64,000 bases of DNA from Akkermansiaceae bacterium (GCA_028822935.1 JAPKCM010000005.1:1-64000); one strand, 5' to 3'. Numbered from the stretch's first letter, positions 1-64,000 are shown. Numbers and translations: made by a program. Notes: generated from the letters alone by a model not told the origin.

Positions 1-2
1 CC

Positions 3-128
3 GTCCAGTCCAAGTCCGGCCAACGCAAAAAGATCACCCACCCCTGCCAAACCGTTGGCGATTCACGTTTCATCCAGATCGAAATCATCTATGACCAAAG
101 CAGCCCCTTCAGTAGTAGAGGCTCTTAG
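3..128 (+). CDS. possible 3' end of a gene entering from the left (partial)
   Basis: Only the last 41 codons would be in the window, so no function can be given. This frame is open from the window edge to TAG at 126-128 and its composition looks protein-like (it ends ...QSSPFSSRGS). The stop lies about 50 bases before a hairpin with A-rich and T-rich flanks, which is what a genuine gene end would show. The other two frames of this stretch look less coding. It converges on the minus-strand hypothetical gene that ends at 211. It could still be chance open frame. Confidence 0.3.
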   Translation, partial: VQSKSGQRKKITHPCQTVGDSRFIQIEIIYDQSSPFSSRGS

Positions 129-174
129 CCTCCGACCTCCGAACAACCACTCTCCTTGCCCCGCAGGCAATCCG

Positions 175-212
175 AAAAAAGCCCGTGTTATTTCGATGAC
201 GCGGGGTTTTCT
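175..212. terminator. bidirectional rho-independent-type terminator between convergent genes
   Basis: An 11-base imperfect inverted repeat (177-187 against 200-210, two mismatches) has A-rich sequence at its left end and TTTT at its right end, with a 12-base loop. It sits exactly at the stop codon of the minus-strand gene at 211-615 and just after the putative plus-strand stop at 128, so it can serve both directions. Confidence 0.5.
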
Positions 213-615
213 ACCCCAGCGGCACCGCCTCCGCGGCCGCAATCACTTCGTCATCAAGATAAGCCTCCTCGATAGTTTGCTGACACCAAGGAGTCGTCTT
301 TCCGAGATATTGTAAGAACCGCACCACCATCAGCTGCTGGATTGGCAACTCCGTCCAAATCAGCTCGCCCAGATGACGCCATTCGTCCGCCTTAAGTAGA
401 CTTGGTTTCTCAAGCGCTGCGATCACCTCATCACTGAGCATCAGACAGCGATCCAGCTCCGGTGTTTTTGACACGGGAGAAACTTCATAAATGCGGAGAG
501 GCACTCCTGAGTTCAAGCTGAGCTCGCAGGTCGATTTTGCCCGACGCGCGAGGTCCTTCCCCAACAACGAAAGAGCCGAGAGCCGCGCCTGATTTTCTTC
601 ATATCCTTTTCCCAT
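211..615 (-). CDS. hypothetical protein, 134 aa
   Basis: I do not recognise the family. The frame is open further upstream (to 759), but that extension reads as low-quality arginine/glycine-rich sequence, so the ATG at 615 (protein beginning MGKGYEENQ) is preferred. The product is predicted soluble and cytoplasmic: there is no signal peptide or membrane segment. It is rich in leucine and acidic residues, with a likely helical C-terminal half and a conserved-looking WTELPIQQLMVVRF stretch. A terminator hairpin directly follows the stop. The neighbours (L,D-transpeptidase-like protein, sulfatase) do not suggest a role. Confidence 0.65.
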   Translation of the reverse strand: MGKGYEENQARLSALSLLGKDLARRAKSTCELSLNSGVPLRIYEVSPVSKTPELDRCLMLSDEVIAALEKPSLLKADEWRHLGELIWTELPIQQLMVVRFLQYLGKTTPWCQQTIEEAYLDDEVIAAAEAVPLG

Positions 616-960
616 AGAGAAATGGTGCCTTCCTTGACGAGGGCGATCAAGCTCTCCGACGCCGTCTACCTCTCGCCGCCGATTCCTGCGCAGGGAACCT
701 GTGGCATCATAGGCTTCGGCTCCATGATCAACGTCCTCACCCAACTTCGACAAGCCCAACCGATCCCCAAATCAACACCAGTAACACCAACCCCCGCTTC
801 CTCGATGGCACCGTCTACGGCAACCTTCCCTATAAACCAACCACCAGCTTCACCAATCACCTAACCCCCGGGAAGACCGCAGCCTCACCAACGAAGAGAA
901 TAAATCTCCTGATTAGAACTATCGGTGCGCAAGCATTTGGAGTCCGTATAAATGGTGTGG
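616..960. other. 345-bp gap with only a weak gene fossil
   Basis: No intact gene is supported here. On the plus strand, around 741-915, one frame reads like real protein (segment NPRFLDGTVYGNLPYK) but has no plausible start or in-frame continuation, and neighbouring coding-like segments fall in other frames. This pattern suggests a decayed gene, but I cannot name it. No promoter, hairpin or repeat stands out. Confidence 0.25.
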
Positions 961-1689
961 CTATTGTCGGTTGAGAATGTAGATGGGGTCACCGAGTCGA
1001 TCATGTTGATAGATTTTAACCGAGCCCCGGCTAATGAGGCTCCGGAGGTTGGCGTTTGGACGGGCGGTGGGGTCAAATCTCCCGGCTGATTTTTTGAGAT
1101 ATGAGATGAGTTTGTGGGCTTCGTCGATCTCGGGAACGGAGCAACCCGCGGTGCACGGAATACGCCCGATCATTCTTTGGGCTCGGCGTTGGTATAGCAT
1201 TTCACTGGCGTCAGGATTGTAGGAATGGATCACTACTCCATTAGGAACATAGCCTCGCAGCGTGGGATCAGGATGGGTCGGAGGATAAAGGATCTCCGCG
1301 TAAATGCCGCTGACGCCTTTCTTGGAATCCCCGGTTTGGATGGCAGAATCGGCGTTTTTCGCGATGCGGACACCGCCCATCGTGAAAAATCCGGGAGGGG
1401 TTTGCGCATGCGCAAAGCCGAGACCTCGTTTTCCGGTCCCGCAACGAAGAGTCTCGCGAATCTTACCGGTTTTGAGGGAAATGACGTGCATCCGTTGGGC
1501 GGCTGGATCGACGAGGTAAAGCCACTCCGGGTTGTAATTGGGATGACCGGCCCGACGTTGAGCGTTGATAAAGGACTGAACCGCGCCCCAATTCGAGCCG
1601 ACCACTTTCTTCGTAGAACTACTGGTGGAGCAGGACTGCAGGGAAAAGAAGGCGAGAAAGAAAATGATGTTTCGGACACTCATCGACAT
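961..1689 (-). CDS. L,D-transpeptidase catalytic-domain-like lipoprotein
   Basis: Probable murein L,D-transpeptidase-like protein of the YkuD superfamily variant that acts on periplasmic peptidoglycan. The start chosen at 1689 gives 242 aa with a lipoprotein signal: hydrophobic segment 8-18 and lipobox LQSC with Cys20; an ATG six bases downstream is equally possible. The catalytic signature is visible as HSYNPD (His155) followed about 25 residues later by TAGCS (Cys183), matching the His...(S/T)xGC arrangement of the family. The central segment, with a GTGKRG stretch followed by TPPGFF, is also typical. The open frame extends upstream to 1743 but without a signal-peptide-like start. The gene is transcribed alone. 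Family assignment rests on motifs; substrate and essentiality are unknown. Confidence 0.78.
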   Translation of the reverse strand: MSMSVRNIIFFLAFFSLQSCSTSSSTKKVVGSNWGAVQSFINAQRRAGHPNYNPEWLYLVDPAAQRMHVISLKTGKIRETLRCGTGKRGLGFAHAQTPPGFFTMGGVRIAKNADSAIQTGDSKKGVSGIYAEILYPPTHPDPTLRGYVPNGVVIHSYNPDASEMLYQRRAQRMIGRIPCTAGCSVPEIDEAHKLISYLKKSAGRFDPTARPNANLRSLISRGSVKIYQHDRLGDPIYILNRQ

Positions 1690-2170
1690 CCGTGTATTCT
1701 GGCATAAAAAGTCAAGAACTGGAAGCCTCACTAATCGCTCCACCTGGTCGACTTCACCGAACGACGACCCGCTGAGAAGCCCACTTTGTGCACCATTCTC
1801 CCCCGCTCCTCCCGTCTATAAGATCATTGCCAGCTCGGGGCATAATGGTGCAGGAAGTGGTCTTTTCGGGGGATCGCAAGCTTGAAGCCCGTCGGTTGAG
1901 CCGGTATGGGTTTTAGAAGTTGGGAACCACGAAAGAGACAAAACCTGGAGCTTGGTTGTTGGGCGGTGCGACTCGACATTCATTTCAAAAGACCGATTTA
2001 GGGAATCGTGGTGTCAGACCTCTCGGAAAACCCTCGGATGAACTGATCAGTTGAAACCCCTCTCTCTTTCTCACAGAATTCCTAAAAAGGAACCTGATTT
2101 CATCCTTTCCGAAATGATCCTTGATGAAGTGATTTCACCGACGACAATCACAAACCTCCCGAATCACCTG
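1690..2170. other. intergenic region upstream of divergent sulfatase, no gene identified
   Basis: About 480 bases separate two divergently transcribed genes. The sulfatase frame is open from 2051, but the signal peptide begins at 2171. A protein-like plus-strand tail ends near 1885 in an otherwise unsupported frame. It should hold promoters for both neighbours, yet no convincing -35/-10 pair or hairpin was recognised. Confidence 0.3.
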
Positions 2171-3814
2171 ATGCGCTCACTTCTCATTCTCTTCCTTTCA
2201 GCCTCCTTCCTCCAAGTTTCCCCCGCCCAGACGGAATTCACATTTAAGGATACGCAATCAGCCCGCCCCAACATCGTCATGATCATGGCCGATGACCTCG
2301 GCTTCTCCGACATCGGCTGCTACGGCTCGGAAATCCCGACTCCCAACTTGGACCAACTCGCCCAAGACGGACTCCGCTTCACCCAGTTTTACAACACCGC
2401 CAAGTGCCACTCCTCCCGCGTCTCGCTCCTCACCGGCCTCTACTGTGACCAAGCCGGCGGAGCGACCCTCTCCCGTGGAGCCACCTTCGCCGAGCATCTC
2501 GGGGATCAGTATCACAGCATGATGGTCGGGAAATGGCACCTCGATCAACAACCCACCGACTTCGGCTTCGACCGCTACTGGGGCCACCTTTCCGGAGCCA
2601 CCAACTTCTTCACGGGAGACAACAGCTTCCGCTTAGATGGTCAGCCTTGGAAAGTCCCTGCCACCCACAAAGAAAAACCTTTCTACACCACGAACGTCAT
2701 CACCGACTTCGCCATCGACTTCCTCTCAGAGCATCAGACTGAAAACTTGAAACTGAAAACTTCCAACTCCCCAAAACCCTTCCTCCTCTACTGCGCTTAC
2801 AACGCCCCCCACTATCCTCTCCAAGCCCCCGAAGCCGCCGTCAAAAAACACGACGGCAAATATAGCGAAGGCTGGGACGTCCTCCGGAAACGTCGCCACG
2901 AAAAACAAATCGCGACCGGCCTCCTCCCCGCCAAATGGAAGCTCTCTCCCCGCGCCGCCCACGTCCCCGCCTGGGACTCTCTCACTCCCGAAGAGAAACA
3001 ATGGGAAGAAGACCGCATGGAAGTCTACGCCGCCATGATCGACGTCCTTGATCAAAACATCGGCCGCCTCATCGCCCATCTCAAAGCAAAGGGCCTCTAC
3101 CAAAACACCGCCATCTTCTTCTGCTCCGACAACGGCGCCTGCCCCTTCGACCGCACCCGCGGCAAAGAGAAAAAGCCCTGGGATCCCAAGTCCTACTGGT
3201 GCTACGACGTCGGCTGGGCCTCCGTCGGAAACACTCCCTTCCGTCTCTATAAACAGAACCAGCACGAGGGCGGCATCGCCTCCCCCATGATCGCAAAGCT
3301 TCCCGGAAACTTCCCTCTCAAAAAGGCCAAGGGAGACCCAACGCGCAAGAAGACTCCCTTGGGGACCATCACCGATCAGCCCGCCCATCTCATCGACTTT
3401 CTCCCGAGCTTCCTCGAATTCTCCGGCACCCAATATCAACGCAAAGTCGCGGACCGAAACATCGATCCCCTCGAAGGCCAATCCCTCTCCCTTATTCTCC
3501 AAGGTTCCCAATCGACCCCACACGACCCGCTCTACTTCCACTACGCCACCGACCGTGCCCTCCGCTCCGGCGACTGGAAAATCGCCTCCGCCAAGGGAGG
3601 TAAATGGGAACTCTACAACCTCGCCGATGACCGCACCGAACTCAACGACCTCGCTGCCAAGCATCCGGCCAAGGTCGAAAAAATGGCCACGCAATGGTTC
3701 GCCATCGCCAAGGACAAAGAACGCCTCAAAGGCAAGCAACTCAAGCCCGTCAAAGCGAAGCTCACGCCGAAAAAATTCGGAGGCCGTCGTGATCCCGGCA
3801 TCGAGAAGAAGTAG
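2171..3814 (+). CDS. secreted S1-family sulfatase (arylsulfatase type)
   Basis: Hydrolyses sulfate esters, probably on algal or other anionic polysaccharides, in the periplasm or outside the cell. The ATG at 2171 is chosen because a clear signal peptide (residues 1-20, ending SPAQ) starts there; the open frame reaches back to 2051. The 547-aa product has the alkaline-phosphatase-superfamily core: metal-site Asp pair in MADDLGFSDIGCYG (about 38-51), GKWHLD, and a late SDNGACPF metal motif. The nucleophile motif at residues 79-83 is C-H-S-S-R, in which the usual Pro/Ala at position 3 is Ser. That departs from the C-x-P/A-S-R consensus for formylglycine conversion. The C-terminus is very basic. 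No maturase gene lies in the window. The next gene, another sulfatase, is convergent. Confidence 0.93.
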   Translation: MRSLLILFLSASFLQVSPAQTEFTFKDTQSARPNIVMIMADDLGFSDIGCYGSEIPTPNLDQLAQDGLRFTQFYNTAKCHSSRVSLLTGLYCDQAGGATLSRGATFAEHLGDQYHSMMVGKWHLDQQPTDFGFDRYWGHLSGATNFFTGDNSFRLDGQPWKVPATHKEKPFYTTNVITDFAIDFLSEHQTENLKLKTSNSPKPFLLYCAYNAPHYPLQAPEAAVKKHDGKYSEGWDVLRKRRHEKQIATGLLPAKWKLSPRAAHVPAWDSLTPEEKQWEEDRMEVYAAMIDVLDQNIGRLIAHLKAKGLYQNTAIFFCSDNGACPFDRTRGKEKKPWDPKSYWCYDVGWASVGNTPFRLYKQNQHEGGIASPMIAKLPGNFPLKKAKGDPTRKKTPLGTITDQPAHLIDFLPSFLEFSGTQYQRKVADRNIDPLEGQSLSLILQGSQSTPHDPLYFHYATDRALRSGDWKIASAKGGKWELYNLADDRTELNDLAAKHPAKVEKMATQWFAIAKDKERLKGKQLKPVKAKLTPKKFGGRRDPGIEKK

Positions 3815-3914
3815 AAATCTCCAACCTCCCCCATCCCCAGATCTTCCATCAACCGAAGATCGAAACCAAATTCCTCTGGCTCCATGCTTCATCAACTTGG
3901 GACAGCGAAAATCC

Positions 3915-5303
3915 CTAATTCTTGAGCCAGGGCTTGCGGGCATTCTTCTCCACTTCCGCATCCAACTCCAACATCCGCTTTTTCAAAACGGCCACCTTTT
4001 CGGGCTCCTTCCCAGCGAGATTCGTCTGCTCGCCGAGATCTGAAGTAAGATTAAAAAGAAGCACCTGGGTCTTCGCCTTCGGATTCTTCTTCGGGTTTCG
4101 AGGTCCCTTGATGAGCAACTTGTAGTCTCCCTGTCGAATTCCCTGAATCGCACCTTGGGAGGTGTAATAGAGGAATTCATCCCGAGGCGAATCGTTGCCT
4201 CCTTTGACGAGCGAGGAAATATCAAGACCGTCGATTTTATGATCCTCTGGAAGGGGAGTCCCGGTGAGTGAGGCAATCGTCGGAAGAAGGTCGATCGTTC
4301 CGCAAAGCTGGTCGCAAGTCGTTCCCGCCGGAACGCGACCCGGTGCCCACATCACACAAGGAACCCGCTGCCCGCCTTCGAAGGTCGTTCCTTTTCCATC
4401 ACGCAACGGACCAGCCGACCCGCCGTGATGTTTGAACTGAAGCCAAGGGCCGTTATCCGTCGTGAAGATGAGATAGGTATTCTCCCCCAGCTTCGATTCC
4501 CGAAGAAGATCGGCAATGCGACCCACCTGCTGGTCGATGTGCTCAATGACATTGATGTAAGCACGCTTGGGATCGGCATCACGCACCTCATCCGGGACGT
4601 AAAGCGGGATGTGCGGCATTGAATGCGGCAAGTAGAGGAAGAAGGGCTTGTCCTGATTCGCTTTGATAAATTCGATCGATCGATCGGTATAGCGCCGCGT
4701 CACCGTCCGCTGATCCACCGGAAGCTCGACGATTTTTTCATTCTCCATGAGCGGAGTCTTCCACTTGGTTAGAGTGGACTCCGGATCATTCCAAAGCGCA
4801 TCCATCCCAGCATGTCCGCCCTTCGGCTTCCCCTTGTTGTCGGGGTGATTCATGTCATTCGAGTAAGGAATGCCGAAGTAGGTATCGAAGCCATTCTGCT
4901 GCGGCAACGTTTCAGGATGATGCCCCAGATGCCACTTTCCGAAGCAAGCCGTGGCATAGCCTTGGGACTTCAGATGATCGGCAATGGTGTGCTCGGTGGG
5001 ATTCAGGCCTTTTGTCGAAGAAGGAAAGAGAACATGCTGATGCATCCCAATTCGCTTCGGATAACATCCCGTCAAGAGCGCCGCGCGCGAAGGGGTGCAC
5101 ACCGGTGAGGCCACCATGAAGTTGGTAAACTTCCGACCTTCTTTCGCCAACCGGTCAATATTGGGCGTCTTGATTGTCTTCGAGCCGAAGCAACTTAGGT
5201 CCCCGTAGCCCTGATCATCGGTGAAGATGATGATGAAATTGGGCTTATCTTTGGCGAAAACAGAGAACGAAAGAACGAGGAAGAGGGTCAAATATTTAGT
5301 CAT
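3915..5303 (-). CDS. secreted S1-family sulfatase (arylsulfatase A type)
   Basis: A 462-aa sulfatase predicted to act extracytoplasmically. Signal peptide 1-17, metal-binding FTDDQGYGD (Asp29/30), the canonical formylglycine motif C69-T-P-S-R, then GKWHLGH and TTDNGPW, give the complete set of catalytic landmarks in order. Length is normal for the arylsulfatase A-like branch. It is transcribed from the minus strand and converges with the sulfatase ending at 3814. The two are not close copies: motif and length differ, so this is a functional set rather than a recent tandem duplication. Sulfated substrate cannot be deduced from sequence alone. Confidence 0.95.
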   Translation of the reverse strand: MTKYLTLFLVLSFSVFAKDKPNFIIIFTDDQGYGDLSCFGSKTIKTPNIDRLAKEGRKFTNFMVASPVCTPSRAALLTGCYPKRIGMHQHVLFPSSTKGLNPTEHTIADHLKSQGYATACFGKWHLGHHPETLPQQNGFDTYFGIPYSNDMNHPDNKGKPKGGHAGMDALWNDPESTLTKWKTPLMENEKIVELPVDQRTVTRRYTDRSIEFIKANQDKPFFLYLPHSMPHIPLYVPDEVRDADPKRAYINVIEHIDQQVGRIADLLRESKLGENTYLIFTTDNGPWLQFKHHGGSAGPLRDGKGTTFEGGQRVPCVMWAPGRVPAGTTCDQLCGTIDLLPTIASLTGTPLPEDHKIDGLDISSLVKGGNDSPRDEFLYYTSQGAIQGIRQGDYKLLIKGPRNPKKNPKAKTQVLLFNLTSDLGEQTNLAGKEPEKVAVLKKRMLELDAEVEKNARKPWLKN

Positions 5304-5355
5304 CGCGGGATCTAAAAGAACGGTTGAGAAACGGGAAATGTTGCAGGCGGGAGGC

Positions 5356-5982
5356 CTATTTTTTGCGAGTTCGACCCGTCTTCCGGCGGGGACCTTTATT
5401 CTTCAGCTTCGGTTTCTTATGCTGAAGGGGCTTCGAATTCGTTTTGTTCGAGCGATCCACCTGACCAACAAGATCTTTCCCTGTTCGCGGCTGATCGTCA
5501 TAGGCGAAACCTTCCGCAGTCCGGCGAGGCAATGTTTCGCCGACCAATTCTTCAAGCTTGCCCAATAAATTCAAATCCTTCGGGCTCACAAAGGTCAAAA
5601 CCTCTCCCCCTGCCCTCTGCACACACTCAACGCGTCGCAGGTAATCTTCGTCCAATTCATGGAACTCAAAGTGAATGACGTTCCGAACTCCCGCGATATC
5701 GAGAAGACGCACCACCGCTTCGGTTGCTACCAGCACGCGAATCTTGCCCTCTTTCAACTCCCGCAGACTGCGCTCCCGAAGTTCGATCTTCTTATTTCCG
5801 TGCAAGGAACCCACCGGAATCCCGGCCTTATTGAGCGAAGAAGTGAGCGCATGAACGGCGTCCCGGCTCCTTGAGAAAACAATCACGGTGTGCAAGTCCT
5901 CCTCCGTCTCTAGCAGATGATGAAGGAGATCGGCCTTCTGATGTTCGAAGACTTCGTGGATGAATTGATTCTTGATTGGCAT
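5356..5982 (-). CDS. DEAD-box helicase C-terminal domain only, degenerate motif VI
   Basis: The 208-aa product matches only the RecA2 (helicase C) half of RhlE/DEAD-type RNA helicases. Motif IV-like VIVFSRSR is at 33-40, SLHGNK at 59-64, and motif V-like VLVATEAVVRLLDIAGV at 83-99. Motif VI, normally HRIGRTGRAG, reads RRVECVQRAG (about 116-125), losing the arginine pattern needed for ATP hydrolysis. There is no room for the N-terminal Walker A/DEAD half: an in-frame stop lies 11 codons upstream and the divergent gene at 6057 follows. The C-terminus is a basic tail (KPKLKNKGPRRKTGRTRKK), as in RNA-binding extensions. It could be a decaying helicase or a repurposed RNA-binding protein. The preserved frame and tail favour an expressed protein. 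Confidence 0.72.
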   Translation of the reverse strand: MPIKNQFIHEVFEHQKADLLHHLLETEEDLHTVIVFSRSRDAVHALTSSLNKAGIPVGSLHGNKKIELRERSLRELKEGKIRVLVATEAVVRLLDIAGVRNVIHFEFHELDEDYLRRVECVQRAGGEVLTFVSPKDLNLLGKLEELVGETLPRRTAEGFAYDDQPRTGKDLVGQVDRSNKTNSKPLQHKKPKLKNKGPRRKTGRTRKK

Positions 5983-6056
5983 TCCGACGGCATCTCTGTA
6001 ACCCAGAGCTAATCATTTGAAGATAAAATAAGATCTCCACTCATACTCTCGCCCCC

Positions 6057-6869
6057 ATGAAACTCCTCCTTCTCTTCTTAACGACCGCTCTCGCCGCCGC
6101 CGACCTCCACTTGGCCACCTTCAACATCCGCTACGCTGGCGGAGATAAAGGCGAGCGCAGCTGGGGCAATCGCCGTGAACTGGTCACTGCCACCATTCAG
6201 AAAATGGACCCGCAGATCTTAGGCCTGCAGGAAGCACTTTGGGAACAAATCGTCTTTCTCGAGAAAGCCCTCCCAAACTACAACCGGATCGGAGTGGGGA
6301 GAGCCGATGGCAAAAAGAAGGGCGAATTCTCGCCCATCTTCTACCGCAAAGATCAGTTCGAAGCGCTCAAGCACGGCACCTTCTGGCTCTCCGACACCCC
6401 TGAGGTTGCAGGTTCGATGACTTGGGACAATGTCTGCGAACGGGTCTGCACTTGGGCGACCCTCAAGCGGAAGAAAGATGGAAAAATCATCACCGTCTTC
6501 AACACCCACTGGGATCACCGAGGCCAGGAATCGCGAATCAAATCCGTCGATCTCATTCTCGAGCGCCTCAAACCTCATCTCGAGACCCAAGTCATTCTCA
6601 TGGGCGACTTCAATGCCACCGAGACCAACCCCGCACTCAAGAAGCTGACGGACGCAAAATGGACCAATGCCTTTCTCTCACAACATGAAGAGGGCACCAA
6701 CCGCGGCACCTTCCACTCATGGAATGGCAAAAGCTCCGCCACCGGCACCATCGACCATATTTTTCTTCTTGGAGACGCCAAGGTGAAAAAAGCATGGATC
6801 GAGCGCCATCACAGCGGAACCCAGTGGCCCTCTGATCATTTTCCGGTAGCCACTATTCTTTCCGAGTAA
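6057..6869 (+). CDS. secreted endonuclease/exonuclease/phosphatase family protein
   Basis: A phosphodiesterase or phosphatase of the EEP (DNase I-like) superfamily, 270 aa. Signal peptide 1-15 sends it to the periplasm. The active-site series is complete: FNIRY (Asn23), LGLQE (Glu59), NTHWDHRG, GDFNATE and terminal SDHFPV. Many secreted members of this branch act on nucleic acids or phosphorylated sugars/lipids; the exact substrate is not visible. It is divergent from the helicase-C gene, sharing a 74-bp intergenic region with it. No Shine-Dalgarno is evident before the ATG. Confidence 0.92.
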   Translation: MKLLLLFLTTALAAADLHLATFNIRYAGGDKGERSWGNRRELVTATIQKMDPQILGLQEALWEQIVFLEKALPNYNRIGVGRADGKKKGEFSPIFYRKDQFEALKHGTFWLSDTPEVAGSMTWDNVCERVCTWATLKRKKDGKIITVFNTHWDHRGQESRIKSVDLILERLKPHLETQVILMGDFNATETNPALKKLTDAKWTNAFLSQHEEGTNRGTFHSWNGKSSATGTIDHIFLLGDAKVKKAWIERHHSGTQWPSDHFPVATILSE

Positions 6870-6916
6870 GAACGAGATCTCAAAATATGCTGCGCACCCT
6901 CGCGTAATCTGATTCC

Positions 6917-7009
6917 GTGAAATCTCTCCTGTTCCTCTCCCTACTTCTTCCCCTCGGCTCGCAGGTTCCCCTCCCAAAGGAAGATCTCTTCAATAATTCG
7001 TCCCGCTAG
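6917..7009 (+). pseudogene. relic of a secreted protein: isolated signal peptide
   Basis: A GTG-started frame gives 30 residues that are essentially a signal peptide (VKSLLFLSLLLPLGSQ) and then stops at TAG. The same frame continues directly after the stop as ATG plus 13 codons ending SEELK and TAA at 7054. This looks like the two ends of a larger exported protein joined after internal deletion. A very small expressed peptide is the alternative. It lies in the 275-bp gap between the EEP gene and the convergent CotH giant. Confidence 0.35.
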
Positions 7010-7144
7010 ATGGAGTGTTCCCGCGGCTTTCTCTACTCTGAAGAATTGAAGTAACGATAGTCGCTTTCTCGCTTCAAAACGGCGCATCCAGATTTGAGCC
7101 TAAAATGAATCTCAAGGCTCCTTCTTTTCTACAAGGGCGATTCG

Positions 7145-10100
7145 CTAGCGCGCCAGCACCCGCAGTCGGGCAAAGAGCCGATCACTCAGCGCCGCTTGGT
7201 CAGGCGTTTCATAAATGTAAGTCACGATCCCGTTGCCATCATAAGTCTCCTGATCCAGATCCAGCATCTCACCGGCCGCCGCCCAATCATCCAGGTTGGA
7301 TGAAACTTCGATCGCGATGATCGCATCGTCAGCGGCAAGATTTCTTGGGAAAGTCAGCTTGAAACGGCCATCGTTTCCAACACTCGCTCGTAGAACGTCT
7401 TTTCCTTCTCCGGCATCCGAGTCACTCGTCCCCAGCGCATACTCCGCAAAGGCCGTCACCCCATCGCCATCGAGGTCCGCGTTGGGATCGCCAACAAAGG
7501 CAATCGCATCGCCCGCTCCCGCACTTCCGGAAGCGCTCACGCTGGGCCGCCAGTTCCCTGCCAATCCTTCATCAGGATCTGATCCCGGTGCCACCAGAAC
7601 CAGACTGGGACCAGCCCCATCCGAAGATTCAGGCCAAGGAAATTTATTGTTATAAGTGAGATCACTAATGACGCCAAATTGTCCACTCAACACAAGCTGT
7701 TCCCCATTTCCCGAAAGCCCGGTGTCATTGGCAAACTCCCCCGCGATCAAATTAGCGAGGCCTGCGCCATAGCGAGAAAGGAAGGCCGCTTGATTCCGAA
7801 CCACCAAGACCCGCTCCCCCGGCCCAAGCACCGTGACCGCCGAACCCGTAAAATCGAAATCCAATCCATCCGTGAATAACACCGCGGTCAGATCGATCTG
7901 AGCATTGGAAATATTGAGCAACTCAATGTATTCAAAAAAGGAATCGTCGTCATACCCCGCCGCGATTTCACCCTGGGTCGGCCCCTTGGGATCATACATA
8001 ATTTCAGAAATCACAAGATTCGTGCTGTCGGCAATTTCTGCCCCGATGACAAAAGTCGCCAAGGCGGGCGCTCCCCACTCCTGACCGTCATAGGCCCGGG
8101 CCATCACAGTGGTCGTCCCGGTGAGCGTGGCCATCGATCCTTGCACCGCCGAAGCAGAAGGACTTCCCCCGGGCGCCCGAGGATCGCTTCCATCAAGGGT
8201 GTAGTATACATTCCCCTGTCCGGCGCTCATCGAGAGTTGGTAGTTCTCCGCAACCATTCCCCCGTTTTGACTCAAAGTTGGTGGGCTGAAAAATTGTGAA
8301 TCGATCCACTCGGCCCGCACTTCCAGCCAGCCCCGGAGATGAGAAACTTCTTTCGTCCAGCCACTCGTCCCACCCGCTGAGAAATAAGGACCCGAATTGA
8401 CGCCTGGTCGAAGAGACGTCCACCGCGTGAAATTTCGGGCCTGAGCCTCAGTCAGCTCCGTCGACATTCCATCAATAATCGAGTTAATATTGCTCAAAGA
8501 AAACTCATCTGATCGCAGCGAATACCAGCGATCAATAATCTTTTGAAAAATGTCCGGGCGCTCCGTAATGAGCTGGGGATCGGCCATGTTCTTGGTATTG
8601 TCCTGAGACGTATTGAACCCAAAAAGTAAACCAAACCACTGGTGCTGATTGTCAAACCAAGTGGAACTCGTGTCATTCGTATTCGCTTCCCAACGGAGGG
8701 GATCGTTATCCCGGCCATCCGTCGATCCCATCGTCCGATCATAATCCCAGATGGGACCGGCAATCATTTTTCCTTCTTTGTCCTTATGGAAAAACTGACT
8801 AAGGCGCCCCCAATCCGGATCCATCACAAGAATATTGAGCCAGAAGTGATCGACGAAGGAATCGACATCGAGATACTCTGAAAAATGCTTCCCGGTCGTC
8901 GGATGAATCCCATTGCTGTCCCGAAGCGCAACCGTGATTTCATTGCTATAATCGCTAATGTAAGACTTCTGCTCCGTGGAGATCTCCCCCGCACCAGGAT
9001 CCACATTCACCAATCGTTGATTGAACCCACTCACCGTAAAGGTCGATTCGTCTGAGTTCGAGCGATCATGCTTAAGAATATAGCCTCCCGTGATATCGGG
9101 ATCATTGTTCTCCCAAAGATTGAGCTTCGCGATATCGACACGATCATCGCCCTGCTTGATCTTCTCCATGAAGGTGTAGACTCCAAAGTAATCTCTCGCG
9201 ACAACCTCTCCCCCATTGGCATCATTGAAAAGCTCCACAAAGCGGGTTTTGGTAGCCCATTGACCCACTTCGTTACTCAACTGGTAGATGAAAGGATTCC
9301 TCATCAACGACAGATCGAAGGTGTAACGCGCATTCAAAATCCAGTCCGCCTCCTTCGCGAAATCGAGTGGTTGAATATCCTTGTCCTCATCGAAATCATC
9401 CCAGCTTTCGAAGGACATGCCATACTTCGGGAAGTTCGCAGAACTAGATCCTCGCTTCTTATAACCACCTCGCGCTGAGAGGGTCGGCTCCGAATCAAAG
9501 GTCGTTCGACCACTCACCGGGTCCGGCTCGTAGATCAGCATGAAGACATCCCTTCGAAAGGAAGAACTCGAGGCAAACGGCGCGCCCCTTCCAAAGGAAG
9601 ACAGCAAAACCACGGGAAGATCGGAAGAAAAATTCTCCTCGGACGCGGCCATCTTCATGTAGCCCTCGCTTCTTCCCTGACCCGGCAGAGCCCCCTGACG
9701 CAAGGCCCGGGATCGCACAAGAGTCGAGCCGTCGATCGTGATCGGGCCTGAGTATTCCGGAGAAATATTGGCAAGATCGTTGGTCGGCAAGGTGCCATCC
9801 AAAGTGTAATAAATAGTGGCCTCAGGGTCATCGACACTCAGTGTTAGCTCAAATGTTTCCGTAAAAACACGACTCGTCACACTCACTTGGACCTCTCCCG
9901 GAGGAGCGGCACTTGGGGAACCATTCACCATCCCGGGCGTAGTCACTTCGAAATAGCCCGACTCAGCAGGAGCATTGGAATCCTGGGTCTCGCCCAGAAG
10001 TTCCGGGATAATGATGAAATCCGAACTCCCCGCTGAGCTGTTCATCGCCTGAATCGCGAGCATGTTTTCTCCGGCCACTAGATTTCCAGCAAAGTCGACT

Positions 10101-10978
10101 GGATGATTTTCGAAAAGATCACCAACTCTTACCTCTTCTCCCGAACTTGCCCTGGAATTAAAAAGAAGCGGATTGCGATCATTCTTGGCTCCGATCTGAA
10201 CTCCGTTGAGCCAGACTACATAACCGTCATCAACCTTGGCCCGAAAGAGCATTGAGGCAATCTGCGCCGGGTCATCGATCTGAAAAGGCATCCTCATAAA
10301 CACCGAAGCATTCACTCCCTTCATCACGTCCTCCAAGTCTCCATCCGCAGCAATTTCATCTCCCACGGTCGTACTATATCCCCAACCCATCGCGGAATGA
10401 GCCGGTGTCCAGGCTTCGTCATTGAAATCTGCCATCTTCCACGAATCTCCGATTTCCTCCGTCGGAATCAAATAGTTCAGGGGGGCTCCCACCGGAACAA
10501 AGACCGCCGCAACCCGCGGTCCGCCCACTCCCAATCCGTAAGAAATATCAGGATACTGCTGGGGATACTCCGGGCTGAATGAGTCCTCAATGGAACTCCC
10601 GTCAGGCTCGATCAGGGCGAGATACTCACCATCGATATCGAGCGAAAAGTTCGTGTGCAGCTCGGACCCGGCAACCGCCCGATTTTTTCTCGAAGCGTAG
10701 ACCAAAATCGCCCCGCCTCCCGGAACCGTCACATCAGGAAAAGTCCACTTCGTCGGATTCAGAGGGGCATCGGTGAGCGAATAGCCATTCAGCGACTCCG
10801 CCGTCGTCCCCGTATTTCGGATCTCAATCCAGTCCGCCGGAAAGCCATCTTCATCGGCCACAGAAATCCCGGAATTCTCGGCAAGAAACTCGCCAATAAT
10901 GAATTCTCCTTGCGAAAAACTAGTGAGGAGAAGACCAAAAAAGACGGCGAGACCAGAGGAAAAAGAGAAGTGCTTCAT
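7145..10978 (-). CDS. giant secreted lamin-tail / CotH-kinase protein
   Basis: A 1277-aa exported multidomain protein. From the ATG at 10978 (a TTG at 10996 is less likely): signal peptide about 1-24; lamin-tail domain with ADWIEIRN (about 25-130); a beta-sandwich with SVFMRMPF and VVWLNGVQIG (about 165-330); chitobiase/hexosaminidase C-terminal-like strand domain with YYTLDGTLPT (about 370-450); CotH-kinase region (about 460-870) with IWDYDRTMG as the probable catalytic Asp motif; a second YYTLDGSDP domain; a second lamin-tail domain; a calcium-loop type segment DADLDGDGVTAFAEYALGT written in parts as DLDGDG...EYALGT; and a terminal beta domain. CotH proteins phosphorylate secreted proteins in Bacillus; whether this one is active is unknown. 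Two paralogues lie in this window. Confidence 0.92.
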   Translation of the reverse strand: MKHFSFSSGLAVFFGLLLTSFSQGEFIIGEFLAENSGISVADEDGFPADWIEIRNTGTTAESLNGYSLTDAPLNPTKWTFPDVTVPGGGAILVYASRKNRAVAGSELHTNFSLDIDGEYLALIEPDGSSIEDSFSPEYPQQYPDISYGLGVGGPRVAAVFVPVGAPLNYLIPTEEIGDSWKMADFNDEAWTPAHSAMGWGYSTTVGDEIAADGDLEDVMKGVNASVFMRMPFQIDDPAQIASMLFRAKVDDGYVVWLNGVQIGAKNDRNPLLFNSRASSGEEVRVGDLFENHPVDFAGNLVAGENMLAIQAMNSSAGSSDFIIIPELLGETQDSNAPAESGYFEVTTPGMVNGSPSAAPPGEVQVSVTSRVFTETFELTLSVDDPEATIYYTLDGTLPTNDLANISPEYSGPITIDGSTLVRSRALRQGALPGQGRSEGYMKMAASEENFSSDLPVVLLSSFGRGAPFASSSSFRRDVFMLIYEPDPVSGRTTFDSEPTLSARGGYKKRGSSSANFPKYGMSFESWDDFDEDKDIQPLDFAKEADWILNARYTFDLSLMRNPFIYQLSNEVGQWATKTRFVELFNDANGGEVVARDYFGVYTFMEKIKQGDDRVDIAKLNLWENNDPDITGGYILKHDRSNSDESTFTVSGFNQRLVNVDPGAGEISTEQKSYISDYSNEITVALRDSNGIHPTTGKHFSEYLDVDSFVDHFWLNILVMDPDWGRLSQFFHKDKEGKMIAGPIWDYDRTMGSTDGRDNDPLRWEANTNDTSSTWFDNQHQWFGLLFGFNTSQDNTKNMADPQLITERPDIFQKIIDRWYSLRSDEFSLSNINSIIDGMSTELTEAQARNFTRWTSLRPGVNSGPYFSAGGTSGWTKEVSHLRGWLEVRAEWIDSQFFSPPTLSQNGGMVAENYQLSMSAGQGNVYYTLDGSDPRAPGGSPSASAVQGSMATLTGTTTVMARAYDGQEWGAPALATFVIGAEIADSTNLVISEIMYDPKGPTQGEIAAGYDDDSFFEYIELLNISNAQIDLTAVLFTDGLDFDFTGSAVTVLGPGERVLVVRNQAAFLSRYGAGLANLIAGEFANDTGLSGNGEQLVLSGQFGVISDLTYNNKFPWPESSDGAGPSLVLVAPGSDPDEGLAGNWRPSVSASGSAGAGDAIAFVGDPNADLDGDGVTAFAEYALGTSDSDAGEGKDVLRASVGNDGRFKLTFPRNLAADDAIIAIEVSSNLDDWAAAGEMLDLDQETYDGNGIVTYIYETPDQAALSDRLFARLRVLAR

Positions 10979-11077
10979 GATTTTCAGAGAAGACAATCTA
11001 GCCCCCGAAAAACCATCTTGCCATCACTATTTCCTGACCCGAGCAAACAATGAGGTGAAGGAATCAACATCACTACC

Positions 11078-11286
11078 CTAGCGAAAAATTTTAAGTCTCC
11101 ACGCCAGAAGTTGCCCGCTTCGAGCGCTGAAGCCGAACTGCTCGGCGATGAATTCCTCCACCTTGTAGAGGGGACTCCGACCCGCCAGGGTGTCACCGAC
11201 CATGCCGGTGACGAGGGTTCCCAAGTCAACGCCGGTGTTGCACGGAATACTCTCGTTGATGATCTTATGGCGGGGAAGAAGGAAGA
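11078..11286 (-). pseudogene. fossil of an IS1634-type (DUF4277) transposase
   Basis: A minus-strand frame from 11286 to TAG at 11078, which has no start codon, contains the segment GTLVTGMVGDTLAGRSPLY followed by KVEEFIAEQ. I recognise this as resembling the N-terminal DUF4277 region of IS1634-family transposases. The DDE catalytic domain is absent and the sequence after KVEEFIAEQ no longer matches. It is therefore a decayed insertion-sequence remnant between the two CotH giants. The assignment is from memory of the family pattern, not from a search. Confidence 0.45.
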
Positions 11287-11305
11287 TTCATGCGCCATCG
11301 CGGAT

Positions 11306-11548
11306 CTAGTGATCCTCGGCGCCATTCAACTTTGCCATCTTCTTGTCGTTCGTGAGCGTCGTGAGATTTCGGGAACTGTATTCTTCCGCGAGGAGTCGGC
11401 CGAGGAGGTCGCAGCCGGCATTTGTTTCGAGGATGGGCGCTCCGTTGAGTGGGGTGCAGAGGCCACTGGTGAGAACGCTGAGGTGAGATTGTCCCAGAAA
11501 GTGGCCTCTTCTGTGAGCCTTTCCGATGAATCAACACCAAAACAAGGA
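11306..11548 (-). pseudogene. frameshifted gene relic of unknown family
   Basis: Two overlapping coding-like segments on the minus strand are in different frames: FGVDSSERLTEEATFWDNL near the upstream end, and then NGAPILETNAGCDLLGRLL running on to a stop at 11306. Together they read like one small enzyme tail broken by a frameshift. I cannot name the family. The upstream segment overlaps one copy of the 34-bp direct repeat, and the IS1634-like fossil follows immediately. Confidence 0.3.
11515..11548. repeat. 34-bp direct repeat, copy A
   Basis: This stretch recurs at 16111-16144 in the same orientation with a single mismatch (33 of 34 identical). The two copies flank the 4.3-kb CotH gene at 11552-15847. 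In the reverse-strand frame both encode an FGVD(S/P)SERL segment, so they may be conserved ends of two related relic genes rather than a true mobile-element boundary. Confidence 0.8.
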
Positions 11549-11551
11549 GCG

Positions 11552-14500
11552 CTAATTTACGACTTTTTGGAGGGATAAGCGGACGAAAAGGCGGTCAGCT
11601 GTGGCGGGATTCACCGAGGTGAATGTTCTTAGAATACGGCCTGCGCTGAGTGTTGAGTGAGTGAAAACGGCTTCGGTGATTGTGATGGGATCCCACGAAG
11701 TCAGATTCGTTGAAATTTGGACGGTGGCGGTGACATCGGTGGCGGTGAGAGCTTGGGGGAAAATGAATTCCCAGTGGCCGGTCTCGTTAATGAGGAAAGT
11801 AGTGAGGCCGATGGCGTCTCCGGCGATGGAGTCATCGGTGCCGAGGACATACTCGGTGAAGGCGGTGAATTGATCGCCATCGAGGTCGGCGTCCGGGTCG
11901 CCGGAGAAGGGGACGGAGTCGTCAGTTCCGGGAGTGCCACCAACTGTCAGGCTGGGTCGCCAGCTGGCGGGGTTGTTGAGGTCAGTGGGATCGCTCAGGA
12001 CGAGGCTGCGTCCGGTGCCATCGGCTTCCTGCGGCCAGGGATCTGCGCCATCGTAGGTGACGCTGAAGAGGGCGGTGATGCCATCGGGTGTCATGAGAGT
12101 GAGGTTTTCTCCGCCGTTGTTAAGGTTATCGCGGTAGACGCCAATGACGGGAAGGCCGGGGCCGTAGGCTTCATCGATTCCAAATTGACTGTCGACGAGG
12201 AGAACGCGGGCGTTGGGGGCCAGAGGGATGTCGCGATTGTCGGGGAAGGTGAAGTCGATTCCTGCGGAAAAGAAGCAAGCGCGAAGATTGATGGCGTGGC
12301 CGGAGCGGTTGTGGAGTTCGATGAATTCCGAGTCGTCGGGTCCGGTGGGATTGTAGTGAATTTCGGCGGGGAAGACTTCCGCTGGTTCGACGGGAGCGGA
12401 TGAGGTGACATTAAAGAAGGCTTCATTCAGGGCCGACCAATTGTTGCCATTGAGGGAGCGGGAACGAACGAAGGTGTTTTCGGTCATAGAAAGGGTGCTG
12501 GCTCCGGCGGCGGGCCGGGTGATCTTAAGTTCGAGGTCGAATTGGAGATCGGAGCTCCCGTCGCTGCTTTGGTGGATCTCGACGGCGATGGTGTTATTGC
12601 CATCGAGAAAGAGATTGGTGGGGATGCCCAGCGTGTGGAAGCCATCGCCATCGTCGGCTGCGGTGTTGGCGAGGGTTTGGTAGTCGATTGCACCGGTCCG
12701 CATGGAGGTGCGGCCCACTTCGGTGCCGTTGAGGTAGACGACGGCTCCATCGTCGCGTTTGATCTCGATGGATCCGCTAAGAATCTCGGCGGTGTTGGCA
12801 AGGGTGATTGATTTGCGGAAGTAGGTGGTGCGATGCTTTGTGGAACCTGTCGGACCGAAGGAAACGGTGGTGGCAATGACTGGCTCGCCGTAACCGAGGA
12901 TGGCGGGGCCGGATGCCCAGCTGGAGTCATCGAAGGCGGTATCTTGCCAGGTCGTTCCCTGGTCGGAGCCATCGTCGAGGTATTTCCAGTCGGATTTTTG
13001 TGGGATGATGGTAGTGGTGTTTTGTCCCCCTTGGAATGGAAGAGCGCCGGGGTTGATGCCGCCACCTTCGAGGCGGGGGTCGCTGCCATCGATGGTGTAA
13101 TACATGGTGCCGCTGCCGGCCGCCATGGTGAGGTTGAAGCCGGAGAACACATCGCCGCCGTGCTGACTGAAGACGGGGGCGATGGTGGCGGGATAGAATC
13201 CGGCGGAGCGGAATTGGCTGAGGGCACTGTTGCTTCGGCCGGGGAGGATCCTGCTGATGGCGTTGTTTTTGGCAGAGGTCCAGGAGTTGTGGCTGCGGTA
13301 GTTCCAGCGCAGGGCTTCGGCGTAGAAGGGGGCGTCCATTTCGTCGCAGCGTTCCTCGAGCCTTGAGATGGTTTTGCTCGGCGTCATGGCACCCTCGTTA
13401 AAGTAATGTCTGTGAATGCGGTCGGCAAGGAGGGTGCGGAATTCGGGGTTTCCGGCTTTGAAAAGAAGGCTGAAGATCGAGCCAGGGCCGTCGCCCGCGC
13501 TGCGGCCGAAGACGCCGGGAGTGTTGCTGGCGAAGCCGGTGCGGTTTCCGGCGGTGCGGAGGTAGCCGTCGGCATCGTTGAGGAACCACTTGAAGCCGCT
13601 TCCAATGTCGGCGGGTCCGGCGGTGCGGTATTCGGCCTCCGAATCTCCAAACATAAACATGATCATGTAATCGATGAAATGTTGAGTATCAAGATAGGGC
13701 ATGAGGTCGTCGAAGTTCTGGGGGGTGCTGGAAAGGGCGAAGATTTTGATGCGTTCCCAGGCCGAGCCGTCGCCATCGTAGGGAGGGGCAACCGAGTCAG
13801 CCCAGCCGCCGACGTTCCAGTTTCCGTTGATCGCTTCGTGGGCGTCCTTGGGTCCACCAAGGTAGGAGGTGATGAGGTCGGCGCTCCAGCGTTCGCGGAG
13901 GTGGAAGACGCCCCAGTATTTTCCATTAAGATACAGGTGCATGAAGCGCCCGTGCGGGTTGATATTGCCCATGTCGAGCATGGTGTCATCGGTAAAGCGG
14001 TTCGACATGTAAAAGCCGCGGCGTTCCATGTCATGGGAGCCGGAGCGGATATTCAATTGGTCGAAAGTGTCGGTGGCGGAGATGCCGCGGTCGAAGCCCT
14101 CGAAGAGGGGATGCTTTAACTTGGAAGCTCCGTATCGGCTTCGGAAATACATGCGGAAGTTCTTCTTGGCGAAGTCGGTGAAAGCTCCGCCGAAATTTTT
14201 GACGCCACAGTCTTCTTGGAATCCCGGCGTGCCATCGGGGTTGATCAGCTCGAAAGAGGCAGGAACTTCGGAGGTGCCGTTGATCGCTTGAGAGGTGACG
14301 ATAGAAAGAGTGGGAACCTCAGTGAGGGAGGCCTGCATTTGTGGGGTCACGGAGGTGTTCAACTCCGGGGACGCGATGACGTCATCGACGAAGAGGTAGG
14401 TGTTGGTGTCGACGTTTGTGGGAGCGAGGCCGGTCTTGAAGGCCATGGCGCGGAGGACGGTGGTGGTGGTGACGCTGACGGGACCGGAGTAGGTGGTGCC

Positions 14501-15847
14501 ATTGGATACTGAAGGTTCGCTTCCGTTGGTGGTGTAGCGGATGGTGGCGGCTGGGGTATTGCTTGTAATCGTGATCGCTTGAGCGGTTTCGTAGAAGCCT
14601 CGGGGGATGTCAAATTTGGTGTCATCGGTGAAGCCGGCGAAGCTGGTGGTGTTGGTCCTTCCGGGAGTGGCGGGAGAGAAAAACCCGGCGGTGGTGCCGT
14701 CAATTTCAAGGCCGTAACTGATATCCTGTTTTTCCTCAGGGTAGTTGAAGTCGGTGAGGATGGTGCTGCCATCGCGATCAACGAGAGCGAGGTATTCACC
14801 GCTTTTTTTGAGGGAGAAGTTGGTGTGAAGCGCTTCAGTGGGATTGATGAGATTTTCTCCCGAGGCAAAGACGACGAGGAAGCCGTTGGCGGAAATAGAG
14901 GAGCCCGCGGGGAAGGTCCACTGAGTGAGATTGTCGGCCTTGTCGGTGAGGTGGTATCCTTCCAGGGAGAGATCGAAGGAATTGCGGTTTTGAATTTCGA
15001 TCCAATCGGAGCTGTTACCAAATTGATCATCCAGAGTTGAGGCATTGGCAGCCATGAACTCGGTGAGGGCGGGCGGGATGACGGGTTCGTCGACTCCTAC
15101 CGTGACGGATTTTGAGATAGTGCCGGAAGAGTTGGTGGCGGTGAGCACGTAAGTCGCCGTAATAGCGGGCATGATTGTTTGCTGTCCGGTCAGCGCGACT
15201 GCCCCAATTCCCTGATCAATAGTGATTGTGTCTACGTTGCTCACAGTCCACGAAAGCTCGGCGCTGGTGGGGAGATTGGGGTCGCCCGTGGCGGTGATGT
15301 TTCCTTGATCGACGGTGAAGAAGTTAATGTTTGGCAAAGGGGCTTCAAAGGCCTCAATTTCGGCGATTTGGGGATTGTAAGCGGCGTTGCTGAGATTGAC
15401 GACGCGGACATAACGCCCGGACATTGAGTTTGCCGAGTCGAGTGAGGCTGAAACAAGGTCGCGCCCGCCTTGGCCGGAGTCGGAACCATCCGTGCGGATA
15501 TCGGCGCTCCAGGTGACAGCTCCAGCGGAGCCACCATTGTCGACCCGGATTTCGACGCGATAGTTGGAGAGCCGCTCGGGACAGCATCCGCTGCGGTTCA
15601 CTAATTCGATCGAGCCAAGATTTGTGGTGCTGCCCAAGTCAATCTCATAGTAAAATCCGAGAGTCCCGGAACTGGCGAGAGGATGGGACTGATTCGCTTC
15701 ATTCCCATCAGTGAGATTAGCCGCCACCTGACCTGACCACGTTTGCCCGGAAGCCGAGACCGGCCGGCCGATCGCGATGTTGGTTTGGGCCAGAGAACGG
15801 CTACCAACCAATAACAATACAGGTATGAGAGTGGATTTGAAATTCAT
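11552..15847 (-). CDS. giant secreted F5/8C-like / lamin-tail / CotH-kinase protein
   Basis: A 1431-aa exported protein paralogous to the gene at 7145. Signal peptide 1-20 is followed by a discoidin-like carbohydrate-binding domain (about 22-165; IDLGSTTNLGSIELVNR), a short Ig-like segment, a lamin-tail domain (SDWIEIQN), a chitobiase-like domain (IRYTTNGSEPS), the CotH region (about 500-880), another chitobiase-like domain (YYTIDGSDP), a galactose-binding-like domain with VVYLNGTEVG, a second lamin-tail domain, a DLDGD...EYVLGT calcium-loop segment and a terminal beta domain. In the CotH region the expected WDYD-type motif reads FLNDADGY, so catalytic competence is less clear than in the 7145 protein. 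The ATG is preceded by a pyrimidine-rich stretch with no Shine-Dalgarno. Confidence 0.92.
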   Translation of the reverse strand: MNFKSTLIPVLLLVGSRSLAQTNIAIGRPVSASGQTWSGQVAANLTDGNEANQSHPLASSGTLGFYYEIDLGSTTNLGSIELVNRSGCCPERLSNYRVEIRVDNGGSAGAVTWSADIRTDGSDSGQGGRDLVSASLDSANSMSGRYVRVVNLSNAAYNPQIAEIEAFEAPLPNINFFTVDQGNITATGDPNLPTSAELSWTVSNVDTITIDQGIGAVALTGQQTIMPAITATYVLTATNSSGTISKSVTVGVDEPVIPPALTEFMAANASTLDDQFGNSSDWIEIQNRNSFDLSLEGYHLTDKADNLTQWTFPAGSSISANGFLVVFASGENLINPTEALHTNFSLKKSGEYLALVDRDGSTILTDFNYPEEKQDISYGLEIDGTTAGFFSPATPGRTNTTSFAGFTDDTKFDIPRGFYETAQAITITSNTPAATIRYTTNGSEPSVSNGTTYSGPVSVTTTTVLRAMAFKTGLAPTNVDTNTYLFVDDVIASPELNTSVTPQMQASLTEVPTLSIVTSQAINGTSEVPASFELINPDGTPGFQEDCGVKNFGGAFTDFAKKNFRMYFRSRYGASKLKHPLFEGFDRGISATDTFDQLNIRSGSHDMERRGFYMSNRFTDDTMLDMGNINPHGRFMHLYLNGKYWGVFHLRERWSADLITSYLGGPKDAHEAINGNWNVGGWADSVAPPYDGDGSAWERIKIFALSSTPQNFDDLMPYLDTQHFIDYMIMFMFGDSEAEYRTAGPADIGSGFKWFLNDADGYLRTAGNRTGFASNTPGVFGRSAGDGPGSIFSLLFKAGNPEFRTLLADRIHRHYFNEGAMTPSKTISRLEERCDEMDAPFYAEALRWNYRSHNSWTSAKNNAISRILPGRSNSALSQFRSAGFYPATIAPVFSQHGGDVFSGFNLTMAAGSGTMYYTIDGSDPRLEGGGINPGALPFQGGQNTTTIIPQKSDWKYLDDGSDQGTTWQDTAFDDSSWASGPAILGYGEPVIATTVSFGPTGSTKHRTTYFRKSITLANTAEILSGSIEIKRDDGAVVYLNGTEVGRTSMRTGAIDYQTLANTAADDGDGFHTLGIPTNLFLDGNNTIAVEIHQSSDGSSDLQFDLELKITRPAAGASTLSMTENTFVRSRSLNGNNWSALNEAFFNVTSSAPVEPAEVFPAEIHYNPTGPDDSEFIELHNRSGHAINLRACFFSAGIDFTFPDNRDIPLAPNARVLLVDSQFGIDEAYGPGLPVIGVYRDNLNNGGENLTLMTPDGITALFSVTYDGADPWPQEADGTGRSLVLSDPTDLNNPASWRPSLTVGGTPGTDDSVPFSGDPDADLDGDQFTAFTEYVLGTDDSIAGDAIGLTTFLINETGHWEFIFPQALTATDVTATVQISTNLTSWDPITITEAVFTHSTLSAGRILRTFTSVNPATADRLFVRLSLQKVVN

Positions 15848-15893
15848 GGAGGGGAAGGGAAAAAGTTAACAAATAGCTCATACAAGTAACGCG

Positions 15894-15931
15894 AAAATGC
15901 TCCCGCCTCGAGAAAAAGGGGAGTGCATTTT
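15894..15931 (-). terminator. terminator-like hairpin
   Basis: AAAATGC at 15894-15900 pairs with GCATTTT at 15925-15931, and the inner TCCC/GGGGA also pairs around a two-base bulge. It directly follows the stop codon of the minus-strand relic ending at 15930, consistent with an old terminator for that gene. Confidence 0.4.
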
Positions 15932-16136
15932 AGCGCTTTAATTTATTCTGCTGCTCAGGGACAAATATCGGCCAATGATCAGTTCCTTCGAACGTGGGGA
16001 AGGAGCGTGGCTTATCAATCATCGCCGGATCGTTGAATGACACAGTAGTGGAAGTGACCTTGTCACTTGGAGGAGCTCGGCCGATTGGTGTAGAAGATGG
16101 CTTCCACGGGGAGCCTTTCCGATGGATCAACACCAA
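15930..16136 (-). pseudogene. C-terminal relic of an unidentified gene
   Basis: A minus-strand frame of about 60 codons reads as convincing protein, including FNDPAMIDKPRSFPTFEG and TDHWPIFVPEQQNK, and ends with TAA next to a hairpin. There is no upstream domain or credible start, and its 5' end overlaps copy B of the 34-bp repeat, where the coding-like frame shifts. It is best seen as the surviving 3' end of a gene truncated before the SGNH hydrolase. Family unknown. Confidence 0.3.
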
Positions 16137-16144
16137 AACAAGGA
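16111..16144. repeat. 34-bp direct repeat, copy B
   Basis: This copy matches 11515-11548 at 33 of 34 positions, in the same orientation. It lies just upstream of the SGNH hydrolase start and at the 5' edge of the relic at 15930-16136. Sequence similarity stops abruptly at both edges. Confidence 0.8.
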
Positions 16145-16181
16145 AGCTTGCAATCGCCCCCCTAAAAAAAGAGGCTACGGG

Positions 16182-16871
16182 ATGTTCAAGACAATTTTAC
16201 TCATCGCCGCCCTCAGCACAACGGCCTGCGGCCAGAAAAAAGGAGCGATGGCTCCTATCACAGATATCGAAGGCCTTCCGCGCGTCCTCCTCATCGGTGA
16301 CTCCATCTCCATCGGCTACACCGTCGATGTTCAGAAAGCCCTCCAAGGTAAAGCCAACGTCCACCGGCCCCTCACCAACTGCGGACCCACCACCAAGGGG
16401 CTCAAAGAGCTCGAAGCCTGGCTCAATACCGGCGGTAAGGATAAAAAATGGGCTGTTATTCACTTCAATTGGGGCCTCCACGACCTCAAGTATATCAGCG
16501 GGAAAGGCGACAAGCTTAGCGCCGTGGATGCTCCAAACAGCCACCAACAAGTCACTCCCGCCGACTACCAAAAAAACCTCCGCACCCTCGTCCAGCGTCT
16601 CAAGAAAACCAAGGCCCGCCTCATCTGGCGCAACACCACTCCCGTTCCAGAGGGAGCGAGAGGCCGCGTCGTCGGCGATTCTGACAAATACAACAAGATC
16701 GCCGCCAAAATCATGACGGAGGAAGGCGTGGAAATCCACGACCTCTATGCCTTCGCCAAAAAGCACGCCGCCGGGATTCAGAGAAAGGCCGACGTCCACT
16801 ACACCCCAGCAGGCTCCAGGAAACTCGCCACCGAAGTGGTCAAGGTCCTCAAAATTGAGGCCAAAAAGTAA
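16182..16871 (+). CDS. SGNH/GDSL-family hydrolase lipoprotein
   Basis: A secreted esterase/lipase-like hydrolase, 229 aa, likely deacetylating or de-esterifying polysaccharide. The ATG at 16182 is chosen over 16122 because an AGAGG ribosome-binding element precedes it and a short lipoprotein signal follows, with candidate lipid Cys16. SGNH landmarks are present: LLIGDSIS (Ser41) for block I, FNWGLHD in the block III position, and DVHYTPAG (Asp204/His206) for block V. The DUF1080 gene follows 40 bases downstream on the same strand, so the two could be co-transcribed. The open frame upstream of 16182 overlaps the 34-bp repeat and is not considered coding. Confidence 0.87.
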   Translation: MFKTILLIAALSTTACGQKKGAMAPITDIEGLPRVLLIGDSISIGYTVDVQKALQGKANVHRPLTNCGPTTKGLKELEAWLNTGGKDKKWAVIHFNWGLHDLKYISGKGDKLSAVDAPNSHQQVTPADYQKNLRTLVQRLKKTKARLIWRNTTPVPEGARGRVVGDSDKYNKIAAKIMTEEGVEIHDLYAFAKKHAAGIQRKADVHYTPAGSRKLATEVVKVLKIEAKK

Positions 16872-16911
16872 GCCTGAAAGGGTTCCGCACATCTCCCCGT
16901 AAAAGGAGGCC

Positions 16912-17577
<666 letters not shown>

Positions 17578-17717
17578 TCCACGTAGGATTACCAAAGCGC
17601 CAACTCGAGAGAGAGATCTGTGCTAAGAATCCCCCATCTGGATTCTCTTCGTCACAATTTAGCGCGCTGAACCCACGCGCATCTCGATCCTATCATCCGT
17701 GATAAGTAAGTGCTCTC

Positions 17718-18776
17718 TTACTTTCCAAGCCTCTTCCTCCACTCACCAAGCTCTTCTTCCAGGAGCTTCTTCGGCCAACCGCCATACCACGCATAGCCAT
17801 TTCTTCGCTCATCGCCGATGTCCGCTAAGTTCAGTTTAGGCACGCCATCCCGATCGACAAAAATCGCCCGGTTACTTTCGAGATCGTAGAAACGCGCCCA
17901 CAGGGCGGGCGCCGAAGAGTCCTTTTTCACGACCTTATTGAATCCCTCCGGTCCCTTTTCGTCTCTCACCTTCACCACCCGAATTCCCTCGAGCTTGGAG
18001 TTCTCAAACCATCGGGCTGCCGCCTCAATAGAATTCACCACTTCAGGAGAAGGGCTATCGAGACTCATCAGTAAACGAACAATCCCAACCGACTCGCACC
18101 CACTCAAGCTCGCCAGCTCATAGCTCCGGGCAATTTTCGGACGAAAATCATTTTTATCGTGCTGGGCGCACCAACCCGTCAACTGATCGCGCACCCGAAT
18201 TTGACATTTTAAAATACAACCAATGCCACGCTCAAAAGAATTGGCCGCGGCCTCACGACGCGATTTTTTGACAAAGGCATAATCGGCAGAAGTAGCCACT
18301 TCTCGGACAAACTGAAGCAACCTGACCATGGCATTGTCATTAAAAGTAATGTGCCGGTGGTAGCCCTTTCCTGGAGGATTATATTGCGGCCAGCCCCCGT
18401 TGGCATACTGCCCCCCGAGAACATATCCCAAGCCCTCGGAAAAGGCCTCACGATAATCTTCCTCATCGGTCGCTCGAACCATTCGCGCCAGAAATCGCAA
18501 CTCGTCAGTCGTCGCGCCGTTGTCGTAGGTCGCCTGCAGCTGACTCTGCTTTCCCTCGTATTTTTTACCCGTGGTATCGACATTCTTGGGCCAGCCACCC
18601 GACTCGCTTTGAAAAGAAAGAATCGTCGTCGCGACCTCTTTCGCTTCCTCCCCCGAATACCACCCATCCTTCTTCTTGAGATAGTCGCGCGCTTTTCCCT
18701 GAGCCAGCCCAGAACAGAAGCTGACAACAAGAAGGAGAGACAAGGGCGTCTTAAAAAAACAACTGAAGCGGGTCAC
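17718..18776 (-). CDS. secreted pectate lyase, PL10 family
   Basis: Cleaves polygalacturonate by beta-elimination outside the cytoplasm, yielding unsaturated uronates. Landmarks of PL10 are present in order: GGWPKN, TYDNGATTDELRFLA, GGWPQYNP, HITFNDNAM, TGWCAQHD and RSYELASLSGCES. Start is uncertain: no ATG is available, and I chose GTG at 18776, which gives a signal-peptide-like N-terminus (hydrophobic LSLLLVVSFCSG); a TTG at 18794 is the alternative. The length (352 aa) is normal for the catalytic domain alone. The KDPG aldolase/KDG kinase operon at 27847 provides a plausible downstream route for its product. It is transcribed divergently from the sulfatase at 18878. Confidence 0.92.
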   Translation of the reverse strand: MTRFSCFFKTPLSLLLVVSFCSGLAQGKARDYLKKKDGWYSGEEAKEVATTILSFQSESGGWPKNVDTTGKKYEGKQSQLQATYDNGATTDELRFLARMVRATDEEDYREAFSEGLGYVLGGQYANGGWPQYNPPGKGYHRHITFNDNAMVRLLQFVREVATSADYAFVKKSRREAAANSFERGIGCILKCQIRVRDQLTGWCAQHDKNDFRPKIARSYELASLSGCESVGIVRLLMSLDSPSPEVVNSIEAAARWFENSKLEGIRVVKVRDEKGPEGFNKVVKKDSSAPALWARFYDLESNRAIFVDRDGVPKLNLADIGDERRNGYAWYGGWPKKLLEEELGEWRKRLGK

Positions 18777-18877
18777 ACCCAAACTTCTATTCAATTCCGC
18801 TCACCTTGAGGCGCACAAAATCCTGAGGATCATCTTTTCACACTCCAGGATCGCATCCTAAACCGAGTCCGGCTTAC

Positions 18878-20755
18878 ATGGCGTTTATGAAAGCAGCGCT
18901 CTTCTTTATTCTTTTTACGATCATCGCTCCGGCGGCGGATCGGCCCAACATTCTCTGGCTCTCAGCCGAAGACATCGGGGCCCACTTTGGCTGCTACGGC
19001 GATCCTCACGCGATCACTCCCAATCTCGATCAACTTGCCAAAGAAGGAGTCCGTTACACCCACGCCTTCACCGCCGCCGGCGTGTGCGCGCCCTGCCGCT
19101 CCGGAATCATCACGGGAATGTATCAAACATCGATCGGCACCATGCACATGCGCTGCAACGCGGAGATGCCCGACACCATCAAGCCCTTCCCAATTTATCT
19201 CCGGAAGGCGGGCTACTACGGCACGAATAATTCGAAGAAAGATTACCAATTCAAAGACCCGAAAGAGACCTGGGATGTCAGTGGAGGAAAAGGCCACTGG
19301 AAGAACCGAAAGGACGCGAACCAGCCCTTCTTCTCCGTCTTTAATTTCACCGGCTGCCACGAAAGCGGAATCGCCTCGAAGAGCAAGTACGAGAGCGTCA
19401 CGAAAGGCCTCTCCCCCAGCGAGCGACAAGACCCCGATCAACTCGACACCCTTCCCCCTTACTATCCCGCCACCGCGATCGTGAAGGAGGACTGGAAGCG
19501 AAACTACGAGCTCATCACCGCGATGGATGCCTGGGTCGGCGAGCACATCGCCCAGCTCAAAGAAGACGGGCTCTACGAGGACACCATCATCGTTTACTGG
19601 TCCGACCACGGCGTGGGCCTACCCCGGGCCAAGCGCTGGCTCTACGACTCGGGAACTCGCGTCCCCCTCATTGTGCGCATTCCCAAAAAGTGGCGTGTCG
19701 AGGGCCAAGGGAAACCCAACACCGTCGACGACCAGCTGATCAGCTCGCTCGATTTTGGCATCACCGCCTTAAACCTCGCCGGTCTTCCCGCGCCACCGAT
19801 CACGCAAGGCCGCGCCTTCCTCGGCAAGAACCTCACTCCACCGCGCAACTACGTCTTTGGAGCCCGCGATCGGATGGACGAGCGCTACGACATCATCCGC
19901 AGCGTGCGCGACAAAAAATACCGCTACATCCGCAACTACGAGCCCCTCAAGCCTTACTACCAATTCATGAACACGCCGGAAGGCGGAGCGACCATGAAGG
20001 AGCTACGCCGCATCGCAAAAGAAGGCAATATGCCACCCGCGATGAAACTTTTCATGGCCGACCACAAGCCGGTCGAAGAATTCTACGACCTCGAAGCCGA
20101 CCCTCATGAGGTCAACAATCTCGCCAAGGACCCCGCTCACAATGAACGCCTTGATCGTTTTCGCAAAGTCCACAGCCAGTGGATTCGCGACACCCGTGAC
20201 CTCGGTCTCATCCCTGAACCGGAAATCGAGCTCCGCGAAAAAGCCGCCGGTTCCCGCTTTGGAATTCTGGCCAAAGGCCATGACCCCACCCTTCCTGCCC
20301 GCCTTGGCACCATCGCCGCGCAAGCATCCGATGGCATCAACGCCCTCCCGGACCTCCTCGAAGGACTCAAGGACAAGGACGCCGCCGTGCGCTACTGGGC
20401 CACCACCGGCGTGGGAAACATCGGAGTGCCCGCAAAAGAACAATCCGCGACCGCCATTCAAAAAACTCTCAAAAATGATTCCTCCACCGTGGTCCGTATC
20501 GCCGCCGCCCGCGCCCTCCTCCGGATGTCCACCGATGAAGCCGCCGCTCTCACCGAACTCTCCAAGGCCCTCGAAAGCCCCGAGCAATGGTCGCGTCTCC
20601 ACGCCGCTATCGCCCTTGATGAAGCCGACGAACAAGCCCGCTCCGCCATTCCCGCGTTGAAAAAGGCCCTCAAAAAGCAGCCCAACAAATACATCGTCCG
20701 CGTCGCCAACAAAGCGCTCAACGACCTCCAAGGCACGGCAAACAAGGTGAAGTGA
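18878..20755 (+). CDS. secreted sulfatase with C-terminal HEAT-type repeats
   Basis: A 625-aa sulfatase of the heparan-N-sulfatase-like group. Signal peptide 1-20, metal site SAEDIG (Glu31/Asp32, Glu in place of the first Asp), formylglycine motif C70-A-P-C-R, and late WSDHGVGLPRAKRW. The C-x-P-x-R pattern is preserved but position 4 is Cys. After residue about 455 the protein continues into an alpha-helical HEAT/armadillo-like region (LLEGLKDKDAAVRYWATTG, then AAARALLRM and AIALDEADEQARSAIPALKKAL), an appendage that would mediate protein or membrane contacts. An alternative ATG three codons downstream is possible. A truncated sulfatase follows 64 bases later. Confidence 0.93.
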   Translation: MAFMKAALFFILFTIIAPAADRPNILWLSAEDIGAHFGCYGDPHAITPNLDQLAKEGVRYTHAFTAAGVCAPCRSGIITGMYQTSIGTMHMRCNAEMPDTIKPFPIYLRKAGYYGTNNSKKDYQFKDPKETWDVSGGKGHWKNRKDANQPFFSVFNFTGCHESGIASKSKYESVTKGLSPSERQDPDQLDTLPPYYPATAIVKEDWKRNYELITAMDAWVGEHIAQLKEDGLYEDTIIVYWSDHGVGLPRAKRWLYDSGTRVPLIVRIPKKWRVEGQGKPNTVDDQLISSLDFGITALNLAGLPAPPITQGRAFLGKNLTPPRNYVFGARDRMDERYDIIRSVRDKKYRYIRNYEPLKPYYQFMNTPEGGATMKELRRIAKEGNMPPAMKLFMADHKPVEEFYDLEADPHEVNNLAKDPAHNERLDRFRKVHSQWIRDTRDLGLIPEPEIELREKAAGSRFGILAKGHDPTLPARLGTIAAQASDGINALPDLLEGLKDKDAAVRYWATTGVGNIGVPAKEQSATAIQKTLKNDSSTVVRIAAARALLRMSTDEAAALTELSKALESPEQWSRLHAAIALDEADEQARSAIPALKKALKKQPNKYIVRVANKALNDLQGTANKVK

Positions 20756-20819
20756 TCCCTCTTACTCCAGGGAATATTTTCTTTGCGCAAATTCCACGCC
20801 AAAACACCTTTCCCTTTCC

Positions 20820-21023
20820 ATGAAGTTTCTTCTCTCCCTCTTTCTCGCCACCAACTTGCTCCAGGCGGCGGAAAAGCCCAACATCGTCTTCTTTTTCGTC
20901 GATGACATGGGCTGGGCCGACCTCGGCTATCGCAATCTTGCTCTCGAATCGACCAGCTCGCAAAAAAGAGTCTCGATTTCCAACACGCTTACATTCCTTG
21001 CCCCACCTGCAGGCGCTGTCTAA
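20820..21023 (+). pseudogene. truncated sulfatase, N-terminus only
   Basis: The first 40 codons are an unmistakable sulfatase start: signal peptide (MKFLLSLFLATNLLQAAE) and metal-site segment NIVFFFVDDMGWADLGYRN. Homology then collapses, with no CxPSR motif or catalytic core, and a stop occurs at 21023. The 200 bases that follow contain no continuation that I could join by a single frameshift. It is the stump of a sulfatase lost by deletion, located directly behind an intact sulfatase. Confidence 0.7.
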
Positions 21024-21232
21024 TTCGTGTCAGGCAACGCATTTGAGCACAATAGTTAGGATCACCAGCCACGCGGAGCGGGGTCTGGATGCATTCCCTA
21101 TTTCCCCCTTATTAGGCTTCGGATGTTCTATCCGATCACATGATTCGGGCCTCAAGAATCAACGGCTCCCAACATCGTCAAGCCGCCCCCTTTTTTGAGA
21201 TATTCTCTCCTGGAAAGCCGTAGTCATAAGCT

Positions 21233-24200
21233 ATGACCGATCGGATCTCACTTTTCCTCTCCCTTTTATCGGCCACTGCACTCGCCGCACCCGACCGCGA
21301 ATCCTTCGCGAAAGAGGATCGACCCATCGAAGGAGTCCCCGTCGAGGCCTTCGATCTCACCAATCCCAATCTTCAAATCGAGGTCTGGGCCCAGTCTCCG
21401 CTCATCTACTCGCCCGTCGCGATGGATACCGATGCCCAAGGCCGCCTTTGGCTCACCGAAGGGCTCGACTACAGCGTTGGTCGACGCGTCGATACCGGCC
21501 AATCAATTATCGTTCTCGAGGACACCAACAACGATGGCAAAGCGGATTCCTCCCACGTCTTCGTCTCTGAAAAAGGCCTCCGCCATGCCCCCCTTGGCAT
21601 CGCCGTTTTCGATAACAAGATCGTCCTCTCCGCCACGCCCTCAATCATCATTTACACCGACGTCGATCGAAACGCCGTCTTCGATCCCGCGATCGACAAG
21701 CGCGAGGTCTTCCTCACCGGCTTCCAAGGCGGCGGTCACGATCACACCCTCCACGCCGTCGTGGGTGCCCCATCCGGCCAATGGCACTTTTCCTTCGGCA
21801 ATTCCGGAGCCGACGTCAAAACAAAGGACGGCCGCCACTTCATCTCCGGTTGCTATTACGGCCACCCGCAGGGCATTGGAAAAAAGAGCTCCGATGGCCA
21901 CGTCTACCCTGGCGGGCTCACCATGCGGGTCAATCCTGATGGCTCCGGACTCACGCCCACCGCGAGCAACATGCGCAATCCTCACGACATGGCGGTGACC
22001 GCTTTTGGGGATATTTTCCAAAGCGATAATGACGACCCGGCCCACTGCCGCTCCTCCTGGGTCATGGAACACTCCAACTTCGGCTACTCCGATCTCACCG
22101 ATGGCTCACGCTCTTGGGAGGAAGTGGCCAAGTCCTGGGAAGAACCCTCCGGCTGGTCGCAAGACCTTCGCTTCTCCCGTTCCCACTGGCGCGAAAACTA
22201 CCCCGGCGCCACTCCTCCGGGGTCCGTGTATGGTGCCGGCTCCCCCACCGGTAATGTCTTCATCGAGGACGACATCCTCGGTCTCAAAGGTACCTACCTT
22301 GTCGCTTGCATGGTCCGCAAGCAGATCATGGCCTGCCTTCCCAGACTCACCGATGGGCGTATCGAGATGGGTAAACATCAGGATTTCATTCAGCTCAAGG
22401 AGGGAGAGAAAGGACAATTCTTCCTCCCGACTGATCTTCTCATTGGCACCGATGGCTCTCTCTTCCTGAGTGACTTCTACAACAACACTTCCCGCCGTAC
22501 CAACCAGGTCAGTGGCACGATCTACCGCATCACTCGAAAAGATGCCGCGCCCCTCAAGCGTCCCACCATCGACTTCTCCACCACCGCCGGCCTCCTCGCC
22601 GCGCTTGATAACCCGGCGATCAACGTCCGCTCCCATGCCGCGCACCTCCTCGTCAAGGGTGGTGATTTTTTATCCATCCACCGTTCGTTAATGAAAGCCG
22701 TCTCACCCGAATCCATCGCGCGACGTCTCTGGATTCTGGCTCAATTAAAAGCCGACGAACGCAGTTCCGTTGTTCCCTATCTCACAATGGACAACCCAAA
22801 CCTTCAAATCACTGCCTACCGTGCGTTGACCTTTGCCGACCCCGATAATCTGATCGCTTACGCGACGGGTTCGATCGCCGAGGCGCAATCCAACCTTTCA
22901 CTGGCACGGGAGATCGCGGTCTCATTAAGGGGCCAATCCTTTGAGAGCATCAAACACCTTCTGCCAAGCCTTATCGAACTCTACCATGGTCGCAACCGCA
23001 CCTACCTCGAAGCCCTCGGCATCGCCTTCACTGGAATGGAAAAGGAAGTCTACCTCAAGCTCATCCGCCCCATCTTTGGCGATCCAACCTCGTGGAGCAA
23101 AACCGCCCGCAATCTCGCATGGCGACTCCACACGCCCGAAGCCATCGCCGATCTCGACAAAACGATCCGCGCCCAAAAACCACCCGTCGATGAATTCCGC
23201 CACCTTGCCATGGCCTTCGCCTCTTTCCGAAATGACGCCGAGCGCATCGACCGAATCAAGCGCCTCAGCGATCTCGCCAAACTCCCCGCCTTCGCGGCCG
23301 AGGAATATCAAATCACAGTGCAAGAAATTATCGCAAAGGACCTCAACGACCTCGAAGCCCTCGCCTTGAAGAGCGACTACAAAGTCCCCGAATCCTTCGG
23401 CGTCATCAGCAAGGTCTCGCACTCGGCCACTGTCGCGAAGCTCAAGGGCGACGCCACCCGCGGCAAAGCCCTCGCGCTACGCTGTTCCGTCTGCCACAAG
23501 ATTAATGGGAATGGCATCAACTTTGGACCAGACCTCAGCCACTGGGGCCAGGAACGCACCATCGAAAAGATCGCCCACGAAATCATCAACCCCGATGAGC
23601 ACCTCGCGCATGGCTACGAAAAATCCGTCCGCCTCAAGGGCAACGGCCACACCGCCGAAGGCCTCCTCTCCAACTTCTCGTGGCACGCCGGCAGCCTCAA
23701 AATTAAAGTGATGGGCGGCACTACCTTGAAGGTCCCCTTCCGCCGAACCGGCACCAAGGTGGAAAACCTCAAAGAATCATGGATGCCCGGCGCCGCCGAG
23801 ATGGGCTTCAGCGATCAAGACGTCCGCGACATCGCCGAATATCTCCACACCCTCGAACGCCCCGTCATTGAAAAGAAGTCCGACGGCGCGCCCGGAGACA
23901 CCCAGGCCAGCGGATGGCAGGTTCTTGAAGGAGAAGATTTTCTCAACGTGAACTGCCATGACGACACCTGGACCTGGAAGGGCGGCCACGCCTTCTGCAA
24001 TGGAAAGCCCACCGGAGTGATCCGCTACCACGAGCCCCTCAAGAATTTCGAATTCGCCTGCGAATGGATGCACAAAGAGAAGGGCGGGAACTCCGGCGTC
24101 TTCGTCTGGGCCACCCCCGATTCCATCAATCGCCTCGCCGCCGGACAGGGCCGACTCCCACAGGGAATCGAAGTCCAAGTCCTCGATCTCGGCTACGCCG

Positions 24201-24796
24201 AAGTCTACAAAAAACAGTATAACAAACCCGCCGATTGGTTCACTTCCCACGGCGACGTCTTCCCCGTCGGTCCGATCAAGATGACCCCCTTCCCACCTGT
24301 CGCCCCGAATGGCCGCCGCAGTTTCCCCTCGAAAGAAACGACCAAGGGACTCAACGAGTGGAACCACTACTTCATCCGGGCGATCGATGGCGAAGTCCGT
24401 CTTTGGGTGAATGGCGAAGAAGTCTCTGGCGGCAATAATATCTCACCCGCCTCCGGCTTCCTCTGCCTCGAGTCCGAAGGAGCCCCGATCGAGTTCAAAA
24501 ACATCCGCCTCCGCAAGATCACCCCTCCTGCTGAAATCCCCTCGGTCAAAATGGAGAAGCTTAAAAAAGTAGATCTCACCGGCCACGCCCTCCTCGGCAC
24601 CTGGCACTACGGCAGCCACAGCCGCGAGATCACCCCCGATGGATTCTGCATCCTCCGCCAGGGGAAAGAAGTCATCTGGAAACGCACCGCCACCGCCCAA
24701 ACAAAAGACTCCCTCACCTTCGAAGGGGACCTTTCCCACACTCTCAAAGGCGACACCCTCCACATCGAAGGCCGCTACCAAGCAACGCGGAAGTAG
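21233..24796 (+). CDS. PVC-type beta-propeller / heme CxxCH protein fused to DUF1080
   Basis: A 1187-aa exported fusion. Signal peptide 1-19; six-bladed propeller of the membrane-bound dehydrogenase/sorbosone-dehydrogenase-like type (about 45-440, with VAMDTDAQGRLWLTEG and FLPTDLLIGTDGSLFLSD); helical HEAT-like region (about 450-720); Planctomycetes/Verrucomicrobium-type heme-binding domain (about 735-885) with C751-S-V-C754-H755; a complete DUF1080 domain (about 890-1090; GVIRYHEPLKNFEFACEW, GLNEWNHYFIRA, FKNIRLRKI); and a C-terminal 95-residue beta-rich segment (LLGTWHYGSHSREITPDG). The propeller/heme unit suggests electron-accepting sugar oxidation and the DUF1080 unit glycoside cleavage; the coupling is inferred. 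It is preceded by the truncated sulfatase. Confidence 0.92.
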   Translation: MTDRISLFLSLLSATALAAPDRESFAKEDRPIEGVPVEAFDLTNPNLQIEVWAQSPLIYSPVAMDTDAQGRLWLTEGLDYSVGRRVDTGQSIIVLEDTNNDGKADSSHVFVSEKGLRHAPLGIAVFDNKIVLSATPSIIIYTDVDRNAVFDPAIDKREVFLTGFQGGGHDHTLHAVVGAPSGQWHFSFGNSGADVKTKDGRHFISGCYYGHPQGIGKKSSDGHVYPGGLTMRVNPDGSGLTPTASNMRNPHDMAVTAFGDIFQSDNDDPAHCRSSWVMEHSNFGYSDLTDGSRSWEEVAKSWEEPSGWSQDLRFSRSHWRENYPGATPPGSVYGAGSPTGNVFIEDDILGLKGTYLVACMVRKQIMACLPRLTDGRIEMGKHQDFIQLKEGEKGQFFLPTDLLIGTDGSLFLSDFYNNTSRRTNQVSGTIYRITRKDAAPLKRPTIDFSTTAGLLAALDNPAINVRSHAAHLLVKGGDFLSIHRSLMKAVSPESIARRLWILAQLKADERSSVVPYLTMDNPNLQITAYRALTFADPDNLIAYATGSIAEAQSNLSLAREIAVSLRGQSFESIKHLLPSLIELYHGRNRTYLEALGIAFTGMEKEVYLKLIRPIFGDPTSWSKTARNLAWRLHTPEAIADLDKTIRAQKPPVDEFRHLAMAFASFRNDAERIDRIKRLSDLAKLPAFAAEEYQITVQEIIAKDLNDLEALALKSDYKVPESFGVISKVSHSATVAKLKGDATRGKALALRCSVCHKINGNGINFGPDLSHWGQERTIEKIAHEIINPDEHLAHGYEKSVRLKGNGHTAEGLLSNFSWHAGSLKIKVMGGTTLKVPFRRTGTKVENLKESWMPGAAEMGFSDQDVRDIAEYLHTLERPVIEKKSDGAPGDTQASGWQVLEGEDFLNVNCHDDTWTWKGGHAFCNGKPTGVIRYHEPLKNFEFACEWMHKEKGGNSGVFVWATPDSINRLAAGQGRLPQGIEVQVLDLGYAEVYKKQYNKPADWFTSHGDVFPVGPIKMTPFPPVAPNGRRSFPSKETTKGLNEWNHYFIRAIDGEVRLWVNGEEVSGGNNISPASGFLCLESEGAPIEFKNIRLRKITPPAEIPSVKMEKLKKVDLTGHALLGTWHYGSHSREITPDGFCILRQGKEVIWKRTATAQTKDSLTFEGDLSHTLKGDTLHIEGRYQATRK

Positions 24797-24849
24797 GAGA
24801 GCGAAGGCAAAAGCCCCCAGGCCCAACGGAGCTAGAGATTAACCGTGAT

Positions 24850-25263
24850 TCATGCCAGCGGAATTGTTTTAGAGGATAATTTCCCGCAACTCCAACACTC
24901 TGAAAAATTCGAAGGACTCTCCTCTCCACATTGACACGCCCACATTAAAGAGTCTGCCAGAAGCTCGTTAAGTTCCGGAATATCGAGATTTTTCATTAGC
25001 TCATCGAATTGCTCCCGAGAGGCCTCACCAGCCAATAAGATTTGATATGCCTTGGCCAATCCTTTCCAGATCTCGGATTTCCCATTGTCGACATACTTCT
25101 TAAATTGGCACTGGCTACATGTGAGAACATGCTCGACCCCGAATTCCATTCCGAACCTTTGATACGCTTTGCGAACCATTCTAAACTCAGCCACTTCAGA
25201 ACAATGTGGGCACTTCGCAGAGAACACTGCGAACTCGGCAGCTGAATTAGGATGGTCGTTCAT
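24850..25263 (-). CDS. zinc-ribbon protein, 137 aa, unknown function
   Basis: I do not recognise a named family. The product has three cysteine pairs or clusters: CPHC near the N-terminus, CSQCQF in the middle, and CQCGEESPSNFSECWSCG at the C-terminus, which resemble rubredoxin-like zinc knuckles. The region between them is helical and acidic. It has no signal peptide, unlike most neighbours. The ATG at 25263 is preferred; the open frame extends to 25293. It overlaps the end of the upstream small gene (25247-25468) by 17 bases, suggesting translational coupling. A structural zinc role in nucleic-acid or protein binding is a guess. Confidence 0.75.
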   Translation of the reverse strand: MNDHPNSAAEFAVFSAKCPHCSEVAEFRMVRKAYQRFGMEFGVEHVLTCSQCQFKKYVDNGKSEIWKGLAKAYQILLAGEASREQFDELMKNLDIPELNELLADSLMWACQCGEESPSNFSECWSCGKLSSKTIPLA

Positions 25264-25468
25264 TTTTTTGCGCTCGGCAGATGATGTCCTCAACCGGGAG
25301 CTCTTCCCAATAAATTCTGCGGCCCCTCAAATTTGCCCCCTGAGTATCCGCTTCATGGTCTTCCAGAATGACAGGTTCGGCATCATACAAGAGAGTCTTC
25401 ATCTGGCCCCGCATAGTGATGTGGGTCGGCGTAACTGCCACCACATTCGGAGCCTGATCGATGGCCAA
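25247..25468 (-). CDS. small hypothetical protein upstream of zinc-ribbon gene
   Basis: About 73 aa, acidic, with segments LLYDAEPVILEDHEAD and GRRIYWEELPVEDIICR. No family is recognised. No good ATG lies at the 5' end: the frame is open for eleven codons above the TTG at 25468, reading like genuine protein (IIRNDKLTYGLAIDQ) back to an in-frame TAG. The real gene may therefore start at a non-ATG codon or be the surviving 3' part of a longer one. Its stop overlaps the start of the zinc-ribbon gene. It lacks any export signal. Confidence 0.45.
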   Translation of the reverse strand: MAIDQAPNVVAVTPTHITMRGQMKTLLYDAEPVILEDHEADTQGANLRGRRIYWEELPVEDIICRAQKNERPS

Positions 25469-25553
25469 TCCGTAGGTGAGCTTGTCATTTCTTATGATAA
25501 ATGATCGCTAAGCAAAGCGCGGTCAGAGATTAGGTGTCTGTTGTTACGTCAGG

Positions 25554-27167
25554 TTACTTCTTAATCAGCATGTCCAATTTCGCGTTCAGTTTTTTCACCA
25601 CCTTGGGTCTCTTCGCGGCCACGTTCACGGTCTCGGCGGGGTCCTTTTTGTGATCGTAGAGTTCGGTGAAGATCGCGGGCTTGGAGAGGTCGCGGTAGTC
25701 GCGCCACTCGATAAGTCGGTAGCGCTCGGTGCGGAGCGAGTAGCCCATAAGGTGGTTTTCGAAGAGATCGCGGTCCCATTTTTCGCCCATCTGCTTAATG
25801 ATTCCGGCTTCCACTTCTTTGATAAGCGGGCCGAAGAAGGTTTCGCGCATCGCGGGGGCGAGCGGGTTGGCGGCCCATTCGCGGAGGGCGGGGTTAGGAT
25901 ACTGGCTGAGGGCGAAATCTTTTACCTGGCCCTTGGGGTTTTCTAAAAGAGGTGTGAGGGAGGTGCCTTCGAGATGCTTCGGAATGGGAAGTCCGGCGAG
26001 GTCGCAGAGGGTGGGATACATATCGACGAGTTCGACGAGGGCCTCGGTCTTCTTCCCGGCGGCATTCTTCATATCCGGGGTGTGCAGAATCATCGGGACG
26101 CGGGTCGCGATTTCATAGTTCGTCGCTTTTCCCCAGACGCCCATGTCACCGAGGTGCCAACCGTGATCGCCCCAAAGGATGACAATCGTGTTGTCGCGCT
26201 GACCCGATTTATCGAGAGCATCCAGAACGAGGCCAACCTGGGCATCAACATAAGAAGCGCATGCGAGATAGGCATGCATAAGGGTGTTCGAAAGCTCGGG
26301 CCCCATATCGCCGGTTTTGGGAATGCCGTGGCGGACCCGCAGCTCAAAGCTCGCGTGGAGACCAGTGGCCGCGCCGCCCTTAGGTGGATTCTGATGCTTG
26401 GCGGCGGGAATTTCTTTAGGATCGTAGAGGTCCCAGTATTTCTTGGGTGCGATAAAATGGAGGTGCGGCTTGGAAAAACCGAGACCAATAAAGAGGGGCT
26501 TCTCCGGCTTGGTCTCGAGATGCTGGTTGAGAGTGGCAACCGCGAGAAGGGCTGAGTGACCATCGATAAAGGAGTGATCCGGAACGTCTGCGCCTTCGTA
26601 AGCTGGGCCATTTGAGGTCAGTCCCCCAACTTTATCTTTTCCGTATTTGTCGATGACCGCCTGGCGGTTATCGCGACGGATCTTTTGGTTTGCAGGCAAG
26701 CCGTATCCGCCGGGGATGGGGCGGGTTTTAACAAGATTGCTTGCGGGCTTGCGTGACCATGATTTTTCGAGGTCGTTAAATTTCCCGTGGTAAATTTTTC
26801 CCATATTTACCGTCTCGTAACCATGCGTGCGGAAGTACTGTGGCAGAGTAACGATGTCGGGATTGGCGTCGCGGAAGTAGGTGTAGTTTTCGATCACACC
26901 GTTGGTGTCCGGACGAGTGCCGGTCATGATCGACGCTCGCGAAGGCGAGCAGATCGCTTGCTGGCAGTAGGCCCGATTGAAAAGGAGACCTTGCGAAGCG
27001 AGCTTGTCGATGTGTGGGGTGATCGCGATGGGTGAGCCATAGCAGCCGAACTCCGGACGCATATCATCGATCGCAATGAAGAGAATGTTGGGCCTTTTTG
27101 AACTCTGATCAGCGAACAGTGAGCACGAACATTGAACGAGGAGAAGGGAAAGGAAGAGACGGATCAT
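25554..27167 (-). CDS. secreted S1 sulfatase, iduronate-2-sulfatase-like
   Basis: A 537-aa sulfatase. Signal peptide 1-19 is followed by NILFIAIDDMRPEFGCYG (Asp34/35), then canonical C73-S-P-S-R, MGKIYHG, GFSKPHLHF and LWGDHGWHLGDMG, a set typical of the iduronate-2-sulfatase-like branch (S1_7 in SulfAtlas terms). It would remove 2-O-sulfate from uronic-acid units or related sugars. A decayed paralogue of its GDHGWH...ATNYEIATR region lies at 29616-29778. A 29-codon ORF with a strong ribosome-binding site is encoded just upstream on the same strand. Confidence 0.95.
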   Translation of the reverse strand: MIRLFLSLLLVQCSCSLFADQSSKRPNILFIAIDDMRPEFGCYGSPIAITPHIDKLASQGLLFNRAYCQQAICSPSRASIMTGTRPDTNGVIENYTYFRDANPDIVTLPQYFRTHGYETVNMGKIYHGKFNDLEKSWSRKPASNLVKTRPIPGGYGLPANQKIRRDNRQAVIDKYGKDKVGGLTSNGPAYEGADVPDHSFIDGHSALLAVATLNQHLETKPEKPLFIGLGFSKPHLHFIAPKKYWDLYDPKEIPAAKHQNPPKGGAATGLHASFELRVRHGIPKTGDMGPELSNTLMHAYLACASYVDAQVGLVLDALDKSGQRDNTIVILWGDHGWHLGDMGVWGKATNYEIATRVPMILHTPDMKNAAGKKTEALVELVDMYPTLCDLAGLPIPKHLEGTSLTPLLENPKGQVKDFALSQYPNPALREWAANPLAPAMRETFFGPLIKEVEAGIIKQMGEKWDRDLFENHLMGYSLRTERYRLIEWRDYRDLSKPAIFTELYDHKKDPAETVNVAAKRPKVVKKLNAKLDMLIKK

Positions 27168-27210
27168 GGGAGAGGTTTGTTTGGATTCGCTAAGTTTGAG
27201 GTGGCTATTA

Positions 27211-27300
27211 TTAACCGGTGACTAGGCCATCGTTGATGAAAAGACGCCAGCGGCGAGGGAAGTAGAGGAGATTCTTCATTGGGAGATCGGAATTCTTCAT
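27211..27300 (-). CDS. possible 29-aa small protein with strong ribosome-binding site
   Basis: An ATG at 27300 opens a 29-codon frame containing NLLYFPRRWRLFINDG and ends with TAA at 27211. A perfect AAGGAG (27308-27313) stands seven bases upstream of the ATG, far better than the start context of most genes here. It is on the strand of the sulfatase and ends 43 bases before that gene's ATG, so it could be a leader peptide or small protein in the same transcript. The product is basic with an aromatic cluster. No homologue is known to me. Confidence 0.35.
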   Translation of the reverse strand: MKNSDLPMKNLLYFPRRWRLFINDGLVTG

Positions 27301-27846
27301 AAGAACACTCCTTTTTCGGTGGAAATCTAACGTTGGAAGGTGGACTTGGCCAGCGCGGCCGGAATAGGGCTGTTGTGGTCGATCGAATCGAGGTGAATTT
27401 TTACTCTGAAAAGAGCTTAGGATTGTCGTTTGATTGTCGCCCATTCGGAAGTGATGGGACGAAGGTCGGTGGTCTGCGCTTCCTTTTATGCGCCGCTTCT
27501 GATGGGCTGGGACTCGTTGCCTAATGAGGCTGGAATTCAGAATTCACTCAAAGCGGCTGATAAAGGATTGCTCGCGTTATCGCTTGAAGGAATATCTTAT
27601 GCTGAAAAGCACGTGACGGTCGCAATTGACTGATGCCACTCCGAGAAACAAATGAAACAAATGAAGAATTTTATTTATCTGAGTATTAAGCGCTACGCGG
27701 TCGTTTCTGAAACCGGACCCTTTTCTGAAACTGCTGCGTTTTTCCTCAGTTGTGGTGCCCGCACCACTCCTTCGTCATGCCTGGCATTTTCAAAAAATCG
27801 CTCCGGCATTTGTCCCTGTTGCCTCCCTACGTAGCATAACTTTTTT
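27301..27846. other. 546-bp intergenic region upstream of the KDPG aldolase operon
   Basis: No intact gene is confidently seen. A plus-strand frame of about 67 codons ending at 27633 has a protein-like tail (GIQNSLKAADKGLLALSLEG) but no good start signal and could be a relic. The A+T-richer stretch at 27650-27700 is the likely promoter area for the plus-strand operon, though no clear consensus boxes were found. The divergent sulfatase promoter should also lie here. Confidence 0.3.
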
Positions 27847-28500
27847 ATGATGAGTGTATTTCCAGAAGAACTCTTAAGTCACCTTGAAAAACGCGGCGTG
27901 GTCGCGGGATTTTCGGTGAAGAACATCGAGCACGCGGTGCCTTTGGCGCAAGCGTTATTGGCGGGCGGGATCGATATCATTGAGCTGACCTTGCGGACGC
28001 CGATTGGCTTGGACGCGGTGAAGTTGATTGCCGACGAAGTGCCTGAGATGGTGGTCGGTGTCGGGACGATTCTTACTCCTGAAACGGCAGTTGCGGTGAA
28101 GGAAGCGGGAGCTCATTTCGGGGTTGCACCGGGAATGAATCCTCGGGTGGTGAAGGCCGCTCAGGAGGCTGGCCTTCCATTTGCACCGGGGATTTGCACG
28201 CCCTCTGATTTGGAAGCGGCGATCGAGCTCGGTTGTCGCTTTGTCAAATTTTTCCCAGCTGAGGCGGCGGGTGGGCTGACCTACTTGAAGAGCATGGCGG
28301 CGCCCTATGACCATCTTGGGATTCGCTACTTCCCGCTGGGTGGGGTGAACTCGGAGAATATGTTGGATTACCTTGCTGAGGATTTTGTTCCGACGGTTGG
28401 TGGCACTTGGATTGTCGCGAAGGATTTTGTTCAAAATGAAGATTGGGCCGAGATCACCGCCGCTGCGCAAGAAGTCGTTAACACCATAAAAAGATCATGA
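27847..28500 (+). CDS. eda: 2-dehydro-3-deoxy-phosphogluconate (KDPG) aldolase
   Basis: Cytoplasmic class I aldolase that cleaves KDPG to pyruvate and glyceraldehyde-3-phosphate; members may also act on 4-hydroxy-2-oxoglutarate. The 217-aa product has the family pattern: IDIIELTLRTP (Glu46), VGVGTILTPE, FGVAPGMNP, GICTPSD and the Schiff-base lysine in RFVKFFPAE (Lys134). Length is normal. The start could be ATG at 27847 or the adjacent one at 27850; no Shine-Dalgarno is visible. Its stop overlaps the ATG of the KDG kinase gene in an ATGA junction, indicating translational coupling. It is one of the few plainly cytoplasmic enzymes in this region. Confidence 0.95.
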   Translation: MMSVFPEELLSHLEKRGVVAGFSVKNIEHAVPLAQALLAGGIDIIELTLRTPIGLDAVKLIADEVPEMVVGVGTILTPETAVAVKEAGAHFGVAPGMNPRVVKAAQEAGLPFAPGICTPSDLEAAIELGCRFVKFFPAEAAGGLTYLKSMAAPYDHLGIRYFPLGGVNSENMLDYLAEDFVPTVGGTWIVAKDFVQNEDWAEITAAAQEVVNTIKRS

Positions 28501-29588
28501 GCAATATCGTCGTTTCTTTTGGAGAAATCATGGGCCGGATGGCCGCACAAGATCATTTACGTTTGCGCCAGTCGCACGTGCTCGACGTCACCTACGCGGG
28601 TGCGGAGGCAAGTGTCGCAGCATCGATCTGCAACTTTGGCGGAAAGGCCCGTTATATTACGGCCCTGCCGAAACATGCGCTCGCGGAAGCGACGATGGAC
28701 GCGGTTCGCAGGGTCGGGATCGATACGAACTTCGTGCTGCGCACGGACACCGGACGTCTGGGACTTTACTTCCTCGAGACAGGCGCGAATCAGCGGCCGA
28801 GTAACGTGATTTATGATCGTGAGGACTCAGCAATTGCGATCACGCCAGCCGATCAATACGATTGGGATGGAATTTTTGAGGGCGCTTCTTGGCTCCATCT
28901 TTCGGGGATCACTCCGGCGCTTTCTAAGAATGCCGCGGATGCCACTTTGGTCGCTGCGCAAAAGGCGAAGGCGGCGGGCGCGACGGTATCGATTGATTTG
29001 AACTTCCGAGGCAAGCTTTGGAAATGGCAGGAGTCGAAATCGGGACGCGAGTTGGCTCAGGAAGTGATGCGCGGGATTTTGCCTTTTGTGGATGTTCTCA
29101 TCGCGAACGAGGAGGATTGTCACGACGTGCTCGGGATTCGTGCGGGTCAGACTGACGTGCACTCTGGAGCGCTTGATGTTTCGCACTATCCTGATGTCGC
29201 CCGTCAGGTGGTGGAGCAGTTCCCGAATCTCAGCAAGGTGGCGATCACGCTGCGTGAAAGCATTTCTGCGACTCATAACAACTGGGGCGCGATGCTTTAT
29301 GATGCGGGTTCAAAGTCGGCTTCATTTGCACCGCTTGATGCGGAGGGGAACTATCGTCCCAACGAGATTCGCAATATTGTCGATCGGGTGGGCGGTGGAG
29401 ATTCCTTTGCGGGCGGGCTTATTTTTTCGCTGACCACTCCGGATCTTAGTGAGTCGCAAACTGCCGTGAACTACGCGGTGGCAGCTTCCACGCTAAAGCA
29501 CTCGATCAAGGGTGACTTTAACTTTTCAACTCGTGGCGAAGTGGAATCGCTTATGGGCGGTTCGGCATCGGGGCGCGTTGTTCGATAA
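28497..29588 (+). CDS. kdgK: 2-dehydro-3-deoxygluconokinase (PfkB family)
   Basis: Phosphorylates 2-keto-3-deoxygluconate to KDPG, the substrate of the upstream aldolase. The 363-aa product is a PfkB-fold sugar kinase: N-terminal VVSFGEIMGRM, the substrate lid region AGAEASVAASICNFGG, central SIDLNFRGKLW, ANEEDCHDVLG, and the catalytic signature DRVGGGDSFAGG near 316-326. The Gly in place of the second-position Ala of the usual GAGD motif is tolerated in KDG kinases. The ATGA overlap with the aldolase gene shows an operon. Together they form the lower part of uronate catabolism; isomerase and reductase steps are not in the window. Confidence 0.93.
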   Translation: MSNIVVSFGEIMGRMAAQDHLRLRQSHVLDVTYAGAEASVAASICNFGGKARYITALPKHALAEATMDAVRRVGIDTNFVLRTDTGRLGLYFLETGANQRPSNVIYDREDSAIAITPADQYDWDGIFEGASWLHLSGITPALSKNAADATLVAAQKAKAAGATVSIDLNFRGKLWKWQESKSGRELAQEVMRGILPFVDVLIANEEDCHDVLGIRAGQTDVHSGALDVSHYPDVARQVVEQFPNLSKVAITLRESISATHNNWGAMLYDAGSKSASFAPLDAEGNYRPNEIRNIVDRVGGGDSFAGGLIFSLTTPDLSESQTAVNYAVAASTLKHSIKGDFNFSTRGEVESLMGGSASGRVVR

Positions 29589-29615
29589 TTTTCTCACTTT
29601 TAGATGAAACGATTT

Positions 29616-29778
29616 TTCACCATTGTTTCGGGTGACCACGGTTGGCACCATTGGTGAAGTGGGCATCTGGGGGAAGGCGACGAACTACGAGATCGCGACG
29701 CGGTTGCCCATGATGATTTGAACGCCGGATATGCCAAAGGGCAGCAGGGAGAGAAGTGGGCAAGCCGGATCCTTATAG
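29616..29778 (+). pseudogene. fossil of an iduronate-sulfatase-like gene
   Basis: Two segments in different frames reproduce the C-terminal metal-site region of an S1 sulfatase: TIVSGDHGWHH (from 29616), then after a frameshift GEVGIWGKATNYEIATRLP and, past an in-frame TGA, TPDM. The intact sulfatase at 25554 has GDHGWHLGDMGVWGKATNYEIATRVP at the same place, broken here only for display, so this is a decayed paralogue or duplicated fragment. Nothing remains of the FGly half. It lies 28 bases after the KDG kinase stop and just before the convergent DUF1501 gene. Confidence 0.75.
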
Positions 29779-29786
29779 CAAAAAAG

Positions 29787-31277
29787 TCAGGCGAGGATAT
29801 CCTTGATGACGTGTCCATGGACATTGGTCAGGCGACGTTCGAGCCCGTTGTGGTAGTAGGTGAGGCGCTCGTGATCGAGACCCATGAGGTGGAGGATGGT
29901 GGCGTTGAAATCATAGACACTCGTGGGATCTTTTTCGGCTTTGGCTCCGAAGCGATCTGAGGCGCCATGGCTGTAGCCTTTCTTGACGCCTGCTCCGGCG
30001 AGGAAGCAGGTGAAGGCATCGGGGTTGTGATCACGTCCCGTGCCATTTCCCTGCAGGAAGGGCATGCGCCCGAACTCAGTTGCCCAGACGATGAGGGTGT
30101 CGTCGAGCATCCCCCGCTGTTTCAGGTCGGCGATGAGGGCAGCGGTGGGCTGGTCCATGATCTCGGCCTGCATCGCGTGGGTGTCCTTGATATTGGAGTG
30201 GGAATCCCAGTTGGTGATGCCATTTCCACCAGAGGGATCGGAGCCATTAAAGAGCTGGACGACGCGCACGCCCTTTTCGAGAAGGCGGCGGGCGAGGATA
30301 CAGTTCTTGGCATATTCTTTTTTGAGATCGCTTCCGGTATCGGTGCCGTATTGTTTGTGGATGGAGGCAGGCTCGCCCTTGAGGTCCATGATGTCAGGGA
30401 CGGACATTTGCATTTTCCCCGCCATCTCGTAGGAGGCGATGCGGGCGGCGAGGTCGTTATCGGCAGGGAAGCGCTCAAGGTGTTTGGAGTTGAGCTTTTG
30501 GAGAAGATTGATGGTAGCGCGGTCATGCGCGCTGCTGTAGCCGGCGGGGCGGGTGAGGTTCGCTGGTGGGTTCTTGGCGTTGAAGTCAGTGCCTTGGAAA
30601 GAAGCAGGGAGGAATGCCGAGCCGAAGTTGTTTTTTCCGGAGCGCGCCATGCCGCGAGGGTCATTGATGGCAACGAAGGCGGGGAGGTCCTTGCACTGGG
30701 AGCCGAGGGCGTAGGTCATCCAAGCACCAGCAGAGGGGAAGCCTTCCATGGTGAATCCGGTGTTGAGAAAATTCTCTCCCTGCGGGTGGGCCGAGGTCTG
30801 GGTGTGGAGCGAGTGGAGGAAGCAGAAGTCATCAGCATGCCGAGCGAGGTTCGGCACGAGATCTGAGATCATCTTCCCCGATTGACCGCGCGGCTTGAAA
30901 TCCCAAAATGGCTTGGCGATGTTTCCAGTGGGTCCCTCGAAGGTGACGGCGGGAATGCCGGGAGGCTTCTGGCCATGGAACTTGGTGAGGTCTGGCTTGT
31001 AATCCCAAGTGTCGACATGGGAGACGGCACCAGGGCAGAAAATGATGAGGACACGCTTGGCAGGGGCCTCGTGGTGAGGCGCTCGCGAGGAGTAAGGCTT
31101 ATCCGGATCAATGACGGGCCGGATGGGAGATTTACCCGTGAAATTCGTCGTTTCCTCAGCTTCTGAGCCGAGGAGTTGGGCGAGGCCGAGGCCACCGAGG
31201 GCGAGGGCACTGCTATTCATGAAGCCGCGGCGGTCGAGGAGCCTACGGCCAAGGGGGGAGAGGTGTTCTGGATTCAT
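29787..31277 (-). CDS. DUF1501 secreted protein
   Basis: A 496-aa member of the DUF1501 family (alkaline-phosphatase/sulfatase-like fold, function not established), typically encoded next to a PSD1 protein. The N-terminus RRGFMNSSALALGGLGLAQLL is a Tat-like signal. Family landmarks are CPGAVSHVDTWDYKP, a central HTQTSAHPQGENF, NWDSHSNIKDTHAMQ, and VWATEFGRMPFLQG...RDHNPDAF in the C-terminal metal-site position. Its ATG overlaps the stop of the PSD1 gene by four bases (ATGA), so translation is coupled. It is the last gene of the four-gene minus-strand operon. Confidence 0.95.
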   Translation of the reverse strand: MNPEHLSPLGRRLLDRRGFMNSSALALGGLGLAQLLGSEAEETTNFTGKSPIRPVIDPDKPYSSRAPHHEAPAKRVLIIFCPGAVSHVDTWDYKPDLTKFHGQKPPGIPAVTFEGPTGNIAKPFWDFKPRGQSGKMISDLVPNLARHADDFCFLHSLHTQTSAHPQGENFLNTGFTMEGFPSAGAWMTYALGSQCKDLPAFVAINDPRGMARSGKNNFGSAFLPASFQGTDFNAKNPPANLTRPAGYSSAHDRATINLLQKLNSKHLERFPADNDLAARIASYEMAGKMQMSVPDIMDLKGEPASIHKQYGTDTGSDLKKEYAKNCILARRLLEKGVRVVQLFNGSDPSGGNGITNWDSHSNIKDTHAMQAEIMDQPTAALIADLKQRGMLDDTLIVWATEFGRMPFLQGNGTGRDHNPDAFTCFLAGAGVKKGYSHGASDRFGAKAEKDPTSVYDFNATILHLMGLDHERLTYYHNGLERRLTNVHGHVIKDILA

Positions 31278-34021
31278 GGCAGGAAGGCGAATTCGTTAGA
31301 GTTGATGAGGGTGCGGCAGACGATGGGGAGACCGTGGGCGGATACGATCTCGAGGCTGGCGGTGAGTTCCTGCCCGGAGGGGGCGCGATTGAGAAGAAGG
31401 TGGAAGGCGCGGGTGACGGCACCTTTCTGATCTCCCCCGGCATCGCTCAGAGCGCGCTCGGCGATGAACTCTGACTGGGTGACGACGAAGGGGCTGTTGA
31501 GAAGATTGAGCGCTTGGAGCGGGGTGGTGGAGATGGAGCGCTTGGCGCGGACCTGGCCGCAGTCGGGGAAATCGAAGGCGGTGAAGATCTGGTCATCGAC
31601 GCGGCGCATGCGCTCTTGGTAGAGCATGCGGCGCCAGGTCTTTGGACCGTGGTTATCGACGACTTCCCATTGCGAGTAGGTCTGCTTCTCATTGTGGATG
31701 CGGAAGCTGCGCCCGCCGATGGAGGGGTCGAGCTTGCCGGAGGCTTGCAGGATGCCATCACGGATGACCTCGGCCTCAATCCGGCGAGGCGGGAAGCGCC
31801 AAAGGAGGGTGGAGCTGGCATCGCTCTGAAGGGCGAGGCTTTCCGGATTGCTGGCGCGGCGGAAGGCATCCGAACTGACGATGAGGCGAATCATGGACTT
31901 CATCGACCAGTCCTCCTCGACAAATTCTGAGGCGAGGAAATCGAGAAGTTCGGGGTGGGAGGGCGGTGCTCCGGCGAGCCCGAAATCGCTCGCGGTAGGG
32001 ACGATGCCCATGCCGAAAATATGGTGCCAAATGCGGTTCACCATGACGCGTGAGGTGAGCGGATTTTCGGGACGGATGAGCCACTCGGCGAATTTTCTTC
32101 GCCGCTCTGGGTCGGGTGCGCTGGAGTCGAGGCCGAGGTCGCCATCGAGAATCTCGAAGCCGCGAGGCATGACTTCATCGCGGGGGTTCTCCGGGGAGCC
32201 ACGGTGGAGGACCTTGGTGCCGACGGGCTTTTGAAAACGGCCGATGAAGGAGTGGCGGGGACCTTCCTCAGAGAGCTGACCGATGAGGGTGTGGAGGCGG
32301 TTGTGAGCGGCCTTGAGTTCGGGATCTTTATTGAGGCGATTTTTTGCGTACTGGCTGTGGGCGATCTGCTTCCAGGTGCCGTCTTCCTGCAGGGTGGAAA
32401 TCCTGAAGTTGGGCGGGTAGTAGGCCGTGGATTTTTTGCCCTGCTTATTAACGAGGTAGTCGGTCTCGAAGTAATATTCGCGGTTCGAGGAGGAGCGGAA
32501 GCGGTTGACAGTCTGTGGCTCGGTGAAGTGGATTTCGACCCAAGGGCGATCAGGGGAATCTTTTGGCGCCTTGGATTTCCACATCATGGTGCCAAAGTAG
32601 CCATCGTTCGCATTGTGGAGGTCGCCACGATTTTGGGTCATCGCGGGGTCGGTCTTGAGGGTGGCGCCCTCGGAGCTGAGAGCGAAGTTTTGGCGATGGT
32701 CTTTGGGGCCAAAGATTTCGAGTTCGTCAATGAAGACGGAGGGGTTGGTGAAGTCGATGCGGACGGCCTTGGTGGTTTCGGCTTTGAATTGGTAGTCTTG
32801 GAAACCACCCCAGTGCTCGGCCCAAGAGAGGCCGGCTTGGCGGAGTGTTTGACGCTCTTTGAAGATCTGTCGGTAGAGTTCTTTGGCACGCTTCTTCCGG
32901 GGGTGCTCGTCTGAGAGTTCGGGGTGGCGACCGCCGAATTCGACGCCTTGGAAGACGGCGGTGAGGGCGTAGTAGTCCTGGATGGAGATGGGATCGAACT
33001 TGTGATTATGGCAGCGGGCGCAAGAGACGGTCATGCCAAGCATGGAGGCACCGACGGTCTGGACGACTTCATCGAGTCGGTCGGCCCGGGCTTGGCGAAT
33101 GGCCGTGGCTTCGGCGCCGACAGTGGCGGCGGGAACGTGGGGGCCTGCGACAAGGAATCCGGTGGCCTCACCTGCGCCCATGGTATCGCCTGCGATTTGT
33201 TCGCTGATGAACTGGTTGTAGGGAACGTCGTTATTAAAGGCGCGCACGACGTAGTCGCGGTAGACCCAGGCATTCTTACGATAAAGGTTCGCTTCGGAGC
33301 CATTTGTCTCGGCCCAACGGATGGCATCGAGCCAGTGCTGCGCCCAGCGCTCGCCGAAGTGAGGGGAGGCGAGGAGTTCCTCGATGAGCCTCTCGTATGC
33401 TTGCGGGTCATTTTTAAAATGACTGACGAAGCGCGCGCTGCGCTCGGGCGTGGGAGGAAGGCCGGTGAGGGTGATGGAGGCACGGCGCACGAGGGAGAGC
33501 GGGTCGGCCCCGGGGTTCGCTTTGAGCTCCGCTTTTTCGAGGGCTCGACTGAGGAAAGCATCGATAGGGTGGCTTTTCCCGGCTGGGATTTCCGGGCGCT
33601 TGACGGGCTGGAGGGACCAGTGATCTGAAGTGGGCTTTGCCGCAACGGCATCCATCTGGCCGGGCCATTTGGCACCTTCCGCAATCCACTTTTCAAGGGC
33701 GGCGACTTGTTCGCTGGTGAGGGGGTCGCCCTTTGGTGGCATGGCCATCTCGGGGTCGAGCTGCTTGACCACCTCGATGAGGAAACTCTTCTCCGGCTTA
33801 CCGGGCACGATAGAGGGGAGGCCGGAGTCGCCGCCCTTCAGCATGATGGCACGCCGATCGAGACGGAGATTGGCTTTTTGCTTATCGGGACCGTGGCACT
33901 TGAGGCAGCGGTCTTCAAGGATCGGAAGGACGTCTTTTGCGAAGTCGATGGCGGCTGAATAGGCGCTTCCAAGGGAGAAGGCCAAAATACTAACGAAGAT
34001 CGAAAGGCGAGGAGAAGTCAT
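31274..34021 (-). CDS. PSD1 / planctomycete cytochrome C, DUF1549-DUF1553 protein
   Basis: A 915-aa exported protein. Signal peptide 1-23 is followed by a cytochrome C-like domain with C39-L-K-C42-H43, MAMPP axial-ligand-like segment and GKP motifs (about 25-125); DUF1549 (about 150-360) containing a second C334-A-R-C337-H338 motif; an inserted discoidin-like carbohydrate-binding region (about 405-555; VRIDFTNPSVFIDELEIFG, WVEIHFTEPQTVNRFR); and DUF1553 (about 640-890; ENPLTSRVMVNRIWHHIFG, ending before the DUF1501 gene). These proteins are thought to work with DUF1501 partners on extracellular glycans, but no reaction is proven. It is coupled by ATGA overlap to the DUF1501 gene and separated by 17 bases from the FecR-LamG gene. 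Confidence 0.95.
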   Translation of the reverse strand: MTSPRLSIFVSILAFSLGSAYSAAIDFAKDVLPILEDRCLKCHGPDKQKANLRLDRRAIMLKGGDSGLPSIVPGKPEKSFLIEVVKQLDPEMAMPPKGDPLTSEQVAALEKWIAEGAKWPGQMDAVAAKPTSDHWSLQPVKRPEIPAGKSHPIDAFLSRALEKAELKANPGADPLSLVRRASITLTGLPPTPERSARFVSHFKNDPQAYERLIEELLASPHFGERWAQHWLDAIRWAETNGSEANLYRKNAWVYRDYVVRAFNNDVPYNQFISEQIAGDTMGAGEATGFLVAGPHVPAATVGAEATAIRQARADRLDEVVQTVGASMLGMTVSCARCHNHKFDPISIQDYYALTAVFQGVEFGGRHPELSDEHPRKKRAKELYRQIFKERQTLRQAGLSWAEHWGGFQDYQFKAETTKAVRIDFTNPSVFIDELEIFGPKDHRQNFALSSEGATLKTDPAMTQNRGDLHNANDGYFGTMMWKSKAPKDSPDRPWVEIHFTEPQTVNRFRSSSNREYYFETDYLVNKQGKKSTAYYPPNFRISTLQEDGTWKQIAHSQYAKNRLNKDPELKAAHNRLHTLIGQLSEEGPRHSFIGRFQKPVGTKVLHRGSPENPRDEVMPRGFEILDGDLGLDSSAPDPERRRKFAEWLIRPENPLTSRVMVNRIWHHIFGMGIVPTASDFGLAGAPPSHPELLDFLASEFVEEDWSMKSMIRLIVSSDAFRRASNPESLALQSDASSTLLWRFPPRRIEAEVIRDGILQASGKLDPSIGGRSFRIHNEKQTYSQWEVVDNHGPKTWRRMLYQERMRRVDDQIFTAFDFPDCGQVRAKRSISTTPLQALNLLNSPFVVTQSEFIAERALSDAGGDQKGAVTRAFHLLLNRAPSGQELTASLEIVSAHGLPIVCRTLINSNEFAFLP

Positions 34022-34038
34022 GGAAGTGGGTCGTTCGT

Positions 34039-35715
34039 CTAGCGGTGCTTGGAGCGGCTTTTTTCAAAGAGAGAGGCTATTTCTTGATCGCTCAGGGCGG
34101 CATGGAAAATGACGAACTCGTCCATGCGCCCATTGAGATTGCGGATGGCAAAGGTAGGATCTTCCCGGAAAGGTTGCCCCCAGTTACCGATCTCGCCATT
34201 TCCAATGCGGAGTTTTTCGACAAGGAAGAGCGGTTCGATGGTCTCACGTGAGACGCGCGCGCCATTCACGTAATGAGAGACCGCTCGATGTGCTGGATCG
34301 TAGACGGAGGAGAGATGAACCCACTGGCCACTCATCGCGCGATTCCACATCGGGGGCGAATAGTAGACATGGTGAAAGCGGGTTTTTTCTGGGTAAATGG
34401 GGTGGCGTGCATCTTCATCGACCATGACCGAAAGCATCATCTTCCCGTCATTGCGAATCTGCCAGTGAGGTTCCCCGTTTTCGTAGCCATCGCCCATGAA
34501 GAGCGCGCTGTATTGCCGGTCCAAGCTATCGATCCGAACCCAGCAGGAAAAGGTGAGGGCTGAAAACTCGCCCGGAATATTCACCCGCACGCGGGACCCT
34601 GGTCGCCGAAATTCAAGAGCCGAATTGAGACCCAGCCAGCGGCCAGCGACCAGCTCTGCCATCACCACCGCGCCATCAAATTGCGGATTGCGCGGAATCG
34701 TGAGATTCGGCATCAGCCTCCCTGCGGGCCCTTGATCAAAGGTGTAATAAGCCAACAAGCGCTTGTCGCCGGCGAGGGCATCGCGGTGCGCTTCCCAACG
34801 CTCATAGTCGCTTCGCAATTCCTGCGCCGCCCTCACGCCAAAGCGTCCGGCATCAGGAAAAGCAACCTGTCCCGTCGTGACATCGAAGGACGGCCCGTTG
34901 GGATCGAGTCCCATGGCCCTCCCCTTTTTAAGAATCTGCTCCTTTTCCCCTTGGTGAGTCAGGGCAATTTCGCCATCGAAGACTTCGACGTGCCCCTTCC
35001 CTCCCCGCACTTCCAGGCCAAATTCGGTTCCCAGATCGACGATCGCGGTCGAAGGCGCGTTCAACTTGAAGCCCCGTGCCGCAGGCGGAACGCGCATACG
35101 GACACTTCCCTCGACACAGAATGCCTCCCAAGCGGACTTCAGCGAAATCTCGGCGGGGCCCTCCAAGGTCATCATGGCCCCGGAAAAGAACTGAATCTCC
35201 ACCGTTCCCGCAGCCAGGCGCAAGGACTCGGCCCCCAAAGTATCGCCTTCCCGGAGTTCTCCCTGCTGATCGCCCCAAGCCACGTCATAAACTCCTCCGA
35301 CTACCGCAAACCCTTCCGCTTGGGGCTCCTTTTCGGATTGCTCGAACTGATCAAAGCGATCCTTGGCAACCCCCGAAGCATTTTTCGTCTTCGCCCCGAA
35401 GTGCATCAATCCCAGTCCCAAGAAAAAGGCGGCAGCCGCTGCTGCTGCGATTGGGAAAATACCGATGATCTTGTCCGCTTTGGGAGCCGACTTTTGCTCC
35501 TCGAGCTCCGCCCAAGGCGACTGCTCTCCTCCCGCTTTAGCATGGAGCGAGGTGTCGAGAGCGAGATACCGGCGCATCACCGCCCGAAGATTTGCGCTTT
35601 CCAGCATTCTTTCCTGAAGCTGGCCAAATGACTCCTCATCAATTTTTCCACTCAAATAAGCATCGACCCATTCCTGCTCTCTTTCCGGTAAATCCTGAAA
35701 TCGTTCGCTCTTCAT
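34039..35715 (-). CDS. FecR-domain and LamG-domain membrane protein
   Basis: A 558-aa single-pass inner-membrane protein likely to be an anti-sigma/sensor partner of the adjacent sigma factor. Residues 1-80 are a cytoplasmic zinc-less helical region resembling anti-sigma N-termini (REQEWVDAYLSGKIDEESF); a TM helix lies at about 84-104; a FecR domain follows (about 140-265; LREGDTLGAESLRLAAGTVEIQF, VDLGTEFGLEV); the C-terminal half is a LamG/concanavalin-like domain (about 340-555; FSALTFSCWVRID, GQWVHLSSVYDPAH, NGRMDEFVIFHAALSD). Its ATG overlaps the sigma-factor stop (ATGA). The LamG sensor suggests carbohydrate recognition upstream of sigma release. Confidence 0.9.
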   Translation of the reverse strand: MKSERFQDLPEREQEWVDAYLSGKIDEESFGQLQERMLESANLRAVMRRYLALDTSLHAKAGGEQSPWAELEEQKSAPKADKIIGIFPIAAAAAAAFFLGLGLMHFGAKTKNASGVAKDRFDQFEQSEKEPQAEGFAVVGGVYDVAWGDQQGELREGDTLGAESLRLAAGTVEIQFFSGAMMTLEGPAEISLKSAWEAFCVEGSVRMRVPPAARGFKLNAPSTAIVDLGTEFGLEVRGGKGHVEVFDGEIALTHQGEKEQILKKGRAMGLDPNGPSFDVTTGQVAFPDAGRFGVRAAQELRSDYERWEAHRDALAGDKRLLAYYTFDQGPAGRLMPNLTIPRNPQFDGAVVMAELVAGRWLGLNSALEFRRPGSRVRVNIPGEFSALTFSCWVRIDSLDRQYSALFMGDGYENGEPHWQIRNDGKMMLSVMVDEDARHPIYPEKTRFHHVYYSPPMWNRAMSGQWVHLSSVYDPAHRAVSHYVNGARVSRETIEPLFLVEKLRIGNGEIGNWGQPFREDPTFAIRNLNGRMDEFVIFHAALSDQEIASLFEKSRSKHR

Positions 35716-36266
35716 ATCGATGATTCTTCTTTTGAAATTTTCTTTTCGACGCAGTCCATCAACTGCCTCCGAATGCGCTTCAGGCGCATGTAAAACGCCG
35801 CCGCGGTTGATCCCGCTTCCTCAGCCATTTCCTTCACCTTAATCCCGGGAGTATAAGCAAGCTCCACGAAACCGCGTTGCTTTTCGGGCATCGCGGCAAG
35901 ACAATGCTCAAGAGCGGCTTCCTCGGGGTTCCGCTCCTCCAGCTCCGCCAAACCCTCTTCCGCCATCAAATCGAAAACATCTTCCCGGAAGACGAGGCGG
36001 TCACGAGCCATTTTACGTCGATACGCCAGGGCCTCGAAACGGGCAATGACGCAGGCCCACTTCATAAAAGTCGTGTCCGGATCGTATTGATCAAACTTCC
36101 GCCAAATTACAATCGCCGTTTGCTGAAGCACGTCATCGGCGTCGGTCCAAGTCGGGAGCAGCGATCGAATAAAGCGCCGCAAGTCAGGCTCATGCTTGGC
36201 AAAGCGCGCCACGAATGTCTCGTAGCGGACATCATCCGAGCTGGTTTCCAGGGGCTTATTATTCAT
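35712..36266 (-). CDS. ECF-type sigma-70 family factor
   Basis: A 184-aa RNA polymerase sigma factor of the planctomycete/verrucomicrobial sigma-70 subgroup. Sigma region 2 is seen in EPDLRRFIRSLLPTWTDADDVLQQTAIVIW, with the DADDVLQQ core, and region 4 helix-turn-helix in MPEKQRGFVELAYTPGIKVKEMA then GSTAAAFYMRLKRIRRQL, given here in pieces. It heads the operon sigma-FecR/LamG-PSD1-DUF1501 and is coupled by ATGA to the FecR gene. The regulated promoters are unknown, but the operon itself and nearby LamG/CotH genes are candidates. A sigma-70-like promoter candidate lies about 90 bases upstream. Confidence 0.92.
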   Translation of the reverse strand: MNNKPLETSSDDVRYETFVARFAKHEPDLRRFIRSLLPTWTDADDVLQQTAIVIWRKFDQYDPDTTFMKWACVIARFEALAYRRKMARDRLVFREDVFDLMAEEGLAELEERNPEEAALEHCLAAMPEKQRGFVELAYTPGIKVKEMAEEAGSTAAAFYMRLKRIRRQLMDCVEKKISKEESSI

Positions 36267-36357
36267 CGGCTAATTTCTAATCCAATACTGCCCCGCCCCA
36301 AAAAATCTAACCCTCATAAAAAAGGATGTTAACTTTTTTATGCCAAAGGCGGTATTA

Positions 36358-36387
36358 CTTATACAGGGTTCTTGTTTTTCGCAACAA
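36358..36387 (-). promoter_or_regulatory. candidate promoter for the sigma-factor operon
   Basis: Reading the minus strand, TTGTTG (36382-36387) and TATAAG (36358-36363) are separated by 18 bases, a fair sigma-70-like arrangement about 90 bases before the sigma-factor ATG. No experimental support; other A+T-rich hexamers nearby are possible. Confidence 0.3.
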
Positions 36388-36392
36388 AACTG

Positions 36393-36414
36393 CACTGAGC
36401 TAATTCTCTCAGTG
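36393..36414. promoter_or_regulatory. perfect 7-bp inverted repeat upstream of 36459 gene
   Basis: CACTGAG (36393-36399) and CTCAGTG (36408-36414) form a perfect inverted repeat with an 8-base loop. It lies 45 bases before the ATG of the short secreted protein and between two divergent transcription units, so it could be a regulator-binding site or an mRNA hairpin. Confidence 0.4.
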
Positions 36415-36458
36415 ACATCCAGTTAGCAGACAAATACCATCACAGCCCGTTTTACGAC

Positions 36459-36845
36459 ATGAACAACACTCCCATGCTCTTCTCTCTGGTCTCCGCCGTC
36501 ATTCTCGGCCCAGCCAGTGCCGCCACCACTCTCATCGACTTCGGCACCGCGGATGCTCCAAGTCCCTACAATCAAAGTCTCATTACCACCGGAGGTGCAA
36601 CTGCATCCTCCTCGATCATCGCTCACAACGACACCACTTCCGCCGCCACCGGCTGGAGCGCTCAGGTCTTGGAAACAGAAACAGGCAACGGTGGGAACGC
36701 CGGAGGGGGAGCCAATCTCTCCACCTTTCCTGCCGGCTTCAATGCCGCCGCACTCCGTGACAGCATCTTCGCCAACCAAGCCGCCGAAGCCGCTCCTTCC
36801 ATGGTGCTCACACTTTCGGTTCCCATCACTAACCCACACTCGTAA
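36459..36845 (+). CDS. short secreted protein, probably truncated
   Basis: A 128-aa exported protein with signal peptide 1-21 (ends PASAA) followed by LIDFGTADAPSPYNQ, Ser/Thr/Ala/Gly-rich sequence and a beta-strand-like LTLSVPI, then an abrupt stop. The beginning resembles verrucomicrobial surface proteins that normally run several hundred residues with a C-terminal sorting or beta domain, none of which is present here. The stop codon is immediately followed, with no gap, by the ATG of the LamG protein, suggesting either a coupled pair or a deletion that fused the remains to the next gene. Family not recognised. Confidence 0.5.
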   Translation: MNNTPMLFSLVSAVILGPASAATTLIDFGTADAPSPYNQSLITTGGATASSSIIAHNDTTSAATGWSAQVLETETGNGGNAGGGANLSTFPAGFNAAALRDSIFANQAAEAAPSMVLTLSVPITNPHS

Positions 36846-39134
36846 ATGAAATCCTCCGTCTCCAAACTCCTCCTCCCGCTCGCGATCGCGTCAGCTCTTC
36901 CGGCAAGCGCGAAGCTCGCCGCCTGGTATCCCCTCGATGAATCATCCTCATCAGCCGCCACCGCAGTCGTAGAAAATGTCGCGGGCAATGACGCCGGCAT
37001 GTTCGGTTACGACCCCACTCCCAACTCCGACTTCAATTTCGTTGAGCGCGGTTATCCCTCCGCCGCATCAGCCTTGGGAACGTCCTACCGCTTCGATAAA
37101 GGCGGTGCACTTGACCTAGGAACGAATGCCGCAGTGCAACCCACTGATCAGTTCACCATTTCCTTCTTCACCCAGCTGGGCACCGCTAATCAATACGATC
37201 GCTACTTCGAATCACAATCGACCAATACGAATGACCAGGACGGTCTCCGAATCGACACCGGTGGCCAAGGCGACCGCGTGCGCGTCCTCGTGCGCGACAA
37301 CAGCGGAGTGAACAGCCAGCTCACCCATCCTACTGCTCTCCTCACCGATGGCTCCTGGTATTTCGTCGCCTTCCGCTACGACTCGGCTAATGCCGATGGA
37401 AACGCCTTCCAAATCACCCTCATCAAAGTCGATGGCTCAACGATCGACGAAGCGGCTATCACCGCAGCCACCAGCAAGGCGGTCACCATCAACACCGGAG
37501 CCATTGGCTTCCCCCATGCCTTTCAAACCCTCATCGGAACGGAAATTCCCGACGGTCCGGGAAATGGCTTAAACGGTGCCATTGACGAAGTGGCATTCTT
37601 TGACAACTCGGATGACAACGGAGTCCTGACGGATGCCCAGCTCGCAGCCAATGCCAGCTTCGGCCCCTCTGGCGTTCAGCTCATCACCGACTTCTCGACC
37701 GATCGACAGAGCTTTTCCCCCGGAAACCCAGCGACCCTCTCTTGGACCATCACCGACCCTTACGACACCCTCTTTCTCGACGACGGTAACGGCAACGTCA
37801 CCGATCTTGCTCCTCTCACCTCTGCCGGATCCGGTAGCACGATGGTTTCTCCCACCGAGACCACAACTTACTACTTGAAGGGCACCACCGGAGATATCGA
37901 AAACACCCACACCATCAAGATTCTCTCCGGCGCTACTCCTGAGATTAACACCTTCACCTCATCGGCTGCCATCTTGCCGGTGGATGAAAATGTCGTCCTC
38001 ACTTGGAACGTGATCGGCGCTGATACCATCACGTTAGACCCCGGTGCCACCGATGTTTCTGCCCTCACGACCACCAATGTGATCCTCACCGAGACCACAA
38101 CCTTCACCCTGACCGCCACCAACGGTTTTGGCTCCACCACCGCAGATGTGACTGTAGCCGCGATCTCGGGACCACTCCCAGACCACCGCTATATTGCCGC
38201 GACCGATGGAAATAGTGAAGCGGCCTGGGCCGACGAAGCCGACATCAAGAAGCTCAATGTCATCGGTCTCCTCCGAAACGCGCCTCTTTTAACTGCAAGC
38301 CCCAACACCAACATCGCCGGTGCCTATCAGGCCGAAGGCGGAAACGTTGGTGCTTCCGTAGGTGCCTTCCAGGATGCCGATGCGACTTTTGAAATTTGGC
38401 TTCGGCCCTCCGGCCTTACTGCCGATCACCAAGTGATCTTTGAAACCGGCGGCGGACAAAACGGCCTCGGCGTTCTAATCACCCAAGATAGCCTGCGCTT
38501 CATCGGCAGCGCCGTAAATGCCCGTACCCTTGACGTCGTTCTTCCCCTCGACGGAGTGAATCTCGATGACTTTATTCAAGTCGTCTTCTCCATCAGCTCA
38601 GACAACGACACCTTCGAGGTCTCAGTTCGTGACACCTACGGAAAGGTCATCACTGCATCTGCCACCGGCGACGTCATCTTTGGCGGAAATGGTGCCACTC
38701 TCTTCTTCTTTGGCTCAGGTGGAGTTGGCGGGAGTAACGTAAACCTCGGTGGACGCACCGAAGCAGCGGATGCCGAACCAGCCCTCCTAGAAAGCTTCAT
38801 CGGTGAGATCGGAATCTTGAACACATACAGCCGCATCCTCACCACCGAGGAGATCACCGCTGCGTTCGACGTCGTCGCTACCACCACCAGCCCCCCGTCA
38901 GGGGGGTCCAATGGCATCACCACAATCAGCTACAACGGCGTTTCTGAAGTCACTCTCACCTGGAATTCCAAGTCCGGAGAGAACTACGATGCCGAATTCT
39001 CTGCGGATCTCGAAAACTGGTTCCCAATTTCGGATCCCGTTGTAGCGACCGAAGCCTCGACAACGAAGGCCTTCAACATTCCACTAAACCGTCCTAAGTT
39101 CTTCCTTCGCATCATCAAAGTCCCCGCTCCATAA
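36846..39134 (+). CDS. secreted LamG-domain (concanavalin-like lectin) protein
   Basis: A 762-aa exported protein. Signal peptide 1-22 is followed by a LamG/laminin-type jelly roll (about 23-270; AAWYPLDESS, GSWYFVAFRYDSANADG, GLNGAIDEVAFFD), two Ig-like segments of the type seen in PVC surface proteins (about 280-450; SFSPGNPATLSWTITD and VLTWNVIGADTITLDPGA), a second LamG domain (about 460-690; ATFEIWLRPSGLTADHQVIFETGG, SFIGEIGILNTYSRILT), and a terminal beta domain (TLTWNSKSGENYDAEFSADL) shared with the CotH giants. No catalytic motif is apparent; glycan or surface binding is likely. The CotH giant starts five bases after its stop, so the two are probably co-transcribed. Confidence 0.9.
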   Translation: MKSSVSKLLLPLAIASALPASAKLAAWYPLDESSSSAATAVVENVAGNDAGMFGYDPTPNSDFNFVERGYPSAASALGTSYRFDKGGALDLGTNAAVQPTDQFTISFFTQLGTANQYDRYFESQSTNTNDQDGLRIDTGGQGDRVRVLVRDNSGVNSQLTHPTALLTDGSWYFVAFRYDSANADGNAFQITLIKVDGSTIDEAAITAATSKAVTINTGAIGFPHAFQTLIGTEIPDGPGNGLNGAIDEVAFFDNSDDNGVLTDAQLAANASFGPSGVQLITDFSTDRQSFSPGNPATLSWTITDPYDTLFLDDGNGNVTDLAPLTSAGSGSTMVSPTETTTYYLKGTTGDIENTHTIKILSGATPEINTFTSSAAILPVDENVVLTWNVIGADTITLDPGATDVSALTTTNVILTETTTFTLTATNGFGSTTADVTVAAISGPLPDHRYIAATDGNSEAAWADEADIKKLNVIGLLRNAPLLTASPNTNIAGAYQAEGGNVGASVGAFQDADATFEIWLRPSGLTADHQVIFETGGGQNGLGVLITQDSLRFIGSAVNARTLDVVLPLDGVNLDDFIQVVFSISSDNDTFEVSVRDTYGKVITASATGDVIFGGNGATLFFFGSGGVGGSNVNLGGRTEAADAEPALLESFIGEIGILNTYSRILTTEEITAAFDVVATTTSPPSGGSNGITTISYNGVSEVTLTWNSKSGENYDAEFSADLENWFPISDPVVATEASTTKAFNIPLNRPKFFLRIIKVPAP

Positions 39135-39139
39135 ACTCC

Positions 39140-42100
39140 GTGGCTTCCCTTCCCTTTTTCAAGAGCACCTTGTTTCTACAAGGTGCTTCTTTTGCCCTCT
39201 GGTCCTGCGCGAGCCTGCTCGCCTCAGCCGCTCCCCAGATCACCGAATTCGTCGCGATCAATGCGAACTCGCTCGCTGATGGCGATGGTAATTCAACCGA
39301 CTGGATTGAAATCCACAATCCGGAGACGGAAGTCCTCGATCTTTCAGGCTACCTCCTGAGCGATGACCCGGACCTTCCTGCCAAATATTCTTTCCCCGGC
39401 GGGACTAGCATCTTAGGAGGAGAATTTCTCGTCGTCTTTGCCTCCGGAAGACTCGAAGAAAATTACACCGACGCAGGCGGAAACCTGCACACCACTTTCT
39501 CACTCAGCGGAAACGGAGAGTATCTCTCCCTGCGCAATCCTGATGGTACTCTCATCCAGGAATTCTCGCCTGAGTATCCCTCGCAATTCGAAGACATCTC
39601 CTACGGCATCGGCACCTCCACACCCGAGATTGACATCCTTGCCGCCGGGGCCACTTCGACCTGGTTTTCTCCCAGCGGCGATATCGGAAACAGCTGGCAG
39701 ACACCCGGTTTCGATGATTCCACCTGGAACGCTTCCAAAACCGCGATCGGCTACGGCTCGAGCTACAATGAACTCATTGGCACCGGCGGAAACACCTCCG
39801 GTGCGATGTGGTTTGGAAACTCTTCGGTCTACCTGCGGGTTCCATTCGAAGTCACCACTTCCCTTTCCTCCCTGACGCTCAAAATGCGCTATGAGGATGG
39901 CTTCGTCGCCTACCTTAACGGCGTCCGTGTCGCTTCTGCGAATGCTCCAGACGAAGCAACACTCACCCACAATTCTACCGCCACCGCCATCCATCCGAAT
40001 GGGGAAGCGCTCCTTGCGGAAACATTTTCCCTCTCCACCGCCTCTCTTGTTTCAGGCACCAACGTTCTCGCGATCCACGGGCTAAATCTCTCCAGTGCAG
40101 GTGCCGACTCCTCGGAGTTCCTTGCCCTTCCCGAACTCAGTGGAACCGAGAGCGGAGGCCAATTAAGCTACGGCTATTTCACCGAACCGTCTCCGGGAGT
40201 GGCAAACGGCCCCATTCCTCTGATCGGTTTTGTAAAAGACACCACCTTTTCCCACGATCGTGGCTACTACAGCGCGCCCTTCGACCTCTCTATTTCTACC
40301 GTGACTGGCGGAGCGACCATCATCTACACCACTGATGGCACCGAACCCTCGGAGGAAAACGGCACCATTTACACTGGCGCGATCTCCATCAGTTCCACCA
40401 CCGCTCTCCGGGCCATCGCGCTCAAGACCGGCTTTCAACCGACGAACATCGACACGCAAACTTATCTCTTCGTCGACGACATCGTCCGCCAAACCAGACC
40501 CTCCGATTATCCCACCACTTGGGGCGGAGGACGCGCGGACTACGACATGGATTCTGACATCGTCGATGATCCCGCATATGCTGACAAATTCGACGAAGCC
40601 TTCGCCTCGCTGCCCACGCTCTCGCTCGTCTTCGATCCCGACTCCTTTTTCCATTCTTCCACCGGAATTTACCAAAACCCCTCCCGCGAAGGAATCGCTT
40701 GGGAACGTCCGACCTCTGCTGAGCTCATTCTCTCCGACGGCTCTGAACCAGGCTTCCAGATCGATGCCGGAGTCCGTGTCCAAGGAGGTTCGTCACGAAA
40801 CACGGACACGCCCAAGCACTCCCTCTCGCTCCGCTTCCGCTCCGCTTACGGCGCCGGAAAATTGCGCTATCCGCTTTTCAAAAACACCCCCGTGGGAGAG
40901 ACCGCCGTCGAGGCATTCGACGCCCTCCAACTCCGCCCGGAATACAACTTTGGCTGGATGCACCGGCACTGGTATCAGTGCGACCACGCCCTTTATGGCC
41001 GCGACCAATGGACCAGCGACCTTTTCCTCAAGATGGGTCAAAATGGCTCCCACGGCCGCTGGACCCATCTTTTCCTCAATGGAATTTACTGGGGCCTCTA
41101 CGACCTCCACGAACGCCCTGATGCCGATCACATGGCGAACTACTTTGGCGGAAGTGATGATGACTACGACACCGTTAATTCTTCCTCTGCGACTAATGGC
41201 GACCTCGTCGCCTTCAACCAAATGATGAATATTGCTTACGGAAATATCGCGAGTTCCGGGAGCTACGCCGCCATCCAGCAGTATCTCGATCTCGATGCCT
41301 TCATCGACTACATGGTCCTCAATGCCTACATCGGAAACCGCGATTGGGATGGCCACAACTGGCGTGCCGCCCGCAAGCGCGAACCCGGCGCTCCCTATCT
41401 CTTCTTCCCTTGGGATTCTGAGTTCGCGGTGACCAATGTGGGAGGCGGTGCCTTCCCGAATCCACCCGATTTCTTCAGCACGAGTCTCGCAACCAACGTT
41501 CTAGGCAAGAACGGCAACCGTCGACCCACCGGACTCCAACGTCGACTGGCTCTCAACGTGGAATATCGCCTCCGCTACGCCGACCACGTGCGTGCTCACT
41601 TTTTCAATGGCGGCCCTATGAGCCCCGCGGTCTCCGAGGAAACCTGGACCACCCGCGCCACTCCGATGAACGATGCCCTCATCGCGGAATCCGCGCGCTG
41701 GGGAGACTTCCGCCGCGATGTCAGTTCCGGCCGCTGGACCTCAAGCCAATTTGATCTCTACACGCGCGATGATCACTACACCCCGACGAATGACTGGCTC
41801 ATCGGAACCTATATTCCGCAGCGAACCAACATCGTTCTTTCTCAGATGCGCGCGGCCAATCTCTACCCGGACACCGACGCGCCGGACTTCTCCCAGCATG
41901 GCGGCAGCATTGCCTTGGGATCGAACATCACCGTCACCGGGCCTACCGCCATTCATTACACCATCGATGGTTCCGACCCCCGTCTCACCGGCGGAAACAT
42001 CAATCCATCTGCCACCATGATTGCCTCCGGAGGAACTCTCTCCATCGCCCAATCGCTCAATCTTCAGGCCCGCTCCCGCGCAGCCAACGGAGAGTGGTCC

Positions 42101-42889
42101 GCCCTCACGCAGGCAAACTTCACTGTCGGCGCAAGTGACCTCGTCATCAGCGAGATCATGTATCAACCCTTAGTTGAACCTCTTGCCGAGTTCTTGGAAA
42201 TTACCAATACCGGAGCCGCCAATGTTTTCCTAGCCGGCCTTCGTTTCACCAATGGCGTCGCTTTTGATTTCGACCTTCACTCATCGCTCGCAAGCCTCGC
42301 CGCCGGCGCTCGTTTACTCGTCGTGCGCGATCTCGTCGCCTTCCAGAGCGTCTACGGAAATACTCACAACGCCATCATTGCCGGCTCCTTCCAGGAGAAC
42401 ACTGGTCTTTCCGACAAGGGTGAGCGGCTCACTCTTTCGGACGCCAATGATGTCGTGATCTTCACCGTGCGCTACGATGATAAAGACGACTGGCCGGAAG
42501 AACCAGATGGCAATGGACAATCCCTCGTCTACGCCGGAGGAAACTCCGAATCCGCCCAAAGCTGGCGCCCTTCCTCCGCAATCAATGGCAATCCGGGCAA
42601 CTCCGACTCCACCCCCTTCACCGGCGGATCGCTTCTCGCTTACGCCCTCGTTGGTGAGCCTACTTTGAATCCCACTTTGCTCGGATCGACCTTCAACTAC
42701 GTCACGAATCTCACCGCTGATGATGCCCTTATCCAAGTGCAACGATCGTCCGACCTCGATACTTGGGAAGTCGTCGATCTCACCACTCAGACTCAGGTTC
42801 TCAATGCCGCTGCAGGAACCCGCACCTTCACCATCTCCCTACCGCAGGGAACAACAGGCTTCGCCCGCGTGATTGTGGTCCAACGATGA
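39140..42889 (+). CDS. giant secreted lamin-tail / CotH-kinase protein
   Basis: A 1249-aa exported protein starting at GTG 39140. Signal peptide about 1-31; lamin-tail domain (TDWIEIHNP); a galactose-binding-like domain with VYLRVPFEV and VAYLNGVRVA (about 165-330); chitobiase-like domain (IIYTTDGTEPS); CotH region (about 470-890), where the expected catalytic segment is FFPWDSEFAVTN; a second chitobiase-like domain (IHYTIDGSDP); a second lamin-tail domain (VISEIMYQP, EFLEITNTG); and a terminal beta domain. Unlike its two paralogues it lacks the DLDGD calcium-loop segment, having LLAYALVG instead. It follows the LamG gene closely. Substrate of the putative kinase is unknown. Confidence 0.93.
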   Translation: MASLPFFKSTLFLQGASFALWSCASLLASAAPQITEFVAINANSLADGDGNSTDWIEIHNPETEVLDLSGYLLSDDPDLPAKYSFPGGTSILGGEFLVVFASGRLEENYTDAGGNLHTTFSLSGNGEYLSLRNPDGTLIQEFSPEYPSQFEDISYGIGTSTPEIDILAAGATSTWFSPSGDIGNSWQTPGFDDSTWNASKTAIGYGSSYNELIGTGGNTSGAMWFGNSSVYLRVPFEVTTSLSSLTLKMRYEDGFVAYLNGVRVASANAPDEATLTHNSTATAIHPNGEALLAETFSLSTASLVSGTNVLAIHGLNLSSAGADSSEFLALPELSGTESGGQLSYGYFTEPSPGVANGPIPLIGFVKDTTFSHDRGYYSAPFDLSISTVTGGATIIYTTDGTEPSEENGTIYTGAISISSTTALRAIALKTGFQPTNIDTQTYLFVDDIVRQTRPSDYPTTWGGGRADYDMDSDIVDDPAYADKFDEAFASLPTLSLVFDPDSFFHSSTGIYQNPSREGIAWERPTSAELILSDGSEPGFQIDAGVRVQGGSSRNTDTPKHSLSLRFRSAYGAGKLRYPLFKNTPVGETAVEAFDALQLRPEYNFGWMHRHWYQCDHALYGRDQWTSDLFLKMGQNGSHGRWTHLFLNGIYWGLYDLHERPDADHMANYFGGSDDDYDTVNSSSATNGDLVAFNQMMNIAYGNIASSGSYAAIQQYLDLDAFIDYMVLNAYIGNRDWDGHNWRAARKREPGAPYLFFPWDSEFAVTNVGGGAFPNPPDFFSTSLATNVLGKNGNRRPTGLQRRLALNVEYRLRYADHVRAHFFNGGPMSPAVSEETWTTRATPMNDALIAESARWGDFRRDVSSGRWTSSQFDLYTRDDHYTPTNDWLIGTYIPQRTNIVLSQMRAANLYPDTDAPDFSQHGGSIALGSNITVTGPTAIHYTIDGSDPRLTGGNINPSATMIASGGTLSIAQSLNLQARSRAANGEWSALTQANFTVGASDLVISEIMYQPLVEPLAEFLEITNTGAANVFLAGLRFTNGVAFDFDLHSSLASLAAGARLLVVRDLVAFQSVYGNTHNAIIAGSFQENTGLSDKGERLTLSDANDVVIFTVRYDDKDDWPEEPDGNGQSLVYAGGNSESAQSWRPSSAINGNPGNSDSTPFTGGSLLAYALVGEPTLNPTLLGSTFNYVTNLTADDALIQVQRSSDLDTWEVVDLTTQTQVLNAAAGTRTFTISLPQGTTGFARVIVVQR

Positions 42890-42942
42890 GATATTGAGAG
42901 ACGGGATCAGCCGTGTTGAACGCGCTACCCTTTTTCTCGTTC

Positions 42943-44871
42943 CTAGGGCTTGCGATAAGAATTCGTAGAGGTGGAAGTCCTAGGGGCTCCTCCTGGAGGT
43001 GACGCGACAAAGCTTGCGGTATAGCTCTGGCCGGAGACGAAGCTGCTATTGCTAAAAGAGATCGTCGCGGTGCCGCCTCTCGGTCCATCAATGGCCCACG
43101 CAACGACGATTCCAGTAACATTTCCAACCTTTATATTTGAGGCAAGGTTCGCCATCGGCGGACCATCGGTAAAGCTAAAGACGAAGCCTGCTGCCGGGGA
43201 TCCGGTGCCGGGGGTCTCGCCACCACCGCCGCCAGGTCCTCCGCCGCCAGGTCCTCCGCCACCAGGTCCGCCGCCACCAGGTCCTCCCGGGCCGCCGCCA
43301 GCTGCGGTGCTAAACTCGGTCGTGTCATAGGTAGCGAGATCGGTCTGCTCGATGCGGTAGAATTTTTTCGAAATGCCCGACTCAATCACGGCGACCTCTC
43401 CAGAAGTCGCGGTCAAAGAAATAGCGTCGACCGTCCAGTTTTCGAGATCGGTGCTGGTGTCGAGTTCGTATTGCCCGCCTTCCTTACCGTTCCACACGAT
43501 AGTGACTTCATCGTTTTCCTGATCAATCTTGGCCCCACGCAGAGTCAGAGGAATGTCAGCCGCTCCGCCGAAGACTTCTGTGACCGTCTCGGCGATCTCG
43601 GTCACGCCGGAAGCGCGAGCGGCATCACCAAAATAGTTGTAGGCAAGATTGTAGGGATAAATGGGAGTGCCATCTTCCTTTACGGAGGTGAAGTAGGCCC
43701 AGGTTCCGCCCGGGAACTCAGGAGTAACGCAGTAGCGGACATTCTGCTCGTTAAGATCAAAATCAATTCCCTGGGTCAAACCAAGATGACCTTTATATGC
43801 ATAATCCTCCATATAGTGCCCCAAAACAAAAGTGGAGGAAACTGCGGGACCATAAAACTGCGCTGTAATCGCAGTGGAATTACGAAAACCCTCGGAGACA
43901 ACCCACCGGGGAAGGTTAGTACGTCCGGTGGCAGCGAGATTGGAGGACCCATTCGAGCCATCGCGCTTCTGATAGCCGGAAACCATAAGACGAACATCAC
44001 TCATCGCATCATCAGGATCGCCGTAGCCGTATGGACCATACATTGGGAGGCCGTCATTTGCCCAGGCGATAATCGGACTGTGCTGGCCGTTGAAATTTTC
44101 CGTGTAAGGACTCGCTCTGCCAACTCCTTGATAAACAACGCTGGCATCGTAATCGACAGAGTCACCGAGTGTGTGGCGAAGTGCCACGGGACTGGCGTGA
44201 TAGTGAAAGGCCTCCATTGCCTGGTGGGCATTACCGGCATCGAAGGTGACGCCTTCATTGGTGAAGGCATCGCGATTCCAGTAGCCGTCACCTCGATTTT
44301 GATTCGTAGGTCTTTGGTCGCCCCCTGCCGAGGTATCGTATGAAAAGGTATCGCTGGTGTTAAAAAGAGGAACGCCATCAACGAAGAGGCCGCATGTCCC
44401 GATGTTTGAGGGAGTCCGGGTCGCGGGCGCGTAGCTTTCGGGGTAATCTGTTACGCGGGGGAAGCGGTAAAGAATGGCGGCATTTCCGGGGAAAGACGGA
44501 AAGGTTGTTGTCTGGGCGCTATTCAAGAACCATGGACCCATCGTATTCGTCGCCAATCCAGTAGACTTAATATAAACGTAATCATCCGAGTAAGAAATTC
44601 CCTGCACTCCGGCATAGACGGGAAGGGGCTGATCACCGACGATGACGCCATCGTAATCTGCCGAATCCCAAGTGGTGAGTGAGGAGATCGCTCCGCCGCC
44701 ACGCTCGAGGGCTTCATCTTCTTGAGTGGCAAAAATGCGGGCGTAGCTACCGGATTCGGCGGTGTGCCAAGATGAGAGGAGCGGCTCGGCGGTGGCAGAG
44801 GAAGTCACAAGGGCCAAGAGAGCGGCCTGGCAGAAGATGATCGGGGAGGAGGATCGTTTGTTCATAAGCAT
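42943..44871 (-). CDS. secreted YHYH-domain protein with glycine/proline linker
   Basis: A 642-aa exported protein with a YHYH domain, a family of unknown function found in many marine bacteria. Signal peptide 1-28 (an alternative Met at residue 3). The domain contains FNTSDTFSYD, the name motif FHYHASP at about 222, then GQHSPIIAWANDGLPMYGPYGY and a late segment NLAYNYFGDAARASG. After a beta domain (VTIVWNGKEGGQYELDTSTDL) a linker of about five GGGGP-type repeats (about residues 525-551) leads to a small C-terminal beta domain (GFVFSFTDGPPMANLAS). The linker is encoded by a 15-bp tandem repeat. The gene is convergent with the CotH giant. Function is not established. Confidence 0.9.
   Translation of the reverse strand: MLMNKRSSSPIIFCQAALLALVTSSATAEPLLSSWHTAESGSYARIFATQEDEALERGGGAISSLTTWDSADYDGVIVGDQPLPVYAGVQGISYSDDYVYIKSTGLATNTMGPWFLNSAQTTTFPSFPGNAAILYRFPRVTDYPESYAPATRTPSNIGTCGLFVDGVPLFNTSDTFSYDTSAGGDQRPTNQNRGDGYWNRDAFTNEGVTFDAGNAHQAMEAFHYHASPVALRHTLGDSVDYDASVVYQGVGRASPYTENFNGQHSPIIAWANDGLPMYGPYGYGDPDDAMSDVRLMVSGYQKRDGSNGSSNLAATGRTNLPRWVVSEGFRNSTAITAQFYGPAVSSTFVLGHYMEDYAYKGHLGLTQGIDFDLNEQNVRYCVTPEFPGGTWAYFTSVKEDGTPIYPYNLAYNYFGDAARASGVTEIAETVTEVFGGAADIPLTLRGAKIDQENDEVTIVWNGKEGGQYELDTSTDLENWTVDAISLTATSGEVAVIESGISKKFYRIEQTDLATYDTTEFSTAAGGGPGGPGGGGPGGGGPGGGGPGGGGGETPGTGSPAAGFVFSFTDGPPMANLASNIKVGNVTGIVVAWAIDGPRGGTATISFSNSSFVSGQSYTASFVASPPGGAPRTSTSTNSYRKP
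43221..43301. repeat. 15-bp tandem repeat encoding a GGGGP linker
   Basis: About five degenerate copies of a 15-base unit, CCGCCGCCAGGTCCT on the plus strand, encode the Gly/Pro linker of the YHYH protein. The units differ by a few bases, so copy number could vary by slippage. Confidence 0.8.
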
Positions 44872-44946
44872 GGGATAGAAGATCTATACCTATCGTGAAC
44901 TCCGTGTGTGGAGAACAGGTGAGATTTGTAAAGACTTGGTAAAGAG

Positions 44947-45212
44947 CTACCCCTCGGTTTTGAAGGTAATTTTTCGAGCCACTTGATCAGAAATGGGGAC
45001 ATTATAAGTCTGGCTCCACCTTTTCGTGGCTGGGGTCGTAATCGGTCTGCCAGAAGTCTTTTCCGTGGACGCTTTGGTCGAGTTTTTTCCATCGATGATG
45101 AGGGAAAAATGATGGAGCAGGTGATGTGCGGGTGCTCCTGATCGTCCGAGATTGTTTCGCGAAAAAGCGCGGCCTCATTTCCACGATCACTGATGCCGCC
45201 GCATTCGCATCA
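44947..45212 (-). pseudogene. multiply frameshifted gene relic, family unknown
   Basis: Three consecutive coding-like segments on the minus strand each lie in a different frame and abut each other: ISDRGNEAALFRETISDD leading into EHPHITCSIIFPSS; then KLDQSVHGKDFWQTDYDPSH with EKVEPD; then YNVPISDQVARKITFKTEG with a TAG at 44947. Joined, they would form the C-terminal 80 or so residues of one protein. Two frameshifts and the absence of any upstream part point to decay. I cannot name it. The rest of the 44872-45327 gap holds the plus-strand promoter region of the next operon, with nothing else recognised. Confidence 0.4.
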
Positions 45213-45327
45213 GCATACTGGCCACCTCCGTGAATCTGAACAAGCCCCGGAAACTTTGCCCTCCCTTGAGAAAACCGTAAATCGCAGGAGACTTGTAAGA
45301 ATTAGTAAATGGTGACGTTCTATTAAA

Positions 45328-47370
45328 ATGGTTCGTCCTAGAATCACCTTCCTTCTTTTTCTCATCTTGGCCGGGGGGCTTCGAGCTTCCCCAAATGGTG
45401 ACATCCTTAAGGTGTTTCAGACCAGCTGTGTCAAGTGCCACGGGAAAGACGACAAAGTAAAAGGAAAGGTCAATCTCCTGGAGATTCACAGTCTCGATGC
45501 GCTCAAAAAAAATCCCCAACTCTTGGGTAAAATCGTCGAAGCCATCGACTTCGAAGAAATGCCCCCCGAAGACGAGCCCCAGCTTGCACCCGAGACGAGA
45601 AAGGACCTCCTCACCAGTCTCGAAGACTTGCTCGATGAGTCACTCGCCGAATCCAAAGTTTACCCCAAGGCCCCCATCCGCAGGATGACGCGTTTTCAAT
45701 ACAACAACGCCGTCACCGATCTCTTCAATCTAAATTGCACCGTCTTTACTCTCCCGGAGCGCATGATGCGCGACCACAAAAACTACTTCAAACCGGAGAC
45801 CGAAAAAATGGCGCCCATCGTCACGGTCGGAAATCGTCCTCTCGGAAAATCGCAAATGATCGAACCCCGCCTGGCGGGCGTCACCGCCTTCCCGCAGGAC
45901 CTCCGAGCCGAACACGGCTACGACAACCAAGGCGATCATTTGTCCCTCTCCCCTCTCCTGATGGAGGCCTTTTTAAAACTGGGTCAGTCCATCGTTCAAA
46001 GTGCCGACTTTAATCCCAGGCGCGTGGGAATTTGGAAATCATTCTTCGCTCCTCCGCGCGAAAACGAAGACCTCAGTAAGGTCGTTACGGAGCGACTTCA
46101 GTCCCTCCTCAAAAAAGCCTTCCGCCGTCCGGTCAATCCCGCGGTGTTAGATCGCTACTCCAACTACGTGCTCAGCCGAATGGAATTAGAAGCCGACTTC
46201 ACCAGCGTCATGAAGGCAGTTTCGGCTGCCGTCATTTCCTCTCCCAATTTTCTCTATCTCTACGACAGCACAAGCGAAGGAGAAGAAATGGGCCGTGTCG
46301 ATGGATTCGACCTCGCCTCCCGGCTCTCTTTTTTCCTTTGGGGAAGCCTCCCTGATGACGAACTTCTGAAACTCGCCGAGTCGGGTAAACTTTTAAAAGA
46401 GGAAATCCTCACCGCCCAACTCGATCGCATGCTCAAGGATCGCAAAATAAAGCGCTTCTGCGATAGCTTCCCATCCCAGTGGCTCCAGCTCGAACGCATC
46501 ATTTCCTCGGTTCCTGATCCCAAGAAATTTCCTAAATTCTACTACTCCAAATATCGCACCAGCATGCACATGCTCATGGAGCCGCTCTTGCTTTTCGAAA
46601 CAGTCCTCATCGAAAACATGCCCATCACGCAGCTCCTCGATTCCGATTTCACCTACCGCTCCGGACATCTGGAAGACGCCTATGGAAAATTGGGTGAGGT
46701 CGGGAAAAAGAAAAAGGGCCAGGTCGGAGCAATGGCCTTCCACCGGGTTCCGGTGAAGGATCGACGCAACGGCGGAATCATCACCAACGCCGCCGTCATG
46801 ACAATGACCTCCGGACCCGAGCGCACCCAACCGATCACCCGTGGCGCGTGGCTGGCCGGCGTCATTTTTAACAATCCCCCGGAACCGCCTCCGGCAAACG
46901 TCCCCGCCCTCGGCGAAAAACCAAAAGATGGTGAGGAACATCTCACTCTTCGGGAGCGCCTCTCGATGCATCGCGAACGCGCCGATTGCCGGGGCTGCCA
47001 CGAACAAATCGACCCCTTGGGCTTCGCCCTCGAGAACTACAACGCCATCGGAAAATGGCGTAAAAAATACGAGAACGGCCGCGACGTCGACATGCAGGGC
47101 ACGCTATTTCGAAAGCACGACTTCGAAAACGTCACCGATTTTAAGGACGCCATTCTCGCTGAAAAAGACCGCTTCGCCCGCGGCCTCGCCGGCCACCTTT
47201 TATCATTCAGCCTGGGCCGGGAACTCGGCGTGGCCGATGCCGTGATCCTCGATGAGATCGCCGATGCCACCGCAAAGGATGGCTATCGCTTCAAAACTCT
47301 GATACGGGAAGTGGTGAAAAGTGAGCCCTTTCTCACCAAGTCGAATCCCAAAACAAAAGCCAGCCAATGA
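45328..47370 (+). CDS. DUF1592-type planctomycete cytochrome (PSD) protein
   Basis: A 680-aa exported protein with the DUF1587-DUF1595-DUF1592-DUF1588-DUF1585 arrangement. Signal peptide 1-20; N-terminal cytochrome C-like domain with C34-V-K-C37-H38 and EMPPED; DUF1587 region RRMTRFQYNNAVTDLF; DUF1592 block DGFDLASRLSFFLWGSLPDD; DUF1588 block GGIITNAAVMTMTSGPERT then PITRGAWL; DUF1588 heme-like C554-R-G-C557-H558 followed by IDPLGFALENYN; and DUF1585 at the end. Homologues are always paired with DUF1552 proteins; the enzymatic role is not established. An ATGA overlap couples it to the DUF1552 gene. Its own start ATG is 18 codons after a TAA-rich region with no Shine-Dalgarno. Confidence 0.93.
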   Translation: MVRPRITFLLFLILAGGLRASPNGDILKVFQTSCVKCHGKDDKVKGKVNLLEIHSLDALKKNPQLLGKIVEAIDFEEMPPEDEPQLAPETRKDLLTSLEDLLDESLAESKVYPKAPIRRMTRFQYNNAVTDLFNLNCTVFTLPERMMRDHKNYFKPETEKMAPIVTVGNRPLGKSQMIEPRLAGVTAFPQDLRAEHGYDNQGDHLSLSPLLMEAFLKLGQSIVQSADFNPRRVGIWKSFFAPPRENEDLSKVVTERLQSLLKKAFRRPVNPAVLDRYSNYVLSRMELEADFTSVMKAVSAAVISSPNFLYLYDSTSEGEEMGRVDGFDLASRLSFFLWGSLPDDELLKLAESGKLLKEEILTAQLDRMLKDRKIKRFCDSFPSQWLQLERIISSVPDPKKFPKFYYSKYRTSMHMLMEPLLLFETVLIENMPITQLLDSDFTYRSGHLEDAYGKLGEVGKKKKGQVGAMAFHRVPVKDRRNGGIITNAAVMTMTSGPERTQPITRGAWLAGVIFNNPPEPPPANVPALGEKPKDGEEHLTLRERLSMHRERADCRGCHEQIDPLGFALENYNAIGKWRKKYENGRDVDMQGTLFRKHDFENVTDFKDAILAEKDRFARGLAGHLLSFSLGRELGVADAVILDEIADATAKDGYRFKTLIREVVKSEPFLTKSNPKTKASQ

Positions 47371-48716
47371 GACGAACATCACGACGTGACTTCCTTCGCG
47401 GCTTCGGCGGTGCCGCCTTGGCCCTCCCATGGCTGGAAAGTATCGCGGCTCCCGTTAAATCCGCTCAAGTGGCCAAACGGATGGCACATTTTTACGTCCC
47501 CATCGGAGTGGTGCGCCGTGGCTTTTTCCCGGGAGAAGCGGATGACATCATCCCAAAAGGGAATCTCGGAAACGTGATGAAGTCTCTGGGAAAACAGAAC
47601 CCAAACTACTCCGTCTCGAAGCTCGATCGCCTGACGCCCACGATGCAACCCTTGGAAGCCTTCAAGGATCAGATCAACCTCATCACCGGAATGGACCGGA
47701 CCTTCCAGCAGGGAACCGATGTCCACGCCCAGTGCGCATCCTGCTACCTTAGCAGTGCCCCTCCCTACACCATCAAGGGAACCGCCTGGCCTCTCGATCG
47801 AACCCTCGATCATCTGGTCGCCGATGTCGTGGGCCAGAAAACCCCTTTCCCCACCTTAGAGTTCAGCTGCAACAGCCACCAGGACAACAAGGAATCGATC
47901 TACTTCGATAACATCTCTTGGTACGGCACCGGACACGTCGCACCCTCGCTTCGCGATCCTCGTAAAATGTATCATCGTTTGTTTTCAACCCGAGAAATCG
48001 AGAAATACCGTGATGTCACCGATTTGGTTCTCGAAGATGCCCGCTCCCTAAAACGCGATCTCGGTTACGAAGACGGGCAGAAATTTGCCGAGTATTTCGA
48101 CTCCATCCGCGCCATCGAAACGCAAATGGATCGCCTCGAAAAAATGAAAAAAGAGCTCGCAAAAGTGACCTTCGATGAACCCCCGGAAGCCTACTTACCC
48201 CGTGGAGAATACATCCGCCTAATGGGCGACCTCATGCTCGTCGCTCTGCAAACCGGCCTCACCAATGTCACCACCTTCATGGTCGGTCCCGAACGATGGG
48301 ACACGCCCTACAAATTTGAAGGCCTCTTTGATAAACCAAAGAGCCACCATCAGATGTCGCACAATCAAACGAAGATGATCGATGACCTCCTGAAGGTCGA
48401 CCGCTTCCACATGGAGCAATACACCTATCTCCTCGAAAAAATGGCCGCGATGAAGGAAGCCGATGGCACCTCGCTCTTGGACAACACCCTCTTCACTTAC
48501 GGCTCCGGTCTCGGTGATGGTTCGACCCACCAATACAACGACCTCCCGATCATCGTCGCCGGTGGTGGCGCTTCCACGAAGTCAGGTCAGCACATCAACA
48601 TGGCCGAAGGCACCCCGCTCGCCAACCTCTGGCTCACCCAAGCGCGCATGATGGGCGTCGAGACAAAGCGCTTCGCCGATAGCACCGCCGAAATTGGTGC
48701 TATAAAAACAGGCTAA
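47367..48716 (+). CDS. DUF1552 secreted protein (Tat substrate)
   Basis: A 449-aa DUF1552-family protein that pairs with DUF1592 proteins in Planctomycetes and Verrucomicrobia. The N-terminus has a textbook Tat motif SRRDFLRG followed by GGAALALPWLE. Internal landmarks are FYVPIGVVRRGFFPG, GTDVHAQCASCYLSS, EFSCNSHQDN, FMVGPERWDTPYKFEG, SHHQMSHNQTK and NTLFTYGSGLGDGSTHQYNDLPI, shown in parts. Its alkaline-phosphatase-like fold resembles DUF1501. Translation is coupled to the upstream gene by ATGA. Its TAA directly abuts the stop of the convergent sulfatase at 48717, leaving no intergenic space. Confidence 0.95.
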   Translation: MRRTSRRDFLRGFGGAALALPWLESIAAPVKSAQVAKRMAHFYVPIGVVRRGFFPGEADDIIPKGNLGNVMKSLGKQNPNYSVSKLDRLTPTMQPLEAFKDQINLITGMDRTFQQGTDVHAQCASCYLSSAPPYTIKGTAWPLDRTLDHLVADVVGQKTPFPTLEFSCNSHQDNKESIYFDNISWYGTGHVAPSLRDPRKMYHRLFSTREIEKYRDVTDLVLEDARSLKRDLGYEDGQKFAEYFDSIRAIETQMDRLEKMKKELAKVTFDEPPEAYLPRGEYIRLMGDLMLVALQTGLTNVTTFMVGPERWDTPYKFEGLFDKPKSHHQMSHNQTKMIDDLLKVDRFHMEQYTYLLEKMAAMKEADGTSLLDNTLFTYGSGLGDGSTHQYNDLPIIVAGGGASTKSGQHINMAEGTPLANLWLTQARMMGVETKRFADSTAEIGAIKTG

Positions 48717-50195
48717 TTATGGCGCGGCCAAACCCTTCTTCACCATTTCTTCCTTCGATAACCGTGGCCGTACGCGAGCCGGAGTAGGAAGTCCCGTGCT
48801 CCGATCAAATTCATCCGCCGTCCTCAATTCCGGAACATAATCGCCGGTCTCTTTGATCCACGTATCCAGTTCCCCTCTCAACTTTTTCAACACCTCCGCA
48901 TGCGCCGGATCATCAATGAGATTCATCGTCTCATGAATATCCTTCGAGGCATGATATAATTCTTCCTTCGGTCGCGGATTCACAAAATAAACCGACTGTA
49001 CCGCCGCCAACTTTCCTTCCGTATGAAGCTTGATCATCGCTTGAAAGGTCGGTGAACGCACCCCATCCGCCGATGGCGTCAGTGCCAAATCAGGATAGGA
49101 ATTACGAATATACTTAAACTCTTTGTTCCGCACCGCACGTGAGTGCGCCTCGTAGTCGTGCCAATTCTGTTCGGCGATCACGACGTCCCGAATCTTCGCC
49201 TTCGGGTCCTTCAAGATCGGGAGAAAGCTCTTTCCCTGAAAAGAAATTCCCACTTCAAGATGGGCCAACTTTAAAAAGGTAGGCGCTAGATCGAGCGAAC
49301 TCACCAAGCTCTTCGTCTGAACCCCGGCTTTCACCTTCGCCGGCCAGCGCACAATGAAGGGCGTCTTGATTCCCGAGTCATAAATCGACGTCTTATCCCG
49401 CGGAAAAGGCCGCCCATTATCAGACATAAAAACGACCATCGTCTCCTCCTCAACCTTCTGCGCCGCAAGCTCCTTCATCACGAGCCCGACATATTTATCG
49501 AGCCGGCGAATCTCATCGTAGTAAAGCGCATAGTCCTTACGAACTTCCGGCGTGTCCAAATGGTAGGGCGCCAAGCGCACCTTCGCCAGGTCCGTCCCAT
49601 TCGGAATGATGTTCTCGTGATAAGGTCGATGCGGATCAAGCGCAGCCAACCAAAGAAAAAAGGGCTTCTCTTTCGGCCGATCTTTCAAAAGAGGAACCCA
49701 CTCCGTGCAACCAGACTGCGCTTCACCTTCCATCGTCTCGATGAATTTTCCCTTCTGACCTTCAGCTCCCGTCGGTAGCTGGAAACCAGAGGTGTCCGTT
49801 TCACGAATGACATCAAAGCGATCTCGCGCCGCATCTCCAAGGTGCCATTTTCCCGCCGCTGCCGTCCAATAGCCCGCCGCCTTGAGCTTTTCCACAAAGG
49901 TCACTTGATTCGCTGGTAGCGGCCAGTGGAGTTCCTCCGCATGCGTGTTGTGAGGATAGCGCCCCGTGATGATCGAGCAGCGCGATGGTGAACAAGACGA
50001 CGCCGTCAAAAAGGCATTATGAAACAACATCCCTTCACCCGCCAAGCGATCGATGTTCGGCGTCGAGACATTCGGATTCCCATAAACTCCCGAATCATCC
50101 CAAGCCATGTCATCAGCAATAATAAGCACAATATTCGGCGCGGCCTGCACGGCTCCAACGACAAGCAAAAATAGTAACAGGATCACGGCGTTCAT
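48717..50195 (-). CDS. secreted S1 sulfatase, heparan-N-sulfatase-like
   Basis: A 492-aa sulfatase from ATG at 50195, chosen because the signal peptide (NAVILLLFLLVVGAVQA) starts there; the frame is open to 50300. Landmarks: LIIADDMAWDDSGVYG (Asp28/29), canonical C68-S-P-S-R, GKWHLGD, WLAALDPHRPYH, and MSDNGRPFPRDK. The HR-P-rich region and length fit the sulfamidase/heparan-sulfatase-like branch. It would act on extracellular sulfated glycans. It converges with and directly abuts the DUF1552 gene at its 3' end, and the TPR protein gene diverges from its 5' side. Confidence 0.94.
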   Translation of the reverse strand: MNAVILLLFLLVVGAVQAAPNIVLIIADDMAWDDSGVYGNPNVSTPNIDRLAGEGMLFHNAFLTASSCSPSRCSIITGRYPHNTHAEELHWPLPANQVTFVEKLKAAGYWTAAAGKWHLGDAARDRFDVIRETDTSGFQLPTGAEGQKGKFIETMEGEAQSGCTEWVPLLKDRPKEKPFFLWLAALDPHRPYHENIIPNGTDLAKVRLAPYHLDTPEVRKDYALYYDEIRRLDKYVGLVMKELAAQKVEEETMVVFMSDNGRPFPRDKTSIYDSGIKTPFIVRWPAKVKAGVQTKSLVSSLDLAPTFLKLAHLEVGISFQGKSFLPILKDPKAKIRDVVIAEQNWHDYEAHSRAVRNKEFKYIRNSYPDLALTPSADGVRSPTFQAMIKLHTEGKLAAVQSVYFVNPRPKEELYHASKDIHETMNLIDDPAHAEVLKKLRGELDTWIKETGDYVPELRTADEFDRSTGLPTPARVRPRLSKEEMVKKGLAAP

Positions 50196-50518
50196 CTCCA
50201 GAAGCATAAGAAAGCCAACGACAGACTCAATCCTCACTTTTCCCCAATCCCCAGCGGGGCTCCACACGAGAACTAAGTTGGGCGATACGGTGATCGCCAC
50301 TCCTTGGCGCTAACGCAGACCCAGAGGCCTCAAGGAGCGGCAGCCGGAACGAAGTGTAGATAGGAAGACAATAGAATCCTAATTTTCTAAAGTTGTCCGG
50401 CTCTATACTTGGGGAAACGGCCTTTCTCTAATTATAAGAGTCCACTTCAAAAGAACACTTTGAGAAATTCGGACCTTTCCTGCGTGTCAAAAATTCGTAT
50501 GTTAGTGGGTGATCACTC
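50196..50518. other. divergent intergenic region, no gene seen
   Basis: About 320 bases between the sulfatase and the TPR protein gene. The first 105 bases are an in-frame extension of the sulfatase reading frame with no export features and are judged non-coding. The remainder should carry divergent promoters; none was recognised with confidence, and no repeat or hairpin was found. Confidence 0.3.
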
Positions 50519-51199
50519 ATGAACGCCAAACTGAAGATCCACCTACGCATTTTTGCTGCCTTGGTCATCGTAACTGCCATTATCTACTACGTCAGCTCCG
50601 CACCACCCACCGAGGAAAAGGAATATCTCGACGATGACTTTAAGGTGCTGGAAGAAATGAGAGACGACAGCTCTCATTTCTTGGGAACGATTAAATCCAC
50701 CGCGATTCCTTTCGTCATCACGCTTCTTTACGGATCTTATCTCGCTTACACCTTTGCCTTTCCCTACTTCGCGGAAAGAATGTCCGACAGCGTTTACGAG
50801 CCTCACAATCTTGAAGCCGATGACCTCCTCTTTCAGGCGCAAAAAGAAGTCACTGAGGGAGATTATGCCCAAGCCATCGCCAACTATCGTGAACTCCTAA
50901 AGCGCGACCATTCCGATAGCAAAGCAGTAATGCAAATCGCAAAAATCCAACGCAAGCATCTCGAAAAATCCCGTCAAGCCGCCGATGGCCTTCAACAAGC
51001 TCTCGATAGTCGTGAATGGACCCAAGACGAAACGACAAAAATGCTTTCCTATATCGCCGAGATCTACGAAGTCGATTTTTGCGACCACATTCAAGCCATC
51101 CGTATCCTGGAGGGCATTATCAAAGATTTCCCTGATTCCCGCTACGCTGCGAATGCCACCTCGAAGATTAAGGAGTTCGATAAACTTTCACAGGGATAG
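50519..51199 (+). CDS. two-helix membrane protein with TPR-like repeats
   Basis: A 226-aa protein with TM helices at about 9-26 and 62-82 separated by an acidic loop, and a C-terminal TPR-like region (about 100-220) in which pairs such as GDYAQAIANYRELLKRDHSD, then KSRQAADGLQQALDS, and IQAIRILEGIIKDFPDS repeat at roughly 35-residue spacing. It would be an inner-membrane scaffold binding proteins on the cytoplasmic face. No family name is recognised. It is not in an obvious operon; the CDGSH gene follows 174 bases later on the same strand. Confidence 0.78.
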   Translation: MNAKLKIHLRIFAALVIVTAIIYYVSSAPPTEEKEYLDDDFKVLEEMRDDSSHFLGTIKSTAIPFVITLLYGSYLAYTFAFPYFAERMSDSVYEPHNLEADDLLFQAQKEVTEGDYAQAIANYRELLKRDHSDSKAVMQIAKIQRKHLEKSRQAADGLQQALDSREWTQDETTKMLSYIAEIYEVDFCDHIQAIRILEGIIKDFPDSRYAANATSKIKEFDKLSQG

Positions 51200-51372
51200 T
51201 CTAAGCGAAAGGCGTTCGATCCCCCGGGAGATCCCCGGAGAACCTGCTTGGTGGTCAATCCACCGCACTCTGAACGCACCTTAACTTTCCAAACAATTGC
51301 TTACAAAGAGAAGCTGCCAGACTTGAGACTTGCCTGTTTGTGCTTCCCGGAATTTGTGTAAAGATTGCCCAC

Positions 51373-51558
51373 ATGAGCGATCAAGCTGACAAAGAAATCA
51401 CCCTCGAAGCCGGAACCCACTGGATGTGCACCTGCGCAAAATCTTCCAACTCTCCCTTCTGCGACGGATCGCATAAAGGATCAGGAGCGGCCCCGGAAAA
51501 ATTGATCCTCGAAGAAGCCACCGTCATCCCGGTGAAGCGATCTCCTACTACAGAATAG
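51373..51558 (+). CDS. CDGSH iron-sulfur domain protein
   Basis: A 61-aa protein consisting almost only of a CDGSH [2Fe-2S] domain. The ligands are visible as C19-T-C21, eight residues, then C30-D-G-S-H34 (motif FCDGSHKGSG), the three-Cys one-His set of the family. The ATG at 51373 is preferred; the open frame reaches back to a GTG at 51340. These small proteins are cytosolic electron-transfer or redox-sensing factors; the partner is unknown, although the flavin disulfide oxidoreductase gene lies nearby on the opposite strand. Confidence 0.9.
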   Translation: MSDQADKEITLEAGTHWMCTCAKSSNSPFCDGSHKGSGAAPEKLILEEATVIPVKRSPTTE

Positions 51559-51579
51559 TCAGGAAGTACTACGTTGTGA

Positions 51580-51825
51580 ACGGTAGCAGTAGGAAATTAC
51601 TTCGACCACTCCCACGATCAGGATAATCGATTCTCAACACACCGGGCTGGAACATCCTCAGTCCAATATTTCGACTCCGATGGTGCAAAACACGATCTCG
51701 GAAAAGCCACCGTGACCAAGCGCTATGCGAGAAGCTCCAATCCTTCTTCTCGACACCCGGCGACAGGCTTCCCATCCAGCCCTTGTCAAACTGCCTCAAC
51801 AACCCCGCCACTTATTTCAGCCTGA
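51580..51825 (+). pseudogene. start-less coding-like fragment
   Basis: An 81-codon open frame without a start codon reads as credible protein: VGNYFDHSHDQDNRFSTHR then SVQYFDSDGAKHDLGKATV. It begins right after an in-frame TGA and lies behind the CDGSH gene. No family is recognised. It may be the 3' piece of a lost gene. The remaining 330-bp gap holds nothing else that I can support. Confidence 0.25.
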
Positions 51826-51890
51826 TTCTTTGCAACGTTGACGGCCTCAGTCGGATCACCCTTTGAAAGGGCATTCCCTCTATCCGCTCA

Positions 51891-53270
51891 CTACAACTCC
51901 TCCTGAATATCCTCCAACGGGTAGGACCAGATTTCAGATAAGGTCGGGTGATACCAATGCACCCGGAGCAGGTCCGTGACCGAAGCTTTTAAAGTCACCC
52001 CAACCGCGATCGAGTGAATCAACTCGCCCCCATCTTTCCCGACGCACTCGGCCCCCAGGATCACTCCGTTCCGATCTGCGAAGACTTTCACGTAGCCGCG
52101 CTTCGCTTCCATGAGGATGGATTTGCCGTGGTCATCGAAAGGATAATCCGCTGAAAGATAGTCGATCCCGCGCTCCTTGAGCTGCTTCTCGCTTAAACCC
52201 ACCGTTCCGATTTGCGGGTCGGTAAAGACGACCCCCAGAAGAGTGTCGTAATTGACAGCCTCGCCGTGGCGGTCAGTGGCCTTCCGGGCAGCCAGCTCGC
52301 CTTGGAGGATCGCGATGTGGACGATCTCATGGGGCCCGGCGACGTCCCCGCTCGCCCAGATCTTGGGATTGCTCGTCTGCTGGAAATCATCGCAGTCAAT
52401 GTGGCCACTCCTTTTGAGTTCCACCCCGGCTTTGTCCAATCCGAGTCCCTGCGTGTTAGGGCGGCGGCCGAGCGCATTGAGGAGATGAGGCGCGGTCACC
52501 TCGATCACTTCGCCGTCATGCTCAAAGGTCACCTTGAAACCCTCAGCGCCATGGCTGACCTCCTTGAGGCCCGTTTTAGTATAAAGCTGGATGCCTTCGG
52601 CCCGAAATTGCTCTTCGATCACTTCCGAGGCTTCCTTTGAAAAGTCGGTGAGGATGTGCTCGCTGCGCTGAATCTGGATCACTTCCGTCCCCACACGTTT
52701 GAGAAATTGCGTGAGCTCACAGGCCACGATTCCACCGCCGAGCACGATCACTTTTTCCGGAAGGAAATCGAGGTCGAGCACCTCATCGCTCGTCCAGCAA
52801 GGCACCTCGGCTAGACCGGGAATAGGCGGAGTCGATGCCACCGAACCCGTCGCCACCATGAAGTTCTTCGCCCGCAAGCGTCGGCCATCGGTCAGTTCGA
52901 CGGTATTTTCATCGATGAAAGTCGCGCGATCCCGGAAAAGAGTGAAGCGATCGCTCTCAAGCTGGCCTTGGCGATATTCCGAGAACTCCCCGATCGTCTC
53001 CAGCTTCCGTTGATGAAGAGCCGCGAGATCTGCCCGCGCTTCCGGGATTTTGAGACCAAATTTCTCGCCTTGCTGCGCCAAATGAAGGACTTCCGCCGAA
53101 TAAATCAACGTTTTTGACGGCATGCAGCCTCGCAGAATGCACAATCCACCCAACTCTTCGGCCCCATCGATGATCGCCACCCGATCCAGCACTTCCCGGG
53201 CCGTCCGCGCCGCGGCATAGCCTCCGCTTCCTCCGCCGATCACGATGTAATCGAATTCTTCAATCTCCAT
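51891..53270 (-). CDS. FAD-dependent pyridine nucleotide-disulfide oxidoreductase
   Basis: A 459-aa cytoplasmic flavoprotein of the dihydrolipoamide dehydrogenase/mercuric reductase class. N-terminal FAD-binding IVIGGGSGGYAAARTA; redox-active disulfide in GGLCILRGCMPSK (C44 and C49, four residues apart as usual); NAD(P)-binding VIVLGGGIVACELTQFL; second FAD motif IWASGDV; C-terminal dimer-interface active-site base HPTLSEI. It lacks N-terminal lipoyl or HMA domains and no 2-oxoacid dehydrogenase genes are nearby, so true Lpd function is uncertain; a soluble transhydrogenase or thiol reductase is equally possible. Its gene is divergent from the DUF1080 gene at 53335. Confidence 0.92.
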   Translation of the reverse strand: MEIEEFDYIVIGGGSGGYAAARTAREVLDRVAIIDGAEELGGLCILRGCMPSKTLIYSAEVLHLAQQGEKFGLKIPEARADLAALHQRKLETIGEFSEYRQGQLESDRFTLFRDRATFIDENTVELTDGRRLRAKNFMVATGSVASTPPIPGLAEVPCWTSDEVLDLDFLPEKVIVLGGGIVACELTQFLKRVGTEVIQIQRSEHILTDFSKEASEVIEEQFRAEGIQLYTKTGLKEVSHGAEGFKVTFEHDGEVIEVTAPHLLNALGRRPNTQGLGLDKAGVELKRSGHIDCDDFQQTSNPKIWASGDVAGPHEIVHIAILQGELAARKATDRHGEAVNYDTLLGVVFTDPQIGTVGLSEKQLKERGIDYLSADYPFDDHGKSILMEAKRGYVKVFADRNGVILGAECVGKDGGELIHSIAVGVTLKASVTDLLRVHWYHPTLSEIWSYPLEDIQEEL

Positions 53271-53334
53271 GAGAAGAGCATCCTACAATTTACTGCCGTG
53301 ACAATCGAATTGATGCTATGTTCCCAGGGTAACG

Positions 53335-54009
53335 ATGAAAATGCTTCTTCTTTCCGCCCTTTTACTCTCCCCCCTCATGGCTGCGCCTGAGGGATTCACT
53401 TCGATCTTCAATGCTAAAGATTTCTCCGGCTGGTGGGGAGCGGCGACCGAAGATCCCGCAAAGTATTTGGCGCTTGCGCCAGAAAAACTGGCCGCAAAAA
53501 AGAAAACAAGCCTCGAGAACATCGCCAAGCACTGGCAGGTCAAAGACGGCATCATCCACAACGACGGCCACGGTCTCTTTCTCACCACCGAGAAAAACTA
53601 CGCCGACTTTGAGCTCCAGCTCGAATACAAGCTCGCCCCGAAAGCCGATAGCGGCATTTACCTCCGCGGCATTCCTCAAGTTCAGCTCTGGGACACCACC
53701 GAAGCCGGTGGCTCCTGGAAACACGGGGCCAAGAAAGGCTCGGGCGGACTCTGGAACAACCCGAAGGGAGCCCCAGGAAAAGACCCTCTGGTGCATGCCG
53801 ACAGCCCCGTGGGCGAATGGAACAAAATGACCGTCAAACTTGTTGGTGAGAAGGTCACCGTCATTCTCAATGGCAAAACAGTGGTCGATGACGCCACCCT
53901 TTCGAACTACTTCGACCGCAAAGGCGGCCTCCCTCCAAAAGGCCCGATCCAACTCCAGACCCACGGCGCGCCCGTGGAGTGGCGGAACATTTTCGTGAAG
54001 GAACTTTAG
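53335..54009 (+). CDS. DUF1080 (3-keto-disaccharide hydrolase-like) secreted protein
   Basis: A 224-aa DUF1080 protein distinct from the one at 16912. Signal peptide 1-16; the opening FTSIFNAKDFSGWWG is followed by an insertion of about 40 residues (DPAKYLALAPEKLAAKKK) absent from the other copy, then GIIHNDGHGLFLTTEKNY, SGIYLRGIPQVQLWD, GEWNKMTVKLVGEKVTV, and closing RNIFVKEL. This pattern matches DUF1080 proteins acting on glycosides in the periplasm; activity is inferred from the family only. Two ATGs three codons apart are possible starts. Downstream lies a strong palindrome. Confidence 0.9.
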   Translation: MKMLLLSALLLSPLMAAPEGFTSIFNAKDFSGWWGAATEDPAKYLALAPEKLAAKKKTSLENIAKHWQVKDGIIHNDGHGLFLTTEKNYADFELQLEYKLAPKADSGIYLRGIPQVQLWDTTEAGGSWKHGAKKGSGGLWNNPKGAPGKDPLVHADSPVGEWNKMTVKLVGEKVTVILNGKTVVDDATLSNYFDRKGGLPPKGPIQLQTHGAPVEWRNIFVKEL

Positions 54010-54043
54010 TTTCTCTCTCTCGAGACGCGCCAGCGAGAAGAGC

Positions 54044-54127
54044 AGTAGCGCCCTTGCCGCTGATCCGCGAGGAACCAGTTCACATTGATTCCCCAAGGTC
54101 CTCGCGGATCAGCCGCGATCGCTCCTC
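54044..54127. repeat. REP-like palindromic element
   Basis: A perfect 15-bp inverted repeat, GCTGATCCGCGAGGA (54059-54073) against its complement at 54099-54113, encloses a 25-base loop, and weaker pairing continues outward to 54044 and 54127. It is in the gap after the DUF1080 stop. The size and G+C-rich arms are typical of repetitive extragenic palindromes. I saw no second copy in this window. Confidence 0.75.
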
Positions 54128-54242
54128 CCATCGGAAGAGCTAATTCTCGCCCCCCTTCTTAGAATTTTCTGAGAAGATCACCCGCTATAGCATCGCCAGC
54201 CCTATGGTTGCTGGGGTACCATATGAGTTACACCTCACTATT

Positions 54243-54914
54243 ATGATCCCACATCTAACCTCCGCATGCCGGGCCCTGGTCACAGGGCTTCTCGCCTTTT
54301 TTCTGCTGCAATCCCAAGTGATCGCCGCTGAAAAGCTCGTCGAACAAGTCGACCTCCATGATGAACCTCTCTCAGAGGTCGCCGACTACCTGCGAAAGGT
54401 CAGCGCCGATCTGAGCGGGGGAAAAGGACGCAATGTCCTCCTCGACCCCAAGGTCGACCCCAACATCAAGATCACTCTCTCGCTTCAAAAAGTCTCCCTC
54501 AGCACCGTCTTAGGATACGTCGCGGAAGTGAGCGGACTCGACTACCGCGTCGATAAGCACGCCATCGTCTTCACCCATCGCCGGGGACCGAATGCCCGCA
54601 GCCTTCCCGGTCTCCGCCGGATGTCTGTTTGGGTTTCGAAGCGAATCCAAGCGGTGCGATTTAAGGAAATCGACTTCCACAAAGAACCTCTCAGCGATGT
54701 CGCAGCCTTTCTCGCCAAGCGCAGCCTCGAACTAGATCCTGAGAAAAAAGGCGTGAACATCGTGCTCTCCAAGGGCGTCGATCCCACCACCTTAATCACC
54801 TTGAAACTGAGCGATGTCCCGATGACCAGCATCCTCAAATACGTCTCCGGAGCCACCGACCTCCGCATCCGCGTGGATGGCAATGCCGTCGTCTTTCTAC
54901 CTTCGAAAAAATAG
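54243..54914 (+). CDS. secreted protein of two tandem STN-like domains
   Basis: A 223-aa exported protein from ATG 54243 (open frame extends to 54204). Signal peptide ends near AEKLVEQ. Two clearly homologous halves follow: VDLHDEPLSEVADYLRK...NVLLDPKVDPNIKITL...VLGYVAE, and IDFHKEPLSDVAAFLAK...NIVLSKGVDPTTLITL...ILKYVSG, each ending in a hydrophobic A(I/V)VF strand. Each resembles the secretin/TonB short N-terminal (STN) domain. There is no secretin pore, plug domain or TM segment, so it is a stand-alone periplasmic adaptor of unknown partner. Confidence 0.75.
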   Translation: MIPHLTSACRALVTGLLAFFLLQSQVIAAEKLVEQVDLHDEPLSEVADYLRKVSADLSGGKGRNVLLDPKVDPNIKITLSLQKVSLSTVLGYVAEVSGLDYRVDKHAIVFTHRRGPNARSLPGLRRMSVWVSKRIQAVRFKEIDFHKEPLSDVAAFLAKRSLELDPEKKGVNIVLSKGVDPTTLITLKLSDVPMTSILKYVSGATDLRIRVDGNAVVFLPSKK

Positions 54915-55204
54915 CCGTTCTCGCTTCCGATCAAGGAATGGCAAATCACCTTGCCCGCCGAGGCTCTATCCAAGTATTCCATAGGGGTGAATTCGGAAGG
55001 TCGTTTTGAAGGAAAGAGCGTCTTGTTGGGGGAGGCTCGACTCCTCCCCGACTTGTCTCCGGGGTTAAAATCCTGAATTCCATCCACTAATACTACTCCG
55101 GAGCTTTGGACCTCTGTCCCTTCAGGACCAAGAAGGGAACGCAGGATGAAGTGGAGAACTTGGGTTCCGCTAGCAGTGGCTCTGGCTTTGCACGCCCTAC
55201 TCAT
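54915..55204. other. intergenic stretch before minus-strand terminator, nothing recognised
   Basis: Together with the terminator this makes a gap of about 340 bases between convergent genes. No open frame with good start or coding character, repeat or RNA-like structure was recognised apart from the terminator at 55205-55234. Confidence 0.35.
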
Positions 55205-55234
55205 AAAAAAGGCGACCCTTTTGGGGACGCCTTT
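55205..55234 (-). terminator. rho-independent terminator of the PQQ-propeller lipoprotein gene
   Basis: On the minus strand, GGCGTCCCC pairs with GGGTCGCC around an AAA-type loop (one mismatch) and is followed by a run of six T (A-run at 55205-55210 on the plus strand). It lies 20 bases after the stop at 55254. Confidence 0.8.
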
Positions 55235-55253
55235 GATCTAAAAAAAGGCAACT

Positions 55254-56858
55254 CTACTTCTTCCCGATCGCGTAGATGTGGGTCTGGGTCGCGATGTAGA
55301 CGGTGTTGTTCGCCACCATCGCGCTGGAGTAAATCGGCGCAGGAAATTCGATGAGAGCGAGTTGCTCGAGTTCCTTGCCCGCCTTCAAAATGTGCAGCTC
55401 GCCATCTTCCGTTCCCAACCAGACTTTGCCATCGGCCACGAGGGTTGAACCCCAAATGCGGGACTGGGTTTCGTGCACCCAGTATTGCTTCCCGGTCTTG
55501 GCATCGTAACAGTGAATGTCGCCATCGTATTCTGCTGCGTAGACGAGTCCGTCCGCCACGCTCATGGTGGAAATGGAGCGACCGATTTCTTTCGAGCTCC
55601 AGACTGTCTTTCCATCTGCGCCAATACAAGTGATCAAGCCGACGCCGTCGCCGTGCTCAGGATCTTGGCCGATCATGGTGTAAACAAGACCATCATAAAT
55701 AACGGTCGTGCCGATCACCTCACTGGGGCCCGCGTAGGTGGCATACTTGATGGGCTTGCCATCCTTCTCACGATACTCGGCTGGGTTGCAATTATGACGC
55801 CAGAGTTCTTTTAAAATCCCAAAGCCTTCCTCATCAGGAACAGGCGTGGGCTCAAAGGCGTAAACAAATCCGTCTCCACCACCCCAGACGATCGCGTCTT
55901 TTCCACCAATCTTTCCGTGAGCGGGCGAAGACCAACTCGCGTGAAGCACGCGGGACGAAACTCCAGCGGCTTCCTCGCCAACCAGTTCTCCGCTCTTCTT
56001 ATCGAGCGCGACCAAGGATGGTGCACCTTCGTTTGGAATATTGGTGTGGGACCAATCAACTCCATTGGAAGTCGAGGTGAAAAGCATGTCGCCCACCAAG
56101 ACCGGCGAGCAGGACGAAACGTTGTGCGGGAAGATTCCCAGCTCAGCACGCATGTCGTAAACCCAAATGATGTCGGCGGTCTTGTCCCCGATTGCGACAG
56201 GCTCGCCATCGGTCGAGGAATACTTTGCTTCGTCCTTGAAAGGACCGTCGTTGCCATTGGCCATGCCATTGACATCGAGGCAAATCACTTCGCCGCGGTT
56301 CGTGACGAGCCACATGCGGTCGCCTTCCACTGCGGGAGACGAGCAGAGGCCGACGTATTCCCAGTCGCTCACCTTACCGGCACCGAGCTTGGGAATGACG
56401 AGCTGCCAGAGATATTCGCCGGTCTTCTCGTCGAGCGCCATGAGGACACCGCGGTCACCCTGCTGCTTCTCATCGCGCGGAGATTCGTTGTTCGTGCCAA
56501 CATAAACGCGGCCTCCTGCGACCACGGTATTTCCGTAGGCCTGGGATCCGAGCTTGGCGGCCCATTTGATATTCTTGGACTCGTCGAGGAGGGCGGCTTC
56601 GGTATCGTCGTCGAGCTCTCCAGGGAGAATGTCGACAGGGAGATCCCTGGCATTACCAACCATGTTGCGGGTGCCGTCACGGCCCCACATAGGCCATTCT
56701 TTCGTGCTTTCAAAAGCGGCTGTTCCGCTGGCCTTGGTCTCGACCTTGGCAGTTGGTTCTTCGCTTTTTTCGGCAGGTGCCGCTTTCGCGTCAGGTGTCT
56801 CCTTACAGGAAACAAGAAGAGTGAGTCCGGTAAAAAGGAGTCCGGTAGAGGTTTTCAT
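55254..56858 (-). CDS. PQQ-type beta-propeller lipoprotein
   Basis: A 534-aa lipoprotein with lipobox LVSC (Cys18) and a PQQ-binding-like (PQQ_2) eight-bladed propeller. Blade motifs of the form VVAGGRVYVGT, LMALDEKTGEYLWQL, DGFVYAFEP, MVANNTVYIATQ, and AAEYDGDIHCYDAKTGKQYW recur about every 50 residues after a variable Ala/Glu-rich linker (20-50). No catalytic cofactor-binding Asp/Cys pair specific to quinoprotein dehydrogenases is obvious, so it may be a structural propeller like BamB rather than a dehydrogenase. The 760-aa propeller gene lies 32 bases upstream on the same strand; a strong terminator follows. Confidence 0.9.
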   Translation of the reverse strand: MKTSTGLLFTGLTLLVSCKETPDAKAAPAEKSEEPTAKVETKASGTAAFESTKEWPMWGRDGTRNMVGNARDLPVDILPGELDDDTEAALLDESKNIKWAAKLGSQAYGNTVVAGGRVYVGTNNESPRDEKQQGDRGVLMALDEKTGEYLWQLVIPKLGAGKVSDWEYVGLCSSPAVEGDRMWLVTNRGEVICLDVNGMANGNDGPFKDEAKYSSTDGEPVAIGDKTADIIWVYDMRAELGIFPHNVSSCSPVLVGDMLFTSTSNGVDWSHTNIPNEGAPSLVALDKKSGELVGEEAAGVSSRVLHASWSSPAHGKIGGKDAIVWGGGDGFVYAFEPTPVPDEEGFGILKELWRHNCNPAEYREKDGKPIKYATYAGPSEVIGTTVIYDGLVYTMIGQDPEHGDGVGLITCIGADGKTVWSSKEIGRSISTMSVADGLVYAAEYDGDIHCYDAKTGKQYWVHETQSRIWGSTLVADGKVWLGTEDGELHILKAGKELEQLALIEFPAPIYSSAMVANNTVYIATQTHIYAIGKK

Positions 56859-56890
56859 AGCGATGTAGTTTTGAGAGTTGAGGCGAAGAA

Positions 56891-59173
56891 TTATTCTCCA
56901 GCAGTGATTTTAATATTGTCGACGTAAACCCGCTTCTGGGCTTGAGGAGAAAAGGCGAAGACGCCGGGGGCGCCTTGGGGATGAAGACGTTTGACGGGAA
57001 CCTCGATGGTCCACTCGGCAGGCTCGGGCCCACCCTTTGCGTAGGCCTTCGCCAAGATCGCGCCGGATCCGTCACCGTTGTCCTTGATGGCGGTCTTGAG
57101 GTGATACCAGGTGTTCGCCTTGATCGGAAACTTGACCGCTTGCTGAACGCGCTCGTAGTTGCTGGAAACTTCGAGTTGGTTCTTATTACCTACGAGCGTG
57201 ATGCGGTAGCGCTGGTTCACGAGGCCGACCTCGGATTTGATGCGACGGTTGCCATCGGTCATGATATCGGCTTCGAGCACATAGTTTTTCATGTCCTCGC
57301 CGCCGAAGAAATTCATGGTGCGCTGGAAGAGAAGGTTATCGAGACGGTTCGCGATGACCTTGGAGCCATCTTTTTCAAGCACGTGCCACTTAATGCGGGC
57401 ACCGAGCCAAGCGAGCGGCGGGAAGTTTACCTTTTCACCCTTAAACTCCATCTTGAGTTCGACCCTTTCGAAATCTTCGGAGTAGCCGACCGAGGCCTCG
57501 ACCCGACCACGAGTGGTCGCGGACATTCCTTTGTAGGTCACTTTGAGGGCACCTGCCGAAATCGCGGCATCAGCGGCGGCGGTCAGCTTGCCCGTTTTCG
57601 CATCAAGAGTGGCATCGACCTTCGCCTTCACCCTGGCAGTGGGTGGAATGAACTTTTCCCAAGAAAGCGCTTCGGTGATTACTTCGACGCGGTGGCCTCG
57701 TTGATCGAGCCCGTAAACTTTGAACTCCTGAGTCTTGCCCGGAGCGATCGCGAACTCAGCAGGAACAATCTGGAGTTGAGCAACTTCGCCGAGAACATCT
57801 TTTTCATCGGTGCCCTTGTTGGTTTTATAATCACGATCCTTATCGCCAAAGCAGTAGAGACCATCGCGCGTGGAGAGATACACTTTCCCGGCCCAAATGA
57901 TCGGCGCCGCGAGAGCCTTCACCCCGCTGCCACTCTCATCCTTGATCTCTGCCTTGGAGAGAACCTTTCCTTGCTCATCGACAATAGCGAAGGTGCCTTC
58001 GAAGAACGGGGCGTAGATTTTTCCATCGCCATGGATCGGTGAGGCGTGAATCTGATCGGGAGCGATCTTGGTATGCCAGACTGTTTTTCCGTCAGCAGCA
58101 TTCACCGCGATGAGTTCGCCGGTGAAGTTTGTCGTGTAAACGCGATCCTTGACCAAGATGGGCGAGCTGGTGAAGCCGATGTGATCGTCATTGCGCCAAG
58201 CTTCCGCATCGGGAGGGAGAACGATCTGCTCTGCGGGATACTCGGTGGGGATGTTCAGGCAGACGAGACGGCCCTTGGAAGTGGAGTCGATATTCTCCTT
58301 TCCGTGGATTGCGATGAGCTTGTCTTTTCCATAGAGGAGAACCTGTGAGTTGACGCCACCTTGGGAAAGCTGAAAACGCCAGACAGGAGCACCCGTGCGG
58401 GCATTGACGCAAACGATGTTTCCGCAGCCCGTTCCGGCATAGAAAACGCGCTGATCACCGAGTTGTCCGAAGACCGGCATCGAGAAGGAGCTATCCACCG
58501 GACGGATTCCAGGGCTGGAATACCAAACGAGCTCGCCCGTGATTTTATCGAAGGCATAAAAACGATCCCGCGCAGGACCAGTTGTTCCCCAGTTTGCGGT
58601 GACGCAGTGGAAGATCACGAGTGGGCCATCGACCGCCGCCGATCCCGTCCGGCCATTTGGAAAAGTGAGGCGGGAAAGTTCCTCCATGAGGGAGATCTCC
58701 CAAAGCTGCTCGCCATCCGCAGTGAATGCGACACAGCGTCCATTGGAAGTTTGGAGGTAGACATTGCCAGTCTCGGCATCAACCACAGGCGATCCGACGC
58801 CGTAGCGATTGTAGACCACGTCTGAAATATAGTCGCTGAAGCGTTTCTCCCATTTCTTCTCACCCGTCTTGGCGTCAAGGCAGAGGAGAATCTCCTGAAC
58901 ATCCTCTGCGGGGTCAGGGCCGTCCTGACCGTATCCGAAGGCGTAAAGGTTGCCGTTAGCGATCACGGGAGCACCTGCACTATTGAGGTCGTATTTCCAA
59001 AGTTGATTGGAGCCGCCCACTTCCCACTCACTCGGAAGGTTTGTTTCGTGAGTGGTGCCATTTTGGTCAGGACCGCGCCAGTTCAACCAACCATCGACCT
59101 GTGCAGAAGCAAGCGGAGTAGCGACTGCCAACGCACTCCAAAGGAAAATTCGAAAATTCATGAGGTATTTCAT
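56891..59173 (-). CDS. secreted PQQ-type beta-propeller protein with C-terminal lectin-like domain
   Basis: A 760-aa exported protein. Signal peptide 1-25 (start at 59173; a Met four codons downstream is equally plausible). The N-terminal 450 residues form a PQQ-like propeller opening WLNWRGPDQNGTTHETN, with blades such as ILLCLDAKTGEKKWEKRF and LIAVNAADGKTVWHTKI. Residues 460-560 are an Ig-like insertion (VPAEFAIAPGKTQEFKVYG), and 590-755 a concanavalin-like beta sandwich (VLEADIMTDGNRRIKSEVG, YHLKTAIKDNGDG). It is followed at 32 bases by a second propeller lipoprotein, so the pair is likely one operon. Function not established. Confidence 0.9.
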   Translation of the reverse strand: MKYLMNFRIFLWSALAVATPLASAQVDGWLNWRGPDQNGTTHETNLPSEWEVGGSNQLWKYDLNSAGAPVIANGNLYAFGYGQDGPDPAEDVQEILLCLDAKTGEKKWEKRFSDYISDVVYNRYGVGSPVVDAETGNVYLQTSNGRCVAFTADGEQLWEISLMEELSRLTFPNGRTGSAAVDGPLVIFHCVTANWGTTGPARDRFYAFDKITGELVWYSSPGIRPVDSSFSMPVFGQLGDQRVFYAGTGCGNIVCVNARTGAPVWRFQLSQGGVNSQVLLYGKDKLIAIHGKENIDSTSKGRLVCLNIPTEYPAEQIVLPPDAEAWRNDDHIGFTSSPILVKDRVYTTNFTGELIAVNAADGKTVWHTKIAPDQIHASPIHGDGKIYAPFFEGTFAIVDEQGKVLSKAEIKDESGSGVKALAAPIIWAGKVYLSTRDGLYCFGDKDRDYKTNKGTDEKDVLGEVAQLQIVPAEFAIAPGKTQEFKVYGLDQRGHRVEVITEALSWEKFIPPTARVKAKVDATLDAKTGKLTAAADAAISAGALKVTYKGMSATTRGRVEASVGYSEDFERVELKMEFKGEKVNFPPLAWLGARIKWHVLEKDGSKVIANRLDNLLFQRTMNFFGGEDMKNYVLEADIMTDGNRRIKSEVGLVNQRYRITLVGNKNQLEVSSNYERVQQAVKFPIKANTWYHLKTAIKDNGDGSGAILAKAYAKGGPEPAEWTIEVPVKRLHPQGAPGVFAFSPQAQKRVYVDNIKITAGE

Positions 59174-59251
59174 ACGGCTAAAGTGGGCTAAACTCTCATC
59201 TTTCCACCCGAATCCGTCAAGCAGTGGCTCTACTCATTCCAATTACTCCGT

Positions 59252-59457
59252 AATTTATTAAAATTTCAGCATTCACCTCGCCAATCCTCATCACCGGAGT
59301 GTCTCTGGCTCACTCCGCTCTCACAACCGACGTCGCATGGACTCGCACTGACCCTGAAAACACCAGTCCAAAAGTGACCTTCACGGCTCCCAGCAGCGGC
59401 ACGGTGAACTCCGAAAGCTCCGCTTTCTATGGGTTCGATAGTTCTGCCGTGAGGGCG
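59252..59457 (+). pseudogene. possible Ig-like-domain relic
   Basis: A plus-strand frame opening after an in-frame TAA near 59252 reads as surface-protein-like sequence (AFTSPILITGVSLAHS, AWTRTDPENTSPKVTFT, APSSGTVNSES) and then runs into the antisense of the esterase gene. There is no start and no remaining gene body. It is weak evidence for a decayed surface protein between the propeller and esterase genes. Confidence 0.2.
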
Positions 59458-60366
59458 CTACTTCTTCGCCTGTTCGAAGAGCCACTCGTGGACCTTCACA
59501 TCGCTGGTCACATCACCCGAGATGCCATGACCCGCTTCGGGGAACTCGGTGTATTTGAAAACCTTCGACCGCTTCAGTTCCTCGGCGCAGTTCCTCGCAT
59601 ACTCAGGTTTCACCACAGTGTCTTTCGCGCCGTGGAAAGACCAAATTGGCATCGACTTGAGCTTCCCTACTCCCGAAGCCCCACCCGCGATGGGGATCCC
59701 GGCCGCAAAAATCTTGGGCTCCTCTTTTAGGAAATGCCAAGTCCCGAACCCTCCCATGGAGTAGCCAATCACATAGACGCGCTTCTCATCGATAATCGGA
59801 AGCTTCTTGAGGAGATCTTTGATGAGAGAAATGGTCTCATCACCCGGAGCATCGTCCCAACCCCCGCCAGTCCCTCCATGAGGCTGATAACAAAGCGGCG
59901 CGAGCACAAGGCAGGGTCGCTCTTTGTAATTGGAGTCCTGGGCAAACTTTCTCGCGAAACCGGTTTGCTTCCCGTTCTCGTCATTATCGCTTTTCCCGTG
60001 AAGCGAAATCACCAGCGGCACCTTGGAATTCCCGTCCAAGTCCTTCCCCCCGTAAAAGGCGTAAGGAAGCTTCCCGTGCTCCGCGAGCACCCAGTCGCCG
60101 GTGATGAGATGGGAATACTCCCCTTCCAACTCCTTCGGCTCCGGTTCGGGGGCTTTCGCTTCTTCTTTGATGAAAGTGCGGTCGGCTTCGATCAGCCGAT
60201 CCAGAGGAATCGTGAACACCTTCCCATCATTGTCGCGCTTCAGCGTGACCTTCGTTTCAGTGGCCGAGACAAAAGTCGCCTCAAGCGGCTTCCCGGCGGT
60301 CGAGGTCCAAGTGCGGGCCGGAGCGCTCAGCATTCCGAGCGCGAAAATAAGTGCGGTTAGTTTCAT
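59458..60366 (-). CDS. secreted esterase-type alpha/beta hydrolase with SHD1-like N-domain
   Basis: A 302-aa exported protein. Signal peptide 1-18; residues 19-70 form an SHD1 (SLA1 homology)-like module, RTWTSTAGKPLEATFVSA then DGKVFTIPLDRLIEADRTF, common in PVC bacteria. The C-terminal two-thirds are an alpha/beta hydrolase with nucleophile elbow GYSMGG (Ser203), Asp249 in GAKDT and His280 in EAGHGIS as likely triad. Sequence around PLVISLHG and WDDAPGDE fits the phospholipase/carboxylesterase or feruloyl-esterase-like group. It may remove ester groups from plant or algal glycans. It is monocistronic between a propeller operon and the DUF4230 gene. Confidence 0.88.
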   Translation of the reverse strand: MKLTALIFALGMLSAPARTWTSTAGKPLEATFVSATETKVTLKRDNDGKVFTIPLDRLIEADRTFIKEEAKAPEPEPKELEGEYSHLITGDWVLAEHGKLPYAFYGGKDLDGNSKVPLVISLHGKSDNDENGKQTGFARKFAQDSNYKERPCLVLAPLCYQPHGGTGGGWDDAPGDETISLIKDLLKKLPIIDEKRVYVIGYSMGGFGTWHFLKEEPKIFAAGIPIAGGASGVGKLKSMPIWSFHGAKDTVVKPEYARNCAEELKRSKVFKYTEFPEAGHGISGDVTSDVKVHEWLFEQAKK

Positions 60367-60601
60367 GGCTGAAGAAGGTTACGAATCCCGAGATATACTC
60401 GATAGAAGCGACACCCGGAAGGCCTTTTTCCAGGGAAACAGTTTCCCCCCTACTCTTTTATAATTCTCCAACGTCTCCATGGAGCTTATTGTCTATCTCT
60501 TCGCCGCGAAACATCACCACCTCACCACGCCAATTTTTTTTCAGCAAAATAATGCCTCCGGTAATACGCTGAAAGGTAATCGTTCCTTTGAAAAGGGAGC
60601 C

Positions 60602-61255
60602 CTAGTTTGGTTGCCACTCATAGGCTCCTTGGCTCAAATCTTCCAAGCGTCTCTGGATCACCCGCTCAGCAGATTCCAGGATATCGCTGTGCTCCTCGGC
60701 ATCGATACGGGCCTGTTCTTGCAGGAGGTTCGTCACCTTTTGGATGTCCTCCTCGCTCACCTTGTTCACCACTCCGCTCTTGAAAAAGAAAATCTCATAG
60801 TCGAGCTGCTCCACGCTCAGCACCTTGGCTTTAGGCCATTCGCCCACCACTTTGTCGCCTTCCAGCTCAAAACCCTCGAACCCAGTGAGATCAAAGCCCG
60901 CTTTGATGAGGAAGTCGCCTTTCACGATGAGCATTTTGTCAGAGCCAAGCCACTTCGTTTCATATTTCACCATGCTTTGGACCTTCCGCTCGACCACTGC
61001 CAGCTCCCGCATTTCCGCACGAGCAAGGGTGACCCTGGAGCCACTCACCGTGACTTCACTATCGGTCACATTTCGTAAGGCTTCCGCAAGGCGATCCACG
61101 GGTGACATCGCGGGCTTGCCCACAAAATAGTAAAACGCCGCCATTCCCCCAACGAGAAGAACGGTCAACCCGCCGAAGAAGGCGAGGATACGGCTACCCC
61201 TCCGGCGCTTAGGCGGGACGGAAGGTGGTGGAAAGGAAAAATCGCAGTCACTCAT
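60602..61255 (-). CDS. DUF4230 membrane-anchored protein
   Basis: A 217-aa protein with a Pro/Arg-rich cytoplasmic N-terminus, one TM helix (about 24-45) and a periplasmic DUF4230 domain. The characteristic sequence is MLIVKGDFLIKAGFDLTGFEGFELEG, split here as IVKGDFLIKAGFDLT and the downstream KVVGEWPKAKVLSVEQLDY, followed by the EEHSDILESAERVIQRRL helix. DUF4230 function is unknown; the family is assigned from memory of its consensus. It stands between the esterase and the gene at 61355, transcribed divergently from the latter. Confidence 0.78.
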   Translation of the reverse strand: MSDCDFSFPPPSVPPKRRRGSRILAFFGGLTVLLVGGMAAFYYFVGKPAMSPVDRLAEALRNVTDSEVTVSGSRVTLARAEMRELAVVERKVQSMVKYETKWLGSDKMLIVKGDFLIKAGFDLTGFEGFELEGDKVVGEWPKAKVLSVEQLDYEIFFFKSGVVNKVSEEDIQKVTNLLQEQARIDAEEHSDILESAERVIQRRLEDLSQGAYEWQPN

Positions 61256-61354
61256 AAGGGGGGAAGTGGGGAAAGGTCGTGGAAAAAGCGGCGCGGGCCT
61301 TTCGTCTTGCCTTCGCTGGTGCGAAGTGTTGACTCCCCACAGTTAAAAACAACC

Positions 61355-61855
61355 GTGAACGCCTACGAAATCTATCAGGAAATTGACCACACCCTTGTCG
61401 CCGACATGTGCCAGTGGATCCGTGAAAATGACAAAAACCTCTACAACTCTGCCATCGGGAGTCTCGCGGCGAATCGCAAGCTGAGACCGATCTTCATTCA
61501 GAAGAAGAAGCCGGTTGATCAGTATGCTTGGCTTCACAAAACGCTCAAGCTCCGCACCAGCGACACCGTGGGCGAGCACCTCTTCCAAGTCTGGTTCATG
61601 AAAGGTCAACAAGAAGTCCTAAAAGCCTTCTGCGATGGCATGGAGATCGAGCACGATGGTGCAGGCCAAGTGGAAGGAGACCTTCCGAAGGAACTCGCCG
61701 CCGACAAGCTCACGAGCACCGTCGACACTCTGGTGGGTCCTCATGATCCCAAGCTCATCACACTTTACCTGCGCGTCTTCAACCTGCAGCGCCCTGGAGG
61801 CTGGGACTCTCTCAGCGAGATCCTCAGCTCTGATGAGCGACTGAAGCTCAGCTGA
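61355..61855 (+). CDS. hypothetical cytoplasmic protein, 166 aa
   Basis: No family is recognised. The GTG at 61355 (protein starting NAYEIYQEIDHTLV) is preferred; the frame is open to 61307 with poor-quality residues. The product is acidic, mostly helical, with YQEIDHTLVADMCQWIREND and KKKPVDQYAWLHKTLKLR stretches and no signal peptide or TM segment. It is divergent from the DUF4230 gene and convergent with the OmpA-type gene. Confidence 0.7.
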   Translation: MNAYEIYQEIDHTLVADMCQWIRENDKNLYNSAIGSLAANRKLRPIFIQKKKPVDQYAWLHKTLKLRTSDTVGEHLFQVWFMKGQQEVLKAFCDGMEIEHDGAGQVEGDLPKELAADKLTSTVDTLVGPHDPKLITLYLRVFNLQRPGGWDSLSEILSSDERLKLS

Positions 61856-61892
61856 GTTGTCTAAACTTTAATCTGACGAGAAGTCATCGCGC

Positions 61893-63806
61893 TTAATCCA
61901 GAATGTGGATCTCGACGCGGCGGTTGCGGCAGCGATTTTCCTCGTTCGTGTTAGGCACGAGAGGTTCGGCGTCTGCGATTCCGCGCGACTTGAGGAGGTC
62001 CGGGGCGATGCCATTCTCGCACAAGTAGGTGGAGAGTGAACCGGCACGGTTCTGACTAAGTTTGAGATTGTCCTCCTTTGACCCGAGATCGCAGGTGTGA
62101 CCGACAATTTCAAAACGTGCGCTCGGGAACATTGCCAAAACCTCTTTCATATCGTTCAGGACCCGCTGTTGCTGGTCCCTGACATTCGCAACACCCAGAG
62201 CATAGCGAACGGAATCGACCGTAGCGATGCGGATCTTTAGAGCGTGCATATGCTTCTCAGTCGCTTCCGACTTGAGATGGAGTTTCCCCAAGTCCATGCG
62301 CACTTTCTTTAAGTCGGCTTCCCGGCTCGCGAGCTTGGCTCCAAGGTCTTTCTTTTCCTCTTCGATCTTAGCGATCACCGTCGTCACTTTGGCCTGATCG
62401 ACAGCTTGCGCTTGCGTATTTCTGAGCTCGGTCTCCCGCTTTGCGAGCTCGTTCTGAAGCTTGGTTTTGTCCTTTTCTAAAAGAGCAATCTTGAGAGTCG
62501 TAGCTTTGCTTTTCTCCCTCTGTTCAGTTGCGAGGCGAGTGAGTTCGGCTTCGTTCTTGGCAAAGATTTCTTCCAACCGTTTGGCCGTTTCTATGCGGAA
62601 CTTTTTGTCCTCGGCACCACGAGCGGCAAGGGTGGCTGCCAGAGTTTCCTTCTCCTTCTTCAAGATCGCGGCATCAGCCACCGCCTTCTGTTGCATCGCA
62701 AGATCACCTTGGGCCTTCTTCAGATCTGCCGCGAGCTTGGCTACCAGCGCTGCCTCCTTTTCCTTGGCGGCAAGGGCGACCTGGGCTTCTTTAAGTTGCT
62801 TGGCGCCTAGCTGGAGCTTGCCAGTGAGTGCGGTCTTCTCCTGAACAAGCTGCGCTGCTGTCACGGAGAGTTTCTTCACCTCGGCGTCACGCACAACAAG
62901 GAGGTCCTTGCTGGCACCAAGATCTTTTTTGAGCTGATCCATGGAGGCGAGCATTTTAGTCTTCCCCGCAGGATCTGCTTTAAGACGAACAAGCTCTGCT
63001 TTGTTCTTGTTGAGAGTTTCCATGGCGATCTTCTTTTCTCCTTCAAGACGGGTGATGGTCATTTGGAGACGCTCGCTGGTTGCCGCCTTTTTTGTCAGAT
63101 CGGCAATCTCTGCACTGCGCTTTTTGAGATCCGACTCGAGGCCGTTGTTCGACGTTTCAAGCTCGGCCACGCGGATTTCCGCTTTCTTCCGTCCATTTTC
63201 CGATTTCTCGAGAAGCTCCATATTCCCTTTCAAATGAGCTAGAAGTGCGTCACGTTCACCCCGCAGCAATTGCACGTCCGCTTGTAGGTCCGCCCGGCCA
63301 ACTGTCTCGGTGCGCAGCATTTCTTCGACCCGACCCGTCTCAATCTGGATTCTCCGAAACTCATCAAGCTGGGCGCTCGCTATTTTGAGAGCATTTCGTT
63401 CGACACCGAGCTCCTTCCTCAGGGCTGCGAGATCGCCATGGAGGGTCTTTTTTAGCTTGGCGATCTCAACCTCTGAGGACTTTCGAGGATCTTCCTCAAG
63501 CTGTTTGAGATTTCCGATCTGAATGATCGCGCCCGTCAGCTTCCTCCTAAGCATGGTAACTTCATCCTCCTGATCCAACGCGACGGGTTGCTCTACGAGC
63601 TTACTGTAGTCCTTCTGCAGCGCCCGATAATCCTTGATCGTCACCGAAAAATTCGACTCGAGATTAAGGACAAGATCGATCAGACGCTCTCGATCTGCCT
63701 GAAGATTACTCACATCCGGCTGCTCTGCATTCGAGGGCGCGGCAGCGCAAAAAATGAGGCCAGCAGAGAGGCTGGCAAGGGCCCTGAACGAAATGATGCG
63801 GATCAT
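61893..63806 (-). CDS. OmpA-family outer-membrane/peptidoglycan-binding coiled-coil protein
   Basis: A 637-aa exported protein. Signal peptide 1-27; about 450 residues of nearly continuous heptad coiled coil rich in Lys/Glu/Leu/Ala (from RERLIDLVLNLES through KRETELRNTQAQAVDQ); and a C-terminal OmpA-like peptidoglycan-binding domain (about 520-637) with FEIVGHTCDLGSKEDNLKLS and the terminal signature ENRCRNRRVEIHIL. It would bridge a periplasmic or surface rod to the cell wall. The Lys/Ala-rich coil is unusually long relative to the OmpA domain. It stands alone at the right end; the next gene is divergent. Confidence 0.92.
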   Translation of the reverse strand: MIRIISFRALASLSAGLIFCAAAPSNAEQPDVSNLQADRERLIDLVLNLESNFSVTIKDYRALQKDYSKLVEQPVALDQEDEVTMLRRKLTGAIIQIGNLKQLEEDPRKSSEVEIAKLKKTLHGDLAALRKELGVERNALKIASAQLDEFRRIQIETGRVEEMLRTETVGRADLQADVQLLRGERDALLAHLKGNMELLEKSENGRKKAEIRVAELETSNNGLESDLKKRSAEIADLTKKAATSERLQMTITRLEGEKKIAMETLNKNKAELVRLKADPAGKTKMLASMDQLKKDLGASKDLLVVRDAEVKKLSVTAAQLVQEKTALTGKLQLGAKQLKEAQVALAAKEKEAALVAKLAADLKKAQGDLAMQQKAVADAAILKKEKETLAATLAARGAEDKKFRIETAKRLEEIFAKNEAELTRLATEQREKSKATTLKIALLEKDKTKLQNELAKRETELRNTQAQAVDQAKVTTVIAKIEEEKKDLGAKLASREADLKKVRMDLGKLHLKSEATEKHMHALKIRIATVDSVRYALGVANVRDQQQRVLNDMKEVLAMFPSARFEIVGHTCDLGSKEDNLKLSQNRAGSLSTYLCENGIAPDLLKSRGIADAEPLVPNTNEENRCRNRRVEIHILD

Positions 63807-63911
63807 AAGATTGATATTTTACTAATTTATTCTTGGGCATCAAGCTTTCTGCGAAGAAACCGGAAATTTGTGCGATGGATTTTCAGGGACCGATCTTTTA
63901 TAAGCACAACG

Positions 63912-64000
63912 ATGACAATGAAAGCACTCGGATGGATTCTCATGGGAGCACAAGCGCTAAAAGGAAACGTCGCTCTCGATCACTTCCTCAAGTGCGACGC
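63912..64000 (+). CDS. start of a secreted protein, truncated by the window end
   Basis: Twenty-nine codons from ATG 63912 are visible. They begin with a short hydrophobic N-terminus (MKALGWILMGAQAL from the third codon) that could be a signal peptide, then NVALDHFLKCD. The gene continues beyond the window, so no family can be given. It diverges from the OmpA-type gene. Confidence 0.5.
   Translation, partial: MTMKALGWILMGAQALKGNVALDHFLKCD

Follow-up and report, generated by a model that had tools for sequence, protein, structure and literature searches.

A conserved and repeatedly assembled fusion of a sugar-dehydrogenase-fold propeller, a c-type cytochrome and a DUF1080 domain in Verrucomicrobiota

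A propeller, a c-type cytochrome and a DUF1080 domain are joined in one protein of 1187 amino acids; this fusion is genuine and conserved, and it has been assembled repeatedly. The gene is a single uninterrupted ORF with an ATG start at 21233-24796 (+) of the window, by which we mean the whole 64,000-nucleotide stretch of an Akkermansiaceae genome that was analyzed. From the N-terminus, a TIGR02604 propeller is followed by a helical linker, a cytochrome c with CxxCH, the DUF1080 domain and, at the C-terminal end, a small beta domain. The ORF, the NCBIfam and Pfam matches and the structure model agree with the initial annotation that propeller, linker, heme and DUF1080 parts lie on one chain, and the domain search it had proposed returned TIGR02604, TIGR02603, DUF7133, Cytochrom_C and PF06439. 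Residues 1 to ~19 (MTDRISLFLSLLSATALAA; 21233-21289, +) read as a probable Sec signal peptide, with which the whole protein would be secreted. The full-length structure model has a mean pLDDT of 76, with a weak region at residues 266-337. A survey of homologues recovered the same full-length fusion in more than 30 other Verrucomicrobiota genomes at 48-85% identity, which rules out both an assembly error and a fortuitous ORF. None of the papers found in our literature search describes this fusion.

The propeller (residues 45-440; 21365-22552, +) matches TIGR02604 at residues 47-436 with 245 bits against a curated NCBIfam cut-off of 122, and DUF7133 (Pfam) at residues 44-418. The best fold matches of its model were 3a9g (Z 26.6), the AA12 enzyme 6h7t (Z 26.0) and 7cgz (Z 26.0). 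PQQ sugar dehydrogenases and AA12 scored Z 26.6-24.3 in this search, as against 23 for HHIP and 21 for DFPase, and 1qbi gave Z 22.8. GSDH was not among the Pfam matches of the fused protein, and a search of PDB sequences with the propeller profile returned NHL/teneurin-type repeats only and no sugar dehydrogenase. The link to sugar dehydrogenases comes from structure and from a profile alignment to PF07995 (GSDH), for which GSDH proteins of relatives were used (E 8e-6). In this alignment, the catalytic His of GSDH pairs with H171 and its RN motif with R248-N249, while the GSDH Lys position is V361 and the RxRD motif is L398-P-T400-D401; V361, L398, P399 and D401 are invariant across 25 orthologues. 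The propeller thus has the fold, the His and the RN motif of the PQQ sugar dehydrogenases (GSDH and AA12 pyranose dehydrogenase) but, unlike these, has neither the anchoring Lys nor the RxR clamp in the profile alignment, residues that we take to hold the PQQ carboxylates.

PQQ genes were also not detected in the host. A first search for PqqC gave no match even in 14 control genomes and was then widened to the phylum, where 5 of 240 genomes scored over the cut-off and served as a positive control. Neither the host genome, which is 4.59 Mb and 96% complete, nor 15 relatives gave a match to PqqC, and none of these genomes had a PqqE over the cut-off (best score in the host 64 bits versus 381). 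Because the PQQ anchors are lost and PqqC and PqqE were not found, classical PQQ use by the propeller is unlikely, although the host could conceivably take up PQQ from outside.

The HEAT-like linker (residues 441-735; 22553-23437, +) is wholly helical in the structure model over residues 451-704. The c-type cytochrome that follows (TIGR02603, residues 739-873; 23447-23851, +) contains C751-x-x-C754-H755 and M851-P852. TIGR02603 scored 117 bits against an NCBIfam cut-off of 68, and Pfam placed Cytochrom_C at residues 742-789. C751, C754, H755, the distal M851 and P852 are all invariant in an alignment of 25 orthologues (A1), and a ResB homologue of the c-heme maturation type is present in the genome. 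The heme is located in this separate domain and not in the propeller, which the initial annotation had called heme-type. The first three domains and their order are identical to those of the PVC-type heme-binding CxxCH proteins (TIGR02604 + HEAT + TIGR02603), Lac161_ORF7 included. The ordinary proteins of this kind stop after the heme domain, whereas the window protein adds DUF1080 and the small beta domain.

The DUF1080 domain (3keto-disac_hyd, LESEG subtype; residues 891-1094; 23903-24514, +) matches PF06439 with 95 bits against a gathering threshold of 26.8, over profile positions 10-187 of 187. Its model fits the DUF1080 structure 3u1x (Z 17.0), the eliminase/hydratases 9fbe (Z 16.2), 8tda (14.9), 8v31 (14.9) and 8rr2 (14.6), and also 3osd. 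The levan-binding module CBM66 (4azz), which has the same jelly-roll fold, scored Z 15.6 with an rmsd of 3.0 and only 13% identity. Since this score falls amid those of the enzymes, fold alone, as modelled here, cannot tell a DUF1080 enzyme from a binding module. The motifs GGNSG (951-955) and EVQVLD (980-985) are retained, a set that is DUF1080-like and differs from CBM66 in this respect. They are shared with the 3-keto-glycoside eliminase/hydratases of Bacteroides (BT2157/BT2, AL2; PF06439), as GGNSG and E-x-Q-V-L-D, along with the fold (Z 14.6-16.2 over 177 residues). However, BT2157-type enzymes are single-domain proteins with a QDHG motif, while the fused protein carries LESEG on a redox scaffold. 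In the motif survey, the His of QDHG was absent from the fused DUF1080, which has Glu instead, and this E1082 is invariant in 25 orthologues. The 9fbe construct carries QDNG and is otherwise identical to 8rr2 in the stretches compared. Its Asn is apparently a substitution for His, introduced to trap the intermediate, which suggests that the His of QDHG is probably catalytic. Glu occupies this position in three further DUF1080s of the genome as well (L111, L113 and L118), and most of the genome's DUF1080s with a clear motif have His there. The published BT2157 structures reportedly include a Ca2+ site.

No other part of the fused protein is as conserved as DUF1080, in which 89 of 205 columns are invariant. 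The C-terminal beta domain (residues 1118-1187; 24584-24793, +) is conserved and travels with it; this segment had no family match in Pfam and has a pLDDT of ~90 in the model of the C-terminal part alone, which reached a mean pLDDT of 83.5. Structure prediction, proposed as a check by the initial annotation, gave both halves the expected folds (PQQ sugar dehydrogenase and eliminase/hydratase). Measured against the grounds for refutation named in the initial annotation, the outcome is thus divided: the propeller has a pocket-forming fold, but it is doubtful whether it binds a cofactor, and one residue of DUF1080 is in question.

All relatives with matches are Verrucomicrobiota, and the named ones are Verrucomicrobiales and Opitutia MAGs. 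They carry the fusion on two scaffold lineages: clade 1, which includes the window protein and is 58-85% identical to it, and clade 2, which is about 48-51% identical to it and comprises most genomes of the window's genus and some others of the order. Within clade 1, identity is 76% for the propeller, 54% for HEAT, 64% for the cytochrome, 79% for DUF1080 and 56% for the C-terminal domain. Between the clades the corresponding values are 47%, 35%, 46-48%, 73-76% and 48-50%, and identity jumps from ~45% to ~80% near residue 890, whereas within-clade identity shows no step. In the trees, a single clade with support of 100/100 holds all fused DUF1080s and separates them from the standalone ones, and the branch to the clade 2 DUF1080s is only 0.07; the clade 1 and clade 2 scaffolds are ~1.5 changes per site or more apart. 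Since the propellers are 47% and the DUF1080s 73-76% identical between the lineages, the cassette would have been joined more than once, and the simplest reading of these sequences is that the two scaffolds diverged first and that DUF1080 plus the C-terminal domain was then joined to the second one. One ancestral fusion followed by ordinary divergence is disfavoured by the identity step near residue 890, which is seen between clades only. Four genomes have scaffold orthologues lacking DUF1080 (G050, G132, G135 and G083); all four branch outside fused clade 1, and no DUF1080 gene of this subfamily adjoins any of them.

Partial arrangements were also seen. In one genome (G171, locus L144), a DUF1080 gene lies directly upstream of an unfused propeller gene on the same strand, and the propeller and heme parts read as two ORFs. 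In another (G005), a 397-aa ORF (L053:4409-5599) consists of clade 2-type DUF1080 and C-terminal domains only, with no propeller found nearby, and may be a gene remnant or a free cassette. At the contig end of L001 (row 2 of A1), the reading frame closes with LLYTSPSPRDRG, which resembles read-through into a sequencing adapter.

The host genome has 47 DUF1080 matches, and several of these are fusions of other kinds. Three proteins (L178, L183 and L184) have an N-terminal DUF1080 followed by a TIGR02604-type propeller and a cytochrome, the order opposite to that of the window protein, with TIGR02604 under the cut-off in L184. L180:5020-9978 combines DUF1080, TIGR02604 and ThuA. The joining of DUF1080 to ThuA is also seen in L186:3108-5816. 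L177:634-3261 (contig C44) joins DUF1080, an eight-blade propeller of the quinoprotein type (PF01011) and a cytochrome c on one chain; because the matches to this propeller part listed in 113 genomes of the order are without DUF1080, the fusion may be local to this genome. This PF01011 propeller fusion sits in a genome in which no PqqC was found. In L185:3109-5988 (contig C24), one chain carries a propeller that matches TIGR02604 weakly, a TIM barrel of the xylose-isomerase-like kind and DUF1080, and its domains could between them provide oxidation, elimination and hydration. These repeated fusions speak strongly, if circumstantially, for a joint function of DUF1080 and propeller/heme units. 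In the same genome, DUF1080 is also joined to sulfatases (L182 and L187) and to GH43, a pattern of hydrolase fusions that is also expected of a binding module. As for standalone copies, the closest ones (LESEG subfamily) stand head-to-head with a Gfo/Idh/MocA oxidoreductase gene in three genomes (L042, L044 and L045), with the two genes 5 bp apart in L042, or head-to-head with a sulfatase (L016-L018 and L041). Gfo/Idh/MocA enzymes generate the 3-keto sugar in known pathways.

The leading, if unproven and tentative, explanation of this architecture is that one secreted heme enzyme oxidises a glycan and then cleaves it. Breakdown of the glycan would take place outside the cytoplasm: the propeller would take a sugar end and strip two electrons, the tethered cytochrome c would hand these to the respiratory chain, and DUF1080 would cleave or rehydrate the keto-sugar via elimination and water addition. 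Because oxidation and the DUF1080 step would occur on the same chain, the unstable intermediate is proposed to stay there. Sugar oxidation by the propeller, C3 as the site of attack, the cofactor used and catalysis by DUF1080 are inferred; the explanation rests mainly on the repeated coupling and on fold. The idea of an oxidiser fused to a cleaver, put forward in the initial annotation, is supported in part: the folds, the invariant heme site and the joining of the cassette to two scaffolds speak for it, and we also count in its favour H171/R248-N249, ResB, the other fusions, the L144 adjacency, the Gfo/Idh/MocA partners of unfused DUF1080s and the polysaccharide locus described below. The PQQ anchors and the His are missing and PQQ genes were not found, and the two residue tests (PQQ clamp and DUF1080 His) weigh against a simple transfer of known mechanisms. 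Known enzymes with the PQQ sugar dehydrogenase propeller fold oxidise C1, while DUF1080 substrates require a C3 ketone. This, the four scaffolds without DUF1080 and the lactose cleavage reported for Lac161_ORF7 (see below) are also counted against it. A fuller version, in which a PQQ-free propeller would deliver electrons to the c-heme, a Glu-type DUF1080 would cleave the keto-sugar, and Verrucomicrobiota would have assembled this family of single-chain oxidative glycosidases several times, is in our estimate unlikely.

There are three other possibilities for the fused protein. Its DUF1080 domain could be a non-catalytic CBM66-type module that anchors the redox part to polysaccharide, with all chemistry done by the propeller and heme. 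The fit of the CBM66 structure is close to that of the enzymes, the His is replaced by Glu, and the sulfatase and GH43 fusions are binding-module-like; however, the domain is conserved more strongly than binding modules usually are, GGNSG and EVQVLD are retained, and standalone relatives are paired with an oxidoreductase in three genomes. We regard this possibility as rather unlikely. Alternatively, DUF1080 could be a working eliminase/hydratase on 3-keto-glycosides supplied by other dehydrogenases, with the propeller and heme carrying out an unrelated oxidation, for example at C1 of the released sugar. The C1 specificity of propeller-fold enzymes and the Gfo/Idh/MocA partners, a separate candidate for C3 oxidation, fit this, and with 47 DUF1080 matches in the genome the pathway need not sit on one chain. 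Yet the repeated joining of the cassette to propeller/heme scaffolds would be left unexplained, and we hold this to be distinctly improbable.

The remaining possibility, also improbable, is that the propeller-HEAT-heme part cleaves glycosides without net oxidation, as has been reported for Lac161_ORF7, and that DUF1080 adds a second processing or binding activity. Lac161_ORF7, the only protein of TIGR02604 type for which our literature search found a reported activity, is described as TIGR02604 + HEAT + CxxCH without DUF1080, and the purified protein reportedly split lactose to yield glucose, with a Km of 1.8 mM and a kcat of 13 per s (PMC5342196). The loss of PQQ anchoring fits such non-oxidative cleavage, but an invariant heme site with a distal Met would be odd for a plain hydrolase. 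In addition, the passages describing Lac161_ORF7 place its plasmids in E. coli BL21(DE3)pLysS and contain no statement on heme loading (PMC5342196); in our view, host LacZ could have contaminated the preparation, and the Km resembles that of LacZ. An assignment of Lac161_ORF7 to CAZy GH173 was given no support by the papers found, and we claim no CAZy family. On the DUF1080 side, genetic evidence indicates that BT2157 acts on 3-ketotrehalose, and CCNA_01705 has been proposed, also from genetic evidence, to act on 3'-ketolactose (PMC9007349). Elimination chemistry itself has been shown by AtOGE and CGE, whose folds are unrelated (PMC10628242).

These bacteria encode very many TIGR02604 heme proteins and also very many DUF1080 proteins. 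If the oxidise-then-cleave explanation is true, the propeller-heme family would gain a role in which oxidation feeds elimination, glycan depolymerisation would be tied to respiration, and both steps would be measurable in a one-protein system. The same cassette has been joined repeatedly, which makes the prediction directly testable.

The genes surrounding the fusion point to the likely substrate. The window contains a pectic acid lyase (17718-18794, -), three sulfatases, an adjacent pair of KDPG/KHG aldolase and PfkB sugar kinase (27847-29588, +) and two further DUF1080 genes. One of the sulfatases (18878-20755, +) is directly upstream of the fused gene on the same strand, as is also the case at L008/L153, L148 and L150. 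The aldolase/PfkB pair fits uronate breakdown. From these neighbours only, the substrate is likely a sulfated and/or uronate-containing polysaccharide. The clade 2 genes of the genus have cell-wall and housekeeping genes as neighbours. Elsewhere in the window, at 29787-34021 and 45328-48716, are two gene pairs typical for bacteria of this kind, DUF1501 with PSCyt1/DUF1549/DUF1553 and DUF1592/1588/1585 with HXXSHH.
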